Assembly (NCBI GenBank): GCA_021325175.1
Contig: JAJPHS010000056.1
Coordinates: 1-64,000 of the forward strand
From: Terriglobia bacterium
GTDB taxonomy: Bacteria; Acidobacteriota; Terriglobia; Bryobacterales; Bryobacteraceae
DNA: 64,000 nucleotides
Direction: 5' to 3'
Below the pieces are notes generated by a model. That model worked only from the letters and a program-made list of their open reading frames with translations, did not search any database and had not been told where the DNA came from. Each line of letters begins with the position of its first letter. The stretch's first letter is position 1. The translations under genes were made by a program, and so were the position numbers. Positions 1-64,000 of the stretch are shown here, one piece after another.

Positions 1-87
1 CATGTCCGGTTCGGCGGAAATCAGCGTTCGGATTCCCTGGCGGAACAGCGTATGATCGTCCGCGAGCATGATTCGAATCTTGGCCAT
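1..87 (-). CDS. Response regulator, NarL/LuxR type (N-terminal fragment)
   Basis: Only the first 29 residues are inside the window; the gene runs off the left edge. They begin MAKIRIMLADDHTLFRQG, the classic start of a NarL/FixJ receiver domain, with the acidic pair (ADDH) that helps bind Mg2+ and the LFRQG helix 1 motif. It lies 54 nt downstream of the histidine kinase at 142-1767 on the same strand, so kinase and regulator form a two-component pair in one transcript. The phosphoacceptor Asp and any C-terminal helix-turn-helix are outside the window, so the LuxR-type output domain is inferred from the partner kinase class. Confidence 0.85.
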   Translation of the reverse strand, partial: MAKIRIMLADDHTLFRQGIRTLISAEPDM

Positions 88-141
88 AATTTAAGCCCGG
101 CTTTCCTTTTTCGCCGCCTCAGGCGGCGCAGGCGATTTCAC

Positions 142-1767
142 CTACTTACTGATCGGCAGTTCTATGGAAATCTTTGTACCCCTCTTACTACCTTCCGTCC
201 GGCTCTCCACCGCGAACTCGCCGCCCAGCAGCGCCACGCGCTCGCGCATTCCCGATAATCCGAAGGAATCGCGTTTCGCCAGCGCTTCCTCGACGTTAAA
301 GCCGACACCGTTGTCCTCGACGGTGAGCTTGAGCTTTTGATCGGCGGAGGCGAGCGAAATATTTACGCTGGTGGCCTGCGAATGCTTGCCGATGTTGTTA
401 AAGCATTCCTGCACAAGGCGATAGGCGATAATCTCAAGCTGCTGCGGCAGCGCGCCCATCTTCGAAAGCTGAAGCCGCACGCGGCACTGGTGCAGCCGCT
501 GAAATCGATTGACAAGCTGGCGGAGCGCCGCGCCCAGGCCGAGCTGCTCCAGCACGGCGGGGCTCAAGGCCGCGATCAGCCGGCGCATCTCCAGAATGGT
601 CCGCTCGGTCAGATCGCGGGCCTCGCTCAATTTGGCCCGCCATTCGCCTTCCGATTCGGGAAGCGCCTGCTCGACCAGCTCCATTTGCAGGCGAATACAC
701 AACAGACTTTGGCCCGCTTCGTCGTGCAGTTCGCGGCTAATGCGGCGCCGTTCCATTTCCTCGACGTGCAGCATGTGCTCGGCGAGCCGGCGGACCTGCT
801 CCTCGCGCCGCGCCAGATCCTCCATCAGGCGAGCTTTTTCGGCGGCCATCAGGCAGCGCTCGGCCGCGGCGGCCAGCAGATCCTGCTCGCGCGGCAGCCA
901 TTCGTACGCCTTGGAAAATCCAAACTGCATCACTCCGGCGGTGCGTCCATCGGCGGCCAGCGGAATCGACCAGCAGGACTTAAACCGGCGGTGCCAGCTT
1001 TCATCGAGCAGAACGCCGGCCGTGCTCGCGTCGCCGTTCAAATGCCGCGGCTTGGATAATTTCTTGATTAGCCCGGGACGATTGGGAACCGAAAGCTGAT
1101 CCGGCTTCGGCGTGCCGGCGAGAAGCTCCCATTCGGTCGAATCCTCGTTGAGCATATACAGGCGGCCGGCGTCGGCGCGGCAGACGTGAACCAGGGATTC
1201 GAGAAAGCGGCGCAGCAGTTCCTGAAGATTGCGCGATTCCAGCTCCACGCGAAACAGCTCGTAAAATGCCTGCGTTTCCGCTTCACGGACCTGGTAATAA
1301 GCATTATTTAGCGTCAAAATGACGCAAAAATGAAGCTGTTCGCGCACCCATTGAAAATTGGCGTGCTCATGCGGGATGAGCGATTCGAGCATGGGGCCGA
1401 GGAGCCGGTCGTATTCTTCCAGCGCTTCAAGAATCGCGCTCGGCGGCAGGTTCAGCTTGGCGAGACGCCGGCCGTTGTACTCCACCTGCTCGATAAATTT
1501 GAGCGGCGTCTGGCCGCGCGCAAGAATCACCGCCGCGGCGCCGGGCGTGATCGCGGCAAGCGCCATCCGCTGCTTGGGCTGGAACTGAAGCTCGCGCAAC
1601 CGCCGCAGAAACCGGCGCTCGATTTTTTCGGCGTGCGGCTCCAGCAGCGCCGCCAGGCGATGAAGATGCTCGCGGAGCTGATCGCTAAGTACGTCCGCCG
1701 CGTCGGCGAGTTCGGGTGAAAGCTGCGCAGTCTGCACGTGAAAAGTGTGAACGCGAACGTTCCACAA
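142..1767 (-). CDS. NarL-family sensor histidine kinase (GAF - HisKA_3 - HATPase)
   Basis: This 541-residue cytoplasmic kinase has no membrane segment. Residues about 30-150 form a helical N-terminal region resembling an RsbR-type sensor domain (weak call). Residues about 165-315 look like a GAF domain. A dimerisation helix follows with the HisKA_3 motif ELHDE, phosphoacceptor His348. The ATPase domain has an N-box (CFNNIGKHS, about 455-463), a G1 box DNGVGF (485-490) and GLSGMRERV near the C-terminus, all typical of NarX/DegS-like kinases. The chosen start is TTG at 1767; no ATG fits and the true start may be a few codons later. Its product should phosphorylate the regulator encoded just downstream (1-87). 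The signal sensed is unknown. Confidence 0.9.
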   Translation of the reverse strand: MWNVRVHTFHVQTAQLSPELADAADVLSDQLREHLHRLAALLEPHAEKIERRFLRRLRELQFQPKQRMALAAITPGAAAVILARGQTPLKFIEQVEYNGRRLAKLNLPPSAILEALEEYDRLLGPMLESLIPHEHANFQWVREQLHFCVILTLNNAYYQVREAETQAFYELFRVELESRNLQELLRRFLESLVHVCRADAGRLYMLNEDSTEWELLAGTPKPDQLSVPNRPGLIKKLSKPRHLNGDASTAGVLLDESWHRRFKSCWSIPLAADGRTAGVMQFGFSKAYEWLPREQDLLAAAAERCLMAAEKARLMEDLARREEQVRRLAEHMLHVEEMERRRISRELHDEAGQSLLCIRLQMELVEQALPESEGEWRAKLSEARDLTERTILEMRRLIAALSPAVLEQLGLGAALRQLVNRFQRLHQCRVRLQLSKMGALPQQLEIIAYRLVQECFNNIGKHSQATSVNISLASADQKLKLTVEDNGVGFNVEEALAKRDSFGLSGMRERVALLGGEFAVESRTEGSKRGTKISIELPISK

Positions 1768-1842
1768 AATGATCGGCGGACTAAGGCTTTCTCTTTAGTA
1801 CGGCCAAAGCGGCACGCCGCGCAGAGTATCGCCGTTTTTCCG

Positions 1843-3909
1843 TTATCCCGCGGCAATGCCCAGTTGATCGAGAACAAACGCGTAATAGAACGCGGTCTCC
1901 TTCAAATGCTCGTAACGGCCGCTGGCGCCGAAGTGGCCGCTCCCCATTTCGGTTTTGAGCAATAAAAGATGATCGTCGGTTTTTGTGGCTCGCAGTTTGG
2001 CAACCCACTTGGCGGGCTCCCAATAGGATACGCGCGGATCGTTGAGCCCCGCCGTCGCGAGAATCGCCGGATAGGCTTTGGCTTCGATGTTTTCATACGG
2101 AGCGTAGGATTTGATGTAGTCGTAATACGGCTGCTCGTTTGGATTCCCCCACTCCTCGTATTCGCCGATGGTGAGCGGAAGCGTCGCGTCGAGCATCGTG
2201 TTCAGCGCATCGACGAAGGGCACCAGCGCCACTACCGCCCGGAACAGATCCGGACGCATATTGCAGACCGCGCCCATCAACAGACCGCCGGCGCTGCCGC
2301 CCATGATGGCCAGATGCGCCGGCGAGGAGTATTGCTCGGCGATCAGATGCTCGGCGCAGGCGATGAAATCGGTGAAGGTGTTTTTCTTCTTGAGCAGGCG
2401 GCCTTGTTCATGCCACGGCTTTCCCAGATCGCCGCCGCCGCGGACGTGCGCGATCGCGTAGACGAATCCGCGATCGAGCAGGCTGAGCCGGTCCGAGGCG
2501 AATCCGGGATCGATGCTGATGCCGTAGGCTCCATAGCCATAGAGCAGCAGCGGCGCAGCGCCGTCCCGCTTGAAACCTTTCTTATGGACCAGCGAAATCG
2601 GAACCTGGACGCCATCCGGCGCCGCCGCGTAGATTCGCCGCGATTCGTACTGCGATGGATCGTAGCCGCCGAGCACCTCCTGCTGCTTTTTGAGTTCCCG
2701 TTGGCGCGTCCGCATGTCGTAATCGAAAACCGAATGGGGAGTCGTCAGCGAGGTGTAAACAAAGCGCAGCGTATGGCTGTCGAATTCGGCGTTGGCGCCG
2801 GGCACGGCGGTGTAAACCGGCTCCGGAAATTCGATGTAATGCGGCTCGCCGGAAAAGGGCCGGATCTGGATGCGTGTCAAGCCGCGGTCGCGCTCTTCGA
2901 CGACGAGGTAATCGCGGAAGGCGTGGATGCTTTCGATGGTTGCGTCCTCGCGCCGTGCAATGATTTCCCTCCAGTTCGCTTTCGATGGATCGCGGAGCGG
3001 GGCTTCGACGACGCGAAACGTTCTGGCTTCGTCGTTGGTGCGGATGAAAAAAGAATCGCCGTGATGGGTCAGGTCGTATTCGATTTCAGGAACGCGCGGC
3101 AGAACGGTTTTGAATTCGGCGCCGGGCTGGTCCGCGCTGATGTAGCGAATTTCCGAGGTCAGCGAGCTTGCGATGTGGATCAGGATGAAGGCGCGGCTGG
3201 AGGTCTTGGCGACCTCGACGGTGAAGCGCTCGTCGGCTTCGTGATAAACCAGCGTGTCTTCCGCCGCGCCCAGCGTATGACGAAAAATCCGGTAGGGCCG
3301 GCGCGCCGCGTCGAGCACGCAATAAAAAAACGTGCGGTTGTCGTTGGCCCATTCGAGTGTATAGTAGGTATTCGGAATCCGATCACCCAGCATCTGGCCG
3401 GTCTCCAGATCCTTCACGCGAATGGTGTACTCTTCGTCGCCGTCGTAGTCCTCGGAATAGGCGAGCAGGCGATGATCCGGGCTGACCGCGAAGTTGCCGA
3501 TGCGGAAATATTTTTTCCCTTCGGCCAGCGTGTTTTCATCGAGCAGAATCTCTTCCGGCGCCTCGAGCGAGCCTTTTTTCCGGCAGTGGATGCCGTATTC
3601 CCTGCCCTCCTCGGTGCGGGTGTAATAGAAATAGCCGTCGCGCGGAACGGGGACGCTCAGATCGGTCTGCTTGATGCGGCCGAGCATTTCCGAGTAGAGC
3701 TGGTCGCATAAAGCGGCGGTGTGCGCCGTCATCGCTTTGGTGTAATCGTTTTCGGCTTGAAGATAGCGCAGCGTATCCGGGTCGGATCGGTCGCGCAGCC
3801 AAAAATAAGGATCGATGCGCGTTTCCCCGCCGCCCTCGATCGGATGGGGAACGATTTTAGCGACGGGCGGAGCCAGTTTCGAATGGGTAGCGGGCTGAAG
3901 AGTGGTCAC
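1843..3909 (-). CDS. ptrB: Oligopeptidase B (S9A serine peptidase)
   Basis: This 688-residue protein is full length for the prolyl-oligopeptidase family. An N-terminal beta-propeller (about 20-420) is followed by an alpha/beta hydrolase domain. The catalytic triad is visible: Ser539 in GGSAGG, Asp624 in GLNDPRV and His659 in GSGHFG. RGGGDLG and EYEEWGNP are characteristic of oligopeptidase B, which cleaves short peptides after Arg/Lys. No signal peptide is seen, so it is probably cytoplasmic. The start is GTG at 3909, only 11 nt after the galE stop, so galE and this gene are likely cotranscribed. The S9A family call is firm; OpB rather than another S9A member rests on overall motif similarity. 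Confidence 0.88.
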   Translation of the reverse strand: MTTLQPATHSKLAPPVAKIVPHPIEGGGETRIDPYFWLRDRSDPDTLRYLQAENDYTKAMTAHTAALCDQLYSEMLGRIKQTDLSVPVPRDGYFYYTRTEEGREYGIHCRKKGSLEAPEEILLDENTLAEGKKYFRIGNFAVSPDHRLLAYSEDYDGDEEYTIRVKDLETGQMLGDRIPNTYYTLEWANDNRTFFYCVLDAARRPYRIFRHTLGAAEDTLVYHEADERFTVEVAKTSSRAFILIHIASSLTSEIRYISADQPGAEFKTVLPRVPEIEYDLTHHGDSFFIRTNDEARTFRVVEAPLRDPSKANWREIIARREDATIESIHAFRDYLVVEERDRGLTRIQIRPFSGEPHYIEFPEPVYTAVPGANAEFDSHTLRFVYTSLTTPHSVFDYDMRTRQRELKKQQEVLGGYDPSQYESRRIYAAAPDGVQVPISLVHKKGFKRDGAAPLLLYGYGAYGISIDPGFASDRLSLLDRGFVYAIAHVRGGGDLGKPWHEQGRLLKKKNTFTDFIACAEHLIAEQYSSPAHLAIMGGSAGGLLMGAVCNMRPDLFRAVVALVPFVDALNTMLDATLPLTIGEYEEWGNPNEQPYYDYIKSYAPYENIEAKAYPAILATAGLNDPRVSYWEPAKWVAKLRATKTDDHLLLLKTEMGSGHFGASGRYEHLKETAFYYAFVLDQLGIAAG

Positions 3910-3920
3910 GGTTATTTCAA

Positions 3921-4904
3921 TTATGGACGCGATGCGCCGGCGCGCGCGGACTGGAAAAATTCCCAGGCATCTTTAACGATCCGGCCCAGTTCACTGCGCA
4001 CCGGCTTCCAGCCGAGGACGCGGCGAAGTTTGCCGGAATCGGCGACCAGTTCCGCGGCATCCCCTTCGCGCCGCGGCGCGATCACGTAAGGGACCTTGCG
4101 GCCGGTGACTTCTTCCACGGCTCGCATCACTTCCATCACGGTCTGCCCGCGCCCGGCGCCGGCGTTGAAGACGTCGCTTTTGCCGCCGTTCATCAGGTAA
4201 TCGAGCGCGGCGAGGTGCGCCTCCGCCAGATCGCTAACGTGAATATAATCGCGGACGCAGGTACCGTCCGGAGTGGGATAATCGTTGCCGAAAATTTTGA
4301 TCGGCTCGCCGGTGTCGATGGCGCGGAAAAGCAGGGGGATCAGGTGCGTTTCGGGGTCGTGCTGTTCGCCGAAGCCGGCCTCGGGCATGGCGCCGCAGGC
4401 GTTGAAATAACGCAGCGCGACGCTGCGCAGGCCGCGAAACTCATCGAGCTGTTTCAACATTCGTTCGACGATGAGTTTCGATTCGCCGTAGGGACTCACC
4501 GGCGCCAAGGGGGCGTCCTCGGGGATGGGTATTGTTTCCGGATTGCCGTAAACGGCGGCGGTGGAGGAAAATACCAGCCGCTTGACTCCGGCGCGGGCCA
4601 TCGCCGCAAGCAGGGAAATTGTTCCTCCGACATTATTTGAAAAATAAAGCTCCGGCTCGCGCGCCGATTCGCCCACCGCGATAAATGCCGCGAAATGCAC
4701 CACCGCGTCCACGCCGATGAGCAGCGGCGCGAGCGCAGCGGTTTCCTGCAAATGAACCACGCGCAGCAGATCGGGGGGGACGTTATGACGATGGCCGCGC
4801 GAAAGATCATCGACGACGACCACTTCGAATCCGCGCTGTAACAACTGATAGGTGGTGAGAGAGCCGATGTATCCGGCGCCTCCTGTCACCAGGATTTTCG
4901 GCAC
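3921..4904 (-). CDS. galE: UDP-glucose 4-epimerase
   Basis: This is an NAD-dependent extended SDR that interconverts UDP-glucose and UDP-galactose. From the GTG start at 4904 the protein is 327 residues and begins VPKILVTGGAGYIGS, with the Rossmann GGAGYIG at residues 8-14. The catalytic Tyr139-x-x-x-Lys143 lies in PYGESK, and FSSTAAVYG carries the partner Ser/Thr. An ATG at 4946 would add 14 proline/arginine-rich residues not seen in the family, so GTG is preferred. A TATAAT hexamer sits 6 nt before that GTG with no Shine-Dalgarno, suggesting a leaderless transcript that would exclude the upstream ATG. ptrB follows 11 nt downstream. Confidence 0.9.
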   Translation of the reverse strand: MPKILVTGGAGYIGSLTTYQLLQRGFEVVVVDDLSRGHRHNVPPDLLRVVHLQETAALAPLLIGVDAVVHFAAFIAVGESAREPELYFSNNVGGTISLLAAMARAGVKRLVFSSTAAVYGNPETIPIPEDAPLAPVSPYGESKLIVERMLKQLDEFRGLRSVALRYFNACGAMPEAGFGEQHDPETHLIPLLFRAIDTGEPIKIFGNDYPTPDGTCVRDYIHVSDLAEAHLAALDYLMNGGKSDVFNAGAGRGQTVMEVMRAVEEVTGRKVPYVIAPRREGDAAELVADSGKLRRVLGWKPVRSELGRIVKDAWEFFQSARAGASRP

Positions 4905-4910
4905 GATCCG

Positions 4911-4916
4911 ATTATA
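4911..4916 (-). promoter_or_regulatory. TATAAT -10 element, 6 nt before galE
   Basis: A perfect TATAAT on the minus strand ends 6 nt upstream of the galE GTG. That spacing places transcription initiation at or next to the start codon. No Shine-Dalgarno and no clear -35 are visible. This is the best single example of the leaderless pattern in the window. Confidence 0.6.
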
Positions 4917-5008
4917 GCGGCGCGGCGGGGAGCCCGCCGGCGGCAACGGTTACCGGCTTTGACTTCGCAAAAATAAGTAAAATTGTTATACTTAGGGCTT
5001 AATTACGT

Positions 5009-5278
5009 ATGGATATCCTCAGAATGATCGCCGAACTGCGAGCCGAGCGCGAGGTGATTGACGAAGCACTGATTACCCTGGAAAGGCTGGCCCGGGACCG
5101 GGGCAAGCGCCGCGGCCGTCCGCCGACCTGGATGAGCGCAATGCGCGGCGCGGCCGGCCAGGAAGATGGCCAGACCCGCAGCCGAACGCTAAGTCCGGAA
5201 ACGCGCAAACGCATGGCCGAAGCGCAGCGGCGCCGCTGGGCCGCGTACCGGAAAGAACAAGCCGCGGCTGAATCCTAA
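5009..5278 (+). CDS. Small basic protein with AT-hook-like motif
   Basis: This is an 89-residue protein of unknown function. Residues 1-30 form a predicted acidic amphipathic helix (MIAELRAEREVIDEALITLE) suited to a coiled coil. A basic GKRRGRPP segment (about 32-40) resembles a eukaryotic AT-hook. The C-terminal part, LSPETRKRMAEAQRRRWAAY, is a second basic helix of a kind I recall in small acidobacterial proteins. Together these suggest a nucleoid-associated or DNA-binding role, but that is inference. A TATACT hexamer lies at 4987-4992, 16 nt before the ATG. The gene is divergent from galE and stands alone. Confidence 0.7.
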   Translation: MDILRMIAELRAEREVIDEALITLERLARDRGKRRGRPPTWMSAMRGAAGQEDGQTRSRTLSPETRKRMAEAQRRRWAAYRKEQAAAES

Positions 5279-5295
5279 CCCCGCGCGCGCTTGGT

Positions 5296-5301
5296 TATAG
5301 T
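5296..5301 (+). promoter_or_regulatory. TATAGT -10-like element, 6 nt before crotonase-fold gene
   Basis: TATAGT ends 6 nt before the ATG at 5308. The intervening GGGAGC is too close to the ATG to act as a Shine-Dalgarno. This fits leaderless initiation. Confidence 0.5.
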
Positions 5302-5307
5302 GGGAGC

Positions 5308-6081
5308 ATGTATCGGCATCTGCTCCTTCAGAACGAAGGCTCCCTCGCGATCCTTACTTTAAACCGGCCGGAGCGGCGCAACGCCCTTTCGCTCGAACTG
5401 ATGCGGGAGTTGATCGACGGCCTGGAGGCGGTTTCGGCCGAAGGCTCCACGCGCGCCGTGATTCTGGCGGCGGCGGGAAAAGTTTTTTCCTCCGGTCATG
5501 ATTTAAACGAGCTGGTCAATGGCACGATCGCGGATTATCGGCGAATTTTTGACGTTTGCACGCAACTGATGACAAAAATCCAGTCGATCCCGCAGCCGGT
5601 CATCGCGCAGGTGCAGGGCATCGCGACGGCGGCGGGGTGCCAACTGGTAGCCACTTGCGACCTCGCGGTGGCGAGTTCGGAAGCAACCTTCGCCACGCCC
5701 GGCGTCAAGAACGGGCTGTTCTGCTCGACCCCGATGGTGGCCCTGACGCGCGCGGTGGGACGCAAACGGGCGATGGAAATGCTATTGACGGGAAAACCGA
5801 TCGACGCGCTATCGGCGCAGGCCGCGGGTTTGATTAATCGAGTGGTCCCGCCGGCGGAGTTGGAAGCCGAGACGAGAAAGCTGGCTTGCGAGATCAGCGC
5901 CGCGAGCCCGTTGACGATTTCGATCGGCAAGCAGGCCTATTACGCCCAAATCGAACTGGATCAGCCCCGGGCGTACGCCTACGCCAAGGAAGTGATGTCG
6001 ATGAACGCGGCCGCTTACGATGCGCAGGAAGGAATCACGGCATTCCTCGAAAAACGCCCGGCGTGCTGGAAAGGAAAATAG
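5308..6081 (+). CDS. Enoyl-CoA hydratase/isomerase family protein (ECHDC3-like)
   Basis: This 257-residue protein is a full-length crotonase-fold protein. The oxyanion-hole segments are present: FSSGHDL (60-66) and GIATAAGCQL (104-113). The two acidic residues that catalyse water addition in true enoyl-CoA hydratases are not conserved: the PE position reads PG (about 131-132) and the second site reads SAQAAG. That resembles the ECHDC3 subgroup, whose reaction is poorly known. So a crotonase fold acting on an acyl-CoA is well supported, while classical hydratase activity is doubtful. The gene stands alone, with the next gene 35 nt downstream carrying its own -10-like element. Confidence 0.85.
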   Translation: MYRHLLLQNEGSLAILTLNRPERRNALSLELMRELIDGLEAVSAEGSTRAVILAAAGKVFSSGHDLNELVNGTIADYRRIFDVCTQLMTKIQSIPQPVIAQVQGIATAAGCQLVATCDLAVASSEATFATPGVKNGLFCSTPMVALTRAVGRKRAMEMLLTGKPIDALSAQAAGLINRVVPPAELEAETRKLACEISAASPLTISIGKQAYYAQIELDQPRAYAYAKEVMSMNAAAYDAQEGITAFLEKRPACWKGK

Positions 6082-6103
6082 ACGGATTAAGAAAGCGTCA
6101 TGT

Positions 6104-6109
6104 TAGAAT
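6104..6109 (+). promoter_or_regulatory. TAGAAT -10-like element, 7 nt before M20 peptidase
   Basis: TAGAAT ends 7 nt before the ATG at 6117. There is no Shine-Dalgarno between them. It also argues for the ATG at 6117 over upstream in-frame starts. Confidence 0.5.
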
Positions 6110-6116
6110 TCGAGTA

Positions 6117-7493
6117 ATGTGGCGCGTCTTCGCCTTTCTTGCGGTTCTGGCGATTTCCGGGGTAGCCGCCGACGATAACCGTCCGCTAGGCGATCGCACT
6201 CGGCAATACCTGATCGATCTGCTTCGCCTGGACACGTCCAATCCGCCCGGCAACGAAACGCGCGTGGCCGATTATTTGAAGCAGGTGGCCGACGCGCACG
6301 GGATTTCCTGCGATCTGGTGGGCAACGATCCGCGCCGGCAAAATTTTATCGCGCGGTTGAAGGGCTCCGGCAAGGGACGGCCGTTGTTGTTGATGGCCCA
6401 CAGCGACGTCGCGCCGGCGCAGCGCAATCAGTGGACCGTCGATCCGTTCAGCGGCGAGAACCGGAACGGATTCATCTACGGCCGCGGCGCGCAGGACGAC
6501 AAATCGCTGCTGGCGGCGGAACTGGCGGTTTTTGTGGAGATCAAGCGGCGCAATATCCGGTTGGGGCGCGATCTGATCCTGCTGGCCGAAGCGGACGAAG
6601 AGGGCTCCAACAGTGGAATCGAGCGGATGCTCCAGCACGATTATTTTCAGCGGATCGACGCGGAGTTCGCGCTGAACGAAGGCGGCTACGTCACGGAATT
6701 GAAGGATGGTCCGAAAATTTTCAACGTGCAGACGGCGGAGAAAATCCCCACCGGAATCATCCTGGTGGCCAAAGCCGCTAACGGGCCGGGGCGCGCCGAT
6801 AATCCGGTGGTGCATCTGGTGGAGGCGATCGAAAAACTGCTCCACGCCGATCAGCCGGTGCGGTTGAACCAGACGACGCGCCGCTATTTCCGCGAATTAT
6901 CCAAGGTGCCCGATTACGGCTGGCTCGATCCGATCCGGCGGCGGCTAGACGATCCGAACACGATGCAATCGGCGGCAAACCAAATCCGGGCGCACGATCC
7001 GAGCCTGGACGATATGCTGCGCACCACGGTGATCCCGACATTGCTGCAAGCCGGCATCAACATCCGCGAAATTCCCAGTACGGCCGAGGCGCAGCTTGAC
7101 GTGCGGCGCATGCCGGCGGAGACGAAGGACGAAATTCTGGCGCGCTTCCGCGGAATTATCAACGATCCGGCGGTCGAAATCAGCTTCGCGCCGGGCCAGC
7201 AAATGCCCGCAACCGAGCCGAGCGCGATCACCACGCCGCTCTATCACGCCATGGAGCGCGCCATCGGCCGCATGTATCCGCGCGATCTGGTGGTGCCCTT
7301 CATGGGGCGCCGCGGCACCGATTCGAGTTTTCTGCGCGCGCGCGGCATGGCCGTTTACGGCGTGCCGATTTTCGTCCGCGATACGGCCGACGGCCGCGGG
7401 CATGGTCCGGATGAGCGGATCTCGCCGAAGAACCTGGAAGACGGCGCCGAGCTGTTGTGGCAGATCGTGCTGGAGACCGCCGGCTCGAATTAG
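6117..7493 (+). CDS. Secreted M20 family metallopeptidase
   Basis: This 458-residue protein starts MWRVFAFLAVLAISGVAAD, a signal peptide with likely cleavage after Ala18. The reading frame is open further upstream, but the signal peptide and the -10-like element support the ATG at 6117. M20/M28-type metal ligands are visible: His95 and Asp97 in MAHSDVAP, Asp127 in GAQDDKS, Glu161-Glu162 in EADEEG, and a later His in the GHGPDE region. The protein should be a di-zinc exopeptidase or amidohydrolase acting outside the inner membrane. Substrate specificity cannot be read from the sequence. No operon partner is evident. Confidence 0.88.
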   Translation: MWRVFAFLAVLAISGVAADDNRPLGDRTRQYLIDLLRLDTSNPPGNETRVADYLKQVADAHGISCDLVGNDPRRQNFIARLKGSGKGRPLLLMAHSDVAPAQRNQWTVDPFSGENRNGFIYGRGAQDDKSLLAAELAVFVEIKRRNIRLGRDLILLAEADEEGSNSGIERMLQHDYFQRIDAEFALNEGGYVTELKDGPKIFNVQTAEKIPTGIILVAKAANGPGRADNPVVHLVEAIEKLLHADQPVRLNQTTRRYFRELSKVPDYGWLDPIRRRLDDPNTMQSAANQIRAHDPSLDDMLRTTVIPTLLQAGINIREIPSTAEAQLDVRRMPAETKDEILARFRGIINDPAVEISFAPGQQMPATEPSAITTPLYHAMERAIGRMYPRDLVVPFMGRRGTDSSFLRARGMAVYGVPIFVRDTADGRGHGPDERISPKNLEDGAELLWQIVLETAGSN

Positions 7494-7547
7494 GGGCGGT
7501 TTCCGCTAACGTTACCGCCGTATGAATCGCTCCCGGTTTCCCGTCTA

Positions 7548-10500
7548 ATGAAAGTTGCGGGCATGAAACCCGATCAGGAAAAACGTCTCGCTTATCTCCT
7601 TCTTGCGCTGGTTCTGATCGCGAACGCGATTGGCCTTTCGCCGGAGCTTGCGGTCAGCCGCGTCGACCTGAACGACAACGTGATGCATTATCCGCTGGTG
7701 GCGGACATGGTGGATACCATGGAGCACGGCGGCAATCCGTTCGATCACTGGTCGCCGGAGTGGGTGTTCGGCTATCCCGTGGCGCGGACGTATCAGCCGC
7801 TGGGCCATTTTCTGGCCGCGCTGGCGTATTTCGCTCTGTTCAAAAAAATTTCGCTGATGACGGTGTTCGTGTGGGTGCGATTTCTGTCGGTGGCGCTGCT
7901 GCCCGCGACGTTTTTCGCGCTGGCGCGGCTTCTTTCGTTTTCGCGATTGACCGCCGCCGCGGCGGCGATGCTGGCGCCGCTGATCTCAACGCCGGGGCTT
8001 TACGGACTCGAATACGGCAGCTATTTGTGGGCGGGCAGCGGATTGTTCACACAAGCGATCGCCATGCACTTCGCGATGCTGTCGATCGGATTCGGATATC
8101 GCGCGATCCGGCGGGGGAGACGGCTGGCGCTCACCGGGTTGCTGGTCGGGCTGACGTTTCTGGCGCACTTCATTTATGGATACATCGCGGCGCTGACGAT
8201 CTGTTTGCTGGCGTTGATGCCCGACGCCGAATCGCGTGCGGCGCGCATTGGGAGAACGGTGTGGGTGGGCGCGATCGCGCTGGCCGTTTCCGCCTTGGAG
8301 TTGATTCCGCTGCTTCTCGACAGCCCGATCATCAATCACAGCCGCTGGGAAAATGCGTGGAAATGGGATTCTTTCGGCGCAAAACAGGTGCTGAAGTACG
8401 CGTTTTCCGGCGATTTGCTCGATCACGGCCGGGTGCCGGTAATGAGCGGGCTGGCGCTCGCCGGAGTGGCGTTTTATTTTCGCGATCGCATTTCGAAACA
8501 CGTGAAATATCCGGCGCGAATGTTTGCGCTGCTCGGCGCGGCGCTTTGGATTCTGATGTTTTTCGGACGGCCGTTCTGGGGGCCGGCGCTCTCGCTGGTG
8601 GGCGTCTCGCCCGATATGCAGCTTCATCGCGTGATCGGCGGGGCGCACATATTTCTGGTTCTGGTCGCGGCGATCGGGCTGGCGGCGATGTGGCGCGAAA
8701 TGGCGCGCGCGCACGCCGCGCTGGCGGTGGTCGTGACCGCCGCTTTGTTTTTCCCGATGGTGCAGGAACGCGCCGGATATCTGCGTAATAACCGGACGTG
8801 GGGAGAAACGAATCTCGCCAGCTATAATCGCGAGAAGCCGTATATCGACAGGGCGCTCGATACGATCAAAGAGCGCGGCGGACGCGCCTTCGCCGGCATC
8901 CCGCTGCTGTGGGGCGGGAAGTTCAAGGTGGGCGACGTGCCGTTTTATTCGCTGATCAGCGTAGCCAGGGAACCGGCGGTGTCGTACATGTATCATTCGA
9001 TGTCGCTTCCGTCCGAAATCATGACGCGCTTCAACGAAGCGAGCCCGGATGAGTACAAGCTGTTCAACATCAAGACCGTGGTGGCTCCGGTGGCGGTGAT
9101 GCTGCCGGATTTTCTGAGCCAGATCTCGCTGGAGGGGCCGTTCCGCGTGATGGCCGCGCCGGGCGATGGATACTTCGACGTCGTGGACGTTTTTTACGCG
9201 GTGAAAACTAGCAAGCTGAATTTCTACGACGTCAATGATCGCTGGCTGCAAAGCGATTGGGTGGGAAGGCGCCAGCATCTGCTGCTCGATTTTTTTGGCG
9301 ACGCCGATAAAAGCCTGGCGCATCTCGATCCGAACGCGAACCTGCCCGCCGCGCCGCCGTTTCCTTATCCGGGAGCGGTGATGAGCGACGCCCAGGATGG
9401 GCAAACGTACCGCGCGCGAGTGGATGCGGCGCGGCAGAGCTACGTCCTTTTCAAGATGACGTGGCATCCGAACTGGAAAGCTTTCGTCGATGGCGAGCCG
9501 GTGAAAACGGCAATGCTTTCGCCCGGATTTGTCGGGATTCCGGTGAAAGCGGGCAGGCATCTGATCGAATGCCGCTATGAGCCGGAGGGGTGGAAAACCG
9601 TGCTGGCGTTGGGCGGAATTTTCTTCGCGCTGATCGCGCTTGCGGGCGAGCGGCGCGGCTGGCTCGCCGCGGTGAAGGGGGCCGTGGCCGAACGCGCGAG
9701 CGCGATCCCGATCCCGCAACCGGCGTGGGCGCGGAACGGCGCGCTGCTGGCCCTGCTCGCGTTGCCGGTGATTTTGCCGCTGCTGTCGTCGCGGCTGATC
9801 GAAGGTCATGACGCCACCGAGTATCTGCCGCGGCAGGTCGAATTTCATCAAAATATTTCGCAGGGCGTGCTGCTGCCGCGCTGGGCGCCGGATTTGAGCA
9901 ACGGCGCGGGCCAGCCGCTGTTTCTTTATAATCCGCCGATGATCTATTACCTCGCCGAGTTCTGGCGGTTATTGCACGTCGATTTCGTCACCTCCATCAA
10001 TCTGGCGTGCGTGGTGCTGGTGCTGCTTTCGGCGGCGGGAATGTTTCTGTTCGGCCGCTTGTATTTTGGCGAGCGCGGGGGTTTTTTGGCGGCGGCGGCC
10101 TATCTTTATGCGCCGTATTTCAGCGTCGATCTGCTGGTGCGATCGGCGTGGGCCGAATTTGCGGCGTTTCCATTTTTCGCCTTCGCTCTTTACGGATTTG
10201 GCGCGTACGCGAAAAATCGCAAGCTACGGGATCTGGTGATCGGAGCCGCGGCTTACGGCGGCGTGGCGATAAGCCATAATGCGGCCTTGCTGGTTTTTAC
10301 GCCGATGCTCGGCGGATTCATTTTATTGACCGCGTGGATGGCGCGATCCTGGAAGACCTTGGTGTTCCAGATGTCGGGATGCGCCCTCGGACTCGCCGTT
10401 TCCGCCTTCGTGTGGCTCCCGAGTCTGGCGATGAGCAAGCTGACGCACGTCCGGCTGGTGCTTGAAGGCGCGTCGAATTACAGCAATCATTTCGTTTATC

Positions 10501-11399
10501 CGCATCAGTTTTTCAGCCTGTTCTGGGGATACGGACTTTCCGGTCCCGGCGACAACGACGGCATGTCATTTTCGCTGGGACCGGGGCATGTGTTTTTGGC
10601 CGCCGCGGCGATCGTCGCGATTGTCTGGAGACGCCGCCGGTGGACCCGCTGGATCGTTTTCTTCGCGGGCGTGACGGCGATCTTCTGCCTGCTGATGACG
10701 CCGGCGGCGCAGTGGATTTGGGATCGCGCGGCGCTGCTCCAGTTCCTGGCGTTTCCCTGGCGCATGCTCGAACCGGCCGCGCTGGCGCTGGCGGCGCTGA
10801 TCGCGGCTTTGGCGATCGCGCTCGACCAAGGCACGGCAAGCAAGATGGCGTTCGCGGGGGCGATGATAGTGCTGATCGCGCCGAATCTCCGCCACATGCA
10901 GGCCGGGCATTATCGTGAAATCGATCTGGCGAGCTGGACGCCGGAGCAGATCGCGCAGCGCGGGCTTGAAGTGACCACTTACGCCGAATATCGTCCAGTC
11001 TGGATGGAGATTGTTCCGCCGTATCGTCCTCTGCCGGTGATCGCTTCGGGAATCGCGGTGATTCAACAGACGGGACGATCGCCCGAAGCCTGGTCCGGGA
11101 TCGTCAGCGCCGCGGCTCCGGCGACGGCCGAGCTGTCGCTCGCCTATTTTCCCACCTGGCGGATACGCGTGGACGGAAGAGAGATTCCCGCGTTTCCGGC
11201 CGAAAAGACGGGGCTGCTACGCTTCAACGTTTCACCCGGCGAGCACGTGATTTCAGCGGTCTGGAGGCGCACTCCGATGATGTGGGTGGCCGACGGGATG
11301 AGCGTCGTCGCGTTCTGCATTCTGATCGCGCTGGCCGTGCCGGAGCGCAAGCGTGCCGCCGAGGAGAAAGCGGTTCTGGCGCCGGTGGCGCACGCCTAA
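7548..11399 (+). CDS. Large membrane protein, two fused homologous halves (PTPS-related / YfhO-like)
   Basis: This 1283-residue multi-pass membrane protein has two similar halves, about residues 1-700 and 725-1283. Each starts with a membrane helix followed by an extracytoplasmic loop with an acidic residue (SRVDLNDN and SRLIEGHD) and a later YQPL/YNPP segment. Each then has many hydrophobic helices and ends in a small beta-rich domain (FKMTWHPNWKAFVDG and LAYFPTWRIRVDG) plus a final helix. The layout recalls the '6-pyruvoyl-tetrahydropterin synthase-related' membrane family and YfhO, which are GT-C-like. Transfer from a lipid-linked sugar is a plausible role but unproven. No Shine-Dalgarno precedes either ATG (7548 or 7563). 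Confidence 0.8.
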   Translation: MKVAGMKPDQEKRLAYLLLALVLIANAIGLSPELAVSRVDLNDNVMHYPLVADMVDTMEHGGNPFDHWSPEWVFGYPVARTYQPLGHFLAALAYFALFKKISLMTVFVWVRFLSVALLPATFFALARLLSFSRLTAAAAAMLAPLISTPGLYGLEYGSYLWAGSGLFTQAIAMHFAMLSIGFGYRAIRRGRRLALTGLLVGLTFLAHFIYGYIAALTICLLALMPDAESRAARIGRTVWVGAIALAVSALELIPLLLDSPIINHSRWENAWKWDSFGAKQVLKYAFSGDLLDHGRVPVMSGLALAGVAFYFRDRISKHVKYPARMFALLGAALWILMFFGRPFWGPALSLVGVSPDMQLHRVIGGAHIFLVLVAAIGLAAMWREMARAHAALAVVVTAALFFPMVQERAGYLRNNRTWGETNLASYNREKPYIDRALDTIKERGGRAFAGIPLLWGGKFKVGDVPFYSLISVAREPAVSYMYHSMSLPSEIMTRFNEASPDEYKLFNIKTVVAPVAVMLPDFLSQISLEGPFRVMAAPGDGYFDVVDVFYAVKTSKLNFYDVNDRWLQSDWVGRRQHLLLDFFGDADKSLAHLDPNANLPAAPPFPYPGAVMSDAQDGQTYRARVDAARQSYVLFKMTWHPNWKAFVDGEPVKTAMLSPGFVGIPVKAGRHLIECRYEPEGWKTVLALGGIFFALIALAGERRGWLAAVKGAVAERASAIPIPQPAWARNGALLALLALPVILPLLSSRLIEGHDATEYLPRQVEFHQNISQGVLLPRWAPDLSNGAGQPLFLYNPPMIYYLAEFWRLLHVDFVTSINLACVVLVLLSAAGMFLFGRLYFGERGGFLAAAAYLYAPYFSVDLLVRSAWAEFAAFPFFAFALYGFGAYAKNRKLRDLVIGAAAYGGVAISHNAALLVFTPMLGGFILLTAWMARSWKTLVFQMSGCALGLAVSAFVWLPSLAMSKLTHVRLVLEGASNYSNHFVYPHQFFSLFWGYGLSGPGDNDGMSFSLGPGHVFLAAAAIVAIVWRRRRWTRWIVFFAGVTAIFCLLMTPAAQWIWDRAALLQFLAFPWRMLEPAALALAALIAALAIALDQGTASKMAFAGAMIVLIAPNLRHMQAGHYREIDLASWTPEQIAQRGLEVTTYAEYRPVWMEIVPPYRPLPVIASGIAVIQQTGRSPEAWSGIVSAAAPATAELSLAYFPTWRIRVDGREIPAFPAEKTGLLRFNVSPGEHVISAVWRRTPMMWVADGMSVVAFCILIALAVPERKRAAEEKAVLAPVAHA

Positions 11400-11424
11400 G
11401 CTGAATTAACTTAAAAGGAAGGCC

Positions 11425-12213
11425 ATGGCCCGCTCAGTGCAGGCGGTTCCGCTGCTCGAACAGTGGGGGGCGGAAGTGCGCCGCTCGATCCAGCACGCCG
11501 GATGCGATGAGATACACGATTTGCGCGTCGCCTCCCGCAGGCTGGCGCAGATGATTGCCGCGCTCAAGCAAGCGATGCGCGGCGCGGGCAAGATCCGGCG
11601 GCGGCTGAAGGAAACGATCCGGCTGGCGGGAGCGGTTCGCGATTACGATATCACCGCCAAGCTTCTCGGAAAATCGGGCGCGCCGGCGCGGCTGAACAGC
11701 AGGTTGCGCGCGCGGCGGGCCGCAGCGGCGGATGAGCTGGTCGCCGCTCTGCGGCTGATCGAGGAGCGCAACCTGGCGAAAAAGTGGCGCGCCAAAATTC
11801 CCGCGGAAACCGGATCCCTTGCCGTGGCGGCGGGGCAGCTTCTCCAGCGCGCCGCAAAGCGCCTTTTTGCGCGCGCGGCGCGCATGGGCGATGGGCCGCG
11901 CGAGCTGCACAAGATGCGTATCGCGGCGAAAAAGCTCCGCTACACGATGGAGCTGCTGCCGTTTTCACCGCAGCATCTGGAGCCGATCAAACAACTGCAA
12001 TCGAAACTCGGCGACATCAACGACTACGAATCCGCCCGGCGATTGGTTGCGAAGGAGGGCGCGTCGCGTAAGCTTCTCGACAGGCTCAAGGGAGCGCAGG
12101 AGAAGAAAACACAAAAATTCCGCCGGTTCTGGAAACACGAATTCGAAGGCAACGAAGATGGATGGATGGCGATTCTCACGCATCCATCCGAAACGGTTAA
12201 ATCGCGGAATTGA
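11425..12213 (+). CDS. CHAD domain protein
   Basis: This 262-residue helical protein is rich in Arg, Lys and conserved His. The CHAD hallmarks are EIHDLRVASRRL (29-40) and the second-repeat ELHKMRIAAKKLRY (about 160-173). CHAD domains are known to bind inorganic polyphosphate on a basic surface; many are found without a triphosphate-tunnel domain, as here. An AAGGA Shine-Dalgarno lies 5 nt before the ATG. The gene is 25 nt downstream of the large membrane protein on the same strand and may share its transcript. A long hairpin (12215-12272) closes the unit. Confidence 0.9.
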   Translation: MARSVQAVPLLEQWGAEVRRSIQHAGCDEIHDLRVASRRLAQMIAALKQAMRGAGKIRRRLKETIRLAGAVRDYDITAKLLGKSGAPARLNSRLRARRAAAADELVAALRLIEERNLAKKWRAKIPAETGSLAVAAGQLLQRAAKRLFARAARMGDGPRELHKMRIAAKKLRYTMELLPFSPQHLEPIKQLQSKLGDINDYESARRLVAKEGASRKLLDRLKGAQEKKTQKFRRFWKHEFEGNEDGWMAILTHPSETVKSRN

Positions 12214-12214
12214 A

Positions 12215-12272
12215 CCGCTTTCCTGGGTCGCGGCTCACCTTGAAGAAGGCGAGCCGCGACCGAAGGAAGCGG
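12215..12272. terminator. Long hairpin between convergent genes
   Basis: A perfect 11-bp stem (12226-12236 with 12251-12261) encloses a 4-bp CCTT/AAGG stem with a GAAG loop. An outer CCGCTT..CC / GGAAGCGG stem with one bulge extends it. It lies immediately after the CHAD gene and 33 nt beyond the end of the convergent 12306-12779 gene. No T-run follows on either strand, so it may block read-through, stabilise 3' ends or work with Rho. Confidence 0.55.
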
Positions 12273-12305
12273 CCCAACTCCCGAACGACGGGAAACGAAA
12301 ATCGC

Positions 12306-12779
12306 CTAGCGCAGCGCTTCCGTCATCATGGGCGTGTATTCGTAGGCGCCCGCAAGCGACAGAACCTCAACGCGCATCCCCTCCCGAAGATCCTGCAAGC
12401 GGATTTGATAACCGTTGCTGAATCGGATGGCGTCGCGATAGCTGTTTACGTCGGCGCTCAATTGGGTGAACACCACGCCTTCCTCGGCGGAAACATGGCA
12501 TTGCCGTTGCAGATCCGCGGGGATGTCCTTGAGAATCAGGTGCGCCCCGGGGGGAATACAAACGGCGGGAGCCGTCGCCGGCTGGCGGACCGGCTCGAAG
12601 AAGCTCTTCAACGCCTGCCAGAAAGTCTGCTTGGGAACAGCTTCGCGGACTGGAGCCTTCGAAGGTAAGTCCGCCGGCGAGGCGAGGCCCATCGAACCGG
12701 TGGAAAATTTATGAACGACGAGTTCCTCGCCTTCCGCTGCGAGACGGTTCGGAATCCCGCAAAGAGAGTAATCGCACAT
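12306..12779 (-). CDS. Conserved small protein (MCDYSL family), function unknown
   Basis: This 157-residue cytoplasmic protein begins MCDYSLCGIPNRLAAEGEEL, an N-terminus I recognise from conserved hypothetical proteins in several phyla. A strong GAAGGAGG Shine-Dalgarno lies 4 nt before this ATG and rules out the upstream in-frame start at 12878. Three cysteines (residue 2 in MCDYS, residue 7 in SLCGI and one in RQCHV) are possible metal or redox ligands. The central part (residues 30-85) is Pro/Ala-rich and probably disordered. The C-terminal half reads like a small beta-barrel (IRLQDLREGMRVEVLSL). No function is claimed. Confidence 0.8.
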   Translation of the reverse strand: MCDYSLCGIPNRLAAEGEELVVHKFSTGSMGLASPADLPSKAPVREAVPKQTFWQALKSFFEPVRQPATAPAVCIPPGAHLILKDIPADLQRQCHVSAEEGVVFTQLSADVNSYRDAIRFSNGYQIRLQDLREGMRVEVLSLAGAYEYTPMMTEALR

Positions 12780-12893
12780 ACTGCCTCCTTCATTTAAGAA
12801 GACGCTCGCGGGATGCGTTTCATTTCCAAGTTCCGGGAATTCATCTCCTGCCGGCGCGCGTTTACATCCGCTCCGCAATTTTTGAGGGCAGGC

Positions 12894-12899
12894 TAGAAT
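12894..12899 (+). promoter_or_regulatory. TAGAAT -10-like element, 8 nt before RND pump gene
   Basis: TAGAAT ends 8 nt before the ATG at 12908, with no good Shine-Dalgarno and no recognisable -35. This fits a leaderless transcript for the pump-adaptor operon. Confidence 0.45.
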
Positions 12900-12907
12900 G
12901 AGAACAC

Positions 12908-15900
12908 ATGTGGATTGTACGGCTCGCGCTGCGCCGTCCCTATACGTTTGTCGTGATGGCGCTGGCGATTCTTTTGATGGGGATCGTGGCGATTTATCGC
13001 ATGCCGGCCGATGTGTTTCCCAACATCGATATTCCCGTGGTCAGCGCCATCTGGACCTACAGCGGGGTTTCGCCGGAGGAAATGGCGGACGTGATCACCA
13101 CGCGGAGTGAACGCGGATACACCACCGGCGTCAACGACATCGAGCATATCGAATCGCAATCGCTCGCCGGATTGGCGGTAATCAAGATTTTCTTCCAGCC
13201 GCGGGCCAAAGTGGAATCGGCGGTGGCGCAGGTCACGGCGCAGTCGCAATCGATCCTCGCGGTGATGCCGCTCGGCGTGCGCTCGCCCTCCGTGATCCGC
13301 TATAACGCGGCGTCGGTGCCGATTTTGCAGCTCGGAATTTCGAGCGATGAACTGAGCGAAGGCCAGCAGTATGATCTGGCCTACAATTTTTTGCGAACCC
13401 AGCTCGCCAACACCCAGGGTGCGAGCTTCCCTTTGCCGTATGGGGGTAAGCCGCGGCAGATCATGGTGGACCTGAACCCGGAGGCGATGTACGCGCACGG
13501 GCTTTCGGCCAGCGATATTTCAAACGCGCTGAACAACCAGAGCCTCATTCTGCCCACCGGATCGGCCAAAATCGGCACGCGCGAATACCGGGTGGAGCTG
13601 AACAACAGCCCGCGCGTCCCGGAAGCCTTCAACAATCTGCCGGTGAAGACGGTGAACGGCGCGACGATTTATCTGCGCGACGTGGCGCAGGTGCGCGACG
13701 GCGCGGCGGTGCAGACCAACATCGTGCGCCACGACGGCCGGCGCGGCGTTCTTCTGACGGTGCTCAAAAACGGCGACGCTTCGACTATCGATATCGTTTC
13801 GAAGATCAAGGCGTCGCTGCCTCGAATCCTATCGTCGTTTCCGCCGTCGTTTCACGCCGTGCCGATTTTCGATCAGTCGGTGTTTGTCAAGTCGGCGATT
13901 GACGGCGTGATCAAGGAAGGGGCGGTCGCCGCGATCCTGACGGGCTTGATGATTCTGCTGTTCCTGGGAAGCTGGCGCAGCACGCTGATCGTGTGCATCT
14001 CGATTCCGCTGTCGATTCTCACCTCGCTTACCGTCCTCTACGCGCTGGGAGAGACGATCAACATCATGACGCTCGGCGGGATGGCGCTGGCGGTCGGGAT
14101 TCTGGTGGATGACGCGACGGTAGAGATTGAAAATATCCATCGCAATCTGGGGATGGGCAAGGGCGTGGTGCAAGCGATCCTCGACGGGGCGCGGCAGATC
14201 GCGGTTCCGGCCTTCGTTTCGACGCTGTGCATCTGCATCGTGTTTGTGCCGGTGGTGTTCCTGACCGGCGCGGCGAAATTTTTATTCACGCCGCTGGCGC
14301 TGGCGGTGGTGCTGGCGATGTCGGCCTCCTATCTGCTTTCGTGCACGCTGGTTCCGACCCTGATCCGCTATTTCATTCCGGCCGAATTGTGTTTCTATCG
14401 CGGCTTGGAGGGTGAAGCCGAGGTCCCCGATGCCGGCCTGCTGTGGCGACTCCATCATGCCTTTCATCGCGGATTTGAAAAGATGCGGGAGGCCTACGCC
14501 GGCATGCTCACATCGGCGCTGGCGCACCGGAAGCTGGTGGTGGGATGTTTTGTCGCGCTGGCGGCGTCGTGCGCGCTGCTTTATCCCTTTATCGGAACCG
14601 ATTTTTTCCCGCTGGTCGATGCCGGCCAGATTCGTTTGCACGTGCGCTGTCCCGGCGGCACGCGCATCGAGGAAACCGAGAAACAATTCGCCGAAGTGGA
14701 GGAATCCATCCGCCGGATCATCCCGCGCGAGGAGCTTTCTGACATTCTCGACAACATTGGGCTGCCGTACAACGGTTACAATCTGGCGTTTTCCGATACG
14801 GTGACGCTCGGCCCGGCTGACGGGGAGATTCTCGTTTCCCTGAAGCAGGGCGAGCATCACTCCACCTGGGACTACGTGCGCGAAATGCGCAAGCGGCTGA
14901 ACCGGGAATTTCCGGATTTGACGTTTTTCTTCCAGCCGGCGGACATGGTCGGGCAGATTTTGAATTTCGGATTGCCCGCGCCGGTGGACGTGCAGGTGGT
15001 GGGCCCGCTGCGGAATCTGGAAAGCAATCATCACCTGGCGGAGCAGATCGCGGCGCGCATTGCGCGAATCCCGGGGGCCGCCGACGTTCACGTCCATCAG
15101 GTCAATGACGTGCCGCTGATCCGCTTTGAAGTGGATCGGGCGCGCGCCGGGCAGTTGGGATTCACGCAATTCGACGTCGCCAACGGCCTGCTGGTCTCGC
15201 TGAGCTCGAGCGCGCAGTTGAATCCGAACTGGTGGGTGAATCCGGCCAACGGCGTCGATTATCCGGTGGTGGTGCAAACGCCGACGTATCGGATGGACAC
15301 GCCCGGCGCGATTCTCAACACCCCGCTGCATGCAAGCGGCGAATCGCCGCAGCTTCTGAGCAACGTCGCGCAGGCCGAGCGCGGCGTCACCGCGCAGGTG
15401 GTCAATCACTGGAACGTACAGCCGCTTTATGACGTTTACGCCAACGTGCAGGATCGCGATCTGGGCGGAGTCGCCGCCGAAGTGGATAAAGTTCTGGACG
15501 AGTTCAAGCCCAAGCTCGCGCCCGGGAGCTTTTTTGAAACCCGCGGCCAGGTGGGGACCATGCGAACTTCGTTCCGCGGCATGGCCTACGGGCTGATCTT
15601 CGCCATCGTGCTGGTGTACTTCGTGATGGTGATCAATTTCCAGAGCTGGGCCGATCCGTTTATCGTTTTGACGGCGGTTCCGGGCGCGCTCGCCGGCATT
15701 TTGCTGATGCTGTTCTTCACGCACACGACCATCAGTGTTCCCGCGCTGATGGGCGCTATTATGAGTATCGGAGTGGGGACCGCCAACAGCATTCTTCTGG
15801 TCGTTTTCGCCAACGACCTGCGCCGCGAAGGCGCCGACGCGCTGAGCGCCGCTTATCAGGCCGGACGCACGCGGCTGCGTCCGGTGATCATGACCGCGGC

Positions 15901-16099
15901 CGCCATGCTGGCGGGCATGATCCCGATGGCGATGAGCCTGGGCGAAGGCGGCGAGCAAAACGCTCCGCTGGGACGGGCGGTGATCGGCGGATTGCTTTTC
16001 GCGACTATCGCCACGCTGTTCGTGGTGCCGGTGGTTTATAGCATGGTGCGCAAGAACCCGCCCGCGGTTTTCGATCGGATCGAGGCGGACGAGGAATGA
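12908..16099 (+). CDS. RND efflux transporter permease (AcrB/HAE1-like)
   Basis: This 1063-residue protein is full length for an inner-membrane RND pump. TM1 is at residues 12-30, followed by the porter domain beginning ADVFPNIDIPVVS. A second set of membrane helices begins near residue 338. The proton-relay Asp-Asp lies in TM4 (GILVDDATVEIEN, about residue 400). The second half repeats this layout and ends with GGLLFATIATLFVVPVVY. RND pumps export drugs, metals or lipids using proton influx. The adaptor gene overlaps the end by 4 nt, so pump and adaptor are translationally coupled. No outer-membrane channel gene is adjacent. Confidence 0.92.
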   Translation: MWIVRLALRRPYTFVVMALAILLMGIVAIYRMPADVFPNIDIPVVSAIWTYSGVSPEEMADVITTRSERGYTTGVNDIEHIESQSLAGLAVIKIFFQPRAKVESAVAQVTAQSQSILAVMPLGVRSPSVIRYNAASVPILQLGISSDELSEGQQYDLAYNFLRTQLANTQGASFPLPYGGKPRQIMVDLNPEAMYAHGLSASDISNALNNQSLILPTGSAKIGTREYRVELNNSPRVPEAFNNLPVKTVNGATIYLRDVAQVRDGAAVQTNIVRHDGRRGVLLTVLKNGDASTIDIVSKIKASLPRILSSFPPSFHAVPIFDQSVFVKSAIDGVIKEGAVAAILTGLMILLFLGSWRSTLIVCISIPLSILTSLTVLYALGETINIMTLGGMALAVGILVDDATVEIENIHRNLGMGKGVVQAILDGARQIAVPAFVSTLCICIVFVPVVFLTGAAKFLFTPLALAVVLAMSASYLLSCTLVPTLIRYFIPAELCFYRGLEGEAEVPDAGLLWRLHHAFHRGFEKMREAYAGMLTSALAHRKLVVGCFVALAASCALLYPFIGTDFFPLVDAGQIRLHVRCPGGTRIEETEKQFAEVEESIRRIIPREELSDILDNIGLPYNGYNLAFSDTVTLGPADGEILVSLKQGEHHSTWDYVREMRKRLNREFPDLTFFFQPADMVGQILNFGLPAPVDVQVVGPLRNLESNHHLAEQIAARIARIPGAADVHVHQVNDVPLIRFEVDRARAGQLGFTQFDVANGLLVSLSSSAQLNPNWWVNPANGVDYPVVVQTPTYRMDTPGAILNTPLHASGESPQLLSNVAQAERGVTAQVVNHWNVQPLYDVYANVQDRDLGGVAAEVDKVLDEFKPKLAPGSFFETRGQVGTMRTSFRGMAYGLIFAIVLVYFVMVINFQSWADPFIVLTAVPGALAGILLMLFFTHTTISVPALMGAIMSIGVGTANSILLVVFANDLRREGADALSAAYQAGRTRLRPVIMTAAAMLAGMIPMAMSLGEGGEQNAPLGRAVIGGLLFATIATLFVVPVVYSMVRKNPPAVFDRIEADEE

Positions 16100-17370
16100 A
16101 ATCCGAGCTCGATCGCGAAGCGCCGCGGCAGGCGCCGCCGCATCAGAAATCGCACGCGGGATTTCTGATTTTGCTGGTTGCCGCGTGCGCGGCGCTGGCC
16201 GCCGGGATCTTTTACGAGCTGAAGCAGCGCGAGGCGCGGCGGCAATCGATGGCCGCGGCGATCAACGACGGCGCAACGCGGCCTCTGGTGGTGAACGTGG
16301 ACCGGGTGCGCAAGGCGCCCGCGCAATCGACGCTGGAATTGCCGTGCCAGACGATGCCGCTGGTTGAAACGCCGGTTTATGCCCGCGCCGACGGCTATGT
16401 TGTGAAGCGCGGCGCCGACATCGGCGACCGGGTGAAGAAGGGGCAGTTGCTGTTCGAGCTGGATACTCCGGAACTCGACCAGCAGATCGTTCAGGCGCGC
16501 GCCGCGCTGGCGCAATCGAAAGCCGCGTTACGGCAATATGAGGCGGCGCTGGCCGCGGCCGAAAGCAACCGCAAGCTGGCCGAGGTGACCGCGAAACGCT
16601 GGAAAAATCTGACCGATAAAGGCGTGTTCGCCCGGCAGGATCTGGATGAAAAGAACGCCGCGTTCGAGCTCTCGCAAGCCAACGAGAACGCCGCCCGCGA
16701 AAACATCCGCGCGGCGGAGAGCACCGTGGCCGCGAGCGAAGCCAATCTGGCCCGCCTGGAGGATCTGAAAAAATTCGACCGGCTGGAAGCGCCCTTTGAC
16801 GGCGTCGTGACGTATCGTAATTTGCAGTCCGATATCGGCACGCTGATCACGGCCGGCAATACCGGTTCGCGGGAGATGATGCGCATCGCGCAGATCGCGA
16901 CGCTGCGGGTGTTCGTGCCCATCCCGCAGAGCTACGCCGCCGAGATTCACGAAAATTTTCCCGCGGATCTGACGGTTGATGAATTGCCGGGCCGCGTCTT
17001 CCATAGCAAGGTGGAAGCGATGACCCATTCCGTCGATCAGAATTCGCGCACCATGCAAGCCGAGCTGATGATCCGCAACGAGCGCGAAGCGCTGCTGCCG
17101 GGCATGTACGCCAAGGCGCATTTTAAGCTCCCGCACGCCGTCGATGTTTTAATGCTTCCCGCCGACGCGCTGCTTTTGCCAAAAGAAGGCCCGCGGGTTG
17201 CGGTGGTCGGCGAAGACCGCCGGGTGCATTTTCAACCGGTAACGATCGGGCGGGATTACGGAGCCGAGATTGAAATTGATTCCGGTCTGAAGGAAGGCGA
17301 TTTCGTGGTCCTGAATCCGACCGATGAGGTGCGCGAGGGCGTGGTCGTCGAGCCGAAGGAACGAAAATAA
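16096..17370 (+). CDS. RND periplasmic adaptor (HlyD/AcrA family)
   Basis: This 424-residue protein is anchored by one N-terminal membrane segment (about 22-40). A biotinyl-lipoyl-like domain (YARADGYVVKRGADIGDRVKKG) follows. A long Ala-rich coiled-coil hairpin (about 135-220) comes next, then the second lipoyl half (APFDGVVTYRN) and a beta-barrel with LLPGMYAKAHF. This is the standard membrane-fusion-protein order. It links the inner-membrane pump encoded just upstream (4-nt ATGA overlap) to an outer-membrane channel that must be encoded elsewhere. The gene ends 10 nt from a convergent lipoprotein gene, with no obvious terminator between. Confidence 0.92.
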   Translation: MKSELDREAPRQAPPHQKSHAGFLILLVAACAALAAGIFYELKQREARRQSMAAAINDGATRPLVVNVDRVRKAPAQSTLELPCQTMPLVETPVYARADGYVVKRGADIGDRVKKGQLLFELDTPELDQQIVQARAALAQSKAALRQYEAALAAAESNRKLAEVTAKRWKNLTDKGVFARQDLDEKNAAFELSQANENAARENIRAAESTVAASEANLARLEDLKKFDRLEAPFDGVVTYRNLQSDIGTLITAGNTGSREMMRIAQIATLRVFVPIPQSYAAEIHENFPADLTVDELPGRVFHSKVEAMTHSVDQNSRTMQAELMIRNEREALLPGMYAKAHFKLPHAVDVLMLPADALLLPKEGPRVAVVGEDRRVHFQPVTIGRDYGAEIEIDSGLKEGDFVVLNPTDEVREGVVVEPKERK

Positions 17371-17380
17371 CAATCCCCGC

Positions 17381-17926
17381 TCAGTGGACGATCCTCTCGA
17401 GCGTCCAGCCGTTGTTGTAGCGGAAGAACAGAACCGGCGAAACATCCTGGGTAAAATCGCCTTTTTTCACGCCCATTAGCGGCAGCGGATCGGGGAAGCA
17501 TTTATGCGGGACGGCGATGCCGAATTTTCCCGATACCAGGCGCGTCATCTGCTCCGGACCGTCCTTATCGCTGGTCACTTCGGTGACGGCGAGGTTGAAA
17601 TCGCCGCGTATCTGGACATAGGGCCGGGTCATATCGCCGATTAAAACGTCGTCGGCAAACTTCAGATCGCGGCCGGCTTGCTTCAGGCGGGCGATTTGCC
17701 GGCCGCGCTGGCCGGTTTCAGACGGCGAATCCCACAGATCGCTGTCCACGCCGCAATCGACCTGCTGCGGCGTCAGCATCACGTATTCGGCATCCAGGTG
17801 CAGCGGTGTGCTCTCGATGATTCCGCGGACTTTGCCGTAATTGAAATCGTTAGGCCCGCAGGCCAGCAGAAAAATGCCTATTCCGGCCAGCAAAGCGCCT
17901 TTTTTGATGGAATTATGCATTTCCAT
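17381..17926 (-). CDS. Predicted lipoprotein, function unknown
   Basis: This 181-residue protein has a lipoprotein signal: positive n-region, hydrophobic stretch GALLAGIGIF and lipobox LLAC with Cys23. The mature part has one further conserved-looking Cys in QQVDCGVDSD and another in PHKCFPDP. I do not recognise a family. The start is either ATG at 17926 or the ATG two codons later; both leave the signal intact. It is divergent from the cold-shock gene and convergent with the RND adaptor. It is probably anchored in a membrane facing the periplasm. Confidence 0.7.
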   Translation of the reverse strand: MEMHNSIKKGALLAGIGIFLLACGPNDFNYGKVRGIIESTPLHLDAEYVMLTPQQVDCGVDSDLWDSPSETGQRGRQIARLKQAGRDLKFADDVLIGDMTRPYVQIRGDFNLAVTEVTSDKDGPEQMTRLVSGKFGIAVPHKCFPDPLPLMGVKKGDFTQDVSPVLFFRYNNGWTLERIVH

Positions 17927-18086
17927 GCGCTCTTTTCCCCCCGGGCCCCGATTTTGCTCGGGACCAAGAGTACTATCGGCGGGTCAGGCATCTAAGTACA
18001 GACATATGCCATGGCGTAGGAAATTTCCATCCGGCCCGGGATGGCGGCTTTCGGGAATTCTAACGTTACGGCACGGCAGGTCTTTG

Positions 18087-18115
18087 TTGCAGCCAAACAA
18101 GTAACGTGAGACAAT
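18087..18115 (+). promoter_or_regulatory. Putative sigma-70 promoter of the cold-shock gene
   Basis: TTGCAG (18087-18092), a 17-nt spacer, then GACAAT (18110-18115). The expected start near 18121 gives a leader of about 55 nt before the GTG start codon. Confidence 0.5.
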
Positions 18116-18137
18116 AGCCGAAGCTTTGGAAGGAACG

Positions 18138-18153
18138 TCCCGGCTTGCCGGGA
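18138..18153 (+). promoter_or_regulatory. Leader hairpin upstream of cold-shock gene
   Basis: TCCCGG-CTTG-CCGGGA forms a 6-bp GC-rich stem with a CUUG tetraloop, an unusually stable class. It ends 8 nt before the AGGAGA Shine-Dalgarno (18161-18166). It may protect the leader or tune its folding with temperature; the role is inferred. Confidence 0.45.
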
Positions 18154-18175
18154 ATGGAACAGGAGAAATCAAGTA

Positions 18176-18379
18176 GTGAGAGAAAAGGGTGTTGTGAAAT
18201 GGTTTAACGCCGCGAAAGGCTATGGATTCATCCAACGGGCCAGCGGCGAGGACGTGTTTGTGCACTTTTCGGCCATCCAGATGTCCGGCTACCGGACACT
18301 TGAAGAAGGCGCGGAAGTCGAGTTCGAGGTCAAGCGGGGTCCCAAGGGTCTCCAGGCCGAGAACGTGAATAGGCCTTAG
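18176..18379 (+). CDS. Cold-shock domain protein (CspA family)
   Basis: This 67-residue single-domain OB-fold protein carries RNP1 (KGYGFI) and RNP2 (VFVHF) nucleic-acid-binding motifs. It begins [15 protein letters not shown], typical of the family, and acts as an RNA chaperone binding single-stranded RNA. The start is GTG at 18176, supported by AGGAGA 9 nt upstream. A promoter candidate, a leader hairpin and a strong intrinsic terminator show that it is a monocistronic unit. Confidence 0.95.
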
Positions 18380-18405
18380 GCCGGGAGGAAAGAACAGGAT
18401 CAGGC

Positions 18406-18440
18406 AAGGGCCGCCCCCACCGGGCGGCCTTTTTGCTTTT
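18406..18440 (+). terminator. Rho-independent terminator after cold-shock gene
   Basis: GGCCGCCC (18409-18416) pairs perfectly with GGGCGGCC (18422-18429) across a 5-nt loop, followed by TTTTTGCTTTT. It is a textbook intrinsic terminator and insulates the downstream kinase genes. Confidence 0.9.
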
Positions 18441-18482
18441 TCTGGGATGAGAAATCGCCTGCGGCGGGCCTACTACTTATAA

Positions 18483-19517
18483 GTGAAGGTCGTCATGATC
18501 GACGATTCGGCGCCGGATCGGAAACTGTACCGGGTGCTGCTGGAGGAGGGATTCGGCAACGGTTTGCGGTTCTGGGAGGAAAGTTTGGCGGCGCGCGGAA
18601 TCGAAACCTGCCGCCGCGTGGCGCCGGATTGCGTTCTGCTCGATTATAAGCTCCCGGATATGACCGGCCTGGAGTTTCTGACCCAGATCCGGTCCGAAGA
18701 CCCCGCCGATGCGCCGGCATTCGCGGTGGTGATGCTTACCGGGCTGGCCGACGAGCAGGTGGCCGTCGACGCCCTGAAAAGCGGTGCGCAGGATTATCTG
18801 GTTAAAGACCGGATCACGCCGGAGGCGCTGATGTCGGCGGTCCGGCGCGCGCACGAAAAAGTGGACCTGCTGCGAACGCTAAAGGCCGAGCGCGACCGGC
18901 TGGCGGAGTCGCTGGCGGAAAAAGAGGTCCTGCTTAAGGAAGTTCACCACCGCGTGAAAAACAATTTGCAGGTGATCGCCAGCTTGCTGCGCCTTCAGGC
19001 TGCCTCCTTCGCCGATCCGGCGATGGCCGCCGCTCTGCGCGAGAGCCAGAATCGTGTCGAGTCCATGGCTTTGATCCACGAGCAGCTTTATGAAACGAGC
19101 GACCTGCGCGAAGTGGATCTGGCCGAGCACGCCGGCCTGCTCGCCAATAACCTGTATCGCTCCTATGGCGAGCCGGAGCGCATCGCGATGAGCTTCGCGG
19201 TCGAGAAATTGCCGCTGAGCCTCGATCGCGCGATTCCCGCGAGCCTGATCCTCAACGAATTGATCTCGAACGCGCTCAAGCACGCTTTCCCCGGCGGCCG
19301 CGCCGGATCGATTGAGATTCGCGGGCGCGCCGAAAACGGAAAGATTGCGCTGGAGGTCCACGACGACGGCGCGGGCGTGGCGCCCGAGTTGGACCTGAAG
19401 CGGCCGAAATCGCTCGGGCTGGAGATCGTCAACATTCTGACGCGCCAGTTGAAAGGCGTTTTCGAGCTGGAGCGCGGCGAAGGAACGACGTTCCGCGTTT
19501 GCTTTCCGAGTTCGTGA
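18483..19517 (+). CDS. Receiver - HisKA_2 histidine kinase fusion
   Basis: This 344-residue soluble signalling protein has an N-terminal receiver domain (1-125) with Asp7/Asp8, phosphoacceptor Asp54 (VLLDYKLPDM) and Lys108. A short coiled linker leads to a HisKA_2 motif, EVHHRVKNNLQ, with the phosphoacceptor among His155/His156. The ATPase domain has LNELISNALKHAF (N-box) and HDDGAGV (G1). Receiver plus HisKA_2 fusions are often the receiving kinase in a phosphorelay or light/stress pathway. The start is GTG at 18483 with no Shine-Dalgarno. The next gene, a degenerate hybrid kinase, begins 2 nt after the stop, so the two are surely one operon. Confidence 0.9.
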   Translation: MKVVMIDDSAPDRKLYRVLLEEGFGNGLRFWEESLAARGIETCRRVAPDCVLLDYKLPDMTGLEFLTQIRSEDPADAPAFAVVMLTGLADEQVAVDALKSGAQDYLVKDRITPEALMSAVRRAHEKVDLLRTLKAERDRLAESLAEKEVLLKEVHHRVKNNLQVIASLLRLQAASFADPAMAAALRESQNRVESMALIHEQLYETSDLREVDLAEHAGLLANNLYRSYGEPERIAMSFAVEKLPLSLDRAIPASLILNELISNALKHAFPGGRAGSIEIRGRAENGKIALEVHDDGAGVAPELDLKRPKSLGLEIVNILTRQLKGVFELERGEGTTFRVCFPSS

Positions 19518-19519
19518 TT

Positions 19520-21352
19520 ATGGATCCGGCAATGTACAAGATTCTGGTGGTCGAAGACGAGGGGCTGATCGCGCACGACATCGCGGACCGTCTGGCGGCG
19601 CTCGGCCATAAGGTGATCGCGACGGCGGCCACGGCGGAGGAGGCGATCGAGCGCGCCTCCGGCGCCGATCTGGTCCTGATGGACATTCGCCTGGACGGCC
19701 GCGCCGACGGGATCGAAGCGGCGGCCGAGATCCGCGCGCGATATCACCTGCCGGTAATTTTCCTGACGGCGCACGCCGACCGCTCGACGCTTGAACGCGC
19801 CAAGACGGCCGCGCCGTTCGGATATATCGTCAAGCCGTTGTCGCACAATTCGCTGAATACGTCGATCGAAATGGCGATGCACAAATACCGGCTGGAGCGG
19901 CAGCTTGAGGAGCGCGAGGCGTGGATGCGAACCGTGCTCGGCTCGGTTGCCGACGCGGTCGTGGTCGCCGACGCGAGCGGGCGCGTGGTGATGCTGAATC
20001 TCGCCGCGGAGGTGCTGACGGGATGGCCGCACGCGGAGGCGCAGGGGCAGCCGGTCTCGAAAGTGGTCGCCCTGGCGAAAGAAAACGGAGCGGTCGCCGG
20101 CGAGGACCCGGTGGCGCTGGCAATGCTTCGCGATGCCGTGGTGCCGCTGGCGCGAAGCTGGCGCCTGGTTTCCCGCAGCGGGCGGGAAATGAGCGTCGAA
20201 GGCGCGGCCGCTCCGGTGAAGACCAACACCGGCATTATCGGCGCGGCGCTGAGCTTCCGCGACGTGAGCGCGCGGCGCTGGGAGGAGCAGCAGATCCGCC
20301 AATCGCAAAAACTTGAAGCGCTCGGCCGGCTGGCCGCCGGCGTTTCCACCGATTACTCAAACCTGCTGGGCATCGTTCGTAATCGGGCGGACCAGTTACT
20401 CCGCCACTTCGGAGAATACTCGCCCGCCCGCAAGCTGATCGAGGAGATCGAGCAGGCGGCCGTGGCGGCGGACCAGATCAACCGGCGGCTGGCGGCGTTC
20501 GGATCGCGGCAGGTGTGCCAACCCGAGCCGGTAAGCCTGAACGCGCTGCTGCGGCGCTCGACCAAGCTGATCGAGTCCCTGGCCGGTACGCAAATCGAGC
20601 TGTCGATTCGCCCCGATCCGGCCACGATGCGCGTGCGCGCGGACACGTCGCAGATCGAGCAGGCGCTGCTCGGCCTGATCCTGCATGCCTGCTCCAGGAT
20701 GGCTTTGGGCGGGAAGCTGCTGATCGAGACGCGCAACGCCGGCGCGCCGGCCGGCAGTCAGATTGCCGCCTACGCAATGCTTGCGGTGACCTACACGGGC
20801 GAAGAAGACGAACCGGAGCGCCTGTTTGAGCCTTGCCCTGCGGGTGAAGAAGGAATGGCGCTGGCGATGGTGCACGCCATCGTCACCGAACACGGCGGCT
20901 ACATCTCCGCACAGCGCGCCGGCTCCGGCGGCTGCCGCTTCGAAATTCTTCTTCCGGCCGAAACTGCCGCCGCGCTTCCGGCCGCTCGCGTTTTCTCGCG
21001 TCGGGAGGCGCCCGCCATCCTGCTGATCGAATCGCGCGACGCGGTTCGCGCTGAGCTTCACAATTTTTTCGAAGCCAACGGCTATAACCTGCTGGAGGCG
21101 GCCGATACCAGCGAGGCGCTAGCCGTGAGCAAGATGCACGAAGGCTCGATCGACCTGCTGATCGGCGAGGCGCCGCTTGGAGCGGCCGCGGCAGAACTGG
21201 TGCGGGAGCATTCAGCGCTGAAAGTGCTGGAAATTGTGGACGAAGCGCCGCGCGCCAATCAGATCCGTCGTCCCTTTACGCAGGCGGCGCTACTCGAAAA
21301 AGTGGAAGCGCTGCTTCAGGATCGCGCCAAGCTGGCCCCAGCGACGGCATAA
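19520..21352 (+). CDS. Receiver - PAS - degenerate histidine kinase - degenerate receiver
   Basis: This 610-residue protein starts at the ATG 2 nt after the preceding kinase. The first receiver (about 1-120) is intact: Glu12/Asp13, Asp55 and Lys105. A PAS domain (about 135-250) follows. The kinase core is recognisable but eroded: the H-box reads GVSTDYSN with Thr277 where GVAHDFNN has His, the N-box reads LILHA with His389 for Asn, the G1 Asp is Tyr425 (VTYTG), and the glycine loop is lost (EEGMALAM). The C-terminal receiver has Glu550 in place of the phosphoacceptor Asp and Arg for the conserved Lys. It is unlikely to autophosphorylate; a scaffold or regulator of the neighbouring kinase is inferred. 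Confidence 0.85.
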   Translation: MDPAMYKILVVEDEGLIAHDIADRLAALGHKVIATAATAEEAIERASGADLVLMDIRLDGRADGIEAAAEIRARYHLPVIFLTAHADRSTLERAKTAAPFGYIVKPLSHNSLNTSIEMAMHKYRLERQLEEREAWMRTVLGSVADAVVVADASGRVVMLNLAAEVLTGWPHAEAQGQPVSKVVALAKENGAVAGEDPVALAMLRDAVVPLARSWRLVSRSGREMSVEGAAAPVKTNTGIIGAALSFRDVSARRWEEQQIRQSQKLEALGRLAAGVSTDYSNLLGIVRNRADQLLRHFGEYSPARKLIEEIEQAAVAADQINRRLAAFGSRQVCQPEPVSLNALLRRSTKLIESLAGTQIELSIRPDPATMRVRADTSQIEQALLGLILHACSRMALGGKLLIETRNAGAPAGSQIAAYAMLAVTYTGEEDEPERLFEPCPAGEEGMALAMVHAIVTEHGGYISAQRAGSGGCRFEILLPAETAAALPAARVFSRREAPAILLIESRDAVRAELHNFFEANGYNLLEAADTSEALAVSKMHEGSIDLLIGEAPLGAAAAELVREHSALKVLEIVDEAPRANQIRRPFTQAALLEKVEALLQDRAKLAPATA

Positions 21353-21450
21353 ACCACTAAAAAACCAAGCGTTTCCCTGATTCTTCCGATTCGCGAAGTG
21401 TTGATGCGAATTTTGCTTTGTATGAACTTAGCGATTTATTTACAGCCTGA

Positions 21451-21471
21451 CTTGACAACACTAGACTAAGA
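21451..21471 (+). promoter_or_regulatory. HAIR-like operator overlapping the dnaK promoter
   Basis: CTTGACA-N7-ACTAAGA overlaps the -35 and spacer. It agrees with the actinobacterial HspR operator (CTTGAGT-N7-ACTCAAG) at 9 of 14 positions. Because hspR is the third gene of this operon, HspR autorepression through this site is a reasonable inference, but the right half-site is weak. Confidence 0.4.
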
Positions 21472-21480
21472 TTGCATAAT
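21452..21480 (+). promoter_or_regulatory. Sigma-70 promoter of dnaK operon
   Basis: TTGACA (21452-21457), exactly 17 nt, then CATAAT (21475-21480). This is the best housekeeping promoter in the window. The predicted leader is about 50 nt and contains GAGAGGA 12 nt before the dnaK ATG. Confidence 0.8.
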
Positions 21481-21536
21481 CAAGACAGGCTAAATAAAAG
21501 CCGCGAGTTCTTAATACGAGAGGACGTCAGACAAGT

Positions 21537-23459
<1,923 letters not shown>

Positions 23460-23460
23460 G

Positions 23461-23541
23461 TGGCCGGTGTCCGGTGGCCAGAAGAAGCTAGTGCCGGCCA
23501 CTAGCGACTGGCCACTGGCCACCGGGGAATCGGCCACTGGC
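23461..23541 (+). repeat. Nested inverted repeats in the dnaK-dnaJ spacer
   Basis: The 87-nt spacer is built from variants of GGCCACTGG. CCGGTGGCCAG (23471-23481) pairs perfectly with CTGGCCACCGG (23515-23525). Inside it GCTAGTG (23487-23493) pairs with CACTAGC (23499-23505). A further CGGCCACTGGC unit lies at 23531-23541. The transcript should fold into a stable branched hairpin just before the dnaJ start. Confidence 0.75.
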
Positions 23542-23546
23542 TTAAT

Positions 23547-24713
23547 ATGGCTCAGCAGGACTACTATCAAACCCTTGGTGTATCGCGCGAGGCGAGCGAA
23601 GAGGATATTCGCAAAGCGTACCGAAAACTCGCTCGTAAGCATCACCCGGACCTGAATCCGGGCGATAAAGCAGCCGAGGAGCGCTTCAAAAAAGTCCAGG
23701 AAGCATACGACGTCCTGAGCGATCCGAAAAAGAAGCAGATGTACGATCAGTACGGCTTCTATTCGGAAAACGGGATGCCCGGAGGAGCGGGAGCCGGCGC
23801 GGGCCAGCGCGGGCCCAACATGGGCTTCGGAGGGTTCGACTTTTCCGACATTTTCACGCGCGGCGCAGCGGGCGGGCGGCGGCCATCGGCGGAGGAGTCG
23901 GCCAATTTTCAAGATATTTTCAGCCAGTGGTTCGGCCGCCACCACGGTGAAGAGTCCACCCTGCCGCAAAAGGGCAGCGATCTTGAATACGGTTTGAACA
24001 TCGACTTCTGGCAGGCGATCCGCGGCACCCAGGTGAGGCTGAATATTAACCGGCAGGAAGCGTGCACCAGCTGCGGAGGCACGGGCACGGCGAAGTCGGG
24101 CGCCAGCATGGTTTGCCCGGAATGCAATGGCAGCGGCACCGTGACCCAAGCCGCGGGCGCGATGCGCTTCAGCCTGACCTGCCCGCGATGCAATGGAACC
24201 GGACGCCTGCGCAATCAGTGTCCGGCGTGCCATGGCGACGGCCGCATCACCACCACGGAAACGGTGGAGGTGCGCATCCCGCCGGGGGCGCAGCAAGGCT
24301 CGCGTTTGCGGGTCCCTGGAAAAGGAAACGCGGGGACGCACGGCGCGCCGCCTGGCGATCTGTACATCACCGTCCGGGTCGAGCCGCATCCCTTCTTCCG
24401 GCGCGACGGCGACGACATTTACATTACGGTGCCAGTGCGGATCGATGAAGCCGGGCTGGGAGCGAAAATCGAAGTGCCGACCATCGATGGCCGGGCGCTA
24501 CTGAAAATTCCGCAGGGAACCAAGAATGGCCAGAAGTTCCGGATGCGCGAAAAAGGAGTGCTGAATTCCCGCACCGGACAGCGCGGCGATCAAATTGTCG
24601 AGGTGGCGATCGAGGCGCCGGAGGTTCACGACGAGCGCACCAAGGAGCTGCTACGCGAGTACGCCAGGCTTCATCCCGACGATCCGCGCCAGGCCGTCTG
24701 GGCGAAGCTATGA
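23547..24713 (+). CDS. dnaJ: Chaperone DnaJ (Hsp40)
   Basis: This 388-residue type-I J-protein has a J-domain (1-70) with HPD at residues 33-35. A Gly-rich region follows, then a four-repeat zinc-binding cluster at about 173-232 ([32 protein letters not shown]) and the C-terminal substrate-binding beta domains. It stimulates DnaK ATPase and delivers clients. No Shine-Dalgarno precedes the ATG at 23547; the stable inverted-repeat structure in the spacer may set its expression relative to dnaK. hspR overlaps its stop by 4 nt. Confidence 0.95.
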
Positions 24714-25090
24714 GGAAACGGAACAAGGCTGCCTACATGATCTCGGCTGTGGCCGAGCAGTATCAGATCCATCCGCAAACGCTGCGCCTGTATGAGCGCG
24801 AAGGCTTGCTGAAGCCCTCCCGCAGCGATGGCAACACGCGTCTTTACACCGAAGAAGACCTGGAGCGGCTGGAGGTGATTCTCAAGCTCACTCGCGATCT
24901 GGGCGTCAATCTGGCGGGCGTCGAAATTATCCTCAATATGCGCGAAAAAATGGCGGAAATGCAGCGTCAAATCGAGCAGTTTGTCGCCAGTCTGAATACC
25001 GAATTAGCGCAGCGCCCGCCTCATCCCGCCGGACCGGAAAATTCGCTGGTCCCGGTGATCGAAGTGAAGAAGATGAAACGAACCGGTTAG
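24710..25090 (+). CDS. hspR: Heat-shock repressor HspR (MerR family)
   Basis: This 126-residue protein has an N-terminal MerR-type winged helix (about 9-77): [25 protein letters not shown], then the wing and [20 protein letters not shown] coiled-coil dimerisation helix follows ([15 protein letters not shown]). The sequence and its position directly after dnaJ (ATGA overlap) are typical of HspR, which represses dnaK operons with DnaK as co-repressor. The lack of effector-domain cysteines argues against a metal-sensing MerR. The operator is probably the degenerate HAIR-like site at 21451-21471. Confidence 0.92.
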
Positions 25091-25184
25091 GCGAATGAGT
25101 CGCTGAGCAAAACGTTCCACTCCGGATTCTTCGTGCGTAGCACGCCACAACTTCAAGTTAGCCGGCGTCTGCTACGTTTTAGAT

Positions 25185-26408
25185 ATGCGATTTTTTGTCT
25201 CGGTCCTTTTTGCGTCCGCGCTTCTGGCGCAGGATGCCGCCCGCCTGGCCGAAGATCCGGCCATCAAGGTGGCCTTCGCGGCGATCCAGAAGAATGAGCC
25301 GCATTTTATCGACGAACAGATCCGGATTTGCGAAATTCCCGCGCCGCCGTTTCACGAGGAAGCGCGCGCCAAGGAACTGGAGCGGTTGTTCCAGCAGGCC
25401 GGGCTGCATGAGGTGCGGATCGATAAAGCCGGCAACGTGATCGGCGTGCGCCCCGGAGCATCGCCGCATCCGAACCTGCTGCTTCAGGCTCATCTCGATA
25501 CCGTGTTTCCGGAAGGAACCAATGTCAAGGTCACGCGCGAGGGAACGCTGCTCAAAGGCCCCGGCATCGGCGACGATTGCCGCGGGCTGGCGACGATGCT
25601 GGGCGTAATTCGGGCGCTCGAGGAAGCGCACGTGAAAACTCCGGGGACGATTACCTTCGCCGCCGACGTCGGAGAAGAGGGCCTGGGCGATTTGCGCGGC
25701 ACCAAGGAGCTTTTTAACAACACTCTCAAAGGCCAGATCGATAAATTTATTTCCATTGACGGCCTGGGATTGGGAATCACCAACATCGGCGTGGGCAGCT
25801 ATCGTTATCGCGTCGAGTTCAAGGGTCCGGGCGGGCACAGCTTTGGCGCGTTCGGCATGGTGAATCCGATTCAGGCCATGGGGCGCGCGATTGCAAAGAT
25901 CGATAACTTCGATGTTCCGAAGAATCCGAAGACGACCTTCAACGTGGGCCGCGTGGGCGGCGGAACGTCGGTGAACGCGATTCCCTTTGAATGCTGGATG
26001 GAAGTGGATATGCGCTCGGCCGACAAGAATTCGCTCGAAGCGGTGAACGCCAAATTCAAGGCGGCCATCGCCGAAGCAGTCGAGGAAGAAAACAAGCGAT
26101 GGCCGGGACATGGAACCGTGACCGCGTCGCCGGAACTGGTCGGGTTGCGGCCGGCCGGCAGCACACCGGCGGATTCGGCGATCGTGATCGCGGCGGTCGC
26201 GGCGACGAAGGTTGTGGGCGGCTCCGGACGCCTCGGCGAAGGCTCGACGGACGCGAACGTGCCGATGAATTTAGGGATTCCCGCGATCACCATCGGCGGC
26301 GGCGGAAGAGGCAGCGGAGCGCACGCGCTGGACGAACAGTTCGATACGAAAGATTCGTATCTGGGCACGGAACGGGCGCTGCTGCTGGCTGTCGCGCTGG
26401 CGCGGTAA
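25185..26408 (+). CDS. Secreted M20 family peptidase (peptidase T-like)
   Basis: This 407-residue protein starts with a signal peptide, MRFFVSVLFASALLAQ. M20 metal-binding residues are visible: His103 and Asp105 in QAHLDTV, Asp130/Asp131 in GIGDDCRG, Glu164/Glu165 in VGEEGLG and a C-terminal His in GSGAHALDE. KGPGGHSFG marks the dimerisation-domain His. Likely a di-zinc exopeptidase outside the cytoplasm; annotations in this group range from peptidase T to dipeptidase, and the exact substrate is unclear. It shares fold but little detail with the M20 protein at 6117. The gene is monocistronic, with a TACGTT hexamer 6 nt before its ATG. Confidence 0.88.
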   Translation: MRFFVSVLFASALLAQDAARLAEDPAIKVAFAAIQKNEPHFIDEQIRICEIPAPPFHEEARAKELERLFQQAGLHEVRIDKAGNVIGVRPGASPHPNLLLQAHLDTVFPEGTNVKVTREGTLLKGPGIGDDCRGLATMLGVIRALEEAHVKTPGTITFAADVGEEGLGDLRGTKELFNNTLKGQIDKFISIDGLGLGITNIGVGSYRYRVEFKGPGGHSFGAFGMVNPIQAMGRAIAKIDNFDVPKNPKTTFNVGRVGGGTSVNAIPFECWMEVDMRSADKNSLEAVNAKFKAAIAEAVEEENKRWPGHGTVTASPELVGLRPAGSTPADSAIVIAAVAATKVVGGSGRLGEGSTDANVPMNLGIPAITIGGGGRGSGAHALDEQFDTKDSYLGTERALLLAVALAR

Positions 26409-26449
26409 TCCGGGGCCGCCCGATCCCCACGACCCGCTCTTTGGTTCCC

Positions 26450-26455
26450 TACAAT
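26450..26455 (+). promoter_or_regulatory. TACAAT -10-like element, 6 nt before rfbD
   Basis: TACAAT ends 6 nt before the GTG at 26462. It supports this GTG as the real start and suggests a leaderless transcript. Confidence 0.5.
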
Positions 26456-26461
26456 AATTAC

Positions 26462-27349
26462 GTGCAGCGACGGGTAGCAGTCTTCGGCAGCGGCGGTCAG
26501 TTGGGAGTGGAACTGGTTTCGTCTTTCGCCTCGCGCGGATGGGAGGTGCTCGCCTACGACCGCGGCAGCGTCGATATCACCGATCAGGGGCAAGTGGAGC
26601 GAACCATCGCGCAGGCCGATCCGCCGGTGGTGGTCAACGCGGCGGCCTACAATCAGGTGGATATCGCCGAAAAGGAGCCTCTGGCGGCGTTCCAAGTGAA
26701 CGCGCTCGCCGTGCGCAATCTGGCGATGGCGTGCCGCCAGGCCGACGCGCGCTTCGTCCATTTTTCGACCGATTACGTCTTCGATGGGCTCGCCGGGCGC
26801 GCCTACACCGAAGAGGACCCGCCGCATCCGCTGGGAGCTTACGCGGTCTCGAAGCTCGCGGGCGAAATGTACGCGCGCGCGTACCTGGATCGCCTGCTGA
26901 TTCTGCGCACCTCCGGGGTTTACGGCCCAGGCGGTCTGGCGACGGCGCGCGGCAATTTCGTCGAGCTGATGCTTCGGCTGGCGCGCACTGGTCAGCCCAT
27001 TCGGGTGGTGGAAGATCATGTCGCCTCGCCCACGTTTGCTCCCGCGCTCGCCTCGCGCACGGTGGATCTTGTCGAGCGCGGCGCGGAAGGAATCGTGCAT
27101 GCCGGCGGGGGCGCTCCGATATCCTGGTTCGACTGGGCGGTGAAAATCTTCGCCGCCGCCGGCCTTCATCCGCCGTTGAAGGCGACCAACGAACGCGAGT
27201 TTCGCACCGCGGCGCGGCGCCCGAAATATTCGGCGCTGTCAAACGCCAGGATGGAATCACTCGGCATCGCGCCGATGCCGCCGCTGGATGAGGCGATCCG
27301 AACTTATCTCGAGTTGCGCAGCCGCAGGACTGCCGACGTAGCCGGATGA
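26462..27349 (+). CDS. rfbD: dTDP-4-dehydrorhamnose reductase
   Basis: This 295-residue SDR catalyses the last step of dTDP-L-rhamnose synthesis. It has the Rossmann motif VFGSGGQLG (7-15), FSTDYVFDG (101-109) and the catalytic Tyr127-x-x-x-Lys131 (YAVSK). The frame is open far upstream, but the family N-terminus begins at this GTG, preceded by TACAAT. The other rhamnose genes (rfbA, B, C) are not nearby. The stop overlaps the ATG of the RraA-like gene by 4 nt, so it is coupled to a catabolic-looking cassette, an odd pairing. An alternative SDR role for the product is possible but less likely. Confidence 0.88.
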   Translation: MQRRVAVFGSGGQLGVELVSSFASRGWEVLAYDRGSVDITDQGQVERTIAQADPPVVVNAAAYNQVDIAEKEPLAAFQVNALAVRNLAMACRQADARFVHFSTDYVFDGLAGRAYTEEDPPHPLGAYAVSKLAGEMYARAYLDRLLILRTSGVYGPGGLATARGNFVELMLRLARTGQPIRVVEDHVASPTFAPALASRTVDLVERGAEGIVHAGGGAPISWFDWAVKIFAAAGLHPPLKATNEREFRTAARRPKYSALSNARMESLGIAPMPPLDEAIRTYLELRSRRTADVAG

Positions 27350-27954
27350 AATTCGCCTCCGCTACCTGGAGCGACGCGCTCGATCAGCTCCGCATCCGCG
27401 GCGTGATGGAAGGGCTCGTGCTGCGCAGCGGCGCGGGTTCGATTCTGGGTCCGGCGCTAACGGTGAAAGAAACGACCGGCGAATTTCCCGTCGAAGAGTT
27501 CGGGATCGCGAACGTGATCGAGGCGATCACGCCGGGCGCGATCCTGGTATTCGACGTTGGCGGCGAGGCGATTTCCACCTTCGGCGGGCTGGCCGCGATC
27601 GCCGCGCGGAACAAAGGAGCATCCGGAGTGATTATCGACGGAGCGTGCCGCGATCTCGCCGAAATTCAGAACACCGGCTTGTGGCTGGCGAGCCGGCGCC
27701 TCACCCCGCTTTCGGGAAAAGGGCGCATCAAGACCGAAGCGATCGGCGCGCCGGTCACGGCCGGCGGAATCGAAGTTAAATTGGGGGATTTTATCGCGGC
27801 CGATGAAACCGGCATCCTCCGCATCCCCGGCGACCGGCTGAGGGAAGCGGCCGAAATCGCTCACCAGTTGCAATCGCGCGATGAGATTTTCGCCAAAGCG
27901 TTGCGCGCGGGCGAATCCTTTCGCGCCGCCGCCGATCGGCTGAAACATCTATGA
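27346..27954 (+). CDS. RraA-like family protein (aldolase/decarboxylase)
   Basis: This 202-residue protein has the RraA/HMG-aldolase fold signature: GGLAAIAARNKGASGVIIDG followed by the DGACRD motif (98-103), whose Arg and Asp bind substrate and metal, and LGDFIAADETGILRIP. The family includes 4-hydroxy-4-methyl-2-oxoglutarate aldolases, oxaloacetate decarboxylases and the RNase E regulator RraA. In this context a small-acid lyase is more likely than an RNase E inhibitor. ATGA overlaps couple it both upstream (rfbD) and downstream (ThDP enzyme), which suggests a joint pathway. Confidence 0.88.
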   Translation: MKFASATWSDALDQLRIRGVMEGLVLRSGAGSILGPALTVKETTGEFPVEEFGIANVIEAITPGAILVFDVGGEAISTFGGLAAIAARNKGASGVIIDGACRDLAEIQNTGLWLASRRLTPLSGKGRIKTEAIGAPVTAGGIEVKLGDFIAADETGILRIPGDRLREAAEIAHQLQSRDEIFAKALRAGESFRAAADRLKHL

Positions 27955-29498
27955 CCAACGCGGGCCTGATCATTCGCACGCTGCAATCGGCGGGCGTGCA
28001 GCGGCTGTTCGGCATGCCCGGCGGCGGCAGCAACGCCGATCTGATCGAGGCCGCGCGCCTCGCCGGTCTTCCTTTCACGCTGGCGCACACCGAGACCGCG
28101 GCGGCGTTCATGGCCACCGCGCAGGCGGAAATCACCGGCCGGCCGGGCGCGTGTCTGGCGACGCTCGGCCCCGGAGCGGCATCGCTGATGAACGGCGTAG
28201 CCAATGCATTTCTGGAGCGCGCGCCGTTGATCGTGCTGACCGATTGTCAACCCGGCCGGATGCAGCATCAGGTTCTGCCGCAGAGTGAGATTTTCGAGCC
28301 GGTGGTGAAATGGACCGGGCGTCCCACCGCCGATGAGGCGCCGCAAGCGCTCGCATGCGCCCTGGAGGCGGCCGAAACATTTCCGCCCGGTCCCGCGCAC
28401 ATCGATCTTTCCAGCGACGTCACCAATGCGCCGGCGCGCGAGCACGCACCGCGGTCACGAAGCGCTCACGCGATGGCGCCAGCCGCGATTCCGCCGATTG
28501 TCGCCGAAGCCAGGCGTCCGCTGTTTTTGGTCGGGCTCGGGGGACGGATGAAGAATATCGCCGCGCTGTGCGAGCGTTTTTCGATCCCCGCGCTGGTCAC
28601 GTATAAAGCAAAGGGCGTGGTCCCGGATCGCTGCCCCTGGTTCGGCGGCGTCTTCACTAACGGCACGCTGGAGCGCGAGATCATCGAACGAGCCGATCTG
28701 CTGATCGCCGTCGGGCTGGATCCGGTGGAACTGATTCCCCGCCCCTGGAATTTTCGGCAACCCGTGGTTTCGCTCGCCGCCGGACCGATGCGGCAATCGC
28801 AGATCCCGCTCGCCGCCGCGCTGACCGGCGATGTTTCCGGGCTTCTCGCGTCTCTGCCGCTGGGCCCAAGCGAGTGGCGCCGCGAGGAAGTTGAGGATCT
28901 CGCCGCAAAGCAGCGGGCACGGATGCGGCCGCCGGGAAACGGTCTTGTTCCCCATCGCGTCGTCGACATCGCGGCGGAAGTATACGAAGGCGCGCGCATC
29001 ACGGTAGACGCCGGCGCGCACATGTTTCCGGTGATGGCGTTGTGGCCCGCTTCGCAACCGAACGGCGTGCTCATCTCCAACGGGCTTTCGACGATGGGAT
29101 TCGCGCTGCCCGCCGCAATCGGCGCGGCGCTGCTGGATCGGGCAAAACCGGTGATCGCGTTCACCGGCGACGGCGGTCTGCTCATCTGTCTCGCGGAGTT
29201 GCGCACCGCCGCGCGGGAAAATGTGCCGGTGCGCGTGATCGTGTTTGACGATGGCGACCTTACGCTGATCAAAGTAAAACAACAGCAGCGCGGCTACGCT
29301 CCCGATGGCGTGCGGATCGGGGAAATCGATTGGCAAAGCGTTTCGTCCGGCCTTGGCGTTCGCGCCCATTGCTGCACAACTGAAGAAGAGCTTCGCGGCG
29401 CGCTGCGCGAATCCGCCGGCCATGCCGGACCTGTGCTGATCGCGGCCAGAATTTCGACCGCAACCTACCAGGCGACCCTGCAAGCGTTACGAGGATAA
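27951..29498 (+). CDS. Thiamine diphosphate-dependent enzyme, acetolactate synthase-like
   Basis: This 515-residue protein has the three-domain architecture of the acetolactate synthase/benzoylformate decarboxylase superfamily. The catalytic Glu48 lies in AHTETA of the pyrimidine domain, and FGMPGGG near residue 20 fits. The diphosphate domain has TGDGG (about 405-409) followed by ELRTAARENVPV, with FDDGDLTLIKVKQQQR at the position of the usual Asn. It likely decarboxylates or carboligates a 2-oxo acid. It lacks a regulatory subunit neighbour, so it is not the biosynthetic acetolactate synthase. It sits between RraA-like (4-nt overlap) and MmgE/PrpD (6 nt) genes. Confidence 0.88.
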   Translation: MTNAGLIIRTLQSAGVQRLFGMPGGGSNADLIEAARLAGLPFTLAHTETAAAFMATAQAEITGRPGACLATLGPGAASLMNGVANAFLERAPLIVLTDCQPGRMQHQVLPQSEIFEPVVKWTGRPTADEAPQALACALEAAETFPPGPAHIDLSSDVTNAPAREHAPRSRSAHAMAPAAIPPIVAEARRPLFLVGLGGRMKNIAALCERFSIPALVTYKAKGVVPDRCPWFGGVFTNGTLEREIIERADLLIAVGLDPVELIPRPWNFRQPVVSLAAGPMRQSQIPLAAALTGDVSGLLASLPLGPSEWRREEVEDLAAKQRARMRPPGNGLVPHRVVDIAAEVYEGARITVDAGAHMFPVMALWPASQPNGVLISNGLSTMGFALPAAIGAALLDRAKPVIAFTGDGGLLICLAELRTAARENVPVRVIVFDDGDLTLIKVKQQQRGYAPDGVRIGEIDWQSVSSGLGVRAHCCTTEEELRGALRESAGHAGPVLIAARISTATYQATLQALRG

Positions 29499-29504
29499 AT
29501 CAGG

Positions 29505-30842
29505 ATGCCCGGCGAAACGCGCGCGCTCGCGGAATTTCTCGCAACCACCACTTCCCTGCCCGACGCTGCGCTGGAACACACGCGCCGGGCGGTTCTCGAT
29601 TGGCTGGGCTCCGCGCTCGCCGGATCGATCGAGCCGCCCGCGCGCATGGCCCAGCGCGTTGCGGCGAGTTTCGGCGCTTCCGATGAAGCGACCATTTTTT
29701 CGGCGCCCCGATCCAGCGCGCCCGCGGCAGCTTTCGCCAACGGAGTCGCCTCGCATATCCTTGAATACGATGACGTGCATAAAGGCTCGACGTTGCACGC
29801 GGCCGCGCCGGTGATTCCCGCGGCGCTGGCCATCGCCGAACGGGAGCACGCCAACGGAGGCGCGTTTCTGCTCGCGGTCGCCCTTGGCTACGAGGCCGCG
29901 CTGCGCGTCGGAGAGGCCGTAAATCCGAGCCATTATCGCTTCTGGCATCCGACCGGGACCGCCGCCACTTTCGGGGCCGCGGCCGCCGCGGGATCGCTCC
30001 TCGGCCTCAACGCGGATCAAATGCAAAACGCCCTCGGCAGCGCCGGAACACAGGCCGCCGGGCTGTGGGAGTTCAACGCCGAAGGAGCGATGAGCAAGCA
30101 TCTGCATCCCGGCAAGGCGGCGTTGAACGGGCTGATCGCCGCCGATCTGGCGCGCGCGGGATTTACCGGCGCCTCGCGGGTGCTCGAAGGCGATCGCGGA
30201 TTTTTTCGCGCAATGAGCCAGGCGCACGACGCGTCGCGGATCACAGATGGGCTGGGCCGGCAGTGGAAAATCGCGGAAAATTGCTACAAGCTCCATTCCT
30301 GCTGCGGCCACACGCACACCGCGATCGATGTCGCGCTCGATCTCCGGCCATCGGCCGGAATCGCCGGGATCGAAATTGAAACTTACGGTCCCGGATTTGA
30401 AATCGTGAAGCAGATGAATCCCCGGACACCGTATCAGGCCAAATTCAGCATCGCCTATTGCGTCGCGGCCGCTCTGGCGGAAGGGCGCGCCGGCTTGGAG
30501 CAATTTTCCGACGATCGCTTTGGACCGGAAGGCGTACGCGACCCGAAAATCGCCGCGCTGCTCCGGCGCACGCAGGTTCGAGTCGCGCCCGACCTTACCG
30601 CGAAATATCCGGCGGCGTGGCCCTCGCGCGTCGCGATCAAACTGGCCGATGGGACGATCTTGCGAGGCGCCTCCGATTATCCGCGTGGGAATCCGGAGAA
30701 TCCGGTCTCGACAAAGACACTCGAGGACAAATTCATGTCGCTCGTCGCCCCGCGCTTCGGTGAACAACTCGCCAATCGCGCCCGAACGGCCTGGTTCGAA
30801 ATTGAATCCGCGAGAGACATGTCTCAGGTTTTTTCGCAGTAG
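29505..30842 (+). CDS. MmgE/PrpD family protein
   Basis: This 445-residue protein matches the MmgE/PrpD family, which includes 2-methylcitrate dehydratase and cis-aconitate decarboxylase. Visible features are an N-terminal helical domain (LDWLGSALAGSIEPPARM), the segment NGVASHILEYDDVHKGSTLHAAAPVIPAAL, WHPTGTAATFGAAAAAG, and SKHLHPGKAALNG. These match the family's active-site His/Asp/Lys regions. It lies 6 nt behind the ThDP enzyme, with no prpB or prpC nearby, so a methylcitrate cycle role is not supported. It probably acts on a small hydroxy or unsaturated acid handled by the same cassette. Confidence 0.88.
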   Translation: MPGETRALAEFLATTTSLPDAALEHTRRAVLDWLGSALAGSIEPPARMAQRVAASFGASDEATIFSAPRSSAPAAAFANGVASHILEYDDVHKGSTLHAAAPVIPAALAIAEREHANGGAFLLAVALGYEAALRVGEAVNPSHYRFWHPTGTAATFGAAAAAGSLLGLNADQMQNALGSAGTQAAGLWEFNAEGAMSKHLHPGKAALNGLIAADLARAGFTGASRVLEGDRGFFRAMSQAHDASRITDGLGRQWKIAENCYKLHSCCGHTHTAIDVALDLRPSAGIAGIEIETYGPGFEIVKQMNPRTPYQAKFSIAYCVAAALAEGRAGLEQFSDDRFGPEGVRDPKIAALLRRTQVRVAPDLTAKYPAAWPSRVAIKLADGTILRGASDYPRGNPENPVSTKTLEDKFMSLVAPRFGEQLANRARTAWFEIESARDMSQVFSQ

Positions 30843-30896
30843 GGTCCATAGACGGGACAAGTACACCTGGAAGCGCTGTGATCCTGCCCGCTGTAA

Positions 30897-30902
30897 TAAA
30901 AT
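30897..30902 (+). promoter_or_regulatory. TAAAAT -10-like element, 6 nt before small secreted protein
   Basis: TAAAAT ends 6 nt before the ATG at 30909, with no Shine-Dalgarno. It follows the leaderless pattern seen elsewhere in the window. Confidence 0.45.
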
Positions 30903-30908
30903 TGAGCC

Positions 30909-31289
30909 ATGACGCGGCGGATTCTATTCTTCACCTTCGCGGCGATTTTGCTTATTCCCGGCGCACAGGGCAAGGAGCAGCAGGATTTGCGCGAGCGGGT
31001 TCGCGACGGCGTTGAGCGGACCGATAAGGACATCCAGAACGCCATTCCTCGCGAGAAACTCAACCCGGCGCAGCGCGAGCGCCTTGCGGCTGCGCTCAAA
31101 GATCTGCGCGAGGTGCGGGAAGCCGTCAACGGAACCGATTGGCAAGGAAAACGCGACGTGCTGGAGCGAGCCGTCGAAAATATCGATTACCTGAATAAAA
31201 ACGCGCCGATCGATGAAGGAGACAAGCAAACGCTCGGCATCGACTTGTTTACTTTGCGTTCGATTCTCGATTCCTGGAAAAAACCGTAG
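30909..31289 (+). CDS. Small secreted helical protein, unknown function
   Basis: This 126-residue protein has a clear signal peptide (MTRRILFFTFAAILLIPGAQG). The mature part is charged and almost wholly helical, with heptad-like stretches (LRERVRDGVERTDKDI and LRSILDSWKK). No Cys and no known motif are present. It ends 3 nt from the convergent P1 peptidase gene. It is probably periplasmic; I do not recognise the family. Confidence 0.75.
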   Translation: MTRRILFFTFAAILLIPGAQGKEQQDLRERVRDGVERTDKDIQNAIPREKLNPAQRERLAAALKDLREVREAVNGTDWQGKRDVLERAVENIDYLNKNAPIDEGDKQTLGIDLFTLRSILDSWKKP

Positions 31290-31292
31290 CGA

Positions 31293-32252
31293 CTATTTCT
31301 TCAAGCCCGGCAAGCCGCCGAGCGTGGGCGCCAGCCGCACCGCCCGCAAAATCGATTCCGCTACAGCCTCCGCCGCTGCGACCCCCAGCGCATCGATCGG
31401 CATCTTCCGCTCGCCCATCGACAGCGCGATGACCAGATCGCCATCAGACATGGTATTGACGGGATCGATCGTGCGCGCCATTCCCAAGCTCGCCAGTTGC
31501 GCGAGCTTGGTCGCTTCTACTTTATTGAGCGAAGCATTGGTCGCGACCACAACCAGCGAAGTATTTTGCGGCGCGGGACGGAGGCGCGCGCCGGATTTCA
31601 TCAGCGCCGCCGCGTCGGCGAACTCCATGCTGTCCGGCGATTTCCTTGCGCCCGCCACGATTTTTCCGGTTTTGGGATCGCGCACATCTCCCAAAGCGTT
31701 CACCGCCGCGAGCGCCGAAACCTTGATGCCGTCGTTCAGCTCCACCGTGAACGAGCCGATCCCGGATTTCATCGCGTTCTTCATCCCAAGGATTTTTCCC
31801 ACGGTGGCGCCGGCGCCCGCGCCGACGGCGCCCTCCGGAACCGGCCCGGCGGTGGCCGCCGCGCACGCCGATTCGCCCATCTCCCGCGTCGGCCGCGCGC
31901 TTAATTTGCCCATCCCTAAATCAAACAAAATCGCGGCCGGAACAATCGGGATACGCGCATTTCCGAACTTAAATCCGATTCCTTTATGCTCCAGAAATCG
32001 CCGCACGCCGCTTGCCGCTTCCAGGCCGAAGGCGCTGCGCCCGGCGAGCGACACGGCGTGAATGCGATCGGTAACGTGAAGCGGATTCAGCACATCCCAT
32101 TCTTCGGTGCCGGTGGCCGATCCGCGAATATCGCCGCCCGCAACCGCGCCCGCCTCGCATAGTACGACCGTGCAGCCCGTCAATCCGTCATAATCGGTAA
32201 CGTGACCTACCAGGATTCCCTCAATATCGGTCAGGCCTTTCACAGTAATCAC
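31293..32252 (-). CDS. P1 family peptidase (S58, DmpA-like aminopeptidase)
   Basis: This 319-residue protein belongs to the DmpA/P1 family of self-processing N-terminal nucleophile hydrolases. It begins VKGLTDIEGILVGHVTD, with GCTVVLCEAGAVAGGDIRG following. Auto-cleavage in this family occurs before a Ser/Thr; here the matching segment is QNTSLVVVATNA, making Thr230 or Ser231 the likely nucleophile. The products would be alpha and beta chains hydrolysing D- or beta-aminopeptides. No signal peptide is seen. The start is GTG at 32252. It is divergent from mlaE with 32 nt between the two starts, so promoters must overlap. Confidence 0.88.
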   Translation of the reverse strand: MITVKGLTDIEGILVGHVTDYDGLTGCTVVLCEAGAVAGGDIRGSATGTEEWDVLNPLHVTDRIHAVSLAGRSAFGLEAASGVRRFLEHKGIGFKFGNARIPIVPAAILFDLGMGKLSARPTREMGESACAAATAGPVPEGAVGAGAGATVGKILGMKNAMKSGIGSFTVELNDGIKVSALAAVNALGDVRDPKTGKIVAGARKSPDSMEFADAAALMKSGARLRPAPQNTSLVVVATNASLNKVEATKLAQLASLGMARTIDPVNTMSDGDLVIALSMGERKMPIDALGVAAAEAVAESILRAVRLAPTLGGLPGLKK

Positions 32253-32284
32253 ATGTTAGCATCGTCATCAACGGGGGACCTCGA

Positions 32285-33039
<755 letters not shown>

Positions 33040-33043
<4 letters not shown>

Positions 33044-33855
33044 GCGAACCGGAGATTCTGCGCTTTGACAACGTGAGTTTAAAGTTCGAGGACACGCCGG
33101 CGCTCGATCAGGTTTCGTTTCGCATCACTCCGGGCGAAACCGTCATCATTTATGGCGTAGCCGGCAGCGGCAAAACCACACTGCTCAAAACCGCGCTGGG
33201 ACTGCTGAAGCCGGATTCCGGCCGCATTTACGCCTTCGGCGAGGATGTGACCGACTTCACCGAGCCCGAATGGTTCCAGATGCGGGCGCGCATGGGAATT
33301 CTGTTTCAGGAAGGCGGGCTGTTCGATTCCATGACCATCGCCGAAAACGTTGCATATCCCCTGCTCAATTCGGTTGCCGCACGCGCCTCCCGCAACCACC
33401 ATGGCGAAGTGGAGGAAAAAGTGCGCCAGGCTCTTCGCTTTGTGGATTTGGAGCAGACGCTCGATAAATTTCCGAGCGAGCTTTCCGGCGGCATGCGGCG
33501 CCGCGTAGGAATCGCGCGCGCCATCGTCACCGAGCCGCGCCTGGTGCTTTACGACTCGCCCACCGCCGGGCTGGATCCCATTACCGCCTACACCATCATC
33601 AGCCTGATTTTGAAAGAGCGGGATACGTTGAATGCCTCCGCGCTCCTGGTGACGCATCGTTTTCAGGATGGGCACCTTATGGCAAAATTTCGCTACAATC
33701 CGAGCAGTGGGCAGATTGAGGCGGCCTCGCAAAACGGGGGCAATGCGGCGCGAACCAGGTTTTTCGTCATGAATGGAGGGCGCCTTGTCTTCGAGGGTAG
33801 TCTGGCTGATCTGGCGGCCGCCAAAGATCCCTACGTGAAAAAATTCGCGAAATGA
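33040..33855 (+). CDS. mlaF: MlaF-type ABC transporter ATPase
   Basis: This 271-residue ATPase starts MSEPEILRFDNVSLKF. Walker A is GVAGSGKTT (about residues 41-49), the Q-loop is in ILFQEGGLF, the signature is LSGGMRRR and the H-loop His is in LLVTHRFQDG. Walker B reads LVLYDSPTAGLDP, so the usual catalytic Glu after the Asp is Ser. An insert of about 20 residues (FRYNPSSGQIEAASQNGG) separates the H-loop from the final strand. The start overlaps mlaE by 4 nt, and mlaD begins 11 nt after the stop. It powers lipid transport by MlaE/MlaD. Confidence 0.9.
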
Positions 33856-33866
33856 AGCGTTAACGG

Positions 33867-34961
33867 ATGCCGCAACGAACCAGAGTCAAATGGGCGGAGT
33901 TGCGCGTGGGCCTGATGGCCATCGCCGCCCTGACCTTGCTCGGATATCTAATTTTTCTGCTCACCGGGTCGGGTGGCTTCTGGGAGAGCACGTCAAAAGT
34001 CTATACGTATCTCGGCGATTCGGGCGATCTTGCGGCGGGCGCTCCGGTGCGGCTGAACGGCATCGTCGTAGGCAAGGTCAGCAATGTCGCGCTCTCCGGA
34101 TCCGATAATCCCCAGCGGGTGATAAAAGTTGAGCTGGACATCAACACGAAATTTCTCAAGGATATTCCCGTCGACTCGCAGGCGCAGATCGCGCAGGGGA
34201 ATCTGCTCGGCACCAAGTACATCAATATCACGAAGGGCCGCAGCCCGCAAACCATCAAGCCCGGCGCGGAGGTTCCGAGCACCAACGTCGCCGAGTTTGA
34301 AGACGTCGTGCGGCAGAGCTATTCCGCGGTCGCCGCGCTGCAAGGCATTCTCACCAGAGTGGATCAATTGCTCAACGAAGTGCAGTCCGGACAGGGGACC
34401 ATCGGCAAGTTCCTGGTGGATCCGACGCTCTACGACAAAGCCGTCGGCGTGGTGAACGAAGGACAGAAGCTGATCGGCGCGCTCAATTCCAACAAGGGCA
34501 CGATTCCGAAACTGATCAACGATGACACGCTCTACAATGATTTGCGCGGCACTCTGGCGCGCGTGACTACGCTGATGGATGGAATCGAGCAGGGACAGGG
34601 CACGGTCGGCAAGCTGATCAAAGACCCGGCCATGTATGACGACGCCCGCGCCACCATCGGCGATCTGCGAAAAGCGATCGCGGGAATTCAGCGGACCATC
34701 GACACCATCAATTCGGGAAAGGGAACGATCGGCGCGCTGGTGAACAACGGCGATCTGCATGATCAACTGAGCTCGTCGCTGCAACGGATGAATACGCTGC
34801 TTGATAAAATCAACAGCGGCCAGGGAACCATCGGGCTGCTGATGAACGATCCTTCGCTTTATCAGTCGCTCAACGGCGCCACCAGCGAGTTGCATGGGCT
34901 GCTTGAGGATTTCCGCGCGAACCCAAAGAAATTTTTGCATATTAAATTGGGATTGTTCTAG
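33867..34961 (+). CDS. mlaD: MlaD/MCE domain protein with C-terminal 34-residue repeats
   Basis: This 364-residue protein has one N-terminal membrane helix (about 15-34), then an MCE beta-barrel domain (about 42-125) containing DLAAGAPVRLNGIVVGKV. The rest is unusual: five copies of a G-[QK]-G-T-[IV]-G-like motif begin at residues 175, 209, 243, 284 and 318, each followed by K/L-L-I-x-D-P-x-L-Y-x and a helical stretch. Spacing is 34, 34, 41 and 34 residues. The protein should form the periplasmic ring or tube of the transporter. It ends in a short basic tail (FLHIKLGLF). Confidence 0.92.
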   Translation: MPQRTRVKWAELRVGLMAIAALTLLGYLIFLLTGSGGFWESTSKVYTYLGDSGDLAAGAPVRLNGIVVGKVSNVALSGSDNPQRVIKVELDINTKFLKDIPVDSQAQIAQGNLLGTKYINITKGRSPQTIKPGAEVPSTNVAEFEDVVRQSYSAVAALQGILTRVDQLLNEVQSGQGTIGKFLVDPTLYDKAVGVVNEGQKLIGALNSNKGTIPKLINDDTLYNDLRGTLARVTTLMDGIEQGQGTVGKLIKDPAMYDDARATIGDLRKAIAGIQRTIDTINSGKGTIGALVNNGDLHDQLSSSLQRMNTLLDKINSGQGTIGLLMNDPSLYQSLNGATSELHGLLEDFRANPKKFLHIKLGLF

Positions 34962-34992
34962 TGTTCCGGCGCGGAGCTTCGGCTGTATTTTC

Positions 34993-35772
34993 ATGCGTAA
35001 ACTCGTTGTAAATGCCGATGATTTCGGCTTTACGCGCGACGTGAACGAAGGTATCGTCGAGGCGCATCGCAACGGCATTCTGACCGCGGCGACGATCATG
35101 GCCACCGGCGATGCGTTCGACGACGCGGTGCGGCTGGCGAAGGAAAATCCCACGCTCGATATCGGCTGCCATCTGGTGCTGGTTGGATCGCCGGGATTGC
35201 CGGATTCGATCGCCAGGCTGGTGCTGTCGCTGGGCCGAATCGGCATTTACCAGGAATTGTCCGCGCAGGTCCGCAAGATCATTGGCGCGGGCCTGCATCC
35301 GACACATCTGGACACGCACAAGCACACGCATCTGCTTCCGCCGGTGCTCGATGCGGTGGCGCGCATCTCGCAGGAATATTCGATCCCTTGGGTTCGCCGG
35401 CCTTTCGATTTTCCGCTGCACGCGAGCGGGGTCGGATGGAAGCGGCGCGCCGTCAATCGGGCGCTCGGCGGAGCTCGCGCGCGATTCGCCCGAGTTCTGG
35501 CGCGGCGCGGCTGCCGCTCCACCGATCACTTCGCGGGATTTCAAATTACGGGCAAATATAATGCAGCGGAGCTGGCGGCCCTGATCCGCGCGCTGCCGGA
35601 AGGCGTGACGGAGTTTATGTGCCACCCCGGTTTTTGCACCGATGAATTGCGCGCGGCCCGAACCCGGCTCAAGGAAAGCCGCGAGCGGGAGCTGCGCGCG
35701 CTGACCTCGCCCGCGGTTCGCGCCGCGGTCGATGAGGCGGGCGTGAAGCTGGCCAGCTATCGCGAGCTTTGA
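34993..35772 (+). CDS. YdjC/ChbG-HpnK family deacetylase
   Basis: This 259-residue protein starts MRKLVVNADDFGFTRDVNEG, the family signature, with the metal/catalytic Asp-Asp at residues 9-10. A His-rich motif THLDTHKHTH (about 106-115) supplies metal ligands, and MCHPGF near residue 220 matches the C-terminal motif. The family removes acetyl groups from N-acetylated sugars (ChbG on chitobiose) or hopanoid-linked sugars (HpnK). Which of these applies cannot be decided here. The frame is open back into mlaD, but the family N-terminus is at 34993. Its 3' end overlaps the convergent tetR gene by 16 nt. Confidence 0.88.
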   Translation: MRKLVVNADDFGFTRDVNEGIVEAHRNGILTAATIMATGDAFDDAVRLAKENPTLDIGCHLVLVGSPGLPDSIARLVLSLGRIGIYQELSAQVRKIIGAGLHPTHLDTHKHTHLLPPVLDAVARISQEYSIPWVRRPFDFPLHASGVGWKRRAVNRALGGARARFARVLARRGCRSTDHFAGFQITGKYNAAELAALIRALPEGVTEFMCHPGFCTDELRAARTRLKESRERELRALTSPAVRAAVDEAGVKLASYREL

Positions 35773-36380
35773 TCGGCGTGAATCCCGTCCAGCGCCTGCG
35801 CGATCACGGTATCGATGACGCGATCCGGATCGATCCAGGGGAAGCGCGGTTTGGCGATGAGCAGGGAGGTGATTCCGTGAATCGTCGCCCATAATGCCCG
35901 CGCGCTGGCCTCAAGATCGCTTACCTGGATGCGTCCCTGACGTTGGCACTCCCGGAGCACGCCGCGCAGATGATCAAACGCCTTTTCGCCGGCGGCGTGG
36001 GCCCGCGGGCAGCGCTCGGGATCGTCGAACGGCTGCGGCATCATGAACGAGACCTGATAAGAGTTCGAATGCTTGCGTCCGAACTCGATGTAGGCGCGAA
36101 GTCCGGCGCGCAGCCGTTCCACCGGATCAGCAATCGTCTGATCCAATTCGGTTTGCCTGCGGATCAGGCGCGCCAGCGTTTCTTCGCACAGGCAGTCGAG
36201 CAGATCGGCTTTGTCCTGGAAATAAAGATAAATCGTGGTGGGCGAGTATTCGATCTTTTCCGCGATTTTGCGCATGGAAACGTTCTCGAAGCCCTCGCGC
36301 ACGAACAGGTCGCGAGCCGCCTCGAGAATTTCCTCGCGAAGTTCTCTTTTCTCGCGGAGCCGACGTTCTTGAACACCCAT
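35757..36380 (-). CDS. TetR family transcriptional regulator (WHG-type C-terminal domain)
   Basis: This 207-residue repressor has a TetR HTH at about residues 18-62 (REEILEAARDLFVREG ... MRKIAEKIEYSPTTIYLYF). The ligand-binding domain contains ALWATIHGITSLL, typical of the TetR_C WHG subfamily. A good promoter lies directly upstream (36394-36422). The SDR gene (36466-37548) lies upstream on the same strand and is a likely target or cotranscribed partner. The ligand is unknown. The 3' end overlaps the ChbG-like gene by 16 nt in convergent orientation. Confidence 0.9.
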   Translation of the reverse strand: MGVQERRLREKRELREEILEAARDLFVREGFENVSMRKIAEKIEYSPTTIYLYFQDKADLLDCLCEETLARLIRRQTELDQTIADPVERLRAGLRAYIEFGRKHSNSYQVSFMMPQPFDDPERCPRAHAAGEKAFDHLRGVLRECQRQGRIQVSDLEASARALWATIHGITSLLIAKPRFPWIDPDRVIDTVIAQALDGIHADQSSR

Positions 36381-36393
36381 GGATTACGCGTCA

Positions 36394-36422
36394 ACTCTAG
36401 CGTAGCCTACTCGGCTTGTAAA
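36394..36422 (-). promoter_or_regulatory. Promoter of the tetR-family gene
   Basis: On the minus strand TTTACA (36422-36417), a 17-nt spacer and TAGAGT (36399-36394). The -10 ends 13 nt before the ATG, giving a leader of only about 7 nt. Confidence 0.6.
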
Positions 36423-36465
36423 GGGGGGCGAATGTCCGAGGGCGGATTGCTCCCACAAGGCGTAC

Positions 36466-37548
36466 TCACCCTTGATTCAATTCCGTCGCCGCCGACCTGC
36501 CTAGCGTCGTGAACAACCGGAAAATACCCTTGAAGCTCTCGTTCAGCACCTTACCCGCAATCAGCGTCTTGGTTCCCTCCGGATGCGGCAGCACGTATTC
36601 ATTCACTCCCGCCATCAGGTGCCGCGTCACCTCGGGAAACATGGCCTCCATCCGCACCAGCAGTTTCGCCGGCCAGGTGATCGTCAGCGTCATCCGGCCC
36701 GCTTCCACCGCGCGCCGGATTTTTCGAGCGGCGTAATGGGCCGGCGCCGAGAATCCCGGAAGATTCGCCGCCAGGCCGAACCAGGTGAACTCGTGCGCCG
36801 CGTCGCCCTTGAATTGCGCTTTCAAATACGACCCGGTCCGCATCAATCCCGGAACCACGGTCAAGACGCGAATCCGCTCGCGGTCCAGCTCCGCGGCCAG
36901 CCCGTCGGAAAATGCGACGAAGGCGAACTTCGCGCAGCAATAAGGGATCAGCCGCGGCACCGCGACGCGGCCGCCAACCGACGTCACGTTGACGATGTGG
37001 CCGCCGCGCTGCCTTCTCATGTGCGGCAGGACTTCCAGGGTGAGATCCACCGGACCCCAAAACATCGTGGCCATGGCCGATTCGAAATCGGCGCGCTCCA
37101 GGCTTTCCACCGGCGCCACGCGCATCTCGCCGGCATTGTTCACCAGAATGTCGATCCGCCCGAAGCGCTCCATCACGTCCCGGATCATGCCCGCGATATC
37201 CGCGCGCTGCGTCACATCGCAGACGAATGTCGCCACCTCGCGGCCCACGCGGTGTAGCCGCCGTTCCGCTTCGTCCAGCTCGTGCCGGTCCCGGGCGCAG
37301 ATCGCAATCCGGCACCCGGCCTTGCCGAACTCGCGCGCCATCGCCAGCCCCAGCCCGCGCGATCCGCCGGTAATCAGCACGACCTTCCCGCGTAAATCCA
37401 CCGCGCGCCGCACCAGCAGCCCGGTCAATTTGCGAACCGCGTACAAGCCCGCGATCGCCGCCGCCGTCCCGCCCGCCGCCGAAATCACAGCCGCGGGAAT
37501 CACGATTCGTCTCCAGCGCATGTACATCAGATTCGCCTTCCGTCGCAT
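36466..37548 (-). CDS. Membrane-anchored short-chain dehydrogenase/reductase
   Basis: This 360-residue protein has an N-terminal hydrophobic segment (about 15-36) and then a classical SDR domain. NAD(P)-binding TGGSRGLG is at 60-67, NNAG at 137-140, Ser190 in NVTSVGG, and catalytic Tyr203 with Lys207 in YCCAK. A C-terminal extension of about 110 residues carries hydrophobic and basic patches. It probably reduces a lipid-like carbonyl at the membrane. The start is uncertain: ATG at 37548, or the ATG at 37527, which has GGAAGG 8 nt before it. It is divergent from the HNH gene and upstream of tetR. Confidence 0.87.
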   Translation of the reverse strand: MRRKANLMYMRWRRIVIPAAVISAAGGTAAAIAGLYAVRKLTGLLVRRAVDLRGKVVLITGGSRGLGLAMAREFGKAGCRIAICARDRHELDEAERRLHRVGREVATFVCDVTQRADIAGMIRDVMERFGRIDILVNNAGEMRVAPVESLERADFESAMATMFWGPVDLTLEVLPHMRRQRGGHIVNVTSVGGRVAVPRLIPYCCAKFAFVAFSDGLAAELDRERIRVLTVVPGLMRTGSYLKAQFKGDAAHEFTWFGLAANLPGFSAPAHYAARKIRRAVEAGRMTLTITWPAKLLVRMEAMFPEVTRHLMAGVNEYVLPHPEGTKTLIAGKVLNESFKGIFRLFTTLGRSAATELNQG

Positions 37549-37603
37549 TCGTTTCGAAAAACGTTACACATCCCGGGTTTAAAATGTTTGGAAGAAATCA
37601 CTT

Positions 37604-38101
37604 GTGTCCACCTCCCGCACGATGCCCGGCGGTTTCGCCGATCGCTCCTCGCTGGCCCGCGGTCCGAATGGCCGGCCGCTCTGCCGCTGGTGCAATCTTG
37701 AAATTCCGGCGGGCCGCTACACGTTTTGTTCCGATTTTTGCGTCCACGAATGGCGCCTGCGCACCGATCCCGGTTATTTACGGGAGCAGGTTTTCCTGCG
37801 CGACCACGGCATCTGCGCCTTGTGCCGGATCGACACCGGCGCCGCATTCATCGAGCTCAAGCGCGCCCGCGGCGTCCATCGTTTGAGACTGCTCCAATAT
37901 TGGGGGCTGAAACGTTGCTCCCGCAAGTCGCTTTGGGATGCCGATCACATCGTCCCCGTCGTCGAGGGTGGCGGGGAGTGCGATCTCGAAAACATCCGCA
38001 CCCTCTGCCTGCTCTGCCATCGCCGCCAAACTCAGCAGTTGCGCCACCGCCTCGCCTTACAGAACGGCGCGATTGTTCGCCCCGAAACTTCTGGCGATTA
38101 A
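37604..38101 (+). CDS. HNH endonuclease family protein with zinc-binding cysteines
   Basis: This is a protein of about 165 residues. Cys pairs are visible as LCRWC and FCSDFC (N-terminal knuckle), CALC in the middle and CLLC near the C-terminus. The HNH motif is spread over WDADHIVPV, ECDLENIRTL and CHRRQ, giving the His-Asn-His set. Such proteins are metal-dependent DNA nickases or nucleases. A possible start is GTG at 37604 (GGAAG upstream) or ATG at 37622. No methylase or restriction partner is adjacent, so a role in repair or recombination rather than restriction is more likely. It is divergent from the SDR gene. Confidence 0.85.
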   Translation: MSTSRTMPGGFADRSSLARGPNGRPLCRWCNLEIPAGRYTFCSDFCVHEWRLRTDPGYLREQVFLRDHGICALCRIDTGAAFIELKRARGVHRLRLLQYWGLKRCSRKSLWDADHIVPVVEGGGECDLENIRTLCLLCHRRQTQQLRHRLALQNGAIVRPETSGD

Positions 38102-38105
38102 ATCT

Positions 38106-38897
38106 CTACGGCCGCGGCCGGGGCGTTGCGTCGCCCGGGATCAACCCCAGCGACCATTTCACCGCCTCGCGATACATCGCCTGCACATCGGGCCGCGTCC
38201 AGGATTCCGCCGTATGCCCGAATGTCGAATAAAACACGCGTCCCTTGCCGTACATCTTTGCCCACGCCACCGGGAAATCTTTATCGGTTCGCTTCACCAG
38301 CGGATTCTTCAGATCGATTTTCGTCTCATCCAACCGCGCTAAAACGCGCGTTTTTTCACGCGAAAAGTCCTTAGTTGGCTCATAAATCTCATCTTCAATC
38401 ACGAACTCGCGCGGAAACGCCTTCATCGCCGGAAAATTCGGATCCTCCACGATCACCGGAGCTTGAAACACTCCCCAGGGGTGATTTTCAAACCACGCGC
38501 CCGTCATCTCGCCGAACTGCGGCCACTTGTAAAACGTATCGATGGCCGAATGCAATCCCACGAAGCCTTTGCCGTCATCGTGAATGAAGCTCATCAGCGC
38601 GGCTTTCTGCTCGTCGTCGATGGCAAGCTCTCCCGTCGTATAAAACACAACCGCGTCGAAGAAATCAAGATTCTTCGCGTTCAGCGGCAGCTTCTTTTTC
38701 GTAATCAGTTGAGTATCGGTCCGGATGAACGTGTCCCATAAGCCGGTTTCCTTGCCGAGCTTCCAGATGGTCGCCAGCCCGTCGGTGGTTTCGTCATGCT
38801 GATATCCGGCCGCCGCGCCGATCGCCAGAACTTTTTTTCGCGGCTGTGCATCAAGCGCCAGCGCGAGGAGCAGCAAAAATGCGGCAGCGCGCGTCAT
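38106..38897 (-). CDS. Secreted ThuA domain protein
   Basis: This 263-residue protein starts MTRAAAFLLLLALALDAQP, a signal peptide. The start codon overlaps the stop of the upstream TolB-like gene (ATGA); the open frame continues upstream but without family similarity. The ThuA (glutamine-amidotransferase-like) fold is indicated by FDAVVFYTTGEL, GKGFVGLHSAIDTF, WFENHPWG and VFYSTFGHTAESW. ThuA domains occur in proteins linked to sugar (trehalose, glucoside) use. The enzyme activity is unproven. It is expected in the periplasm or secreted. Confidence 0.88.
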   Translation of the reverse strand: MTRAAAFLLLLALALDAQPRKKVLAIGAAAGYQHDETTDGLATIWKLGKETGLWDTFIRTDTQLITKKKLPLNAKNLDFFDAVVFYTTGELAIDDEQKAALMSFIHDDGKGFVGLHSAIDTFYKWPQFGEMTGAWFENHPWGVFQAPVIVEDPNFPAMKAFPREFVIEDEIYEPTKDFSREKTRVLARLDETKIDLKNPLVKRTDKDFPVAWAKMYGKGRVFYSTFGHTAESWTRPDVQAMYREAVKWSLGLIPGDATPRPRP

Positions 38898-39895
38898 TTC
38901 CAATCCGCCGTAAAAATGTTGAATTCGTAATGGCCGGTCGCCTTGTAATCCGTGGCGAAAACCAGCTTCTTTCCGTCGGGCGAAAACTCCGGAAACGACG
39001 TGAATCCGCCGAAGTCCGTGACTTGCCGCAAGCCGGAGCCATCCAGATTGATGAGATATAACTCGAACTGCCGGCTGTCGCATTTTTGCTTATTGGAAGA
39101 AAACAGAATCTTCTTTCCATCCGGAGTAAAGGTCGGGGCGAAGCTCGCGCACCCGAAATTTGTAATCTGCTTCTGATTCTTTCCGTCTGCGTCGGCAATA
39201 AATAACTCCATCTTCATCGGAGTTGTCAGATTGTCTTTCAGTAAGTCGCGATAGCTTGCCAGCTTCTCGGCAGTGTCGGGATGATTGGCGCGCCAGACCA
39301 ATTTTGCGCCATCGCGCGAAAACACCGCGCCGCCATCGTAGCCTTCAGTCGCGGTAATTCGCTTCTTGCCGCTGCCGTCTTCATTCATCACCCACAAATC
39401 CAGATCTTTTGAAGCGAGCGAGGTGTAAACAATCTTCTTCGTCTTCCAGTTCACCGTGCCTTCGGCGTCATACCCCGGAGCACCGGTGAGCTTCTTAATG
39501 ATTTTTCCATCGTCGGTGGCGAGATAAATCTCGAATTCGGGATAGACGGCCCAAACATAGCCGCGGCTGCGATCGGCCGGCGGCGGGCAGGCGTCGCCGG
39601 ATTCATGCGTCGAGGCGTAAATAATATGTTTGTTGTCGCCCAGAAAATATCCGCACGTCGTCACGCCTTTGCCGGTCGAAACCATGTGGACGTTGGAGCC
39701 GTCCGCGTTCATGATGTACTGCTGGTCGCAGGACCGGCCGTCGCGCGTCGATTGAAAAATGAGCCGCTTGCCGTCCGGCGACCAGTAGGCTTCCGCGTTC
39801 TGCCCGCCGAAGGTAAGTTGCTTCAAATTTTCCAGCCGCTGCGCGTTCGCCGGCGCCCAAACCAGAAGCGGCAATAACATAAGAAACTTCGTCAT
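38894..39895 (-). CDS. Secreted TolB-like beta-propeller (PD40 repeats)
   Basis: This 333-residue protein has a signal peptide (MTKFLMLLPLLVWAPANAQ). Repeated blades carry the WD40-like PD40 motif: YWSPDGKRLIFQSTRDG, FSRDGAKLVW, FTPDGKKILFSSN and FSPDGKKLVFATD. It is a periplasmic propeller of the TolB type without the TolB N-terminal domain. It is probably a ligand- or protein-binding module. ThuA is translated from the same message. A TAGAAT hexamer lies 8 nt before the ATG. It is divergent from the Hsp70-like gene with only 32 nt between starts. Confidence 0.85.
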   Translation of the reverse strand: MTKFLMLLPLLVWAPANAQRLENLKQLTFGGQNAEAYWSPDGKRLIFQSTRDGRSCDQQYIMNADGSNVHMVSTGKGVTTCGYFLGDNKHIIYASTHESGDACPPPADRSRGYVWAVYPEFEIYLATDDGKIIKKLTGAPGYDAEGTVNWKTKKIVYTSLASKDLDLWVMNEDGSGKKRITATEGYDGGAVFSRDGAKLVWRANHPDTAEKLASYRDLLKDNLTTPMKMELFIADADGKNQKQITNFGCASFAPTFTPDGKKILFSSNKQKCDSRQFELYLINLDGSGLRQVTDFGGFTSFPEFSPDGKKLVFATDYKATGHYEFNIFTADWK

Positions 39896-39903
39896 TGCAA
39901 ACT

Positions 39904-39909
39904 ATTCTA
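39904..39909 (-). promoter_or_regulatory. TAGAAT -10-like element, 8 nt before TolB-like gene
   Basis: On the minus strand TAGAAT ends 8 nt before the ATG at 39895, with no Shine-Dalgarno. The 32-nt divergent spacer leaves no room for a conventional leader. Confidence 0.5.
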
Positions 39910-39927
39910 GTGTGTTAAGACAAAGAG

Positions 39928-41448
39928 ATGAAGCTGGGGATCGATTTCGGCACGACTCGCATTGTCGTCGCGTCCGCGGATCGGGGGAATTATCCGCTGG
40001 TCTCTTTCGAGACCGCGGAGGGCACCTTCGACTGGTTTCCCGCACTGATCGCCCTGCGCGGCGACCAGAGGAGATATGGATGGGACGCCTGGCACCTGCA
40101 AAGCGAGCCTGAATGGACCATCCTTCGTTCGATTAAGCGTTACCTCGAGGACGCCGGCCCGCAAACGCGCATTGAGCCGGGCGGCTTGCTCGCCGATTTG
40201 TTAAATGGCATGGTGACGGCGCTGCGCGAGGCGATTCGCGCGCGGGCGGGCGAGCATGAGCCGCTCGAAATCATGCTTGGCGTACCCGCCAACGCCAACA
40301 GCAATCAACGTTTTTTGACCGTCGATGCTTTTCGCCGCGCCGGATTTTCCGTTCTCGGCCTGCTCAATGAGCCGTCAGCCGCCGCCATCGAGTTCGCACA
40401 TCGCCAAAAGGCTTCCGGCCGCCTTCTGGTGTACGATCTGGGCGGCGGCACGTTCGATGTTTCGCTGGTCGAGCTCGGCGCCGGCACGCACACCGTCATC
40501 GCCTGGGACGGCATTTCGAACTTGGGCGGCGACGACTTCGATCATCTGCTGGCAGCGATGGCCCTGGGAGAAGAACGGCTCGATTCGCTTGTGCCAGCCG
40601 AGCTGTTTCGCTTTCTCGACGAGTGCCGCAGGCAAAAAGAAGCGCTGCATCCGAATTCGCGAAAAATTGTTCTGGATCTGGACGTGATTCGCGACGGCAT
40701 GGGCCAGGTCACCGTGCCGGTCGCCGATTATTACGATCGCTGCCGTCCTCTGCTTGAGGAATCGCTCGCTGCGACCGCCCGTCTGGTGGAAGGTCAGGAA
40801 ATTCAGGCGCTCTATGTCACCGGCGGAGGCAGCGAATTGCCGCTGGTTTCGCGTATGCTGCGCGAAGAGTTCGGGCGCAAGGTGAAGCGCAGCGAGTACA
40901 CCAGATCCGCGACCGCGATCGGTCTCGCGATTCAGGCCGACGCAACTTCCGGCTACGCTCTCCGCGAAGTTTTCACGCGAAACTTTGGCGTGTGGCGCGA
41001 AAGCGATTCCGGAAACCGCATGATCTTCGATCCGATTTTTCCGCGCGGCACGCGCCTGCCCGCCGCCGGCGACCCGCCGATAGTGGTTCGCCGATCCTAT
41101 CAGCCGGTTCACAACGTCGGCGATTTTCGCTATCTCGAAGCGAGCCAGGTCGCCGGCGACGGCCAGCCTTCGGGCGATATCACCGTGTGGGATGAAATTC
41201 TGTTTCCTTTCGACCCGCTGCTGGCCGACGCGAGAGAGCTCGAAAAATTGCCGGTGGACCATTCCGATCGCGCCTTGCTCCAGCAAATCGAGGAGCAGTA
41301 TGCCTGCGACGCCGCGGGCGCCGTCACCGTGACGATCCGCAACCTGACCTCGCATTACGGCCGCGAATTCAAGCTCGGCCGGTGGAGCGGAAAGACCGCC
41401 GTGGTCACTCCCTCGGCGCGCAGGCGATCGAGAAAAGCGGGCACATGA
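39928..41448 (+). CDS. Short Hsp70-family protein
   Basis: This 506-residue Hsp70 homologue is about 130 residues shorter than DnaK. Nucleotide-binding motifs are clear: GIDFGTTRIVVA (4-15), NEPSAAAIEF, YDLGGGTFDVSL (169-180) and VTGGGSELPLV (adenosine motif). The DnaK linker with its DVTPLSLG-type leucines is absent. The region after residue 360 is a reduced beta domain without the helical lid, ending in a basic tail. It resembles HscC/YegD-like relatives rather than the DnaK at 21537. It may act without DnaJ/GrpE. The next gene overlaps it by 4 nt. Confidence 0.88.
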   Translation: MKLGIDFGTTRIVVASADRGNYPLVSFETAEGTFDWFPALIALRGDQRRYGWDAWHLQSEPEWTILRSIKRYLEDAGPQTRIEPGGLLADLLNGMVTALREAIRARAGEHEPLEIMLGVPANANSNQRFLTVDAFRRAGFSVLGLLNEPSAAAIEFAHRQKASGRLLVYDLGGGTFDVSLVELGAGTHTVIAWDGISNLGGDDFDHLLAAMALGEERLDSLVPAELFRFLDECRRQKEALHPNSRKIVLDLDVIRDGMGQVTVPVADYYDRCRPLLEESLAATARLVEGQEIQALYVTGGGSELPLVSRMLREEFGRKVKRSEYTRSATAIGLAIQADATSGYALREVFTRNFGVWRESDSGNRMIFDPIFPRGTRLPAAGDPPIVVRRSYQPVHNVGDFRYLEASQVAGDGQPSGDITVWDEILFPFDPLLADARELEKLPVDHSDRALLQQIEEQYACDAAGAVTVTIRNLTSHYGREFKLGRWSGKTAVVTPSARRRSRKAGT

Positions 41449-42188
41449 AGCTCTACGATCTGGGGCAGCCGCTCTACGCCGGCGTCCCGCACTTCCCCGG
41501 ACATCCGCCGTTCGCGATGACGCTCAATAAACTGCACGGCGAGTTTGTTCTCAACAATGGCGCAAGCTCGGCGTCGGAAACGCTGGCGCTCGGCGGCCAT
41601 GTCGGTACCCACATCGATGCGCTATCCCATTTTTCCTGCGACGGCAAGATGCACGCCGGCGTCGTTCCGCGGCAGTCCTATACGGGCGGCGTCGAGGACT
41701 ATGCGGTGGACACGATCGACCCGATCTGGCGGCGCGGCGTGCTCTTCGATGTGGCGCGGCTTGCCGGCGTGGACGCCCTCGATCCCGATTTCGCGGTTAC
41801 GCCGGAGCATTTGCGCGATTGCGGCGTCGAGCCGCGCGCCGGAGACATCGCGCTGATCCGCACTGGGTGGGGCGCATTCTGGCGCGATGCCCGGCGATTC
41901 GTCACCGGAGGGTCCGGCGCCCAGGCGCGCGGCCCCGGTCCGAGGATTGAAGCCGCGCGATGGTTAAGCGAGCGTGGAGTTTTCGCCGCCGGCTCCGATA
42001 CCATTGCCTTTGAAAAAGTCCCCTCGAACATGGAGGTTCATGTTCACCTGCTGGTCGAATGCGGGATTCACATCATCGAGTGCCTGAATCTCGAAAACCT
42101 GCCGGTTCAGGAATTTACCTTTGTGGCGCTGCCGCTGAAAATTCGCGGCGGCACCGGCTCGCCCATCCGCCCCGTGGCGATGGTGTAG
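41445..42188 (+). CDS. Cyclase family protein (kynurenine formamidase-like)
   Basis: This 247-residue protein has the PF04199 signature HVGTHIDALSHF (52-63), in which His/Asp residues bind a metal. PHFPGHPPF lies near the N-terminus, AGSDTIAFE downstream, and EFTFVALPLKIRGGTGSPIRP at the C-terminus. Members include KynB-type formamidases and isatin hydrolases, which hydrolyse an amide bond. No tryptophan genes are adjacent, so the substrate is open. The start ATG at 41445 overlaps the Hsp70-like stop, suggesting coupled synthesis. Confidence 0.88.
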   Translation: MKLYDLGQPLYAGVPHFPGHPPFAMTLNKLHGEFVLNNGASSASETLALGGHVGTHIDALSHFSCDGKMHAGVVPRQSYTGGVEDYAVDTIDPIWRRGVLFDVARLAGVDALDPDFAVTPEHLRDCGVEPRAGDIALIRTGWGAFWRDARRFVTGGSGAQARGPGPRIEAARWLSERGVFAAGSDTIAFEKVPSNMEVHVHLLVECGIHIIECLNLENLPVQEFTFVALPLKIRGGTGSPIRPVAMV

Positions 42189-42260
42189 TTTTCGGCGCGA
42201 TTCATCCCGCGCGGTTTAAAATCCGCCCTCCGCTCGGGCATTCCGGACGCAAGCGCCGGC

Positions 42261-42283
42261 AATTTATGCCCGGGGTATAAATT
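42261..42283. promoter_or_regulatory. 23-bp near-perfect palindrome between convergent genes
   Basis: AATTTAT-G-CCC-G-GGG-T-ATAAATT is symmetrical except for one position. It lies 8 nt from the stop of the convergent GGDEF/EAL gene. The AT arms around a GC core could make a bidirectional terminator, or a protein-binding dyad. Confidence 0.4.
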
Positions 42284-42290
42284 CATACAA

Positions 42291-43934
42291 TTAGCGCCGA
42301 AATGCCGCGCGGAGCTGTTCTTCGGCCCGCGCCGCATCCACCGGACGCGAAAAATAATACCCCTGTCCCGCATCGCACCCGAGCTTTGCCAGCACTTCGG
42401 CTTGTTCCTGCGTCTCGATCCCTTCCGCCACCACCGTCATATCCAGCGCATGCGCCAGCCGGATAATCGAATCCACGATGGCGTGGCTTTCCGGCTCCAG
42501 GCTGACCCGCGCCACAAACGACTGATCGATCTTCAGCGAGTTGAAATGCAGCGCTTCCAAATAGCTGAACGATGAATAACCGGTGCCGAAATCATCCAGC
42601 TTCAACCCGACGCCCAGCGCCTGAATTTCAGCGAGCGCGTCGCGCGACGATTCCAGATCGAGCATCAGCGCGCTTTCGGTCAGCTCCAGCCGCAGCGTTT
42701 CCGGCGGGATGCCGGTTTCTTTCAGGCTGGCATAAACGCGCTCGGCCAATCCTGAATCGGCGAGCTGTTTCACCGAAAGATTCACGCTCATCGTGAGCGG
42801 CGGCGTCGATGGAAACAGCGCCTGCCATTTCTTCAACTGCCGGCAGGCCTCGCTCAGGATCCATTCGCCGATGGGGATGATCATGCCGCTCTCCTCGGCG
42901 ACGGGAATAAAGGAGCCCGGCAGGATCAGCCCTCGCTCGGGATGTTGCCACCGTGCCAGCGCCTCGAATCCCACGATCCGGCGCGTCTGAAGATCCACTT
43001 TGGCCTGATACGCCGGAAAAAGCTCGCCGCGGTCGATCGCGTGCCGCAAATCCCGCGTCAGCGCAAGGTGGATCAGCGCGCTCTCGCGCATCTCATCCTC
43101 GAATAGCTGCCAGCGATTTTTGCCGCGCTGCTTTGCCCGGTGCATCGCCAGATCCGCGCCGCAGAGCACGTCTTCGACCCGCCGCGCGTCTTTTTCCGCC
43201 ATCGCGATCCCCAGGCTCGCGCTCAGCCGCACCTCATTCCCGTCGATCAAATAAGGCCGGCGGATCTCCTGGAGAATCGAATCGGCCAGCCGCGTCGCCG
43301 TATCGCGATCCGCCGTGTTCAGAATAATTCCGAACTTATCTCCGCCCAACCTGGCGATCGGCATTGCCGCCGGCGGCGTCACCCGTTCCAGCCGTTCCGC
43401 GATCTGGCGCAAAATCAGATCGCCGGCCGCGGGTCCGGCGCTGTGGTTCACCACCGCAAATCCATCCAAATCGACCATCAGGACCGCGAAATCGGCGTTT
43501 TCGCTTTTCAACTTCGCGATACAATCGAGCAGCCATTTCCGGCTGCCCAAACCGGTGAGCGCGTCGCGATCCTCACGGCTCGGGCGCCAGGCCGGCCGGG
43601 GCGGCGCCGCGAAACCCGTTTCCCGATGCAACGTATCCACAACGGCCTGGCTCTGATCGAGCGCCGTCACCATAACCGCCGGAAGATTCGCCGAAGCGCA
43701 GGTCGCGCGCAGCAGCTTCAGCAGATTCAACCCGTTCATTCCCGGCATGGCCGAATCGAGCAGCACCAGATCGTACTGCGCGCTGCCGATTTTTTCGATC
43801 GCCCGCGCCGCGCTCTCGGCGACATCCACCTCATAGCCCCGGTGGATAAGGCGCCGCGACAGCATTTCCCGATTTTTCGCGTCTTCATCAACGAGCAGCA
43901 ACCGCTCCGGTCCGGGCGTCACGATTCCAGCCAC
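42291..43934 (-). CDS. Receiver - degenerate GGDEF - EAL protein (likely c-di-GMP phosphodiesterase)
   Basis: This 547-residue protein has an N-terminal receiver (11-100) with phosphoacceptor Asp60 (LVLLDSAMPG); its C-terminal part with the conserved Lys seems missing. The GGDEF domain (about 122-285) reads GGDKF at 197-201, and its substrate helix is FAVVNHSAGPAAGD, so cyclase activity is unlikely. The EAL domain (about 290-545) keeps the catalytic set: EAL (324-326), Asn-Leu-Ser, ELTES, DDFG (447-450), Lys468 and Glu504. It should therefore hydrolyse c-di-GMP, perhaps under GTP or phosphorylation control. The start is GTG at 43934 behind GGAG. Confidence 0.9.
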   Translation of the reverse strand: MAGIVTPGPERLLLVDEDAKNREMLSRRLIHRGYEVDVAESAARAIEKIGSAQYDLVLLDSAMPGMNGLNLLKLLRATCASANLPAVMVTALDQSQAVVDTLHRETGFAAPPRPAWRPSREDRDALTGLGSRKWLLDCIAKLKSENADFAVLMVDLDGFAVVNHSAGPAAGDLILRQIAERLERVTPPAAMPIARLGGDKFGIILNTADRDTATRLADSILQEIRRPYLIDGNEVRLSASLGIAMAEKDARRVEDVLCGADLAMHRAKQRGKNRWQLFEDEMRESALIHLALTRDLRHAIDRGELFPAYQAKVDLQTRRIVGFEALARWQHPERGLILPGSFIPVAEESGMIIPIGEWILSEACRQLKKWQALFPSTPPLTMSVNLSVKQLADSGLAERVYASLKETGIPPETLRLELTESALMLDLESSRDALAEIQALGVGLKLDDFGTGYSSFSYLEALHFNSLKIDQSFVARVSLEPESHAIVDSIIRLAHALDMTVVAEGIETQEQAEVLAKLGCDAGQGYYFSRPVDAARAEEQLRAAFRR

Positions 43935-44134
43935 CTCGCTCCACCATTCATTTCGGCCATCGCGGCCTCGTCATGAGCGGAGGCGTCCTACAAAATTTTC
44001 CCGATTTTACTGTCAGGCCGCCAGATCTACGCCTTATAAGCGGCGGCGAGTATGCCGCCACCGGCGCCATTTGTTATGCTGAATAGTTGGGTTCCACTGT
44101 ACCCCTGAAATTCTGAAGCACGCCAGAGGTCCGT

Positions 44135-44881
44135 ATGTCCGGTCATTCAAAGTGGGCGACGATTAAGCATAAAAAAGGCGCCCTCGACGCCAAGCGCGGA
44201 AAAATTTTTACACGTCTCATTAAAGAAATCACCATCGCTGCCCGCAGCGGCGGCGATCCCAACTCCAACCCGCGCCTGCGCACCGCGATCGCCGCGGCGA
44301 AGGCGGAAAGCATGCCGGCCGACAACATCAAGCGCGCTATCATGCGCGGCACCGGTGAGCTCGAGGGCGGCCAAATCGAAGAAGTGATGTTCGAAGGCTA
44401 CGGACCGGGAGGCGCCGCCGTTCTGGTCAACGTCGCCACCGACAACCGCAACCGAACCGTCAGCGAAATCCGCCATCTGTTCTCGAAAAACGGCGGCAAC
44501 CTGGGAGAGCAGGGCAGCGTCTCCTGGATGTTCGAGCGGAAAAGCCAGATCATCATCGACCGCGAGAAAGCCACTGAAGACCAGTTGATGAACATCATTC
44601 TCGACGCCGGCGGCGAGGACCTTCGCAGCGACGGCGGCAACTGGGTGGTCATTTCACCGCCCGATGCGCATGAGCGCGTGCTCGAAGCGATTCACAAGGC
44701 CGGCATCCCGACCGAGGAGGCCGAAATCGCCATGATTCCCAAGAACCTCATTCGCCTGGAAGGCAAGAACGCCAGCGGCATGCTGAAGCTGAATGAAGTT
44801 CTGGAGGAACACGACGACGTCCAGAGTGTGTACTCCAACTACGATATCGACGAAAAAGAGCTGGAAGCGTTGGCGCAATAA
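44135..44881 (+). CDS. yebC: YebC/PmpR family protein
   Basis: This 248-residue protein is full length for the TACO1/YebC family. It starts [28 protein letters not shown] and has [21 protein letters not shown] and [13 protein letters not shown]. It is known as a transcription regulator and, more recently, as a factor aiding translation of difficult proline stretches. AGAGG lies 5 nt before the ATG. The yebC-ruvC order is widely conserved. A TATGCT hexamer at 44076-44081 could be its -10. Confidence 0.96.
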
Positions 44882-44886
44882 CACCC

Positions 44887-45363
44887 ATGCGCGTACTGGG
44901 GATCGACTGCGGTTCGGAGCGGACCGGCTGGGGCATGATTGAAAGCGATGGCCGCCGCCACAGCGTTCTCAGCCACGGTGTGATCTCCACCACCCCGCGC
45001 GATCCCTTGGAAGCCCGTCTGGCTTGTATCGCGCGCGGCGTGCGCGACGTAATCAGCGATCATTCCCCCGAAGCCGCCGCCGTCGAAGAGGTGTTTTATT
45101 CGCAAAACGTCAAAACCGCGCTTAAACTGGCGCATGTTCGCGGCGTGGTGCTGCTGGCGATCGCCGAAGCGGGCGTGAAGCTCGGCGAATATTCGCCGCT
45201 TGAGGTCAAGATGAGCGTGGTGGGCTACGGCCGCGCCGAAAAACATCAGGTGCAGTTGATGGTGCGGGCGCTCACCGGCGCTGGCATCCGCTCTTTGGAC
45301 GCGGCCGACGCCGTCGCCGTCGCGATCTGTCACGCCACTCACGTCCACGCGGGGGTGGCCTGA
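44887..45363 (+). CDS. ruvC: Holliday junction resolvase RuvC
   Basis: This 158-residue endonuclease resolves four-way DNA junctions during recombination. The RNase H-like fold shows its acidic active site: Asp7 ([12 protein letters not shown]), Glu67/68 (VEEVFYSQN) and Asp138/Asp141 ([14 protein letters not shown]). It lies 5 nt after yebC. ruvA and ruvB are not in the immediate neighbourhood. The next gene starts directly after its TGA. Confidence 0.96.
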
Positions 45364-45999
45364 ATGAAAACGCCGGGCAACTTCGCCGCTGCCCTGCTCG
45401 GACTGGCTTTCACCGCCGCCGTATTCGCCGGCGATCCGCAAATTATTTACACCAAATCTTTTCCCGGTTCCGATCCCGCCTACGTCGAAATCACCATCGA
45501 TCCATCCGGCCAGGTCGCCTATCGCGAAGCGCCCGACGACGATCCGGAAACATTCCAGCTCGACATCCCCTCCACCGCGCAAATTTTCGATCTCGCCGAA
45601 AAGCTGGACCACTTCTCGCATCCGCTCGAATCGGGCTTGAAAGTCGCCAACATGGGAGCAAAAACGCTTCGCTGGCAGAATGGCGGCAAAGTAACCGAGG
45701 CGAAATTCAACTATACGCTCGATCCGAACGCCAAAGCCCTTCAAGACTGGTTCGAGCGCATCAGCGAAACCGAGCGCCTGCTCGAAGCATTTCGACGCGC
45801 TGTCAAGCATGACAAACTTGGAGTTGATAACGCGCTGCTGAACATCTGGTCGGCGTGGGATCACAAACGCCTGGCCGGCGCCGAGCAGTTTCTGCCGCTG
45901 CTCGATCAGGTCGCCAAAAGCGATCTCTTCATGCATATGGACCGGGAGCGCGCCGCCGAGCTGGCCGAACAGATTCGCGCCGCGCATCCGAAGGCATGA
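45364..45999 (+). CDS. Secreted protein, unknown function
   Basis: This 211-residue protein has a signal peptide (MKTPGNFAAALLGLAFTAAVFA). The mature protein begins with a beta-rich half (YTKSFPGSDPAYVEITIDPSG and TLRWQNGGKVTEAKFNYTL) and ends in long helices (ISETERLLEAFRRAVKHD). No catalytic motif is evident. The ATG follows the ruvC stop with no gap, and the TlpA-like gene overlaps its end by 4 nt. It is probably periplasmic and functionally tied to the thioredoxin-like protein. Confidence 0.78.
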   Translation: MKTPGNFAAALLGLAFTAAVFAGDPQIIYTKSFPGSDPAYVEITIDPSGQVAYREAPDDDPETFQLDIPSTAQIFDLAEKLDHFSHPLESGLKVANMGAKTLRWQNGGKVTEAKFNYTLDPNAKALQDWFERISETERLLEAFRRAVKHDKLGVDNALLNIWSAWDHKRLAGAEQFLPLLDQVAKSDLFMHMDRERAAELAEQIRAAHPKA

Positions 46000-47276
46000 C
46001 GCCGTCATCCAAGTCACAAGCTCCGCGGCTCATCCCGCTGCTCGCACTGCTTCTTTTGGCGATCCCCGTAGGAGCGCAAGTGACTTCCAAACCCGCCGGC
46101 GATGAGACCGCCGATCTTACCAAGGCTATTCAGGAAGGCGGCAACAGCCCTATCGACCTGACCCGCACTCTCGAAGCGTTTCTCGCCAAATATCCGCAAA
46201 GCACGCAGCGCGGTCAGATTATGCTGATCCTGGCGCGCGCCGCGATCGACCTCAAAGACGACCGGCGCATCGTTAAATACGGCGAGCAGGCGCTGGCCGC
46301 CTCGCCCGACGACATGCTCATTCTCGATCGCGTGGCGCGCAGCCTGCTCGCGCTCGGAGGCAAGGAAAACGCCGGAACATCGCTGAACTTTTCGCGCGCA
46401 TTCGAGCGAAATATCCGCAAAGCGCCGCCGCCTACCGGCGCAGATGCAGCACGCCGTCAGGACGACCGCGACCGTGGTCTCGCTCGCGCGCTGGTTTATC
46501 AATCGCGCGCCCAGGCGATTCTCGAAAACAAAAAAGAAGCCGAGCGTCTGGCCGGCGAAGCGTTTCAAGCCTATCCTTCCGAAGAGACCGCGCGCGCCTG
46601 GTCGGAGGCGCTTCAAGCCAACGGACGCCTCCAGGAAGCCATCGAAAGCCTCGCCGACGCCTTCGCCGTTCCCGACGCGCGCGCCCTCGAAGCCGACCGC
46701 TCCGCCGACCGGCAAAAATTGGGCGAGCTGTATCGCAAGCGGCATCATAACGAAAAAGGTCTCGGCGATCTGATCCTGGCTGCCTACGATCGCACCTCCG
46801 CAATGGTGAAGGAGCGCGAAAAGCGCCTCGTCGCGCTCGATCCGAACCTCGCCGCGACGGATCCGCTGCAATTCCGGCTCACCGGCCTCGATGGCAAGGC
46901 GCTGACGCTCGCCGATCTCAAGGGCAGCGTGGTAATTCTCGATTTCTGGGCCACCTGGTGCCAGCCCTGCCGCATCCAGCATCCGCTGTACGAAAAAGTG
47001 AAGGAGCGATTCAAGGACCGCCGCGACGTCGTTTTTCTCTCCATCGACACCGACGAAGATCATTCCCGCGTCGAGCCCTTCCTGGACCAGCAGAAATGGA
47101 GCAAGACGGTCTATTTCGAAGACGGTCTACAGCGCCTGCTGCAAGTCACTTCGATCCCGACCACGGTGTTGTTCGACAAGCAGGGCCGCGTCGCCAGCCG
47201 GATGAATGGATTTCTGCCCGGCAATTTTGTCGAGCAGTTAAGCGAAAGAATCCAAAACGCGCTGGACGAGAAATAG
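45996..47276 (+). CDS. TlpA/ResA-like thioredoxin with N-terminal TPR-like region
   Basis: This 426-residue secreted protein has a signal peptide (hydrophobic run LIPLLALLLLAIPVGA). Residues about 40-270 are helical with TPR-like pairs. The C-terminal thioredoxin domain (about 290-426) has WCQPC with Cys322 and Cys325 and the cis-Pro loop SIPTT. TlpA/ResA proteins reduce or form disulfides in exported proteins and in cytochrome c maturation. No cytochrome genes are nearby. It is translated with the upstream secreted protein through an ATGA overlap. The start at 45996 keeps the signal peptide intact. Confidence 0.9.
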   Translation: MTPSSKSQAPRLIPLLALLLLAIPVGAQVTSKPAGDETADLTKAIQEGGNSPIDLTRTLEAFLAKYPQSTQRGQIMLILARAAIDLKDDRRIVKYGEQALAASPDDMLILDRVARSLLALGGKENAGTSLNFSRAFERNIRKAPPPTGADAARRQDDRDRGLARALVYQSRAQAILENKKEAERLAGEAFQAYPSEETARAWSEALQANGRLQEAIESLADAFAVPDARALEADRSADRQKLGELYRKRHHNEKGLGDLILAAYDRTSAMVKEREKRLVALDPNLAATDPLQFRLTGLDGKALTLADLKGSVVILDFWATWCQPCRIQHPLYEKVKERFKDRRDVVFLSIDTDEDHSRVEPFLDQQKWSKTVYFEDGLQRLLQVTSIPTTVLFDKQGRVASRMNGFLPGNFVEQLSERIQNALDEK

Positions 47277-47285
47277 CCGATCCGG

Positions 47286-48173
47286 TCAACGGATCAGGGC
47301 TTCAAGCAGCGCGTAAGCCCCGGACTGCGCGCCCGGTTGCAGGATGATCGCGAAGATAACTGCGAGGCCGGCAATGCATGCGGCCAGGGTCCAGGGACCG
47401 CGGATCGCCGGGCGCGCGGGCGGATGCGAATCGTCCAGCAGCCGTTCGACCCGCAGCGCCAGATCTTCTTCGATCAGCGGCGTGACGAGTTCGTATTTCG
47501 CGGCCGCCCCCAGCCGCGCCACGCGGACTAGCGCCGAGGCAAGCGCGACCGCGCGCCGCCGGTCGCCGCTCACCGCTTCATCGTCGGCGGCCCATTCCGC
47601 GAATTTTTTCCAGGCTCGTTCCACGCTCGCCAGGGGACGGAAAAATGCAAACGAATCCGGCGCCAGCAGCATCAACAGCCGTTTCAAATTGTCCCGGGAT
47701 GCGGCGTGCGCGTACTCATGCCGCAGCGCCGCATCCAACTCTTCCGAAGAAAGCAGCCGCGGGATCTCCCCGGACAAAACCAGTCGCGGCTGGATCACTC
47801 CCGCCATCGCGATCGGCAAACCCGCGGCGCGCCGCGAGCGCCAGACAGCACGCGCCGAACGCATCATGGAATTGAGCGGCGCGGCGATCGCAAGCAGCGC
47901 TGTCACCAGGCATGCGGCGCCCACCGCTTCGCCATCGCCTTCCGGCTCGAATCGCAGATAACTCGGTACGCCGAGCGCCATCACCGCCAGCAGCGCCGCC
48001 GCCGACGGCGCCATCCGCAGCGTCCACAGCAATCGCGCGGCAGAACGCGCTCGCATCCCGGCAGCCGCGCGAATCGCCGCGGGCGCAATGCCGCTCACCA
48101 TCATCGCCGCCGTCCAATTCACGATCAGAAAAGCGGCCAAAGAAACACAGGCGAGTTTGAACCCGTAGCTCAT
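47286..48173 (-). CDS. M56 family (BlaR1-like) membrane metallopeptidase without sensor domain
   Basis: This 295-residue protein has N-terminal membrane helices (about 8-30, 53-75 and 85-105). A zinc peptidase motif RHEYAH (HEYAH at 152-156) follows, then a downstream acidic segment EWAADDEA (192-200) and a final membrane helix (about 262-283). This matches the M56 protease part of BlaR1/MecR1. The C-terminal penicillin-binding sensor of BlaR1 is absent. The gene overlaps BlaI (4 nt), its expected substrate, and an MBL-fold hydrolase lies at the head of the operon. Confidence 0.88.
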   Translation of the reverse strand: MSYGFKLACVSLAAFLIVNWTAAMMVSGIAPAAIRAAAGMRARSAARLLWTLRMAPSAAALLAVMALGVPSYLRFEPEGDGEAVGAACLVTALLAIAAPLNSMMRSARAVWRSRRAAGLPIAMAGVIQPRLVLSGEIPRLLSSEELDAALRHEYAHAASRDNLKRLLMLLAPDSFAFFRPLASVERAWKKFAEWAADDEAVSGDRRRAVALASALVRVARLGAAAKYELVTPLIEEDLALRVERLLDDSHPPARPAIRGPWTLAACIAGLAVIFAIILQPGAQSGAYALLEALIR

Positions 48174-48592
48174 TTTTTTCTTTGCCGCTCCAGTTCGCGG
48201 CGCTTTCGCCGGATTTTCCGCTCCAGATCTTCAAGCAGCGATTCGTCCTGCTCGCTCACCGCATCCACCAGAGAGGAAATGAGCACATCGCTCGATCGCC
48301 GCCGGTCCGCCAGCAGACTCCTCACCAGTTGGCCCGCGAGCTTCTGCTCCCATTCGGCGCGCGTCATTTGCGGCGAATAAACAAACGCGCGATCCGATTT
48401 GCGCCGCTCGAGCAGCCCTTTTTTAAAAAGACGGTCAAGCGTCGTCATCACCGTCGTGTAGGCCAGCGGGCGTTCCATTCGCTCCACGATATCGCGCACG
48501 CTCGATTCCCCGCGCGACCACACCAGATCCATCACCTGATGCTCCAGGTATCCCAGCGGAGCGGGTTTTCGCGAACGGAAAAAACGAATCAC
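48170..48592 (-). CDS. BlaI/MecI/CopY family repressor
   Basis: This 140-residue protein has a winged-helix domain: LGYLEHQVMDLVWSRGESSV, YTTVMTTLDRLFKKGLLERRK and AFVYSPQMTR, all typical of BlaI. The C-terminal dimerisation helices end in a very basic tail (KIRRKRRELERQRKK). BlaI repressors are cleaved by an M56 protease after a signal. Here the protease is encoded just downstream and the regulated enzyme just upstream, both with 4-nt overlaps. It likely autoregulates this operon; I found no clear operator palindrome. Confidence 0.92.
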   Translation of the reverse strand: MIRFFRSRKPAPLGYLEHQVMDLVWSRGESSVRDIVERMERPLAYTTVMTTLDRLFKKGLLERRKSDRAFVYSPQMTRAEWEQKLAGQLVRSLLADRRRSSDVLISSLVDAVSEQDESLLEDLERKIRRKRRELERQRKK

Positions 48593-49521
48593 GATTTCTG
48601 GCTATGGCGCACGATACTAGTGTAGGCGATGCGCGTCCAGGCGTCGGGTTTAAAGGCCCCGTGCCCGAACTTGTCGTCGAAATCCCTGGTCGGCGCGGCG
48701 GCCACGGCTTCGTCCGCCGATTTTCCTTCCTTGATCAATTTCTCCAGCCGCTGCGTCACCGTCGAAAGCATCTCGCCGGCCGCCTTCAGATCGTCTTTCG
48801 ACGCCAGGGGCCCGTGCCCGGGGATGACTTTTGTTTTCGCGTCGCAGCGCCGGGCGATCTCTTCGGCGGCGCGCGCCATTCCCCCCACCCATCCGCCGGT
48901 CGAATAATCGATCACCGGGTAAAATCCGTTGAACAACAGATCGCCCGTATGCAGGATGTTGGCATCGGGAAAGAACAGGTACGTATCGCCGTCGGTGTGC
49001 GCCGTGGGAATGTGAACATACTCGATTTTCTCCTTGCCGAACGTCATCTTCCCGCTCTTGGAAAATTCCTGCGTCGGCAGTCCCTGCGGCTTCAGCGGAT
49101 CGAAGGTGCGATTCATGGACTCCATGGTGGTCCGCACGCTCAAGCGTTTCTTGACGTTTTCCTGCGCCATGATCTTGACGCCCTTGGCGCCCAGCGTTTC
49201 ATTGCAGCCGATGTGATCGAAGTGCCAGTGCGTATTGAACAGCAGCGTCACCGGATGCGCGTCTACCCCGGTCACCGCGCCGAGCATATCCGAGGCGCGC
49301 TCCGGCAATCCGCCATCGATCATCATCAGGCCGCTATCGCTCAGGATCACGCCGACGTTTCCGCCATCGCCTGACATCATCGTGATGCGGTCGGAAAGTC
49401 GCGTGGCTTTAATCGGCGCAGGCGCGTTCTGGCCGAACGCTCTCGATGGAATGGAGAAGGCGGCGGCTCCCCCCGCCAGCGCCGCGAAAAACTCGCGTCG
49501 ATTCCACTGTTCAGAAGACAT
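48589..49521 (-). CDS. Tat-exported MBL-fold metallo-hydrolase
   Basis: This 310-residue protein begins with a twin-arginine signal (NRREFFAALAGGAAAF, Arg8-Arg9), so it is exported folded. The metallo-beta-lactamase fold shows NTHWHFDH with His98, His100, Asp102 and His103, then TAHTDGDT and PGHGP for the remaining ligands. The fold covers true B3 lactamases, quinoprotein-relay proteins and other hydrolases; the sequence alone does not prove lactamase activity. Its position at the head of an operon with BlaI and an M56 protease makes a role in cell-wall or antibiotic response plausible. A TAAGCT hexamer lies 6 nt upstream. Confidence 0.88.
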   Translation of the reverse strand: MSSEQWNRREFFAALAGGAAAFSIPSRAFGQNAPAPIKATRLSDRITMMSGDGGNVGVILSDSGLMMIDGGLPERASDMLGAVTGVDAHPVTLLFNTHWHFDHIGCNETLGAKGVKIMAQENVKKRLSVRTTMESMNRTFDPLKPQGLPTQEFSKSGKMTFGKEKIEYVHIPTAHTDGDTYLFFPDANILHTGDLLFNGFYPVIDYSTGGWVGGMARAAEEIARRCDAKTKVIPGHGPLASKDDLKAAGEMLSTVTQRLEKLIKEGKSADEAVAAAPTRDFDDKFGHGAFKPDAWTRIAYTSIVRHSQKS

Positions 49522-49724
49522 AAGGGAAGCTTAACCGATTTCGGCCGCGCTTGAATAGCGCTCGATTCGTATGCTTCGCTTGTCTGAAGTGGTCGCCGAA
49601 GGCCGCCCTCCGATCCGGCCCTCGGCTGAATTGAGAATGACACAGCAAAATGCCGCGGCCAATAGTTCTTTTCGACATTTTTCGACGCAATTGGTACTAA
49701 ACGGCGTAATATTTCGGGGAGTAG

Positions 49725-49740
49725 GCCGGCATACGCCGGC
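49725..49740 (-). terminator. Possible hairpin after rhomboid gene
   Basis: GCCGGC-(4 nt)-GCCGGC forms a 6-bp GC stem 11 nt after the rhomboid stop on the minus strand. No T-run follows, so it is only a weak terminator candidate. The rest of the 49522-49751 spacer shows no gene. Confidence 0.3.
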
Positions 49741-49751
49741 AAAGCTTTCGC

Positions 49752-50417
49752 TCAATCCTCCACGTACCACGAACGAAAACGCTGCCTCGGCGGAAAAAAG
49801 CGGATCAGCAACATCCCCGCCACAAATCCGCCGATGTGCGCGAAAAACGCCGTCCCTCCGCCTGAAAAATCGTTCTCCCCCAGTGATCCGAATCCGTTGA
49901 AAAACTGGATTGCGAACCACCACAACAGCAAAAACGCCGCCGGTAGCTCCATCGTGGTCACGAAAAAAAAGATCGGCACCAGCGTAATGATTCGCGCGCG
50001 CGGAAATTTCACCAGGTAGGCGCCCATCACTCCCGCGATCGCGCCGCTCGCGCCAATGGTCGGCACGCGCGAGTAGGGATTGAAAATGATATGCACCACC
50101 GCCGCCAGCACGCCGCACAGCAAATAAAAAAACAGGTATTTCGCGCCGCCGATCAAATCCTCGATATTGCGCCCGAAAACCCACAAAAAAAGCATGTTCC
50201 CGATCAGGTGCAGCCAGCCGCCATGCAAAAACATCGACGTGAAAATCGATGCCAGCCACAGCCGGTCCGGCACAATCCCGAATTCCCGGACAAGGTGATT
50301 CAGCTCGGAGGGCGGCAGCATCACTTCGTACAAAAAAATGATCGTATTCACCGCGATCAGACTCGCCGTGACCGTCGCCGCCGAGTAGGCTCGCTCAGTG
50401 GACCGGAGGGGAATCAT
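49752..50417 (-). CDS. Rhomboid family intramembrane serine protease
   Basis: This 221-residue protein has six hydrophobic segments. The catalytic Ser124 lies in GASGAIAG and the catalytic His194 in FFAHIGG. The family HGGWLHLIGNMLFLWVFG segment (about 65-82) precedes them. Rhomboids cut substrates within the membrane. It is the last gene of an operon with PfkB and an alpha/beta hydrolase (4-nt overlap with PfkB). The substrate is unknown. Confidence 0.93.
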   Translation of the reverse strand: MIPLRSTERAYSAATVTASLIAVNTIIFLYEVMLPPSELNHLVREFGIVPDRLWLASIFTSMFLHGGWLHLIGNMLFLWVFGRNIEDLIGGAKYLFFYLLCGVLAAVVHIIFNPYSRVPTIGASGAIAGVMGAYLVKFPRARIITLVPIFFFVTTMELPAAFLLLWWFAIQFFNGFGSLGENDFSGGGTAFFAHIGGFVAGMLLIRFFPPRQRFRSWYVED

Positions 50418-51376
50418 GCGCGGGAGCTGCGCACCGCAAAATCGGGATGGGCGCGCCGCGAATTTCCGGAGCTTTCAATCAGCGCCCGCGCCTGCTCGAG
50501 CGTTCCGATTCCGCCCCGCGCGCCGATGCGCGTGCAATTCAAAGCGGCCATCGCGTTTGCAAACTCCAGCGTCTCGCGCATCGCCATGCCCTTGAGCACA
50601 GCATAACAGAACGCCCCGTGAAACACGTCTCCGGCTCCCGTCGTATCCACGCAATTTACGACAAAGGCGGGGGAATAAATGAATCCTTCACCGGCCACCC
50701 GCGCCAGCGCCCCGTGCGCGCCCAGCGTCATTGCCGCCACTCGCATCCCATATTCGTTCTGGATCAGCTCCAGCGCGCGGAAGGGGTCGCGCTCGCTGGT
50801 CCACTGCGCGGGAAAATCCGAGCTCGCCACCAGATAATCGACGCAGGCCAGCACGCGATCGAAGCCGTGATAAATCGTATCGATATCGACGCTCACCGGG
50901 ATTCCGAGCTCGCGCGCGATTCTCGCGGCCTTTTCCACCGCCGGCGTATCGTGACCGTCGATGTGCAGCATCCGCGCGCCCGCGATTTTTTCGGGCGTAA
51001 TGCTTGACGCTTGCAGTCTCAGGCACTCGGGCCGCGACCAAAGAACCGTCCGCTCGCCCGTCGACCGGTCGATGATGATGTACGCCGTCTGGTTCGGACA
51101 ATTGCCGCGAACTTCCACGTCGTCCACATTGATTCCGCTTTCATCCAGGCTTGCAAGCTGCACGCGGCCGCGCTCATCATCGCCCACCGTGCCGATATAT
51201 TTTACCCGTAGCCCGAGCCTGGCGGCGGTCACCATCGCGCTCGCCACCTGCCCGCCCGGGCTCAAAATTTCCTCCTGGATCAGCTCCTTGCCCGCATAAG
51301 CGGGAAAGTGCGAAACCAGAATTAAAGTATCCGTGGCGTTCAGGCCGACGCCGACGAGGTCGAATTGGGGGTTCAC
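50414..51376 (-). CDS. PfkB family sugar kinase
   Basis: This 320-residue protein starts at the GTG overlapping the upstream stop (GTGA), with N-terminus VNPQFDLVGVGLNATDT. The frame continues upstream without family similarity. PfkB features are GGQVASAMVTAARLG (N-terminal signature region), and DTTGAGD (about 243-249) with the catalytic Asp, followed by FHGAF. It phosphorylates a sugar or nucleoside using ATP; the closest pattern is ribokinase/fructokinase-like, but specificity is not visible. It sits between the alpha/beta hydrolase and rhomboid genes with overlaps on both sides. Confidence 0.9.
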   Translation of the reverse strand: MNPQFDLVGVGLNATDTLILVSHFPAYAGKELIQEEILSPGGQVASAMVTAARLGLRVKYIGTVGDDERGRVQLASLDESGINVDDVEVRGNCPNQTAYIIIDRSTGERTVLWSRPECLRLQASSITPEKIAGARMLHIDGHDTPAVEKAARIARELGIPVSVDIDTIYHGFDRVLACVDYLVASSDFPAQWTSERDPFRALELIQNEYGMRVAAMTLGAHGALARVAGEGFIYSPAFVVNCVDTTGAGDVFHGAFCYAVLKGMAMRETLEFANAMAALNCTRIGARGGIGTLEQARALIESSGNSRRAHPDFAVRSSRA

Positions 51377-52821
51377 TGGATGAAATCGAGTATCGCACGC
51401 GCCGTCGCGTCGCCGGGCTTGGCGATATCCCGAATCTCCGATAGATGATTCTCCCGCTCCACGTACACCAGTCGCGCCGGGACAAATTTTTCCCGCAGCG
51501 CCGCCGCGAACCGGCGCGCCTGCTCCGGAAGCCCGAACTCGTCCCATTCGCAGTACGTCAACAAAAACGGCGGCGCGCCGCGATGTACATGATCGATCGG
51601 CGAGGGATCGTCATCGGCGTTCTGAAACTCCGCAAGACTGCCGACGTTGTACAAACCGCTGATCGAAATCACGCCGCAAATCGCGCCCCGCTCCAACCCA
51701 TACTTCGGATCGAGCGCGACCAGCGATGCCAGATGCCCGCCGGAGGAATGCCCGGCGAGATAAATTCGCGCCGGATCGCCGCCGTATTCGCCAATGTGCC
51801 GCTGCACCCAGCGAAACGCCGTCGCCGCGTCCTCGGGCTGCGCCGGATACGGGTCTTTCGGCATCAGGCGAAAATCCGGAATCGCCACGCCAATGCCCGC
51901 TGCCGCGAATCGCGCGCCGAGCGGCGTATATTGCGAGCGATCCCCGCTTCGCCACGCTCCTCCGTGCAGGAAAACCATCACCGGAAAACTTCTTTTTCCC
52001 TTCGGCAGATAAAGATCGAGCTTCTGCCGATCGCCGTCGCCGGCAGCGTACGCCAAACCCCGGCGAATCTCGACCTCATCCGGAATCCGCTCCACGGGAA
52101 CGGCCGCCGGAGCGCGCGTTTCGACGTGAATCGGCATCGTGTTCAGCCACTCGAATGTTTCGCCGTCGATCGTCAACCAGGCGCGCATCCGGTAATCGCC
52201 GGGTTCCTTCACCGGATAGCTCAAGCGCCGCGCCGCCGCTTCCGCCACCACCGACCCGCTGCGTTCCAGCGCGATTTTCGCCGGAATCGGCAGATTTACC
52301 AGCAGCCGCGTGTCCGCGCCGAGCGGCGCCGGATCGCCGATGTCGTAAACCCCGGCCTTCGTCTCGGCGATGAAGTAAAATCCCGCCGGATCGCACAGCC
52401 AGTCCGATGCCTTGTAGAAGCGGCCCTCGGCCAAGGACGCGCCAATCGCCTCCGCCGTGAGTTCTCGCGCCAGGACGTGCGTGCTGAAGCTGCGAAATTG
52501 CAGTTCCGGTCGGGAGCCGAGCGCGCCGCCCGCCAGCGCGAACACTTCTTCAGGAAATTGTTTGAACGCGGAATTCAGATGTTTTGCCCGGGCCGCTCCC
52601 GGATGCGCGGGCGCGGGCAGCTCCGCGGGAGCTTTCATCACCAGCACGCCGCCCCGCATCGCCGCGCCGTTTTGCGAAGTGAACAGGACATCGACGCCCG
52701 CGGCGCGCGCGGCATCCGCCTGCCCGGCATCGCCGGCGGCCGCGCGAAAATCCTGATACACTCCGGGCAGTGGCGCCGCGATCCGAATCTTCATCCATTC
52801 CACGCGCTGCTGGTGGATCAC
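51373..52821 (-). CDS. Alpha/beta hydrolase fused to a PHP-like N-terminal region
   Basis: This is a protein of 482 residues from a GTG at 52821. The C-terminal half (about 265-482) is an esterase/BD-FAE type hydrolase: oxyanion HGGAW (about 286-290), nucleophile in GHSSGG (about 356-361), acid in EWDEF and His in ENHLSE. Residues about 105-245 resemble the C-terminal part of secreted PHP-type proteins (SLAEGRFYKASDWLCDPAGF and a beta-sandwich). Residues 1-100 look like an eroded PHP core without its HxH ligands. In frame upstream is a hydrophobic stretch (52829-52888) with no standard start codon, so the true N-terminus is uncertain. Confidence 0.8.
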   Translation of the reverse strand: MIHQQRVEWMKIRIAAPLPGVYQDFRAAAGDAGQADAARAAGVDVLFTSQNGAAMRGGVLVMKAPAELPAPAHPGAARAKHLNSAFKQFPEEVFALAGGALGSRPELQFRSFSTHVLARELTAEAIGASLAEGRFYKASDWLCDPAGFYFIAETKAGVYDIGDPAPLGADTRLLVNLPIPAKIALERSGSVVAEAAARRLSYPVKEPGDYRMRAWLTIDGETFEWLNTMPIHVETRAPAAVPVERIPDEVEIRRGLAYAAGDGDRQKLDLYLPKGKRSFPVMVFLHGGAWRSGDRSQYTPLGARFAAAGIGVAIPDFRLMPKDPYPAQPEDAATAFRWVQRHIGEYGGDPARIYLAGHSSGGHLASLVALDPKYGLERGAICGVISISGLYNVGSLAEFQNADDDPSPIDHVHRGAPPFLLTYCEWDEFGLPEQARRFAAALREKFVPARLVYVERENHLSEIRDIAKPGDATARAILDFIQ

Positions 52822-52900
52822 TTCCAGGTGAGATTCAAAGGACCCGGCAAACAGCGTGAGCGCCGCGCCGATGAAGGCGCTGAGAATGTTTCGAACTGTC

Positions 52901-53506
52901 CTAATCTTTCGCCGCTGGGATTTCGTACAGATAAATTACGTGGCTGTTGGCGCCCTCGGTGCGATCCACCTTGACCGCCTTCCATCCGGGGACCGGATAA
53001 TCGTGCGAAACCACGCGCGTGCCCGGCTTCAGATATTTTTCCAACTGCGGCCGCAGTTTGGAGTTCAACTGCGTGGAAAGATAAATCGCTACCACGTCGG
53101 CGCCGCTGAAATCCACATTCAGCAGATCCCCCGGAATCACGCGCGCCTGCGATTGCAAACCCGCTCTCTCAATCGAGGCCTGCGCCTTGGCCGCCAGCTT
53201 CGGCGAAATCTCCACGCCGACCGCTTTCACCTGATAGCGTTTCACCGCCGCAATCAGAATGCGCCCGTCGCCGCAGCCTAAATCATAAAGCGTCTCGCCC
53301 GGTTTGACCTTCGCCAGATCGAGCATTCGCTCCACCACGCGAACCGGGGAAGAAACGTAAGGCGCCAGCTTATTGGTGAACAGCGGATCCTGCGCCAGGG
53401 CCGGTAAAGCCGCGATCGCGAAAATCAGACCTGCCGCTCCATTTTTCCTGAAGAGTTTCCGCAACGGTTCTTTGACGGCGCCATTCGAGTGCATAACAAT
53501 TGCCAA
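52901..53506 (-). CDS. Class I SAM-dependent methyltransferase, membrane-anchored or secreted
   Basis: This 201-residue protein has a hydrophobic N-terminal segment (GLIFAIAALPALAQ) that could be a signal or anchor. The SAM-binding motif YDLGCGDGRIL lies at 74-84, with VGVEISPKL and DVVAIYLSTQLNSKLRP downstream. Similar acidobacterial proteins have the same layout. The start is TTG at 53506 or the ATG four codons later. The substrate is unknown. It lies 5 nt after the stop of the 53512-54741 gene and may share its message. Confidence 0.85.
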   Translation of the reverse strand: MAIVMHSNGAVKEPLRKLFRKNGAAGLIFAIAALPALAQDPLFTNKLAPYVSSPVRVVERMLDLAKVKPGETLYDLGCGDGRILIAAVKRYQVKAVGVEISPKLAAKAQASIERAGLQSQARVIPGDLLNVDFSGADVVAIYLSTQLNSKLRPQLEKYLKPGTRVVSHDYPVPGWKAVKVDRTEGANSHVIYLYEIPAAKD

Positions 53507-53511
53507 AGCGT

Positions 53512-54741
53512 TTACTTCGAACCTCCACCCTGCGAGACCGGGGGCATTAACTGCCCATGCTGCTTCGATTTTACTATACGCGAGACCATCTCAGACACGG
53601 CAAACCACAAATCGCGTGGCCGGCTGATGGTGTACTCGGTTCCCTTAAACACCTTAATCGCCCGGCTGATCGAATCGCGCCACGGAATCGACTGCGGGTT
53701 CAAAGCGTAGTTCATATAGAACACAGGATAATCGACGTCCGCCAGGGGCTTTAAAGTTTCCTCTGGAACAGCTTCGTCGAGCATCACCTTGGGGCCGGCA
53801 AACACCACCGCGTCCGGATGATCGTCTGTTTTCATCTCTTTCTGAATCAAATTGCTCAAAAATTCCGTTTCGCTGTGCTTCTGCGCCAGCTTTCTCATAT
53901 CGACGGTGCCCAGCTTGATCGAATGAATCGCCTCCCCGAGCGCCGGAAAATCAATCTTTTCTTCACTTTTTTGCCGGTAAACGATGCGCTGCTCCTGCAT
54001 GTTGAAGGCGACGATCGAAAAGTTCGAAAATCGGGGCTCCCGCGAAATCTGCCGCAGAATCGAGACCAGCGCGATGGTATCGATAGGCCGGAACGCCGCC
54101 GCATCCCAATGCTGCGGCGCGAAATTCACCAATAATTTCAGCTTTAGCCCGGCTGCCGACCGCTCCACCGGCGGCTCATCCCGGAACTGCTCCGGATCCG
54201 TCGGCTGCACCGCCGAGACCGGTATGGTCAACGCGATCTGCTTATCCTTGGGCGCCAGAGCCGCTTCCTCATCCCAATAAAACGAGCAAACACGCTCGGC
54301 CCGATCCCGCATCAGCCAGTCGATGTGGTAACTGCCCTCGCCGACGTCAAAAATTCCACTCAGCGTCGCATCGCCGCGCGCGCCGTCGTCGATGGCGGGC
54401 ACCCGAAAATGTTGAACGAAATAGGCTGGCTGATCTTTCTGGCCCTCCGGCGTCACCCGGAACAGAACCGTTAGCTGGTTTTCCCCTCCAGCCAATTCCT
54501 GAAGCGGGATGCTCACTTCATAACCGGCATGGAAACGCAGATCGAAGCCAAGTTCCGGCTTTTCCGGCGTAACGGTACACGGCAGATCCTTGCGGACCTC
54601 CTGCTGTTCGAGCACCGCCATATCGGTCGCATGAATACGCACGCGACCGCCGGCCGGGACCAGCGGCGTCTGGGCATGCACAAGTCCGGCGAGCAAAAGC
54701 GCCCCTCCAAACTGGCAGCCCCGAAAGTTCATGCCGCGCAT
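53512..54741 (-). CDS. Conserved secreted protein paired with VWFA-related protein
   Basis: This 409-residue protein has a signal peptide (GGALLLAGLVHA). The first half is beta-rich (RVRIHATDMAVLEQQE and NQLTVLFRVTPEG); the second half looks like an alpha/beta domain with VNFAPQHWDAAAFRP, LVSILRQISREPRFSNFSIVAFNMQEQRIVY and PDAVVFAGPKVMLDE, reminiscent of a VWA-type fold. I do not know a name for it. It sits directly downstream of the VWFA-related gene, an arrangement I associate with acidobacterial genomes. No catalytic motif is visible. Confidence 0.75.
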   Translation of the reverse strand: MRGMNFRGCQFGGALLLAGLVHAQTPLVPAGGRVRIHATDMAVLEQQEVRKDLPCTVTPEKPELGFDLRFHAGYEVSIPLQELAGGENQLTVLFRVTPEGQKDQPAYFVQHFRVPAIDDGARGDATLSGIFDVGEGSYHIDWLMRDRAERVCSFYWDEEAALAPKDKQIALTIPVSAVQPTDPEQFRDEPPVERSAAGLKLKLLVNFAPQHWDAAAFRPIDTIALVSILRQISREPRFSNFSIVAFNMQEQRIVYRQKSEEKIDFPALGEAIHSIKLGTVDMRKLAQKHSETEFLSNLIQKEMKTDDHPDAVVFAGPKVMLDEAVPEETLKPLADVDYPVFYMNYALNPQSIPWRDSISRAIKVFKGTEYTISRPRDLWFAVSEMVSRIVKSKQHGQLMPPVSQGGGSK

Positions 54742-54834
54742 CTCGTATTATGGCCGAAATTGCAAAATCTTCAACCAAAAAGTGAGCAAAGCCGCCAGCC
54801 CCGGCCGGCAACCTCAACCCCTACAATATATCCG

Positions 54835-56370
54835 TCAATGGCTGCGATCCTCCGGCGAAAGCGGGATGGTCACCGATCCAATCGTGCTCGCAGCGCGGTC
54901 AAACACGATCAGGCGAATCCGCTGAGCGGTGTCGGCGGCGGAGCGGTCCTGGCTTAGCGACATGCCTCCTTTCAGCGCGCCATTGCGCTGCTCGCTCGAC
55001 ATGTGAAACGGAAACTCCGCCGCCGGCGCCACCGAAGCGCGCCCCTCGGCGTCATAGGCAACATACGTAATCGAAACCTGCCCCGAATAATCCTGATCCG
55101 TGCGCGTCATTCGAATATCGTTGGCGTCGATTTTGATCTCAAGATGCACGGCTTGCGCCATCTTCCGGCTCGGCGATACCGCCACGCGCACGCCGATTTC
55201 GCCCGCATCGAGCGGACTCCAGGTGGCCTCCTCAATCGCGGCCTTTTCCTGCTCCGCCGTCGTGCCGGCGTAAGCGTAATAACCGTCCTTAACCAGCAAT
55301 TTCACGCCGCGCCGCGAGCAATTCAGGCGGATTTTGTGAAATTTGTTATCCCATTCCTCAGGATAGTAGCCAATGGTGTAATTCAGCTTTGCGTCCTGAA
55401 ACGCCTGGCGAATTGCAGCCCCGATGTCGTTATTCAAATGCACGCGCCCGCCCGTCATGCGGGCCATCTCGGAAAGCGTATCGACGGCCCCGCCCGTCAC
55501 TTGCACTTGCGGCTGCGGCCGCGGGCCCGTTCCGCGGCCCACGGGAGCTTCGTCCGGCGCGTCGAACGCCCCCAGATCCTGCGGTTCCCGGGAGGATTGC
55601 GCGGACAAATCGCCGACCGGATAAATCGAGATCGTCGCGCTATCCACGGTCGCGCTGAAATCGCGCAGCAGCGGCTCGAAATCGACAATTCCCCCGCTGG
55701 TGGAATTTCGCGGCCCGATCGCGATCGGCACGCCGCGCGAAATCCACACGATGCTCTTTCGTCCGGGAAACGCCGCCAGCCGCGACGCCACCGACTCCAG
55801 CGACATGTAAGTGAGCTTCACGCGGTCCTCGGCATACATATCCGGCGACATCCGGTAAACGCGCCCGAAGGCGTCATCGAGCATCCGCGCAACATCTTTC
55901 GCCCAGCCGCCGGGCGCGCCCTCCACCGGTCCCTCCGGCAGCGGGCGGATCGCCAGCGGACCACGAACCGTCAGCAGATAAAGATAAACGTAATCGGTCG
56001 ATTCCAGCTTTTGCAGCACGTTCGCAAGCTGCGTCCGCGCATAGCCCTGCTGGTTCATCGTCAGATTCACCAGATCGAGCAGAACCAGCGTGACCGTGGG
56101 CGGCGCCGCCGCCGCGCGATTGGAGAATTCGTGCGGGCCGAGCTTTTCCGGCGCGGCTATCCGCGCTGTTGCGTCGTTTTTGTGAAAAAAAGCGATCTTG
56201 TAGGGCTTATTTTGATCGCGAAGCTGAAGATCGTCCTCGCTCAGATCACCCACCGGATCGCCGCGGCTATCGAGCGCGACCACATTCAGTTTGACCAGAC
56301 CGCCGCGCGGCTGCTCCTGACCATAACCGCACAACCCGCAACAAAGCAGCGCCAGCAGACAGGGCCGCAT
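54835..56370 (-). CDS. VWFA-related acidobacterial domain protein
   Basis: This 511-residue secreted protein has a signal peptide (MRPCLLALLCCGLCGYG). The VWFA-related domain (TIGR03436 type) spans about 25-350: VKLNVVALDSRGDPVGDLSEDDLQ, TLVLLDLVNLTMNQQ, GRKSIVWISRGVPIAIG and NYTIGYYPE. The metal-ion site (DxSxS) is changed to DLVNL, so classic MIDAS binding is doubtful. The C-terminal part is beta-rich. These proteins are expanded in Acidobacteriota, with unknown role. The gene is divergent from murB and heads an apparent cluster with the 53512 and 52901 genes. Confidence 0.88.
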   Translation of the reverse strand: MRPCLLALLCCGLCGYGQEQPRGGLVKLNVVALDSRGDPVGDLSEDDLQLRDQNKPYKIAFFHKNDATARIAAPEKLGPHEFSNRAAAAPPTVTLVLLDLVNLTMNQQGYARTQLANVLQKLESTDYVYLYLLTVRGPLAIRPLPEGPVEGAPGGWAKDVARMLDDAFGRVYRMSPDMYAEDRVKLTYMSLESVASRLAAFPGRKSIVWISRGVPIAIGPRNSTSGGIVDFEPLLRDFSATVDSATISIYPVGDLSAQSSREPQDLGAFDAPDEAPVGRGTGPRPQPQVQVTGGAVDTLSEMARMTGGRVHLNNDIGAAIRQAFQDAKLNYTIGYYPEEWDNKFHKIRLNCSRRGVKLLVKDGYYAYAGTTAEQEKAAIEEATWSPLDAGEIGVRVAVSPSRKMAQAVHLEIKIDANDIRMTRTDQDYSGQVSITYVAYDAEGRASVAPAAEFPFHMSSEQRNGALKGGMSLSQDRSAADTAQRIRLIVFDRAASTIGSVTIPLSPEDRSH

Positions 56371-56421
56371 GCCGGCATTGTGACATAAATCGCGCTCCCG
56401 TGGCGAAACCGCCAGGGCCTT

Positions 56422-56427
56422 TATAAT
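56422..56427 (+). promoter_or_regulatory. TATAAT -10 element, 9 nt before murB
   Basis: A perfect TATAAT ends 9 nt before the murB ATG at 56437. No Shine-Dalgarno and no clear -35 are visible, so the transcript would start within a few nucleotides of the ATG. Confidence 0.55.
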
Positions 56428-56436
56428 TGTCTTCAG

Positions 56437-57390
56437 ATGCTCTTTCGCCTCTTGGCGATTCCCAATCTCCAGGTCTTCGTCAATGCGCCACTAGCCCGGT
56501 ACACGCGATTCGGGATCGGCGGCCCGGCACGCGCTCTGCTGGACGCCGCCGATGAAACCGCGCTGGTGGAGGCATGGCGGGCTCTGCGCGATAGCGGCTG
56601 GCCGCGCGAGGTGATCGGCGGCGGAAGCAACCTGATCGTCGACGATTCCGGCGTTCCCGGCGCGGTTCTGCGCTATACGGAAAATTCCATCCGTTTCGAT
56701 GGAACCACCGTCCAGGCCGGAGCGGGCGCGGTTTTGCAAGACTTGGTCGACGCGACGATCGATCGCGGCTTGCGGGGCCTGGAAACAATGACGGGAATCC
56801 CCGGATGGGTCGGCGGCGCGGTGTACGGTAACGCCGGCGCCTACGGCCATTCGATCGAGGAACGCGTCGCGCGCGTGCGCTTTTTCGATGGCGAATCCAT
56901 TCGCGAGTTCGGCCGCGCGGAATGCCGGTTCGCGTATCGCGACAGCGCGTTTAAACATTGCAAGAACTGGATTATCCTTTCCGTAACGCTGCAAATGGAG
57001 GCCGCCGATGCCAGCGAGCTGCGGTCCCTTGCAAGCAGCATTTTGAAAATCCGCAACGACAAATATCCGCCGTCGATGCGCTGCGCGGGAAGCATTTTTA
57101 AAAACCTGATGCTCGCCGAGCTGCCGGAAAGCGCGCGCGCCCGGGTTCCCGGAGAGGTGATCCGCGAAGGCAAAGTTCCCGCGGCGTTCTTTCTGGAACA
57201 AGCCGGCGCGAAAGGACGCTCAAACGGCGCGATTCGCGTTGCCGATTACCACGCGAATCTGATTTACAACACCGGCGGCGGCTCGGCGCGTGAGCTGAGA
57301 AGCCTCATTCTCGATCTGAAGGCTCGCGTGCGGGACCGGTTCGGCCTGGAGCTTGAGGAGGAAGTGCAATATATTCCCGCCGCGCCGTAA
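56437..57390 (+). CDS. murB: UDP-N-acetylenolpyruvoylglucosamine reductase
   Basis: This 317-residue FAD enzyme makes UDP-N-acetylmuramate for peptidoglycan. FAD-binding motifs are RYTRFGIGGPA (21-31) and GGGSNLIV (61-68), followed by GIPGWVGGAVYGNAGAYG (120-137). Catalytic Ser219 lies in CAGSIFKN, and EQAGAKG near the C-terminus completes the family pattern. It stands apart from other mur genes. The promoter-like TATAAT immediately upstream supports this start. AT-rich spacer follows the gene. Confidence 0.96.
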   Translation: MLFRLLAIPNLQVFVNAPLARYTRFGIGGPARALLDAADETALVEAWRALRDSGWPREVIGGGSNLIVDDSGVPGAVLRYTENSIRFDGTTVQAGAGAVLQDLVDATIDRGLRGLETMTGIPGWVGGAVYGNAGAYGHSIEERVARVRFFDGESIREFGRAECRFAYRDSAFKHCKNWIILSVTLQMEAADASELRSLASSILKIRNDKYPPSMRCAGSIFKNLMLAELPESARARVPGEVIREGKVPAAFFLEQAGAKGRSNGAIRVADYHANLIYNTGGGSARELRSLILDLKARVRDRFGLELEEEVQYIPAAP

Positions 57391-57584
57391 TACGAGTCAA
57401 ATATTTTACGTTAGCCTACCGCCTGAACTGTAATCGCTTGTGATTTTCTGAAGTTATTCAGAGCAATACACCGGAAAGTTCCAGCGCAGAAATCGTAAAA
57501 ATATCTTATTTTCGTTAAAACTGAAACCGCCATTGCCCGGATAGTATCTGAAAAATAGAAGAAGATTGTGGAGGTGAAACTGAA
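57391..57584. other. AT-rich intergenic region upstream of membrane protein
   Basis: This 194-nt spacer is clearly more AT-rich than the surrounding genes. It carries no ORF I can support. It ends with a strong GGAGG Shine-Dalgarno (57570-57574). It contains no clear -35/-10 pair; TAGTAT at 57542-57547 is a possible -10. Confidence 0.5.
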
Positions 57585-58139
57585 ATGGCGGATGATGCAA
57601 TGCGTGATCCTGCCGCGCATCCTATAGGTACGCGGATTGGAGAACGTTTGAATTTGGAAAAGGTATCCTGGGGAGCGATCTGGGCCGGCAGCATGGTGAC
57701 AATCGGAATGGAGCTTTTGTTCCTTTCCTTCGGTGTCTTTATTGACGGCGTGCTCGGGGGATCGACGCCCTGGGCGATGGCCTGGTATCTGATTACGATG
57801 GCGGTGTCGTTTTATGCCGGGGCGGCAACCGCTGCTCGCCTTTTTGATATAGCGGTACGTGACATCTGCGTGATGCACGGCTTGGCAACCTGGGGTGTAG
57901 CGACACTCGCAACGGCAATTCTGGGAGCCGTTGTCGGCGCGGTGGCGTTGTTCAAAACCGCTTTGCCGGCAAGCCAGGTACTGCATTGGGGCGGCGCCGA
58001 ACAATGGGGCGGCGTAATCTGGGGCGGCGTTCTGCTCAGCCTGCTTACGGCCTACATGGGCGGCGGCAGCACGGTGCGCGGCGAGGCTTCGGCTACGCAG
58101 CGCGAAGTGCCTGCATCTCCGATGCGGCGAGCGAGCTGA
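57585..58139 (+). CDS. Small integral membrane protein, unknown function
   Basis: This 184-residue protein has four predicted membrane helices (about 28-55, 62-84, 100-125 and 143-162). The motif SWGAIWAGSMVTIGMELLFL is shared with a family of uncharacterised bacterial membrane proteins. The N- and C-termini are polar and likely cytoplasmic. GGAGG 10 nt upstream supports the ATG. A hairpin terminator candidate follows 160 nt downstream. The gene stands alone between murB and the convergent RND genes. Confidence 0.82.
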   Translation: MADDAMRDPAAHPIGTRIGERLNLEKVSWGAIWAGSMVTIGMELLFLSFGVFIDGVLGGSTPWAMAWYLITMAVSFYAGAATAARLFDIAVRDICVMHGLATWGVATLATAILGAVVGAVALFKTALPASQVLHWGGAEQWGGVIWGGVLLSLLTAYMGGGSTVRGEASATQREVPASPMRRAS

Positions 58140-58297
58140 TGTCCTCCCCCGTTCGCTCGCTGCTGCGCCGCCGTGATCGCGGCCGCTTCCCGGCCGGGCG
58201 TATCGTATCGCGTCGACGCCGGCCGGGCCTTAAGAGATGCGGCTCGCGCCCATTGCCGCGAGCCAAGCGGATGATCCGAAGCGAAGCGTAGCAGCAG

Positions 58298-58341
58298 GCC
58301 GGCGCGCGGTACACGCATTGTGACCGTGCGCCGGCGTTTTC
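58298..58341 (+). terminator. Hairpin terminator between membrane protein and RND genes
   Basis: GCCGGCGCGCGGT (58298-58310) pairs with ACCGTGCGCCGGC (58323-58335) with one G-T wobble: 13 bp around a 12-nt loop. GTTTTC follows on the plus strand. It may serve both convergent transcripts, though the T-run is present only on the plus strand. Confidence 0.6.
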
Positions 58342-58350
58342 TTGCCTGGA

Positions 58351-61300
58351 TTAAGCCGGTGTGGGCGCGGGTTGTTCGGCCGGTTTCGACGACTTCTTGC
58401 GGCCGCCCAGCCATGCCTGCATCCTGGCCATGTACGTATAAAACACCGGCGTCAGATAAAGCGTCACTAGCTGCGAGAACATCAATCCGCCGACCACCAC
58501 CAGCCCCAGCGACTGCCGCGCCTCGCCACCCGCTCCCCAGCCTACCGCGATCGGCACCGCGCCGAGCAGCGCCGCCATCGTCGTCATCATGATCGGGCGG
58601 AAACGAATCAGACAACCTTGATAAATCGCCTGCTCGGGCGCCATGCCCTGGTTCCGCTCGGCGTCCAGCGCGAAATCGATCTGCATAATCGCGTTCTTCT
58701 TCACAATGCCGATCAGCATGATCAAGCCGACGAACGCATAGATGTTCAGGTCGAGGTGGAAAATATAAAGCGTGAGCAGCGCGCCGAATCCCGCCGACGG
58801 CAGACCCGAAAGAATCGTGATCGGGTGGATATAGCTCTCATACAAAATTCCGAGCACGATGTAGACCACCACAATCGCGATCATCAGCAACACCCACAGA
58901 TTGCCGAGCGAGCTCTCAAACGCCTTCGCCGCGCCCTGGAAACTGGTGCTGATGGTGCTGGGCAGCGTCGCCGCCGCGATCTGCCGGATCTTGTCCGTCA
59001 CCGGACCGAGCGCCACGCCCGGCTGCAAATCAAACGAAATGGTCACCGCCGTAAGCTGGCCGTTGTGATTGATGGCCTGCGGGCCGACGTCGGTCTTGAG
59101 CGTCGCCAGCGTATCGAGCGGCACCAACTGATTGTTCGTCCCCTTCAGATACAGCATCGAGAGCACGTTGGGATCGGATTGAAACTGCGGCTTCAGCTCC
59201 AGCAAAACTTCGTATTCGTTGATCGCCGCGTAAATGGTCGAGACCCAGTGCGGCCCATAGGCGTCATAGAACGCGCTTTCAATCGTATTGGCGCTGATCT
59301 GGAGCGCGCCCGCCTTGTCGCGATCGATCTGCACCTCCACCTGCGGGCTGGTGATCGCCAGATCGCTGGTCACGTCGCGCACCCCCGGTATTTTCGCGAT
59401 CTCGTCCTGCATCTTTTGCGAGTAGGAGAACAACTCCGGCTTGTTGGGTGACTGCATCGAGAACTGATAGAGGCTCTTGCTCACCTGCCCGCCGATGCGG
59501 ATCGTCGGCGGATTCTGTAGATAAACCTTCATGCCCGGCACGTCCGCCAGCTTCGGCTGCAATTCGCGAATGATATCGTTCACGCCTTGCTTGCGCTGCG
59601 CGCGCGGCTTCAGGCGGACCAGCATCTGTCCGAAGTTCGGACCGCCCACGGTTTGCGCGGCCGTTCCGCCCACCGTCGACATCAGCGCTTCCACGTTCGG
59701 GTCCCGGCGGATCAGGTCCGCCACCTGCTGTTGATACTGGACCATCTGATAATACGAAGTGCCTTGCAGCGCCTCCGTGGTCACCGCGATCTGATCGGTA
59801 TCCTGATCGGGAATGAAGCCCTTGGGGATGTCCATGAACATCCACCCGGTGGCCACCAGCACGATGACGAATGTCGCCATGGTGAAGACGCGATGCCGCA
59901 GGCAAACTTTGAGCGTCGCGTCATAGGCGCGCAGCATGCCGTCGAAGAATTTTTCGGTGACGTGGTAAAGCCGGCCGTGCTGGTGATGCTCCGGCGCGCG
60001 CAGGAACCGGCTGCACAGCATCGGCGTCAGCGTTACCGAAACGACGCCCGAAATCAGAATGGCGACGCAGATGGTCACCGAAAATTCTCGGAACAGCCGT
60101 CCCAAAATGCCGCCCAGAAACAGCACCGGAATGAACACCGCCGCCAGCGACAGCGTCATCGAAACGATGGTGAATCCGATTTCCTTCGATCCCACCAGCG
60201 ACGCGATCAGCGGCTTCTTGCCCATTTCCATGTGGCGGAAAATGTTTTCAAGCATCACGATCGCGTCATCGACCACGAAGCCCACCGAAAGGATCAACGC
60301 CATCATCGACAGATTGTCCAGGCTGTACTTGAGCAGGTACATCACGCTGAAGGTCCCGATGATCGAAAACGGCAGCGCCAGGCTCGGGATGATCGTCGCC
60401 GAAACGTTGCGCAGGAAAAGGAAAATCACCGCGATCACCAGTCCCAGCGTCAGCAGCATCGTGAACTGAACGTCCTTGTACGATTCGCGAATGGTGTCGG
60501 AGCGGTCGTACAGAATGTCCATGTGCACCGTCGGCGGCAGTTCCTGCTTGAAAATCGGCAGGAGTTTTTTGATGTTGTCGGTAACGTCGATGGTGTTCGT
60601 TCCGGGCTGCCGCTGGATCCCGAGCACGATCGCGCGCTGCTCGTCGTCATGCGTGTAAAACCACGACGCGGTATAGCGATCCTGCACGCCATCCACAACG
60701 TCGCCCAGGTCTTCCAGGCGAACCGGCGCGCCGTTGCGATAGGCCACCACCATGCGCTTGTACTGCGCCGCGCTCATCAACTGCCCGCTCGCCTGAAGCG
60801 TAAAGGCCCGCTGCGGCCCTGTGATCTGCCCCGTCGGCAGGTTCACGTTCCACGTCTTGAGCGCGCTTTCGACATCGTTGATCCCGATCTGGTGAGACGC
60901 CAGCGCGTGCGGATCCATCTGCACGTGCACCGCGTATTTCTGCTGCCCCAGCACCTGCACCTGCGCCACGCCGCTCGACATCGAGATCCGTTGCGCCACG
61001 CGCGTCTCGGCGTACTCGTCCAGCGTCCATAGCGGGACCTGCTTCGACGTGAGAACCAGATAAATAATCGGCTGATCGGCCGGATTCACTTTGGTGAACG
61101 TCGGCGGCGTGGGCATGCCCTGCGGAAGAAGTTTCGCGGCCTGCGTGATCGCCGCCTGCACATCCACGGCAGCGCCATCCATGCTGCGCGTCAGCGCGAA
61201 CTCCAGCGTGATCTGCGTCGATCCCAGCGAGTTCACCGACGTCATCTGCTCCAGGCCGGCGATGGTCGAAAACTGGTTTTCCAGCGGAGTCGCCACGGCC

Positions 61301-61482
61301 GAGGACATCGTCTCCGGGCTCGCCCCCGGCAGGCTCGCGGTAATGAGCAGCGTCGGAAAATCCACGTTCGGCAGATCGCTCACCGGCAACGCCCGGTAAG
61401 CCACCACCCCGAACAGCGCGATGGCGGCCATCAAAAGGCTGGTCGCGATCGGGCGGCGAATAAATGTTTCGGAAAAATTCAT
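58351..61482 (-). CDS. RND efflux transporter permease (MdtC-like)
   Basis: This 1043-residue inner-membrane RND pump begins MNFSETFIRRPIATSLLMAAIALFG. It has the porter start LPVSDLPNVDFPTLLI, the TM4 proton relay GFVVDDAIVMLENIF, the family motif IMMTTMAALLGAVPIA and the end LVVVGGLMFSQLVTLYLTPVFYTYMA. It is closest in pattern to the MdtB/MdtC subgroup, where two different pumps form a heterotrimer. The other subunit is encoded 43 nt upstream. No outer-membrane or adaptor gene is inside the window; they would lie beyond the right edge. Confidence 0.93.
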   Translation of the reverse strand: MNFSETFIRRPIATSLLMAAIALFGVVAYRALPVSDLPNVDFPTLLITASLPGASPETMSSAVATPLENQFSTIAGLEQMTSVNSLGSTQITLEFALTRSMDGAAVDVQAAITQAAKLLPQGMPTPPTFTKVNPADQPIIYLVLTSKQVPLWTLDEYAETRVAQRISMSSGVAQVQVLGQQKYAVHVQMDPHALASHQIGINDVESALKTWNVNLPTGQITGPQRAFTLQASGQLMSAAQYKRMVVAYRNGAPVRLEDLGDVVDGVQDRYTASWFYTHDDEQRAIVLGIQRQPGTNTIDVTDNIKKLLPIFKQELPPTVHMDILYDRSDTIRESYKDVQFTMLLTLGLVIAVIFLFLRNVSATIIPSLALPFSIIGTFSVMYLLKYSLDNLSMMALILSVGFVVDDAIVMLENIFRHMEMGKKPLIASLVGSKEIGFTIVSMTLSLAAVFIPVLFLGGILGRLFREFSVTICVAILISGVVSVTLTPMLCSRFLRAPEHHQHGRLYHVTEKFFDGMLRAYDATLKVCLRHRVFTMATFVIVLVATGWMFMDIPKGFIPDQDTDQIAVTTEALQGTSYYQMVQYQQQVADLIRRDPNVEALMSTVGGTAAQTVGGPNFGQMLVRLKPRAQRKQGVNDIIRELQPKLADVPGMKVYLQNPPTIRIGGQVSKSLYQFSMQSPNKPELFSYSQKMQDEIAKIPGVRDVTSDLAITSPQVEVQIDRDKAGALQISANTIESAFYDAYGPHWVSTIYAAINEYEVLLELKPQFQSDPNVLSMLYLKGTNNQLVPLDTLATLKTDVGPQAINHNGQLTAVTISFDLQPGVALGPVTDKIRQIAAATLPSTISTSFQGAAKAFESSLGNLWVLLMIAIVVVYIVLGILYESYIHPITILSGLPSAGFGALLTLYIFHLDLNIYAFVGLIMLIGIVKKNAIMQIDFALDAERNQGMAPEQAIYQGCLIRFRPIMMTTMAALLGAVPIAVGWGAGGEARQSLGLVVVGGLMFSQLVTLYLTPVFYTYMARMQAWLGGRKKSSKPAEQPAPTPA

Positions 61483-61525
61483 CGTATCGCTTCGCTTCTA
61501 AAACACAGCAATCACCGGCTCCGCG

Positions 61526-64000
61526 TCAATCTCCATAAACTGGCTCCGCCTCCAGCGTCTCCGGATGCCGTTTCCTCCACCATTCGAGCAGCGCGGACAT
61601 ATACGTATAAACCACCGGCGTCAAATACAACGTCACCATCTGCGAGATCAGCAAGCCGCCGCACACCGCCAATCCCAAAGGTCGCCGCGCTTCCCCGCCC
61701 GAGCCGTAGCCGAGCGCCATCGGCACTGCGCCCAGCAGCGCCGCCCACGTCGTCATCATGATTGGACGGAAGCGGATCAGGCAGCCTTCATAAATCGCCT
61801 CCGACGGCGTCTTGTTCCCCTTGCGCTCGGCTTCGAGCGCAAAGTCGATCTGCATAATCGCGTTCTTCTTCACCAATCCGACCAGCAGCACCAGCCCGAC
61901 GAAGGAATATATGTTCAGATCGACGCGGAAAACAATCAGCGTCGCCAGCGCGCCCAGGCAGGCCGATGGCAGTCCGGAAAGAATCGTGAAGGGATGAATA
62001 TAGCTCTCATACAGCACGCCCAGAACGATGTACACCACCCCGATAGCGACAATCAGCAGCACCGTCAGATTCTTGAGCGAGGCCTGAAATACCTGCGCGG
62101 TTCCGGTGAACATCACCTGCATTGTGTCGGGAAGCGTGTGAGCCGCCACCACGCTCAGCCGGTCCACCGCCTCGCCCAGCGAAACGCCGTCCTTCAAGTT
62201 GAACGAAATCGTGACCGAAGGCAGCACGGAAGTGTGATTGATCGTCTGCGGCATCGCATCGTCCTTGACCTTCACCACTTCCTTCAGGGGAATCAAAGCG
62301 CCGTTGGAGGCATGGAAATAGATTTTCGACAGGTAATCCGAATACGCCTGATATTTTTGCTGGATCTCCATCAGCACCTGGTACTGATTGGTGGGCGAAT
62401 AAATCGTCGAGCTCCACTTCGGGCCATAGCCGGAATAAAGCGCGTTTTCGATCTGCGTCACGTCCAGGCCAAGCGACGCCGCGCGGTCGCGATCCACAAT
62501 CACGTTCACCCGCGGGCTCTTGATCTGCAAATCGGTATTGACATCGACGACGTAATCGGTCTCCTTCTGCACCGCCTCCAGCAGCCGGTTCGATTCCCGC
62601 GCTAGCGCCTCCGTATCCGGACTCAATACCGTGAGCTCATACGCCGCGCGCGAGCCCCGCGTTCCGATATTGATCGTCGGGGGAACGCGCATGAACGTCT
62701 GAAATCCGGCGAAGCGGCCGATCTTGGGCCGCAGCTCATCCATCACCTGCGCCATGGTCATGGTGCGCTGGTTGGCCGGCTTCAGAATGATATTCATGCT
62801 GGCTTCATTGCCGCCGTGCCCGCCGAATCCTCCGCCGACGCTGGACATGAACGTATCCACGTTCGGATCGTTGGCCACAATGTCGGCCACCGCCTGCTGG
62901 TACTTCAGCATTTCGTAAAAGGAAGTGCCTTGCGCCGCCACCATCTGCAAATTGATCTGGTCAATATCCTGATCCGGAATAAATCCCTTCGGAACCTTGG
63001 CGAACAGGTACAGCGTCGCGCCGATCACCACGAAAAACATCACCGCCATCACCGGCCGGTATTTCAAAACCCGCTTCAGGCTCCACTCGTAAAGCTTGAA
63101 CTGCCAATTGAAGAACCACTCGGTGGCCCGATAAATCACGTTGTGGCGTTTGTTGGGATCGTGCGCCTTCAGGAAGCGGCTGCACAACATCGGCGTCATG
63201 GTGATCGAAACCACGCCCGAAATCAGGATCGCCACCGTGATCGTCACCGCGAATTCCCGGAACAGGCGGCCCAAAATTCCCCCCATGAACAGAATCGGGA
63301 TGAACACCGCCGCCAGCGAAACAGTCATCGATACGATGGTGAAGCCGATCTCTTTCGAGCCCTTCAGTGCCGCCTCAAACGGCGGCTCGCCCAGCTCGAT
63401 ATGCCGCACGATGTTTTCGAGCATCACGATCGCGTCGTCCACGATGAAGCCGATCGCCAGGATCAGCGCCATCATCGACATGTTGTCCAGGCTGAAATCC
63501 AACGCCGCCATCACCGCCAGCGTCCCCAGCACGGTGAACGGCAGCGCCAGAGAGGGAATCGTCGTGGCTGAGATGTTTCGCAGGAAAAAGAAAATCACGC
63601 CCACCACCAGCACCAGCGTGATCAGCATCGTGATCTCGATATCATCGAACGCGCGCCGGATGCTCACCGAGCGGTCGCCGCGAACCATAAGCGTCAGCGC
63701 CGGGGGAAGCTGCTCCCGGAACAGCGGGATCAGCCCGCGCACCCGATCGGTCACCTCCACCGTATTGGTCCCCGGCTGCCGCATTACCATCAGCGTCACC
63801 GCCCGATTGGCGCGCAACTTGTTCGTCTTCTCGTCGCGCGTGTAGACCCAGGAAGCCTGTTTATCATCCTGCACGCTGTCGATGACGTTGGCCACATCTT
63901 CCAGGTGAACCGGACGCCCGTTCTGATACGCAATGGTCAGCTTGCGGAACTGCGCCGCGTTGTAAAGCTGGCCGTTGGCGTAGATGTTGTACTCCATCTT
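61526..64000 (-). CDS. RND efflux transporter permease (MdtB-like), N-terminus outside window
   Basis: The window holds about 825 C-terminal residues; roughly 210 N-terminal residues lie beyond position 64000. The TM4 relay GFIVDDAIVMLENIV, IMMTTWAALLGAVPMA and the end CGGLLISQMVTLYLTPVVYTYM match the neighbour at 58351, clearly a paralogue from an old duplication. A Gly/His-rich segment GGGFGGHGGNE is specific to this copy. Pairing of two RND genes in tandem is typical of MdtBC. It is first in the operon relative to the 58351 gene. Confidence 0.92.
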   Translation of the reverse strand, partial: KMEYNIYANGQLYNAAQFRKLTIAYQNGRPVHLEDVANVIDSVQDDKQASWVYTRDEKTNKLRANRAVTLMVMRQPGTNTVEVTDRVRGLIPLFREQLPPALTLMVRGDRSVSIRRAFDDIEITMLITLVLVVGVIFFFLRNISATTIPSLALPFTVLGTLAVMAALDFSLDNMSMMALILAIGFIVDDAIVMLENIVRHIELGEPPFEAALKGSKEIGFTIVSMTVSLAAVFIPILFMGGILGRLFREFAVTITVAILISGVVSITMTPMLCSRFLKAHDPNKRHNVIYRATEWFFNWQFKLYEWSLKRVLKYRPVMAVMFFVVIGATLYLFAKVPKGFIPDQDIDQINLQMVAAQGTSFYEMLKYQQAVADIVANDPNVDTFMSSVGGGFGGHGGNEASMNIILKPANQRTMTMAQVMDELRPKIGRFAGFQTFMRVPPTINIGTRGSRAAYELTVLSPDTEALARESNRLLEAVQKETDYVVDVNTDLQIKSPRVNVIVDRDRAASLGLDVTQIENALYSGYGPKWSSTIYSPTNQYQVLMEIQQKYQAYSDYLSKIYFHASNGALIPLKEVVKVKDDAMPQTINHTSVLPSVTISFNLKDGVSLGEAVDRLSVVAAHTLPDTMQVMFTGTAQVFQASLKNLTVLLIVAIGVVYIVLGVLYESYIHPFTILSGLPSACLGALATLIVFRVDLNIYSFVGLVLLVGLVKKNAIMQIDFALEAERKGNKTPSEAIYEGCLIRFRPIMMTTWAALLGAVPMALGYGSGGEARRPLGLAVCGGLLISQMVTLYLTPVVYTYMSALLEWWRKRHPETLEAEPVYGD

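Follow-up and report, generated by a model that had tools for sequence, protein, structure and literature searches.

The gene at positions 19520-21352 (+ strand, as for every feature given here) of the window, i.e., of the whole 64,000-nucleotide stretch of DNA that was analysed, encodes a 610-residue protein which, going by its residues, is a kinase-dead derivative of a Rec-controlled hybrid histidine kinase. It is a real and conserved protein, and we do not class it as a member of the Rec-controlled histidine kinases themselves. On balance it likely is the response regulator of the HisKA_2 histidine kinase encoded just upstream, with what was once a kinase module now providing a binding or dimerization output.

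Translation, Pfam, alignment and a fold model together give the layout REC1-PAS-pseudo(DHp-CA)-pseudoREC2. The first receiver, REC1 (residues 7-120; 19538-19879), possesses what is expected of a canonical receiver, that is, the acidic pair (E12, D13), the phosphoacceptor aspartate (D55), the threonine (T83) and the lysine (K105). It is followed by a PAS domain (residues 135-256; 19922-20287) which is found both by Pfam (PAS 2.9e-7, PAS_4 6.2e-6) and in the fold model. Next come a pseudo-DHp (20267-20503) made up of two long helices (residues 250-297 and 301-328 in the model) and a pseudo-CA domain (residues 336-482; 20525-20965), the latter recognized by alignment. Here T277 (20348-20350) replaces the H-box histidine, H389 (20684-20686) the N-box asparagine and Y425 (20792-20794) the G1 aspartate. 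The protein ends with REC2 (residues 499-600; 21014-21319), a pseudo-receiver in which E550 (21167-21169; translation and alignment) takes the place of the phosphoacceptor aspartate, the second acidic residue is gone, arginine (R584, by reading of the alignment) substitutes for lysine, and the alpha-4 region is shortened. An initial annotation had described these same three catalytic replacements, an intact first receiver and PAS domain, and the glutamate and arginine of the last receiver, and in all of these respects it was accurate.

Histidine-kinase boxes (H, N, G1, F and G2) are named here, and their roles understood, in the usual way. The H-box of the protein reads LAAGVSTDYSNL, its N-box LLGLILHACSRM and its G1 box AVTYTGEEDE. 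The lid/G2 region is EPCPAGEEGMALAM, whereas intact relatives read like EPFFTTKxxGxGTGLGLA. The G2 glycines thus are absent (EEGMAL), so the ‘glycine loop’ is indeed lost, as had also been suggested, and an F-box remnant (LFEP) is the only ATP-site box left. Pfam matches consist of the two receiver stretches (Response_reg 2.2e-23) plus PAS. HisKA is not matched at E<=1, and the 25.0 bits of HATPase_c fall below the 26.4-bit cut-off; for comparison, one intact relative (L160) scores 3.4e-8 for HisKA and 1.4e-22 for HATPase_c. The protein therefore is without the H-box histidine, N-box asparagine, G1 aspartate and G2 glycines of a histidine kinase. It shares with Rec-controlled kinases a receiver that is N-terminal to DHp-CA, though not a kinase-competent DHp-CA. 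It instead is a ‘pseudo-histidine kinase’, i.e., a histidine-kinase fold that has been kept under selection without histidine-kinase functions, with the loss of activity here deduced from residues. As the phosphorylatable histidine is missing from only 0.9% of sampled bacterial HisKA domains, according to the available portion of one survey (PMC12632262), the losses seen here are more than would be expected by chance.

Those losses are shared. The search covered 61 genomes, including 23 from the window’s genus, and in 19 of the 23 it found an orthologue, with the 18 other orthologues being 46-87% identical to the window protein. None of the 19 has the N-box asparagine, 17 having histidine there, and none has the G1 aspartate, which is replaced by tyrosine (10), histidine (8) or alanine (1). 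The H-box histidine is found in just one orthologue (L013, from genome G016), itself without N-box asparagine and G1 aspartate, while the remainder have T, A, S, E, N, C, G, D or V. In three (L024-L026) the lid region is missing altogether. Aligning homologues, as the initial annotation had proposed, thus has a mixed outcome for its particular residues, since Thr277 and Glu550 are unconserved (4 of 19 each) but histidine at the N-box position largely is conserved; as to the losses as such, those of asparagine and aspartate are complete across the orthologues and that of histidine is nearly so. REC1 has fared differently, with D55, T83 and K105 present in all 19 orthologues and E12/D13 in all 18 rows reaching them.

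Selection has acted on the whole of the protein. Whole-gene dN/dS is 0.10-0.18 in all seven pairs compared, with per-domain values for these seven pairs ranging from 0.045 to 0.374 (one domain-pair value being undefined through saturation), and all domains of the pseudokinase are under purifying selection. The orthologue from G012, 87% identical, agrees in having T, H and Y at positions 277, 389 and 425, making sequencing error very unlikely. Neither an assembly error nor, among the 19 orthologues, a close relative with intact boxes was found, both of which had been named as grounds for abandoning the idea of a pseudokinase.

The gene lies, as initially noted, 2 nt behind what appears to be an active receiver-HisKA_2 kinase. 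That is, an open reading frame at 18483-19517 ends 2 nt before position 19520 and encodes a 344-residue receiver-HisKA_2-HATPase_c histidine kinase (Pfam HisKA_2 7.9e-28, Response_reg 3.6e-18, HATPase_c 1.1e-11), the motifs of which are present, including the phospho-acceptor motif EVHHRVKNNLQ (18939-18971; by comparison with orthologues). This ‘partner’ is the single match to PF07568 in the window’s genome (G000), and hence the only HisKA_2 protein found there. Within the genus, 19 of the 23 genomes match PF07568. These are precisely the ones that carry the pseudokinase, and neither PF07568 nor the pseudokinase was found in the other four (G001, G004, G008 and G014; 95-99% complete). Were genomes independent, i.e., ignoring kinship, such both-or-neither occurrence in 23 of 23 would have a chance of 1 in 8855. 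The two genes adjoin in 17 of the 19 genomes. In G016 both are at contig ends, with the pseudokinase frame cut by the contig end, and in G021 the pseudokinase has no adjacent kinase, with that genome’s sole HisKA_2 gene found elsewhere, beside a REC-PAS-AAA-Fis regulator.

The partner’s HHRVKNN is retained in 21 of 21 rows compared (from 18 genomes other than G021, some represented twice), and its N-box in all 19 rows that reach it. A genetic tie between a kinase-dead protein and its HisKA_2 neighbour, as suspected from the window by itself, thus is borne out by co-occurrence, by adjacency and by the partner’s H-box. In the G007 partner (L055), G1 reads NNGVE versus DDGxG or DNGxG elsewhere, an Asp to Asn change, and this kinase, judging from that motif, may itself be losing activity; three further partner rows (L049, L051, L062) have substitutions in G2 or receiver motifs.

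What surrounds the pair is less constant. Of 17 loci fetched from other genomes of the genus, 10 have one neighbour gene family in common, with the pair together in 9 of those 10, and 9 of the 10 adjoin apparent M16-type peptidase genes (by reading). An orphan pseudokinase, that of G021 (L090; G021:C177), is found, with no kinase beside it, at the locus common to 9 other genomes. In the window itself the pair is followed, at 21537-25090, by dnaK, dnaJ and a MerR-type (HspR-like) gene. A dnaK-dnaJ-linked role was considered and dropped, as dnaK is beside the pair only in the window and in one of the 17 fetched loci (L076, of G012). The genes for pseudokinase and HisKA_2 kinase have moved as a unit, and no convincing target gene was found among conserved neighbours at the fetched loci of the genus.

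More distant relatives were sampled in two ways, with an orthologue profile against 200 genomes (among the matches listed) and with a REC1-PAS profile against 120 genomes of the family. The share of dead rows in the first sample is biased, since that sample was drawn mostly from matches to a profile of dead proteins; the REC1-PAS survey is less biased, yet its query also held dead members. With a cut at E<=1e-58, which was our choice (the next matches being at 1.3e-54, partial, G140:C16, and at 1.7e-44), the survey gives 41 matches. Following REC1-PAS, 28 of these continue into a histidine-kinase-like part (14 intact, 14 not) and 7 into an AAA/Fis activator, while 4 stop after PAS and 2 run into a GGDEF-family match; the latter three classes, and the intact call for L209, were assigned by reading translations plus patterns. 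Seven dead relatives were run against Pfam, six of them proving to be without HisKA and HATPase_c and one (L143) showing HATPase_c. Five of the six (L131, L133, L136-L138), which are counted among the 14 non-intact survey rows, may have other C-termini and not be kinases. With five doubtful rows removed, 9 of 23 histidine-kinase-like survey rows are dead, 3 of the 9 coming from the window’s genus. The sixth without either Pfam match, L127, can be aligned with residues 4-548 of the window protein (39% identity). For 34 of the 41 survey rows the stretch that was fetched contains a HisKA_2 open reading frame, and for 24 the motif is within 900 b; none was found for the other 7, four of which are ~1.6 kb or less from a contig end.

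The two matches running into GGDEF (L210:3423-4904 and L211:3124-4503) do so with 30.6 and 16.0 bits, respectively (cut-off 23.8). The GGDEF signature was not seen in either, so these possibly represent another disabled output on a REC-PAS unit.

Intact REC-PAS-HisKA-HATPase(-REC) relatives are found in other genera (17 rows, e.g., L160, L146 and L149). Their layout is that of the window protein, with a second receiver in 16 of the 17, and they are 31-37% identical to it over most of its length (L142 at 42%, though just across residues 8-262). For 14 of the 17, the fetched DNA includes a HisKA_2 open reading frame. They keep the H, N and G1 boxes, unlike the window protein.

How often catalysis has been lost can be asked of a tree, for which ‘dead’ means that any one of H-box histidine, N-box asparagine or G1 aspartate is missing; L145 thus is counted as dead for its asparagine alone, and L126_6861 for its histidine alone. 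L139, with its receiver unaligned, was left out, as were two rows of L128 that nearly duplicate L126. Based on REC1-PAS columns, and with 35 dead and 17 intact rows among the matches listed, this tree requires at least six changes between live and dead, one of which rests on five rows whose C-terminus possibly is not that of a kinase. A single loss for all dead members is rejected by the AU test (p 2.9e-5, 35 rows versus 17). By contrast, one clade consisting of the window’s genus along with a four-row group, g46, is not rejected (AU p 0.13), and g46 has histidine and tyrosine at the N-box and G1 positions, as does the window’s genus. Tandem pairs of REC-PAS-histidine-kinase-like genes are seen as well (L126, L127, L128). 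In L126 and L128 one copy has lost only the H-box histidine (to arginine), keeps its ATP site and is without a second receiver, while the other copy is fully degraded.

As a control, 40 PAS-HK-REC hybrids without REC1 were taken from the same genomes, picked by similarity rather than at random. The H and N boxes, G1 aspartate and receiver aspartate are intact in 20 of these. One group of 18 has glycine in place of histidine but is otherwise intact, the remaining 2 have degenerated in part, and none of the 40 has lost all three boxes. As the histidine-less group shows, proteins outside the HisKA_2-linked family can also lose the histidine and nothing else. The glycine-for-histidine group (AGDFNN; L161-L175 and L177-L179) is from other genera, and has the N-box asparagine, G1 aspartate, glycines and receiver aspartate intact. 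L028 and L033 also have glycine for histidine, with the N-box of L033 masked. Flanks are available for seven glycine-for-histidine loci, with an LpxL-like gene preceding in four (L215, L216, L218, L220) and an mnmA-like gene upstream in three (L213, L215, L216), both by reading. In L176 (G104) and L180 (G144) the H-box histidine is kept and the N-box asparagine has become histidine and tyrosine, respectively, with the G1 aspartate of L176 having become tyrosine. These replacements in L176 are the same as those of the window protein, in a different group.

In an AlphaFold2 model made with six sequences, a receiver and PAS are followed by a pair of long DHp-like helices, then by a CA-like domain and a second receiver that has no alpha-4 helix. 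Given a mean pLDDT of 73.9 and a pTM of 0.32, the arrangement of these domains is not established. The best Foldseek matches to the model are PAS/LOV histidine kinases, and LvrB (PDB 8vc9) as well as the DHp-CA of CckA are among the best 50; whole-chain TM-scores are low, and we claim domain folds alone.

How, then, might such a protein work? Most likely the adjacent HisKA_2 kinase would supply phosphate to REC1. Phosphorylation of REC1 would then be signaled through PAS and the long two-helix stalk of the pseudo-DHp, which probably still dimerizes, thereby altering how a target protein is bound by the pseudo-CA and by the pseudo-receiver, in which the alpha-1/beta-2 strip is conserved. The ancestor would have been a hybrid kinase under Rec control (REC-PAS-HisKA-HATPase-REC), such as other genera still have near HisKA_2 kinases, with catalysis then presumably lost in the window’s genus and the fold retained as a binding or dimerization output. 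A variable part following a constant receiver unit is usual for response regulators. With REC1 conserved, and with REC1-PAS constant and what follows it variable, a response regulator with a dead-kinase output is the simpler reading. Transmission through a helical stalk has a model in the Rec-controlled kinase LvrB, and output via protein binding has one in NifL (available portions of PMC13269768 and PMC12998174, respectively). Against this reading, the G021 pseudokinase has no neighbouring kinase and partner motifs are imperfect in L055, L049, L051 and L062. In addition, high REC1 conservation would be expected as well if another kinase supplied the phosphate.

A pseudokinase scaffold or allosteric partner, as suggested in the initial annotation, may be considered as well. 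The tight genetic link to one kinase would be expected of an allosteric pseudokinase, i.e., a DivL-like partner that would attach to the HisKA_2 kinase, or pair with another kinase in a mixed dimer, and so set a balance between kinase and phosphatase, REC1 then being a feedback phosphate sensor. We consider this to be unlikely, if worth keeping in mind. Precedents exist in the DHp-CA of DivL, which reads a phosphorylated response regulator (PMC4211667, in its available part), and in an evolved ChrS pseudokinase that acts with HrrS (PMC9491836, likewise). DivL, however, is described in that same text as keeping its N, G1, F and G2 boxes, whereas here there is the LFEP remnant only and, in L024-L026, loss of the lid, and the mixed dimers of ChrS, as far as the available text goes, are between native forms rather than with the truncated pseudokinase (PMC9491836). 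Such a mixed dimer would, furthermore, have to span two distinct DHp families, HisKA_2 and HisKA, and is not an obvious outcome. The unrelated outputs which follow the same REC1-PAS in the wider family are a better fit to a regulator.

Alternatively, REC1 alone could matter, draining phosphate from the HisKA_2 kinase as a ‘sink’ while the parts downstream drift, which we view as distinctly improbable. REC1 is the most conserved domain, with a mean pairwise identity of 0.69 versus 0.45-0.52 for the others, 4 of the 41 family members stop after PAS, and in the closest pair the highest dN/dS values, i.e., the least constraint, are those of REC2 (0.37) and CA (0.27). Downstream-domain dN/dS nevertheless is well below 1 in every defined pair, and REC2 has invariant residues, neither of which would suit parts that are simply drifting.

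REC2 had been read in the initial annotation as a locked-on phosphomimetic. The window protein does have E550 and arginine for lysine, and glutamate at the phosphoacceptor position partly activates many receivers (PMC12632262, as excerpted), but the same source, again in its available portion, gives glutamate and arginine as common substitutes in pseudo-receivers generally. Among the 19 orthologues, position 550 is aspartate in 9, including the closest relative, glutamate in 4, and proline, alanine or glycine in 6. The second acidic residue near the start of REC2 is kept in 1 of the 19, and arginine for lysine occurs in 15 of the 19 (by reading of rows). In 15 of the 19, the interval between residues 573 and 583, i.e., the alpha-4 region, has shrunk to 4-10 residues. 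Of the 17 intact relatives, 16 have 18-25 residues there, and the other is without REC2 and so outside of this comparison. A constitutively active phosphomimic thus is very improbable, and we reject it based on this pattern of orthologue conservation. What is conserved is a strip corresponding to alpha-1/beta-2 (residues 507-529; 21038-21106), a candidate binding surface, residues 507-527 having a mean column conservation over the orthologues of 0.81 versus 0.32-0.70 for other REC2 segments. A number of its invariant residues (H514, E518, G521, L524, E526) are already common among intact relatives; the changes that most clearly mark the lineage are F517 and N523, each found in just 1 intact row. 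In CikA a comparable region of the pseudo-receiver is where ligands bind (PMC12632262, available part), which is a hint of a ligand at this strip rather than evidence of one.

That the gene is a pseudogene in decay, or an artefact of assembly, as missing catalytic residues on their own might suggest, can be set aside as next to impossible, the orthologues being conserved, with frames open in 19 genomes (that of G016 cut by the contig end), the G012 sequence in agreement and dN/dS low in all seven pairs.

More broadly, and tentatively, it is quite possible that within the Bryobacteraceae the kinase module of HisKA_2-linked Rec-controlled hybrids has been repeatedly disabled and kept as a response-regulator output of a new type, a phosphorylation-gated, dimeric pseudokinase/pseudo-receiver binding platform, one that would be evolutionarily interchangeable with sigma-54 activator outputs. 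That repeated loss across the family is to us the most interesting part. Few pseudo-histidine kinases are understood and histidine-less HisKA domains are rare, as per the percentage cited above. In this case a dead kinase has kept a conserved and apparently working REC1 input, a single kinase is the obvious candidate to act upstream of it, and relatives of the same layout are alive, which allows one to ask what a Rec-controlled kinase gains by giving up catalysis.

We found no papers on the pseudokinase/HisKA_2 pair or on pseudo-histidine kinases of Acidobacteria, the subscription literature having been covered in part. Of the systems with which the protein may be compared, NifL to our knowledge has no receivers. 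Like the window protein, it has PAS ahead of a kinase-like GHKL/DHp part without phosphotransferase activity and acts by protein binding; unlike it, inhibition by NifL depends on nucleotide status and the target is NifA (PMC12998174, available portion). LvrB of Leptospira, the prototype Rec-controlled histidine kinase, has a receiver before DHp-CA, uses phosphorylation of that receiver as its input and is fed by another kinase, but is described in the accessible text as an active kinase consisting of Rec-DHp-CA only, whereas the window protein adds PAS and a second receiver and is kinase-dead (PMC13269768). DivL, of the alpha-proteobacteria, likewise is without a phospho-acceptor histidine, is clade-conserved and is networked with an active kinase, and differs in keeping its ATP-binding boxes and in reading a separate regulator; its family is recognized, as far as that source was available, by tyrosine or alanine at the histidine position with other boxes kept, and in the window protein those other boxes are lost (PMC4211667). 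The pseudo-receivers of CikA and ShkA, lastly, resemble REC2 in being degraded receivers within hybrid kinases, but, in the available account, they inhibit their own active kinase (PMC12632262), while that to which REC2 belongs is dead.
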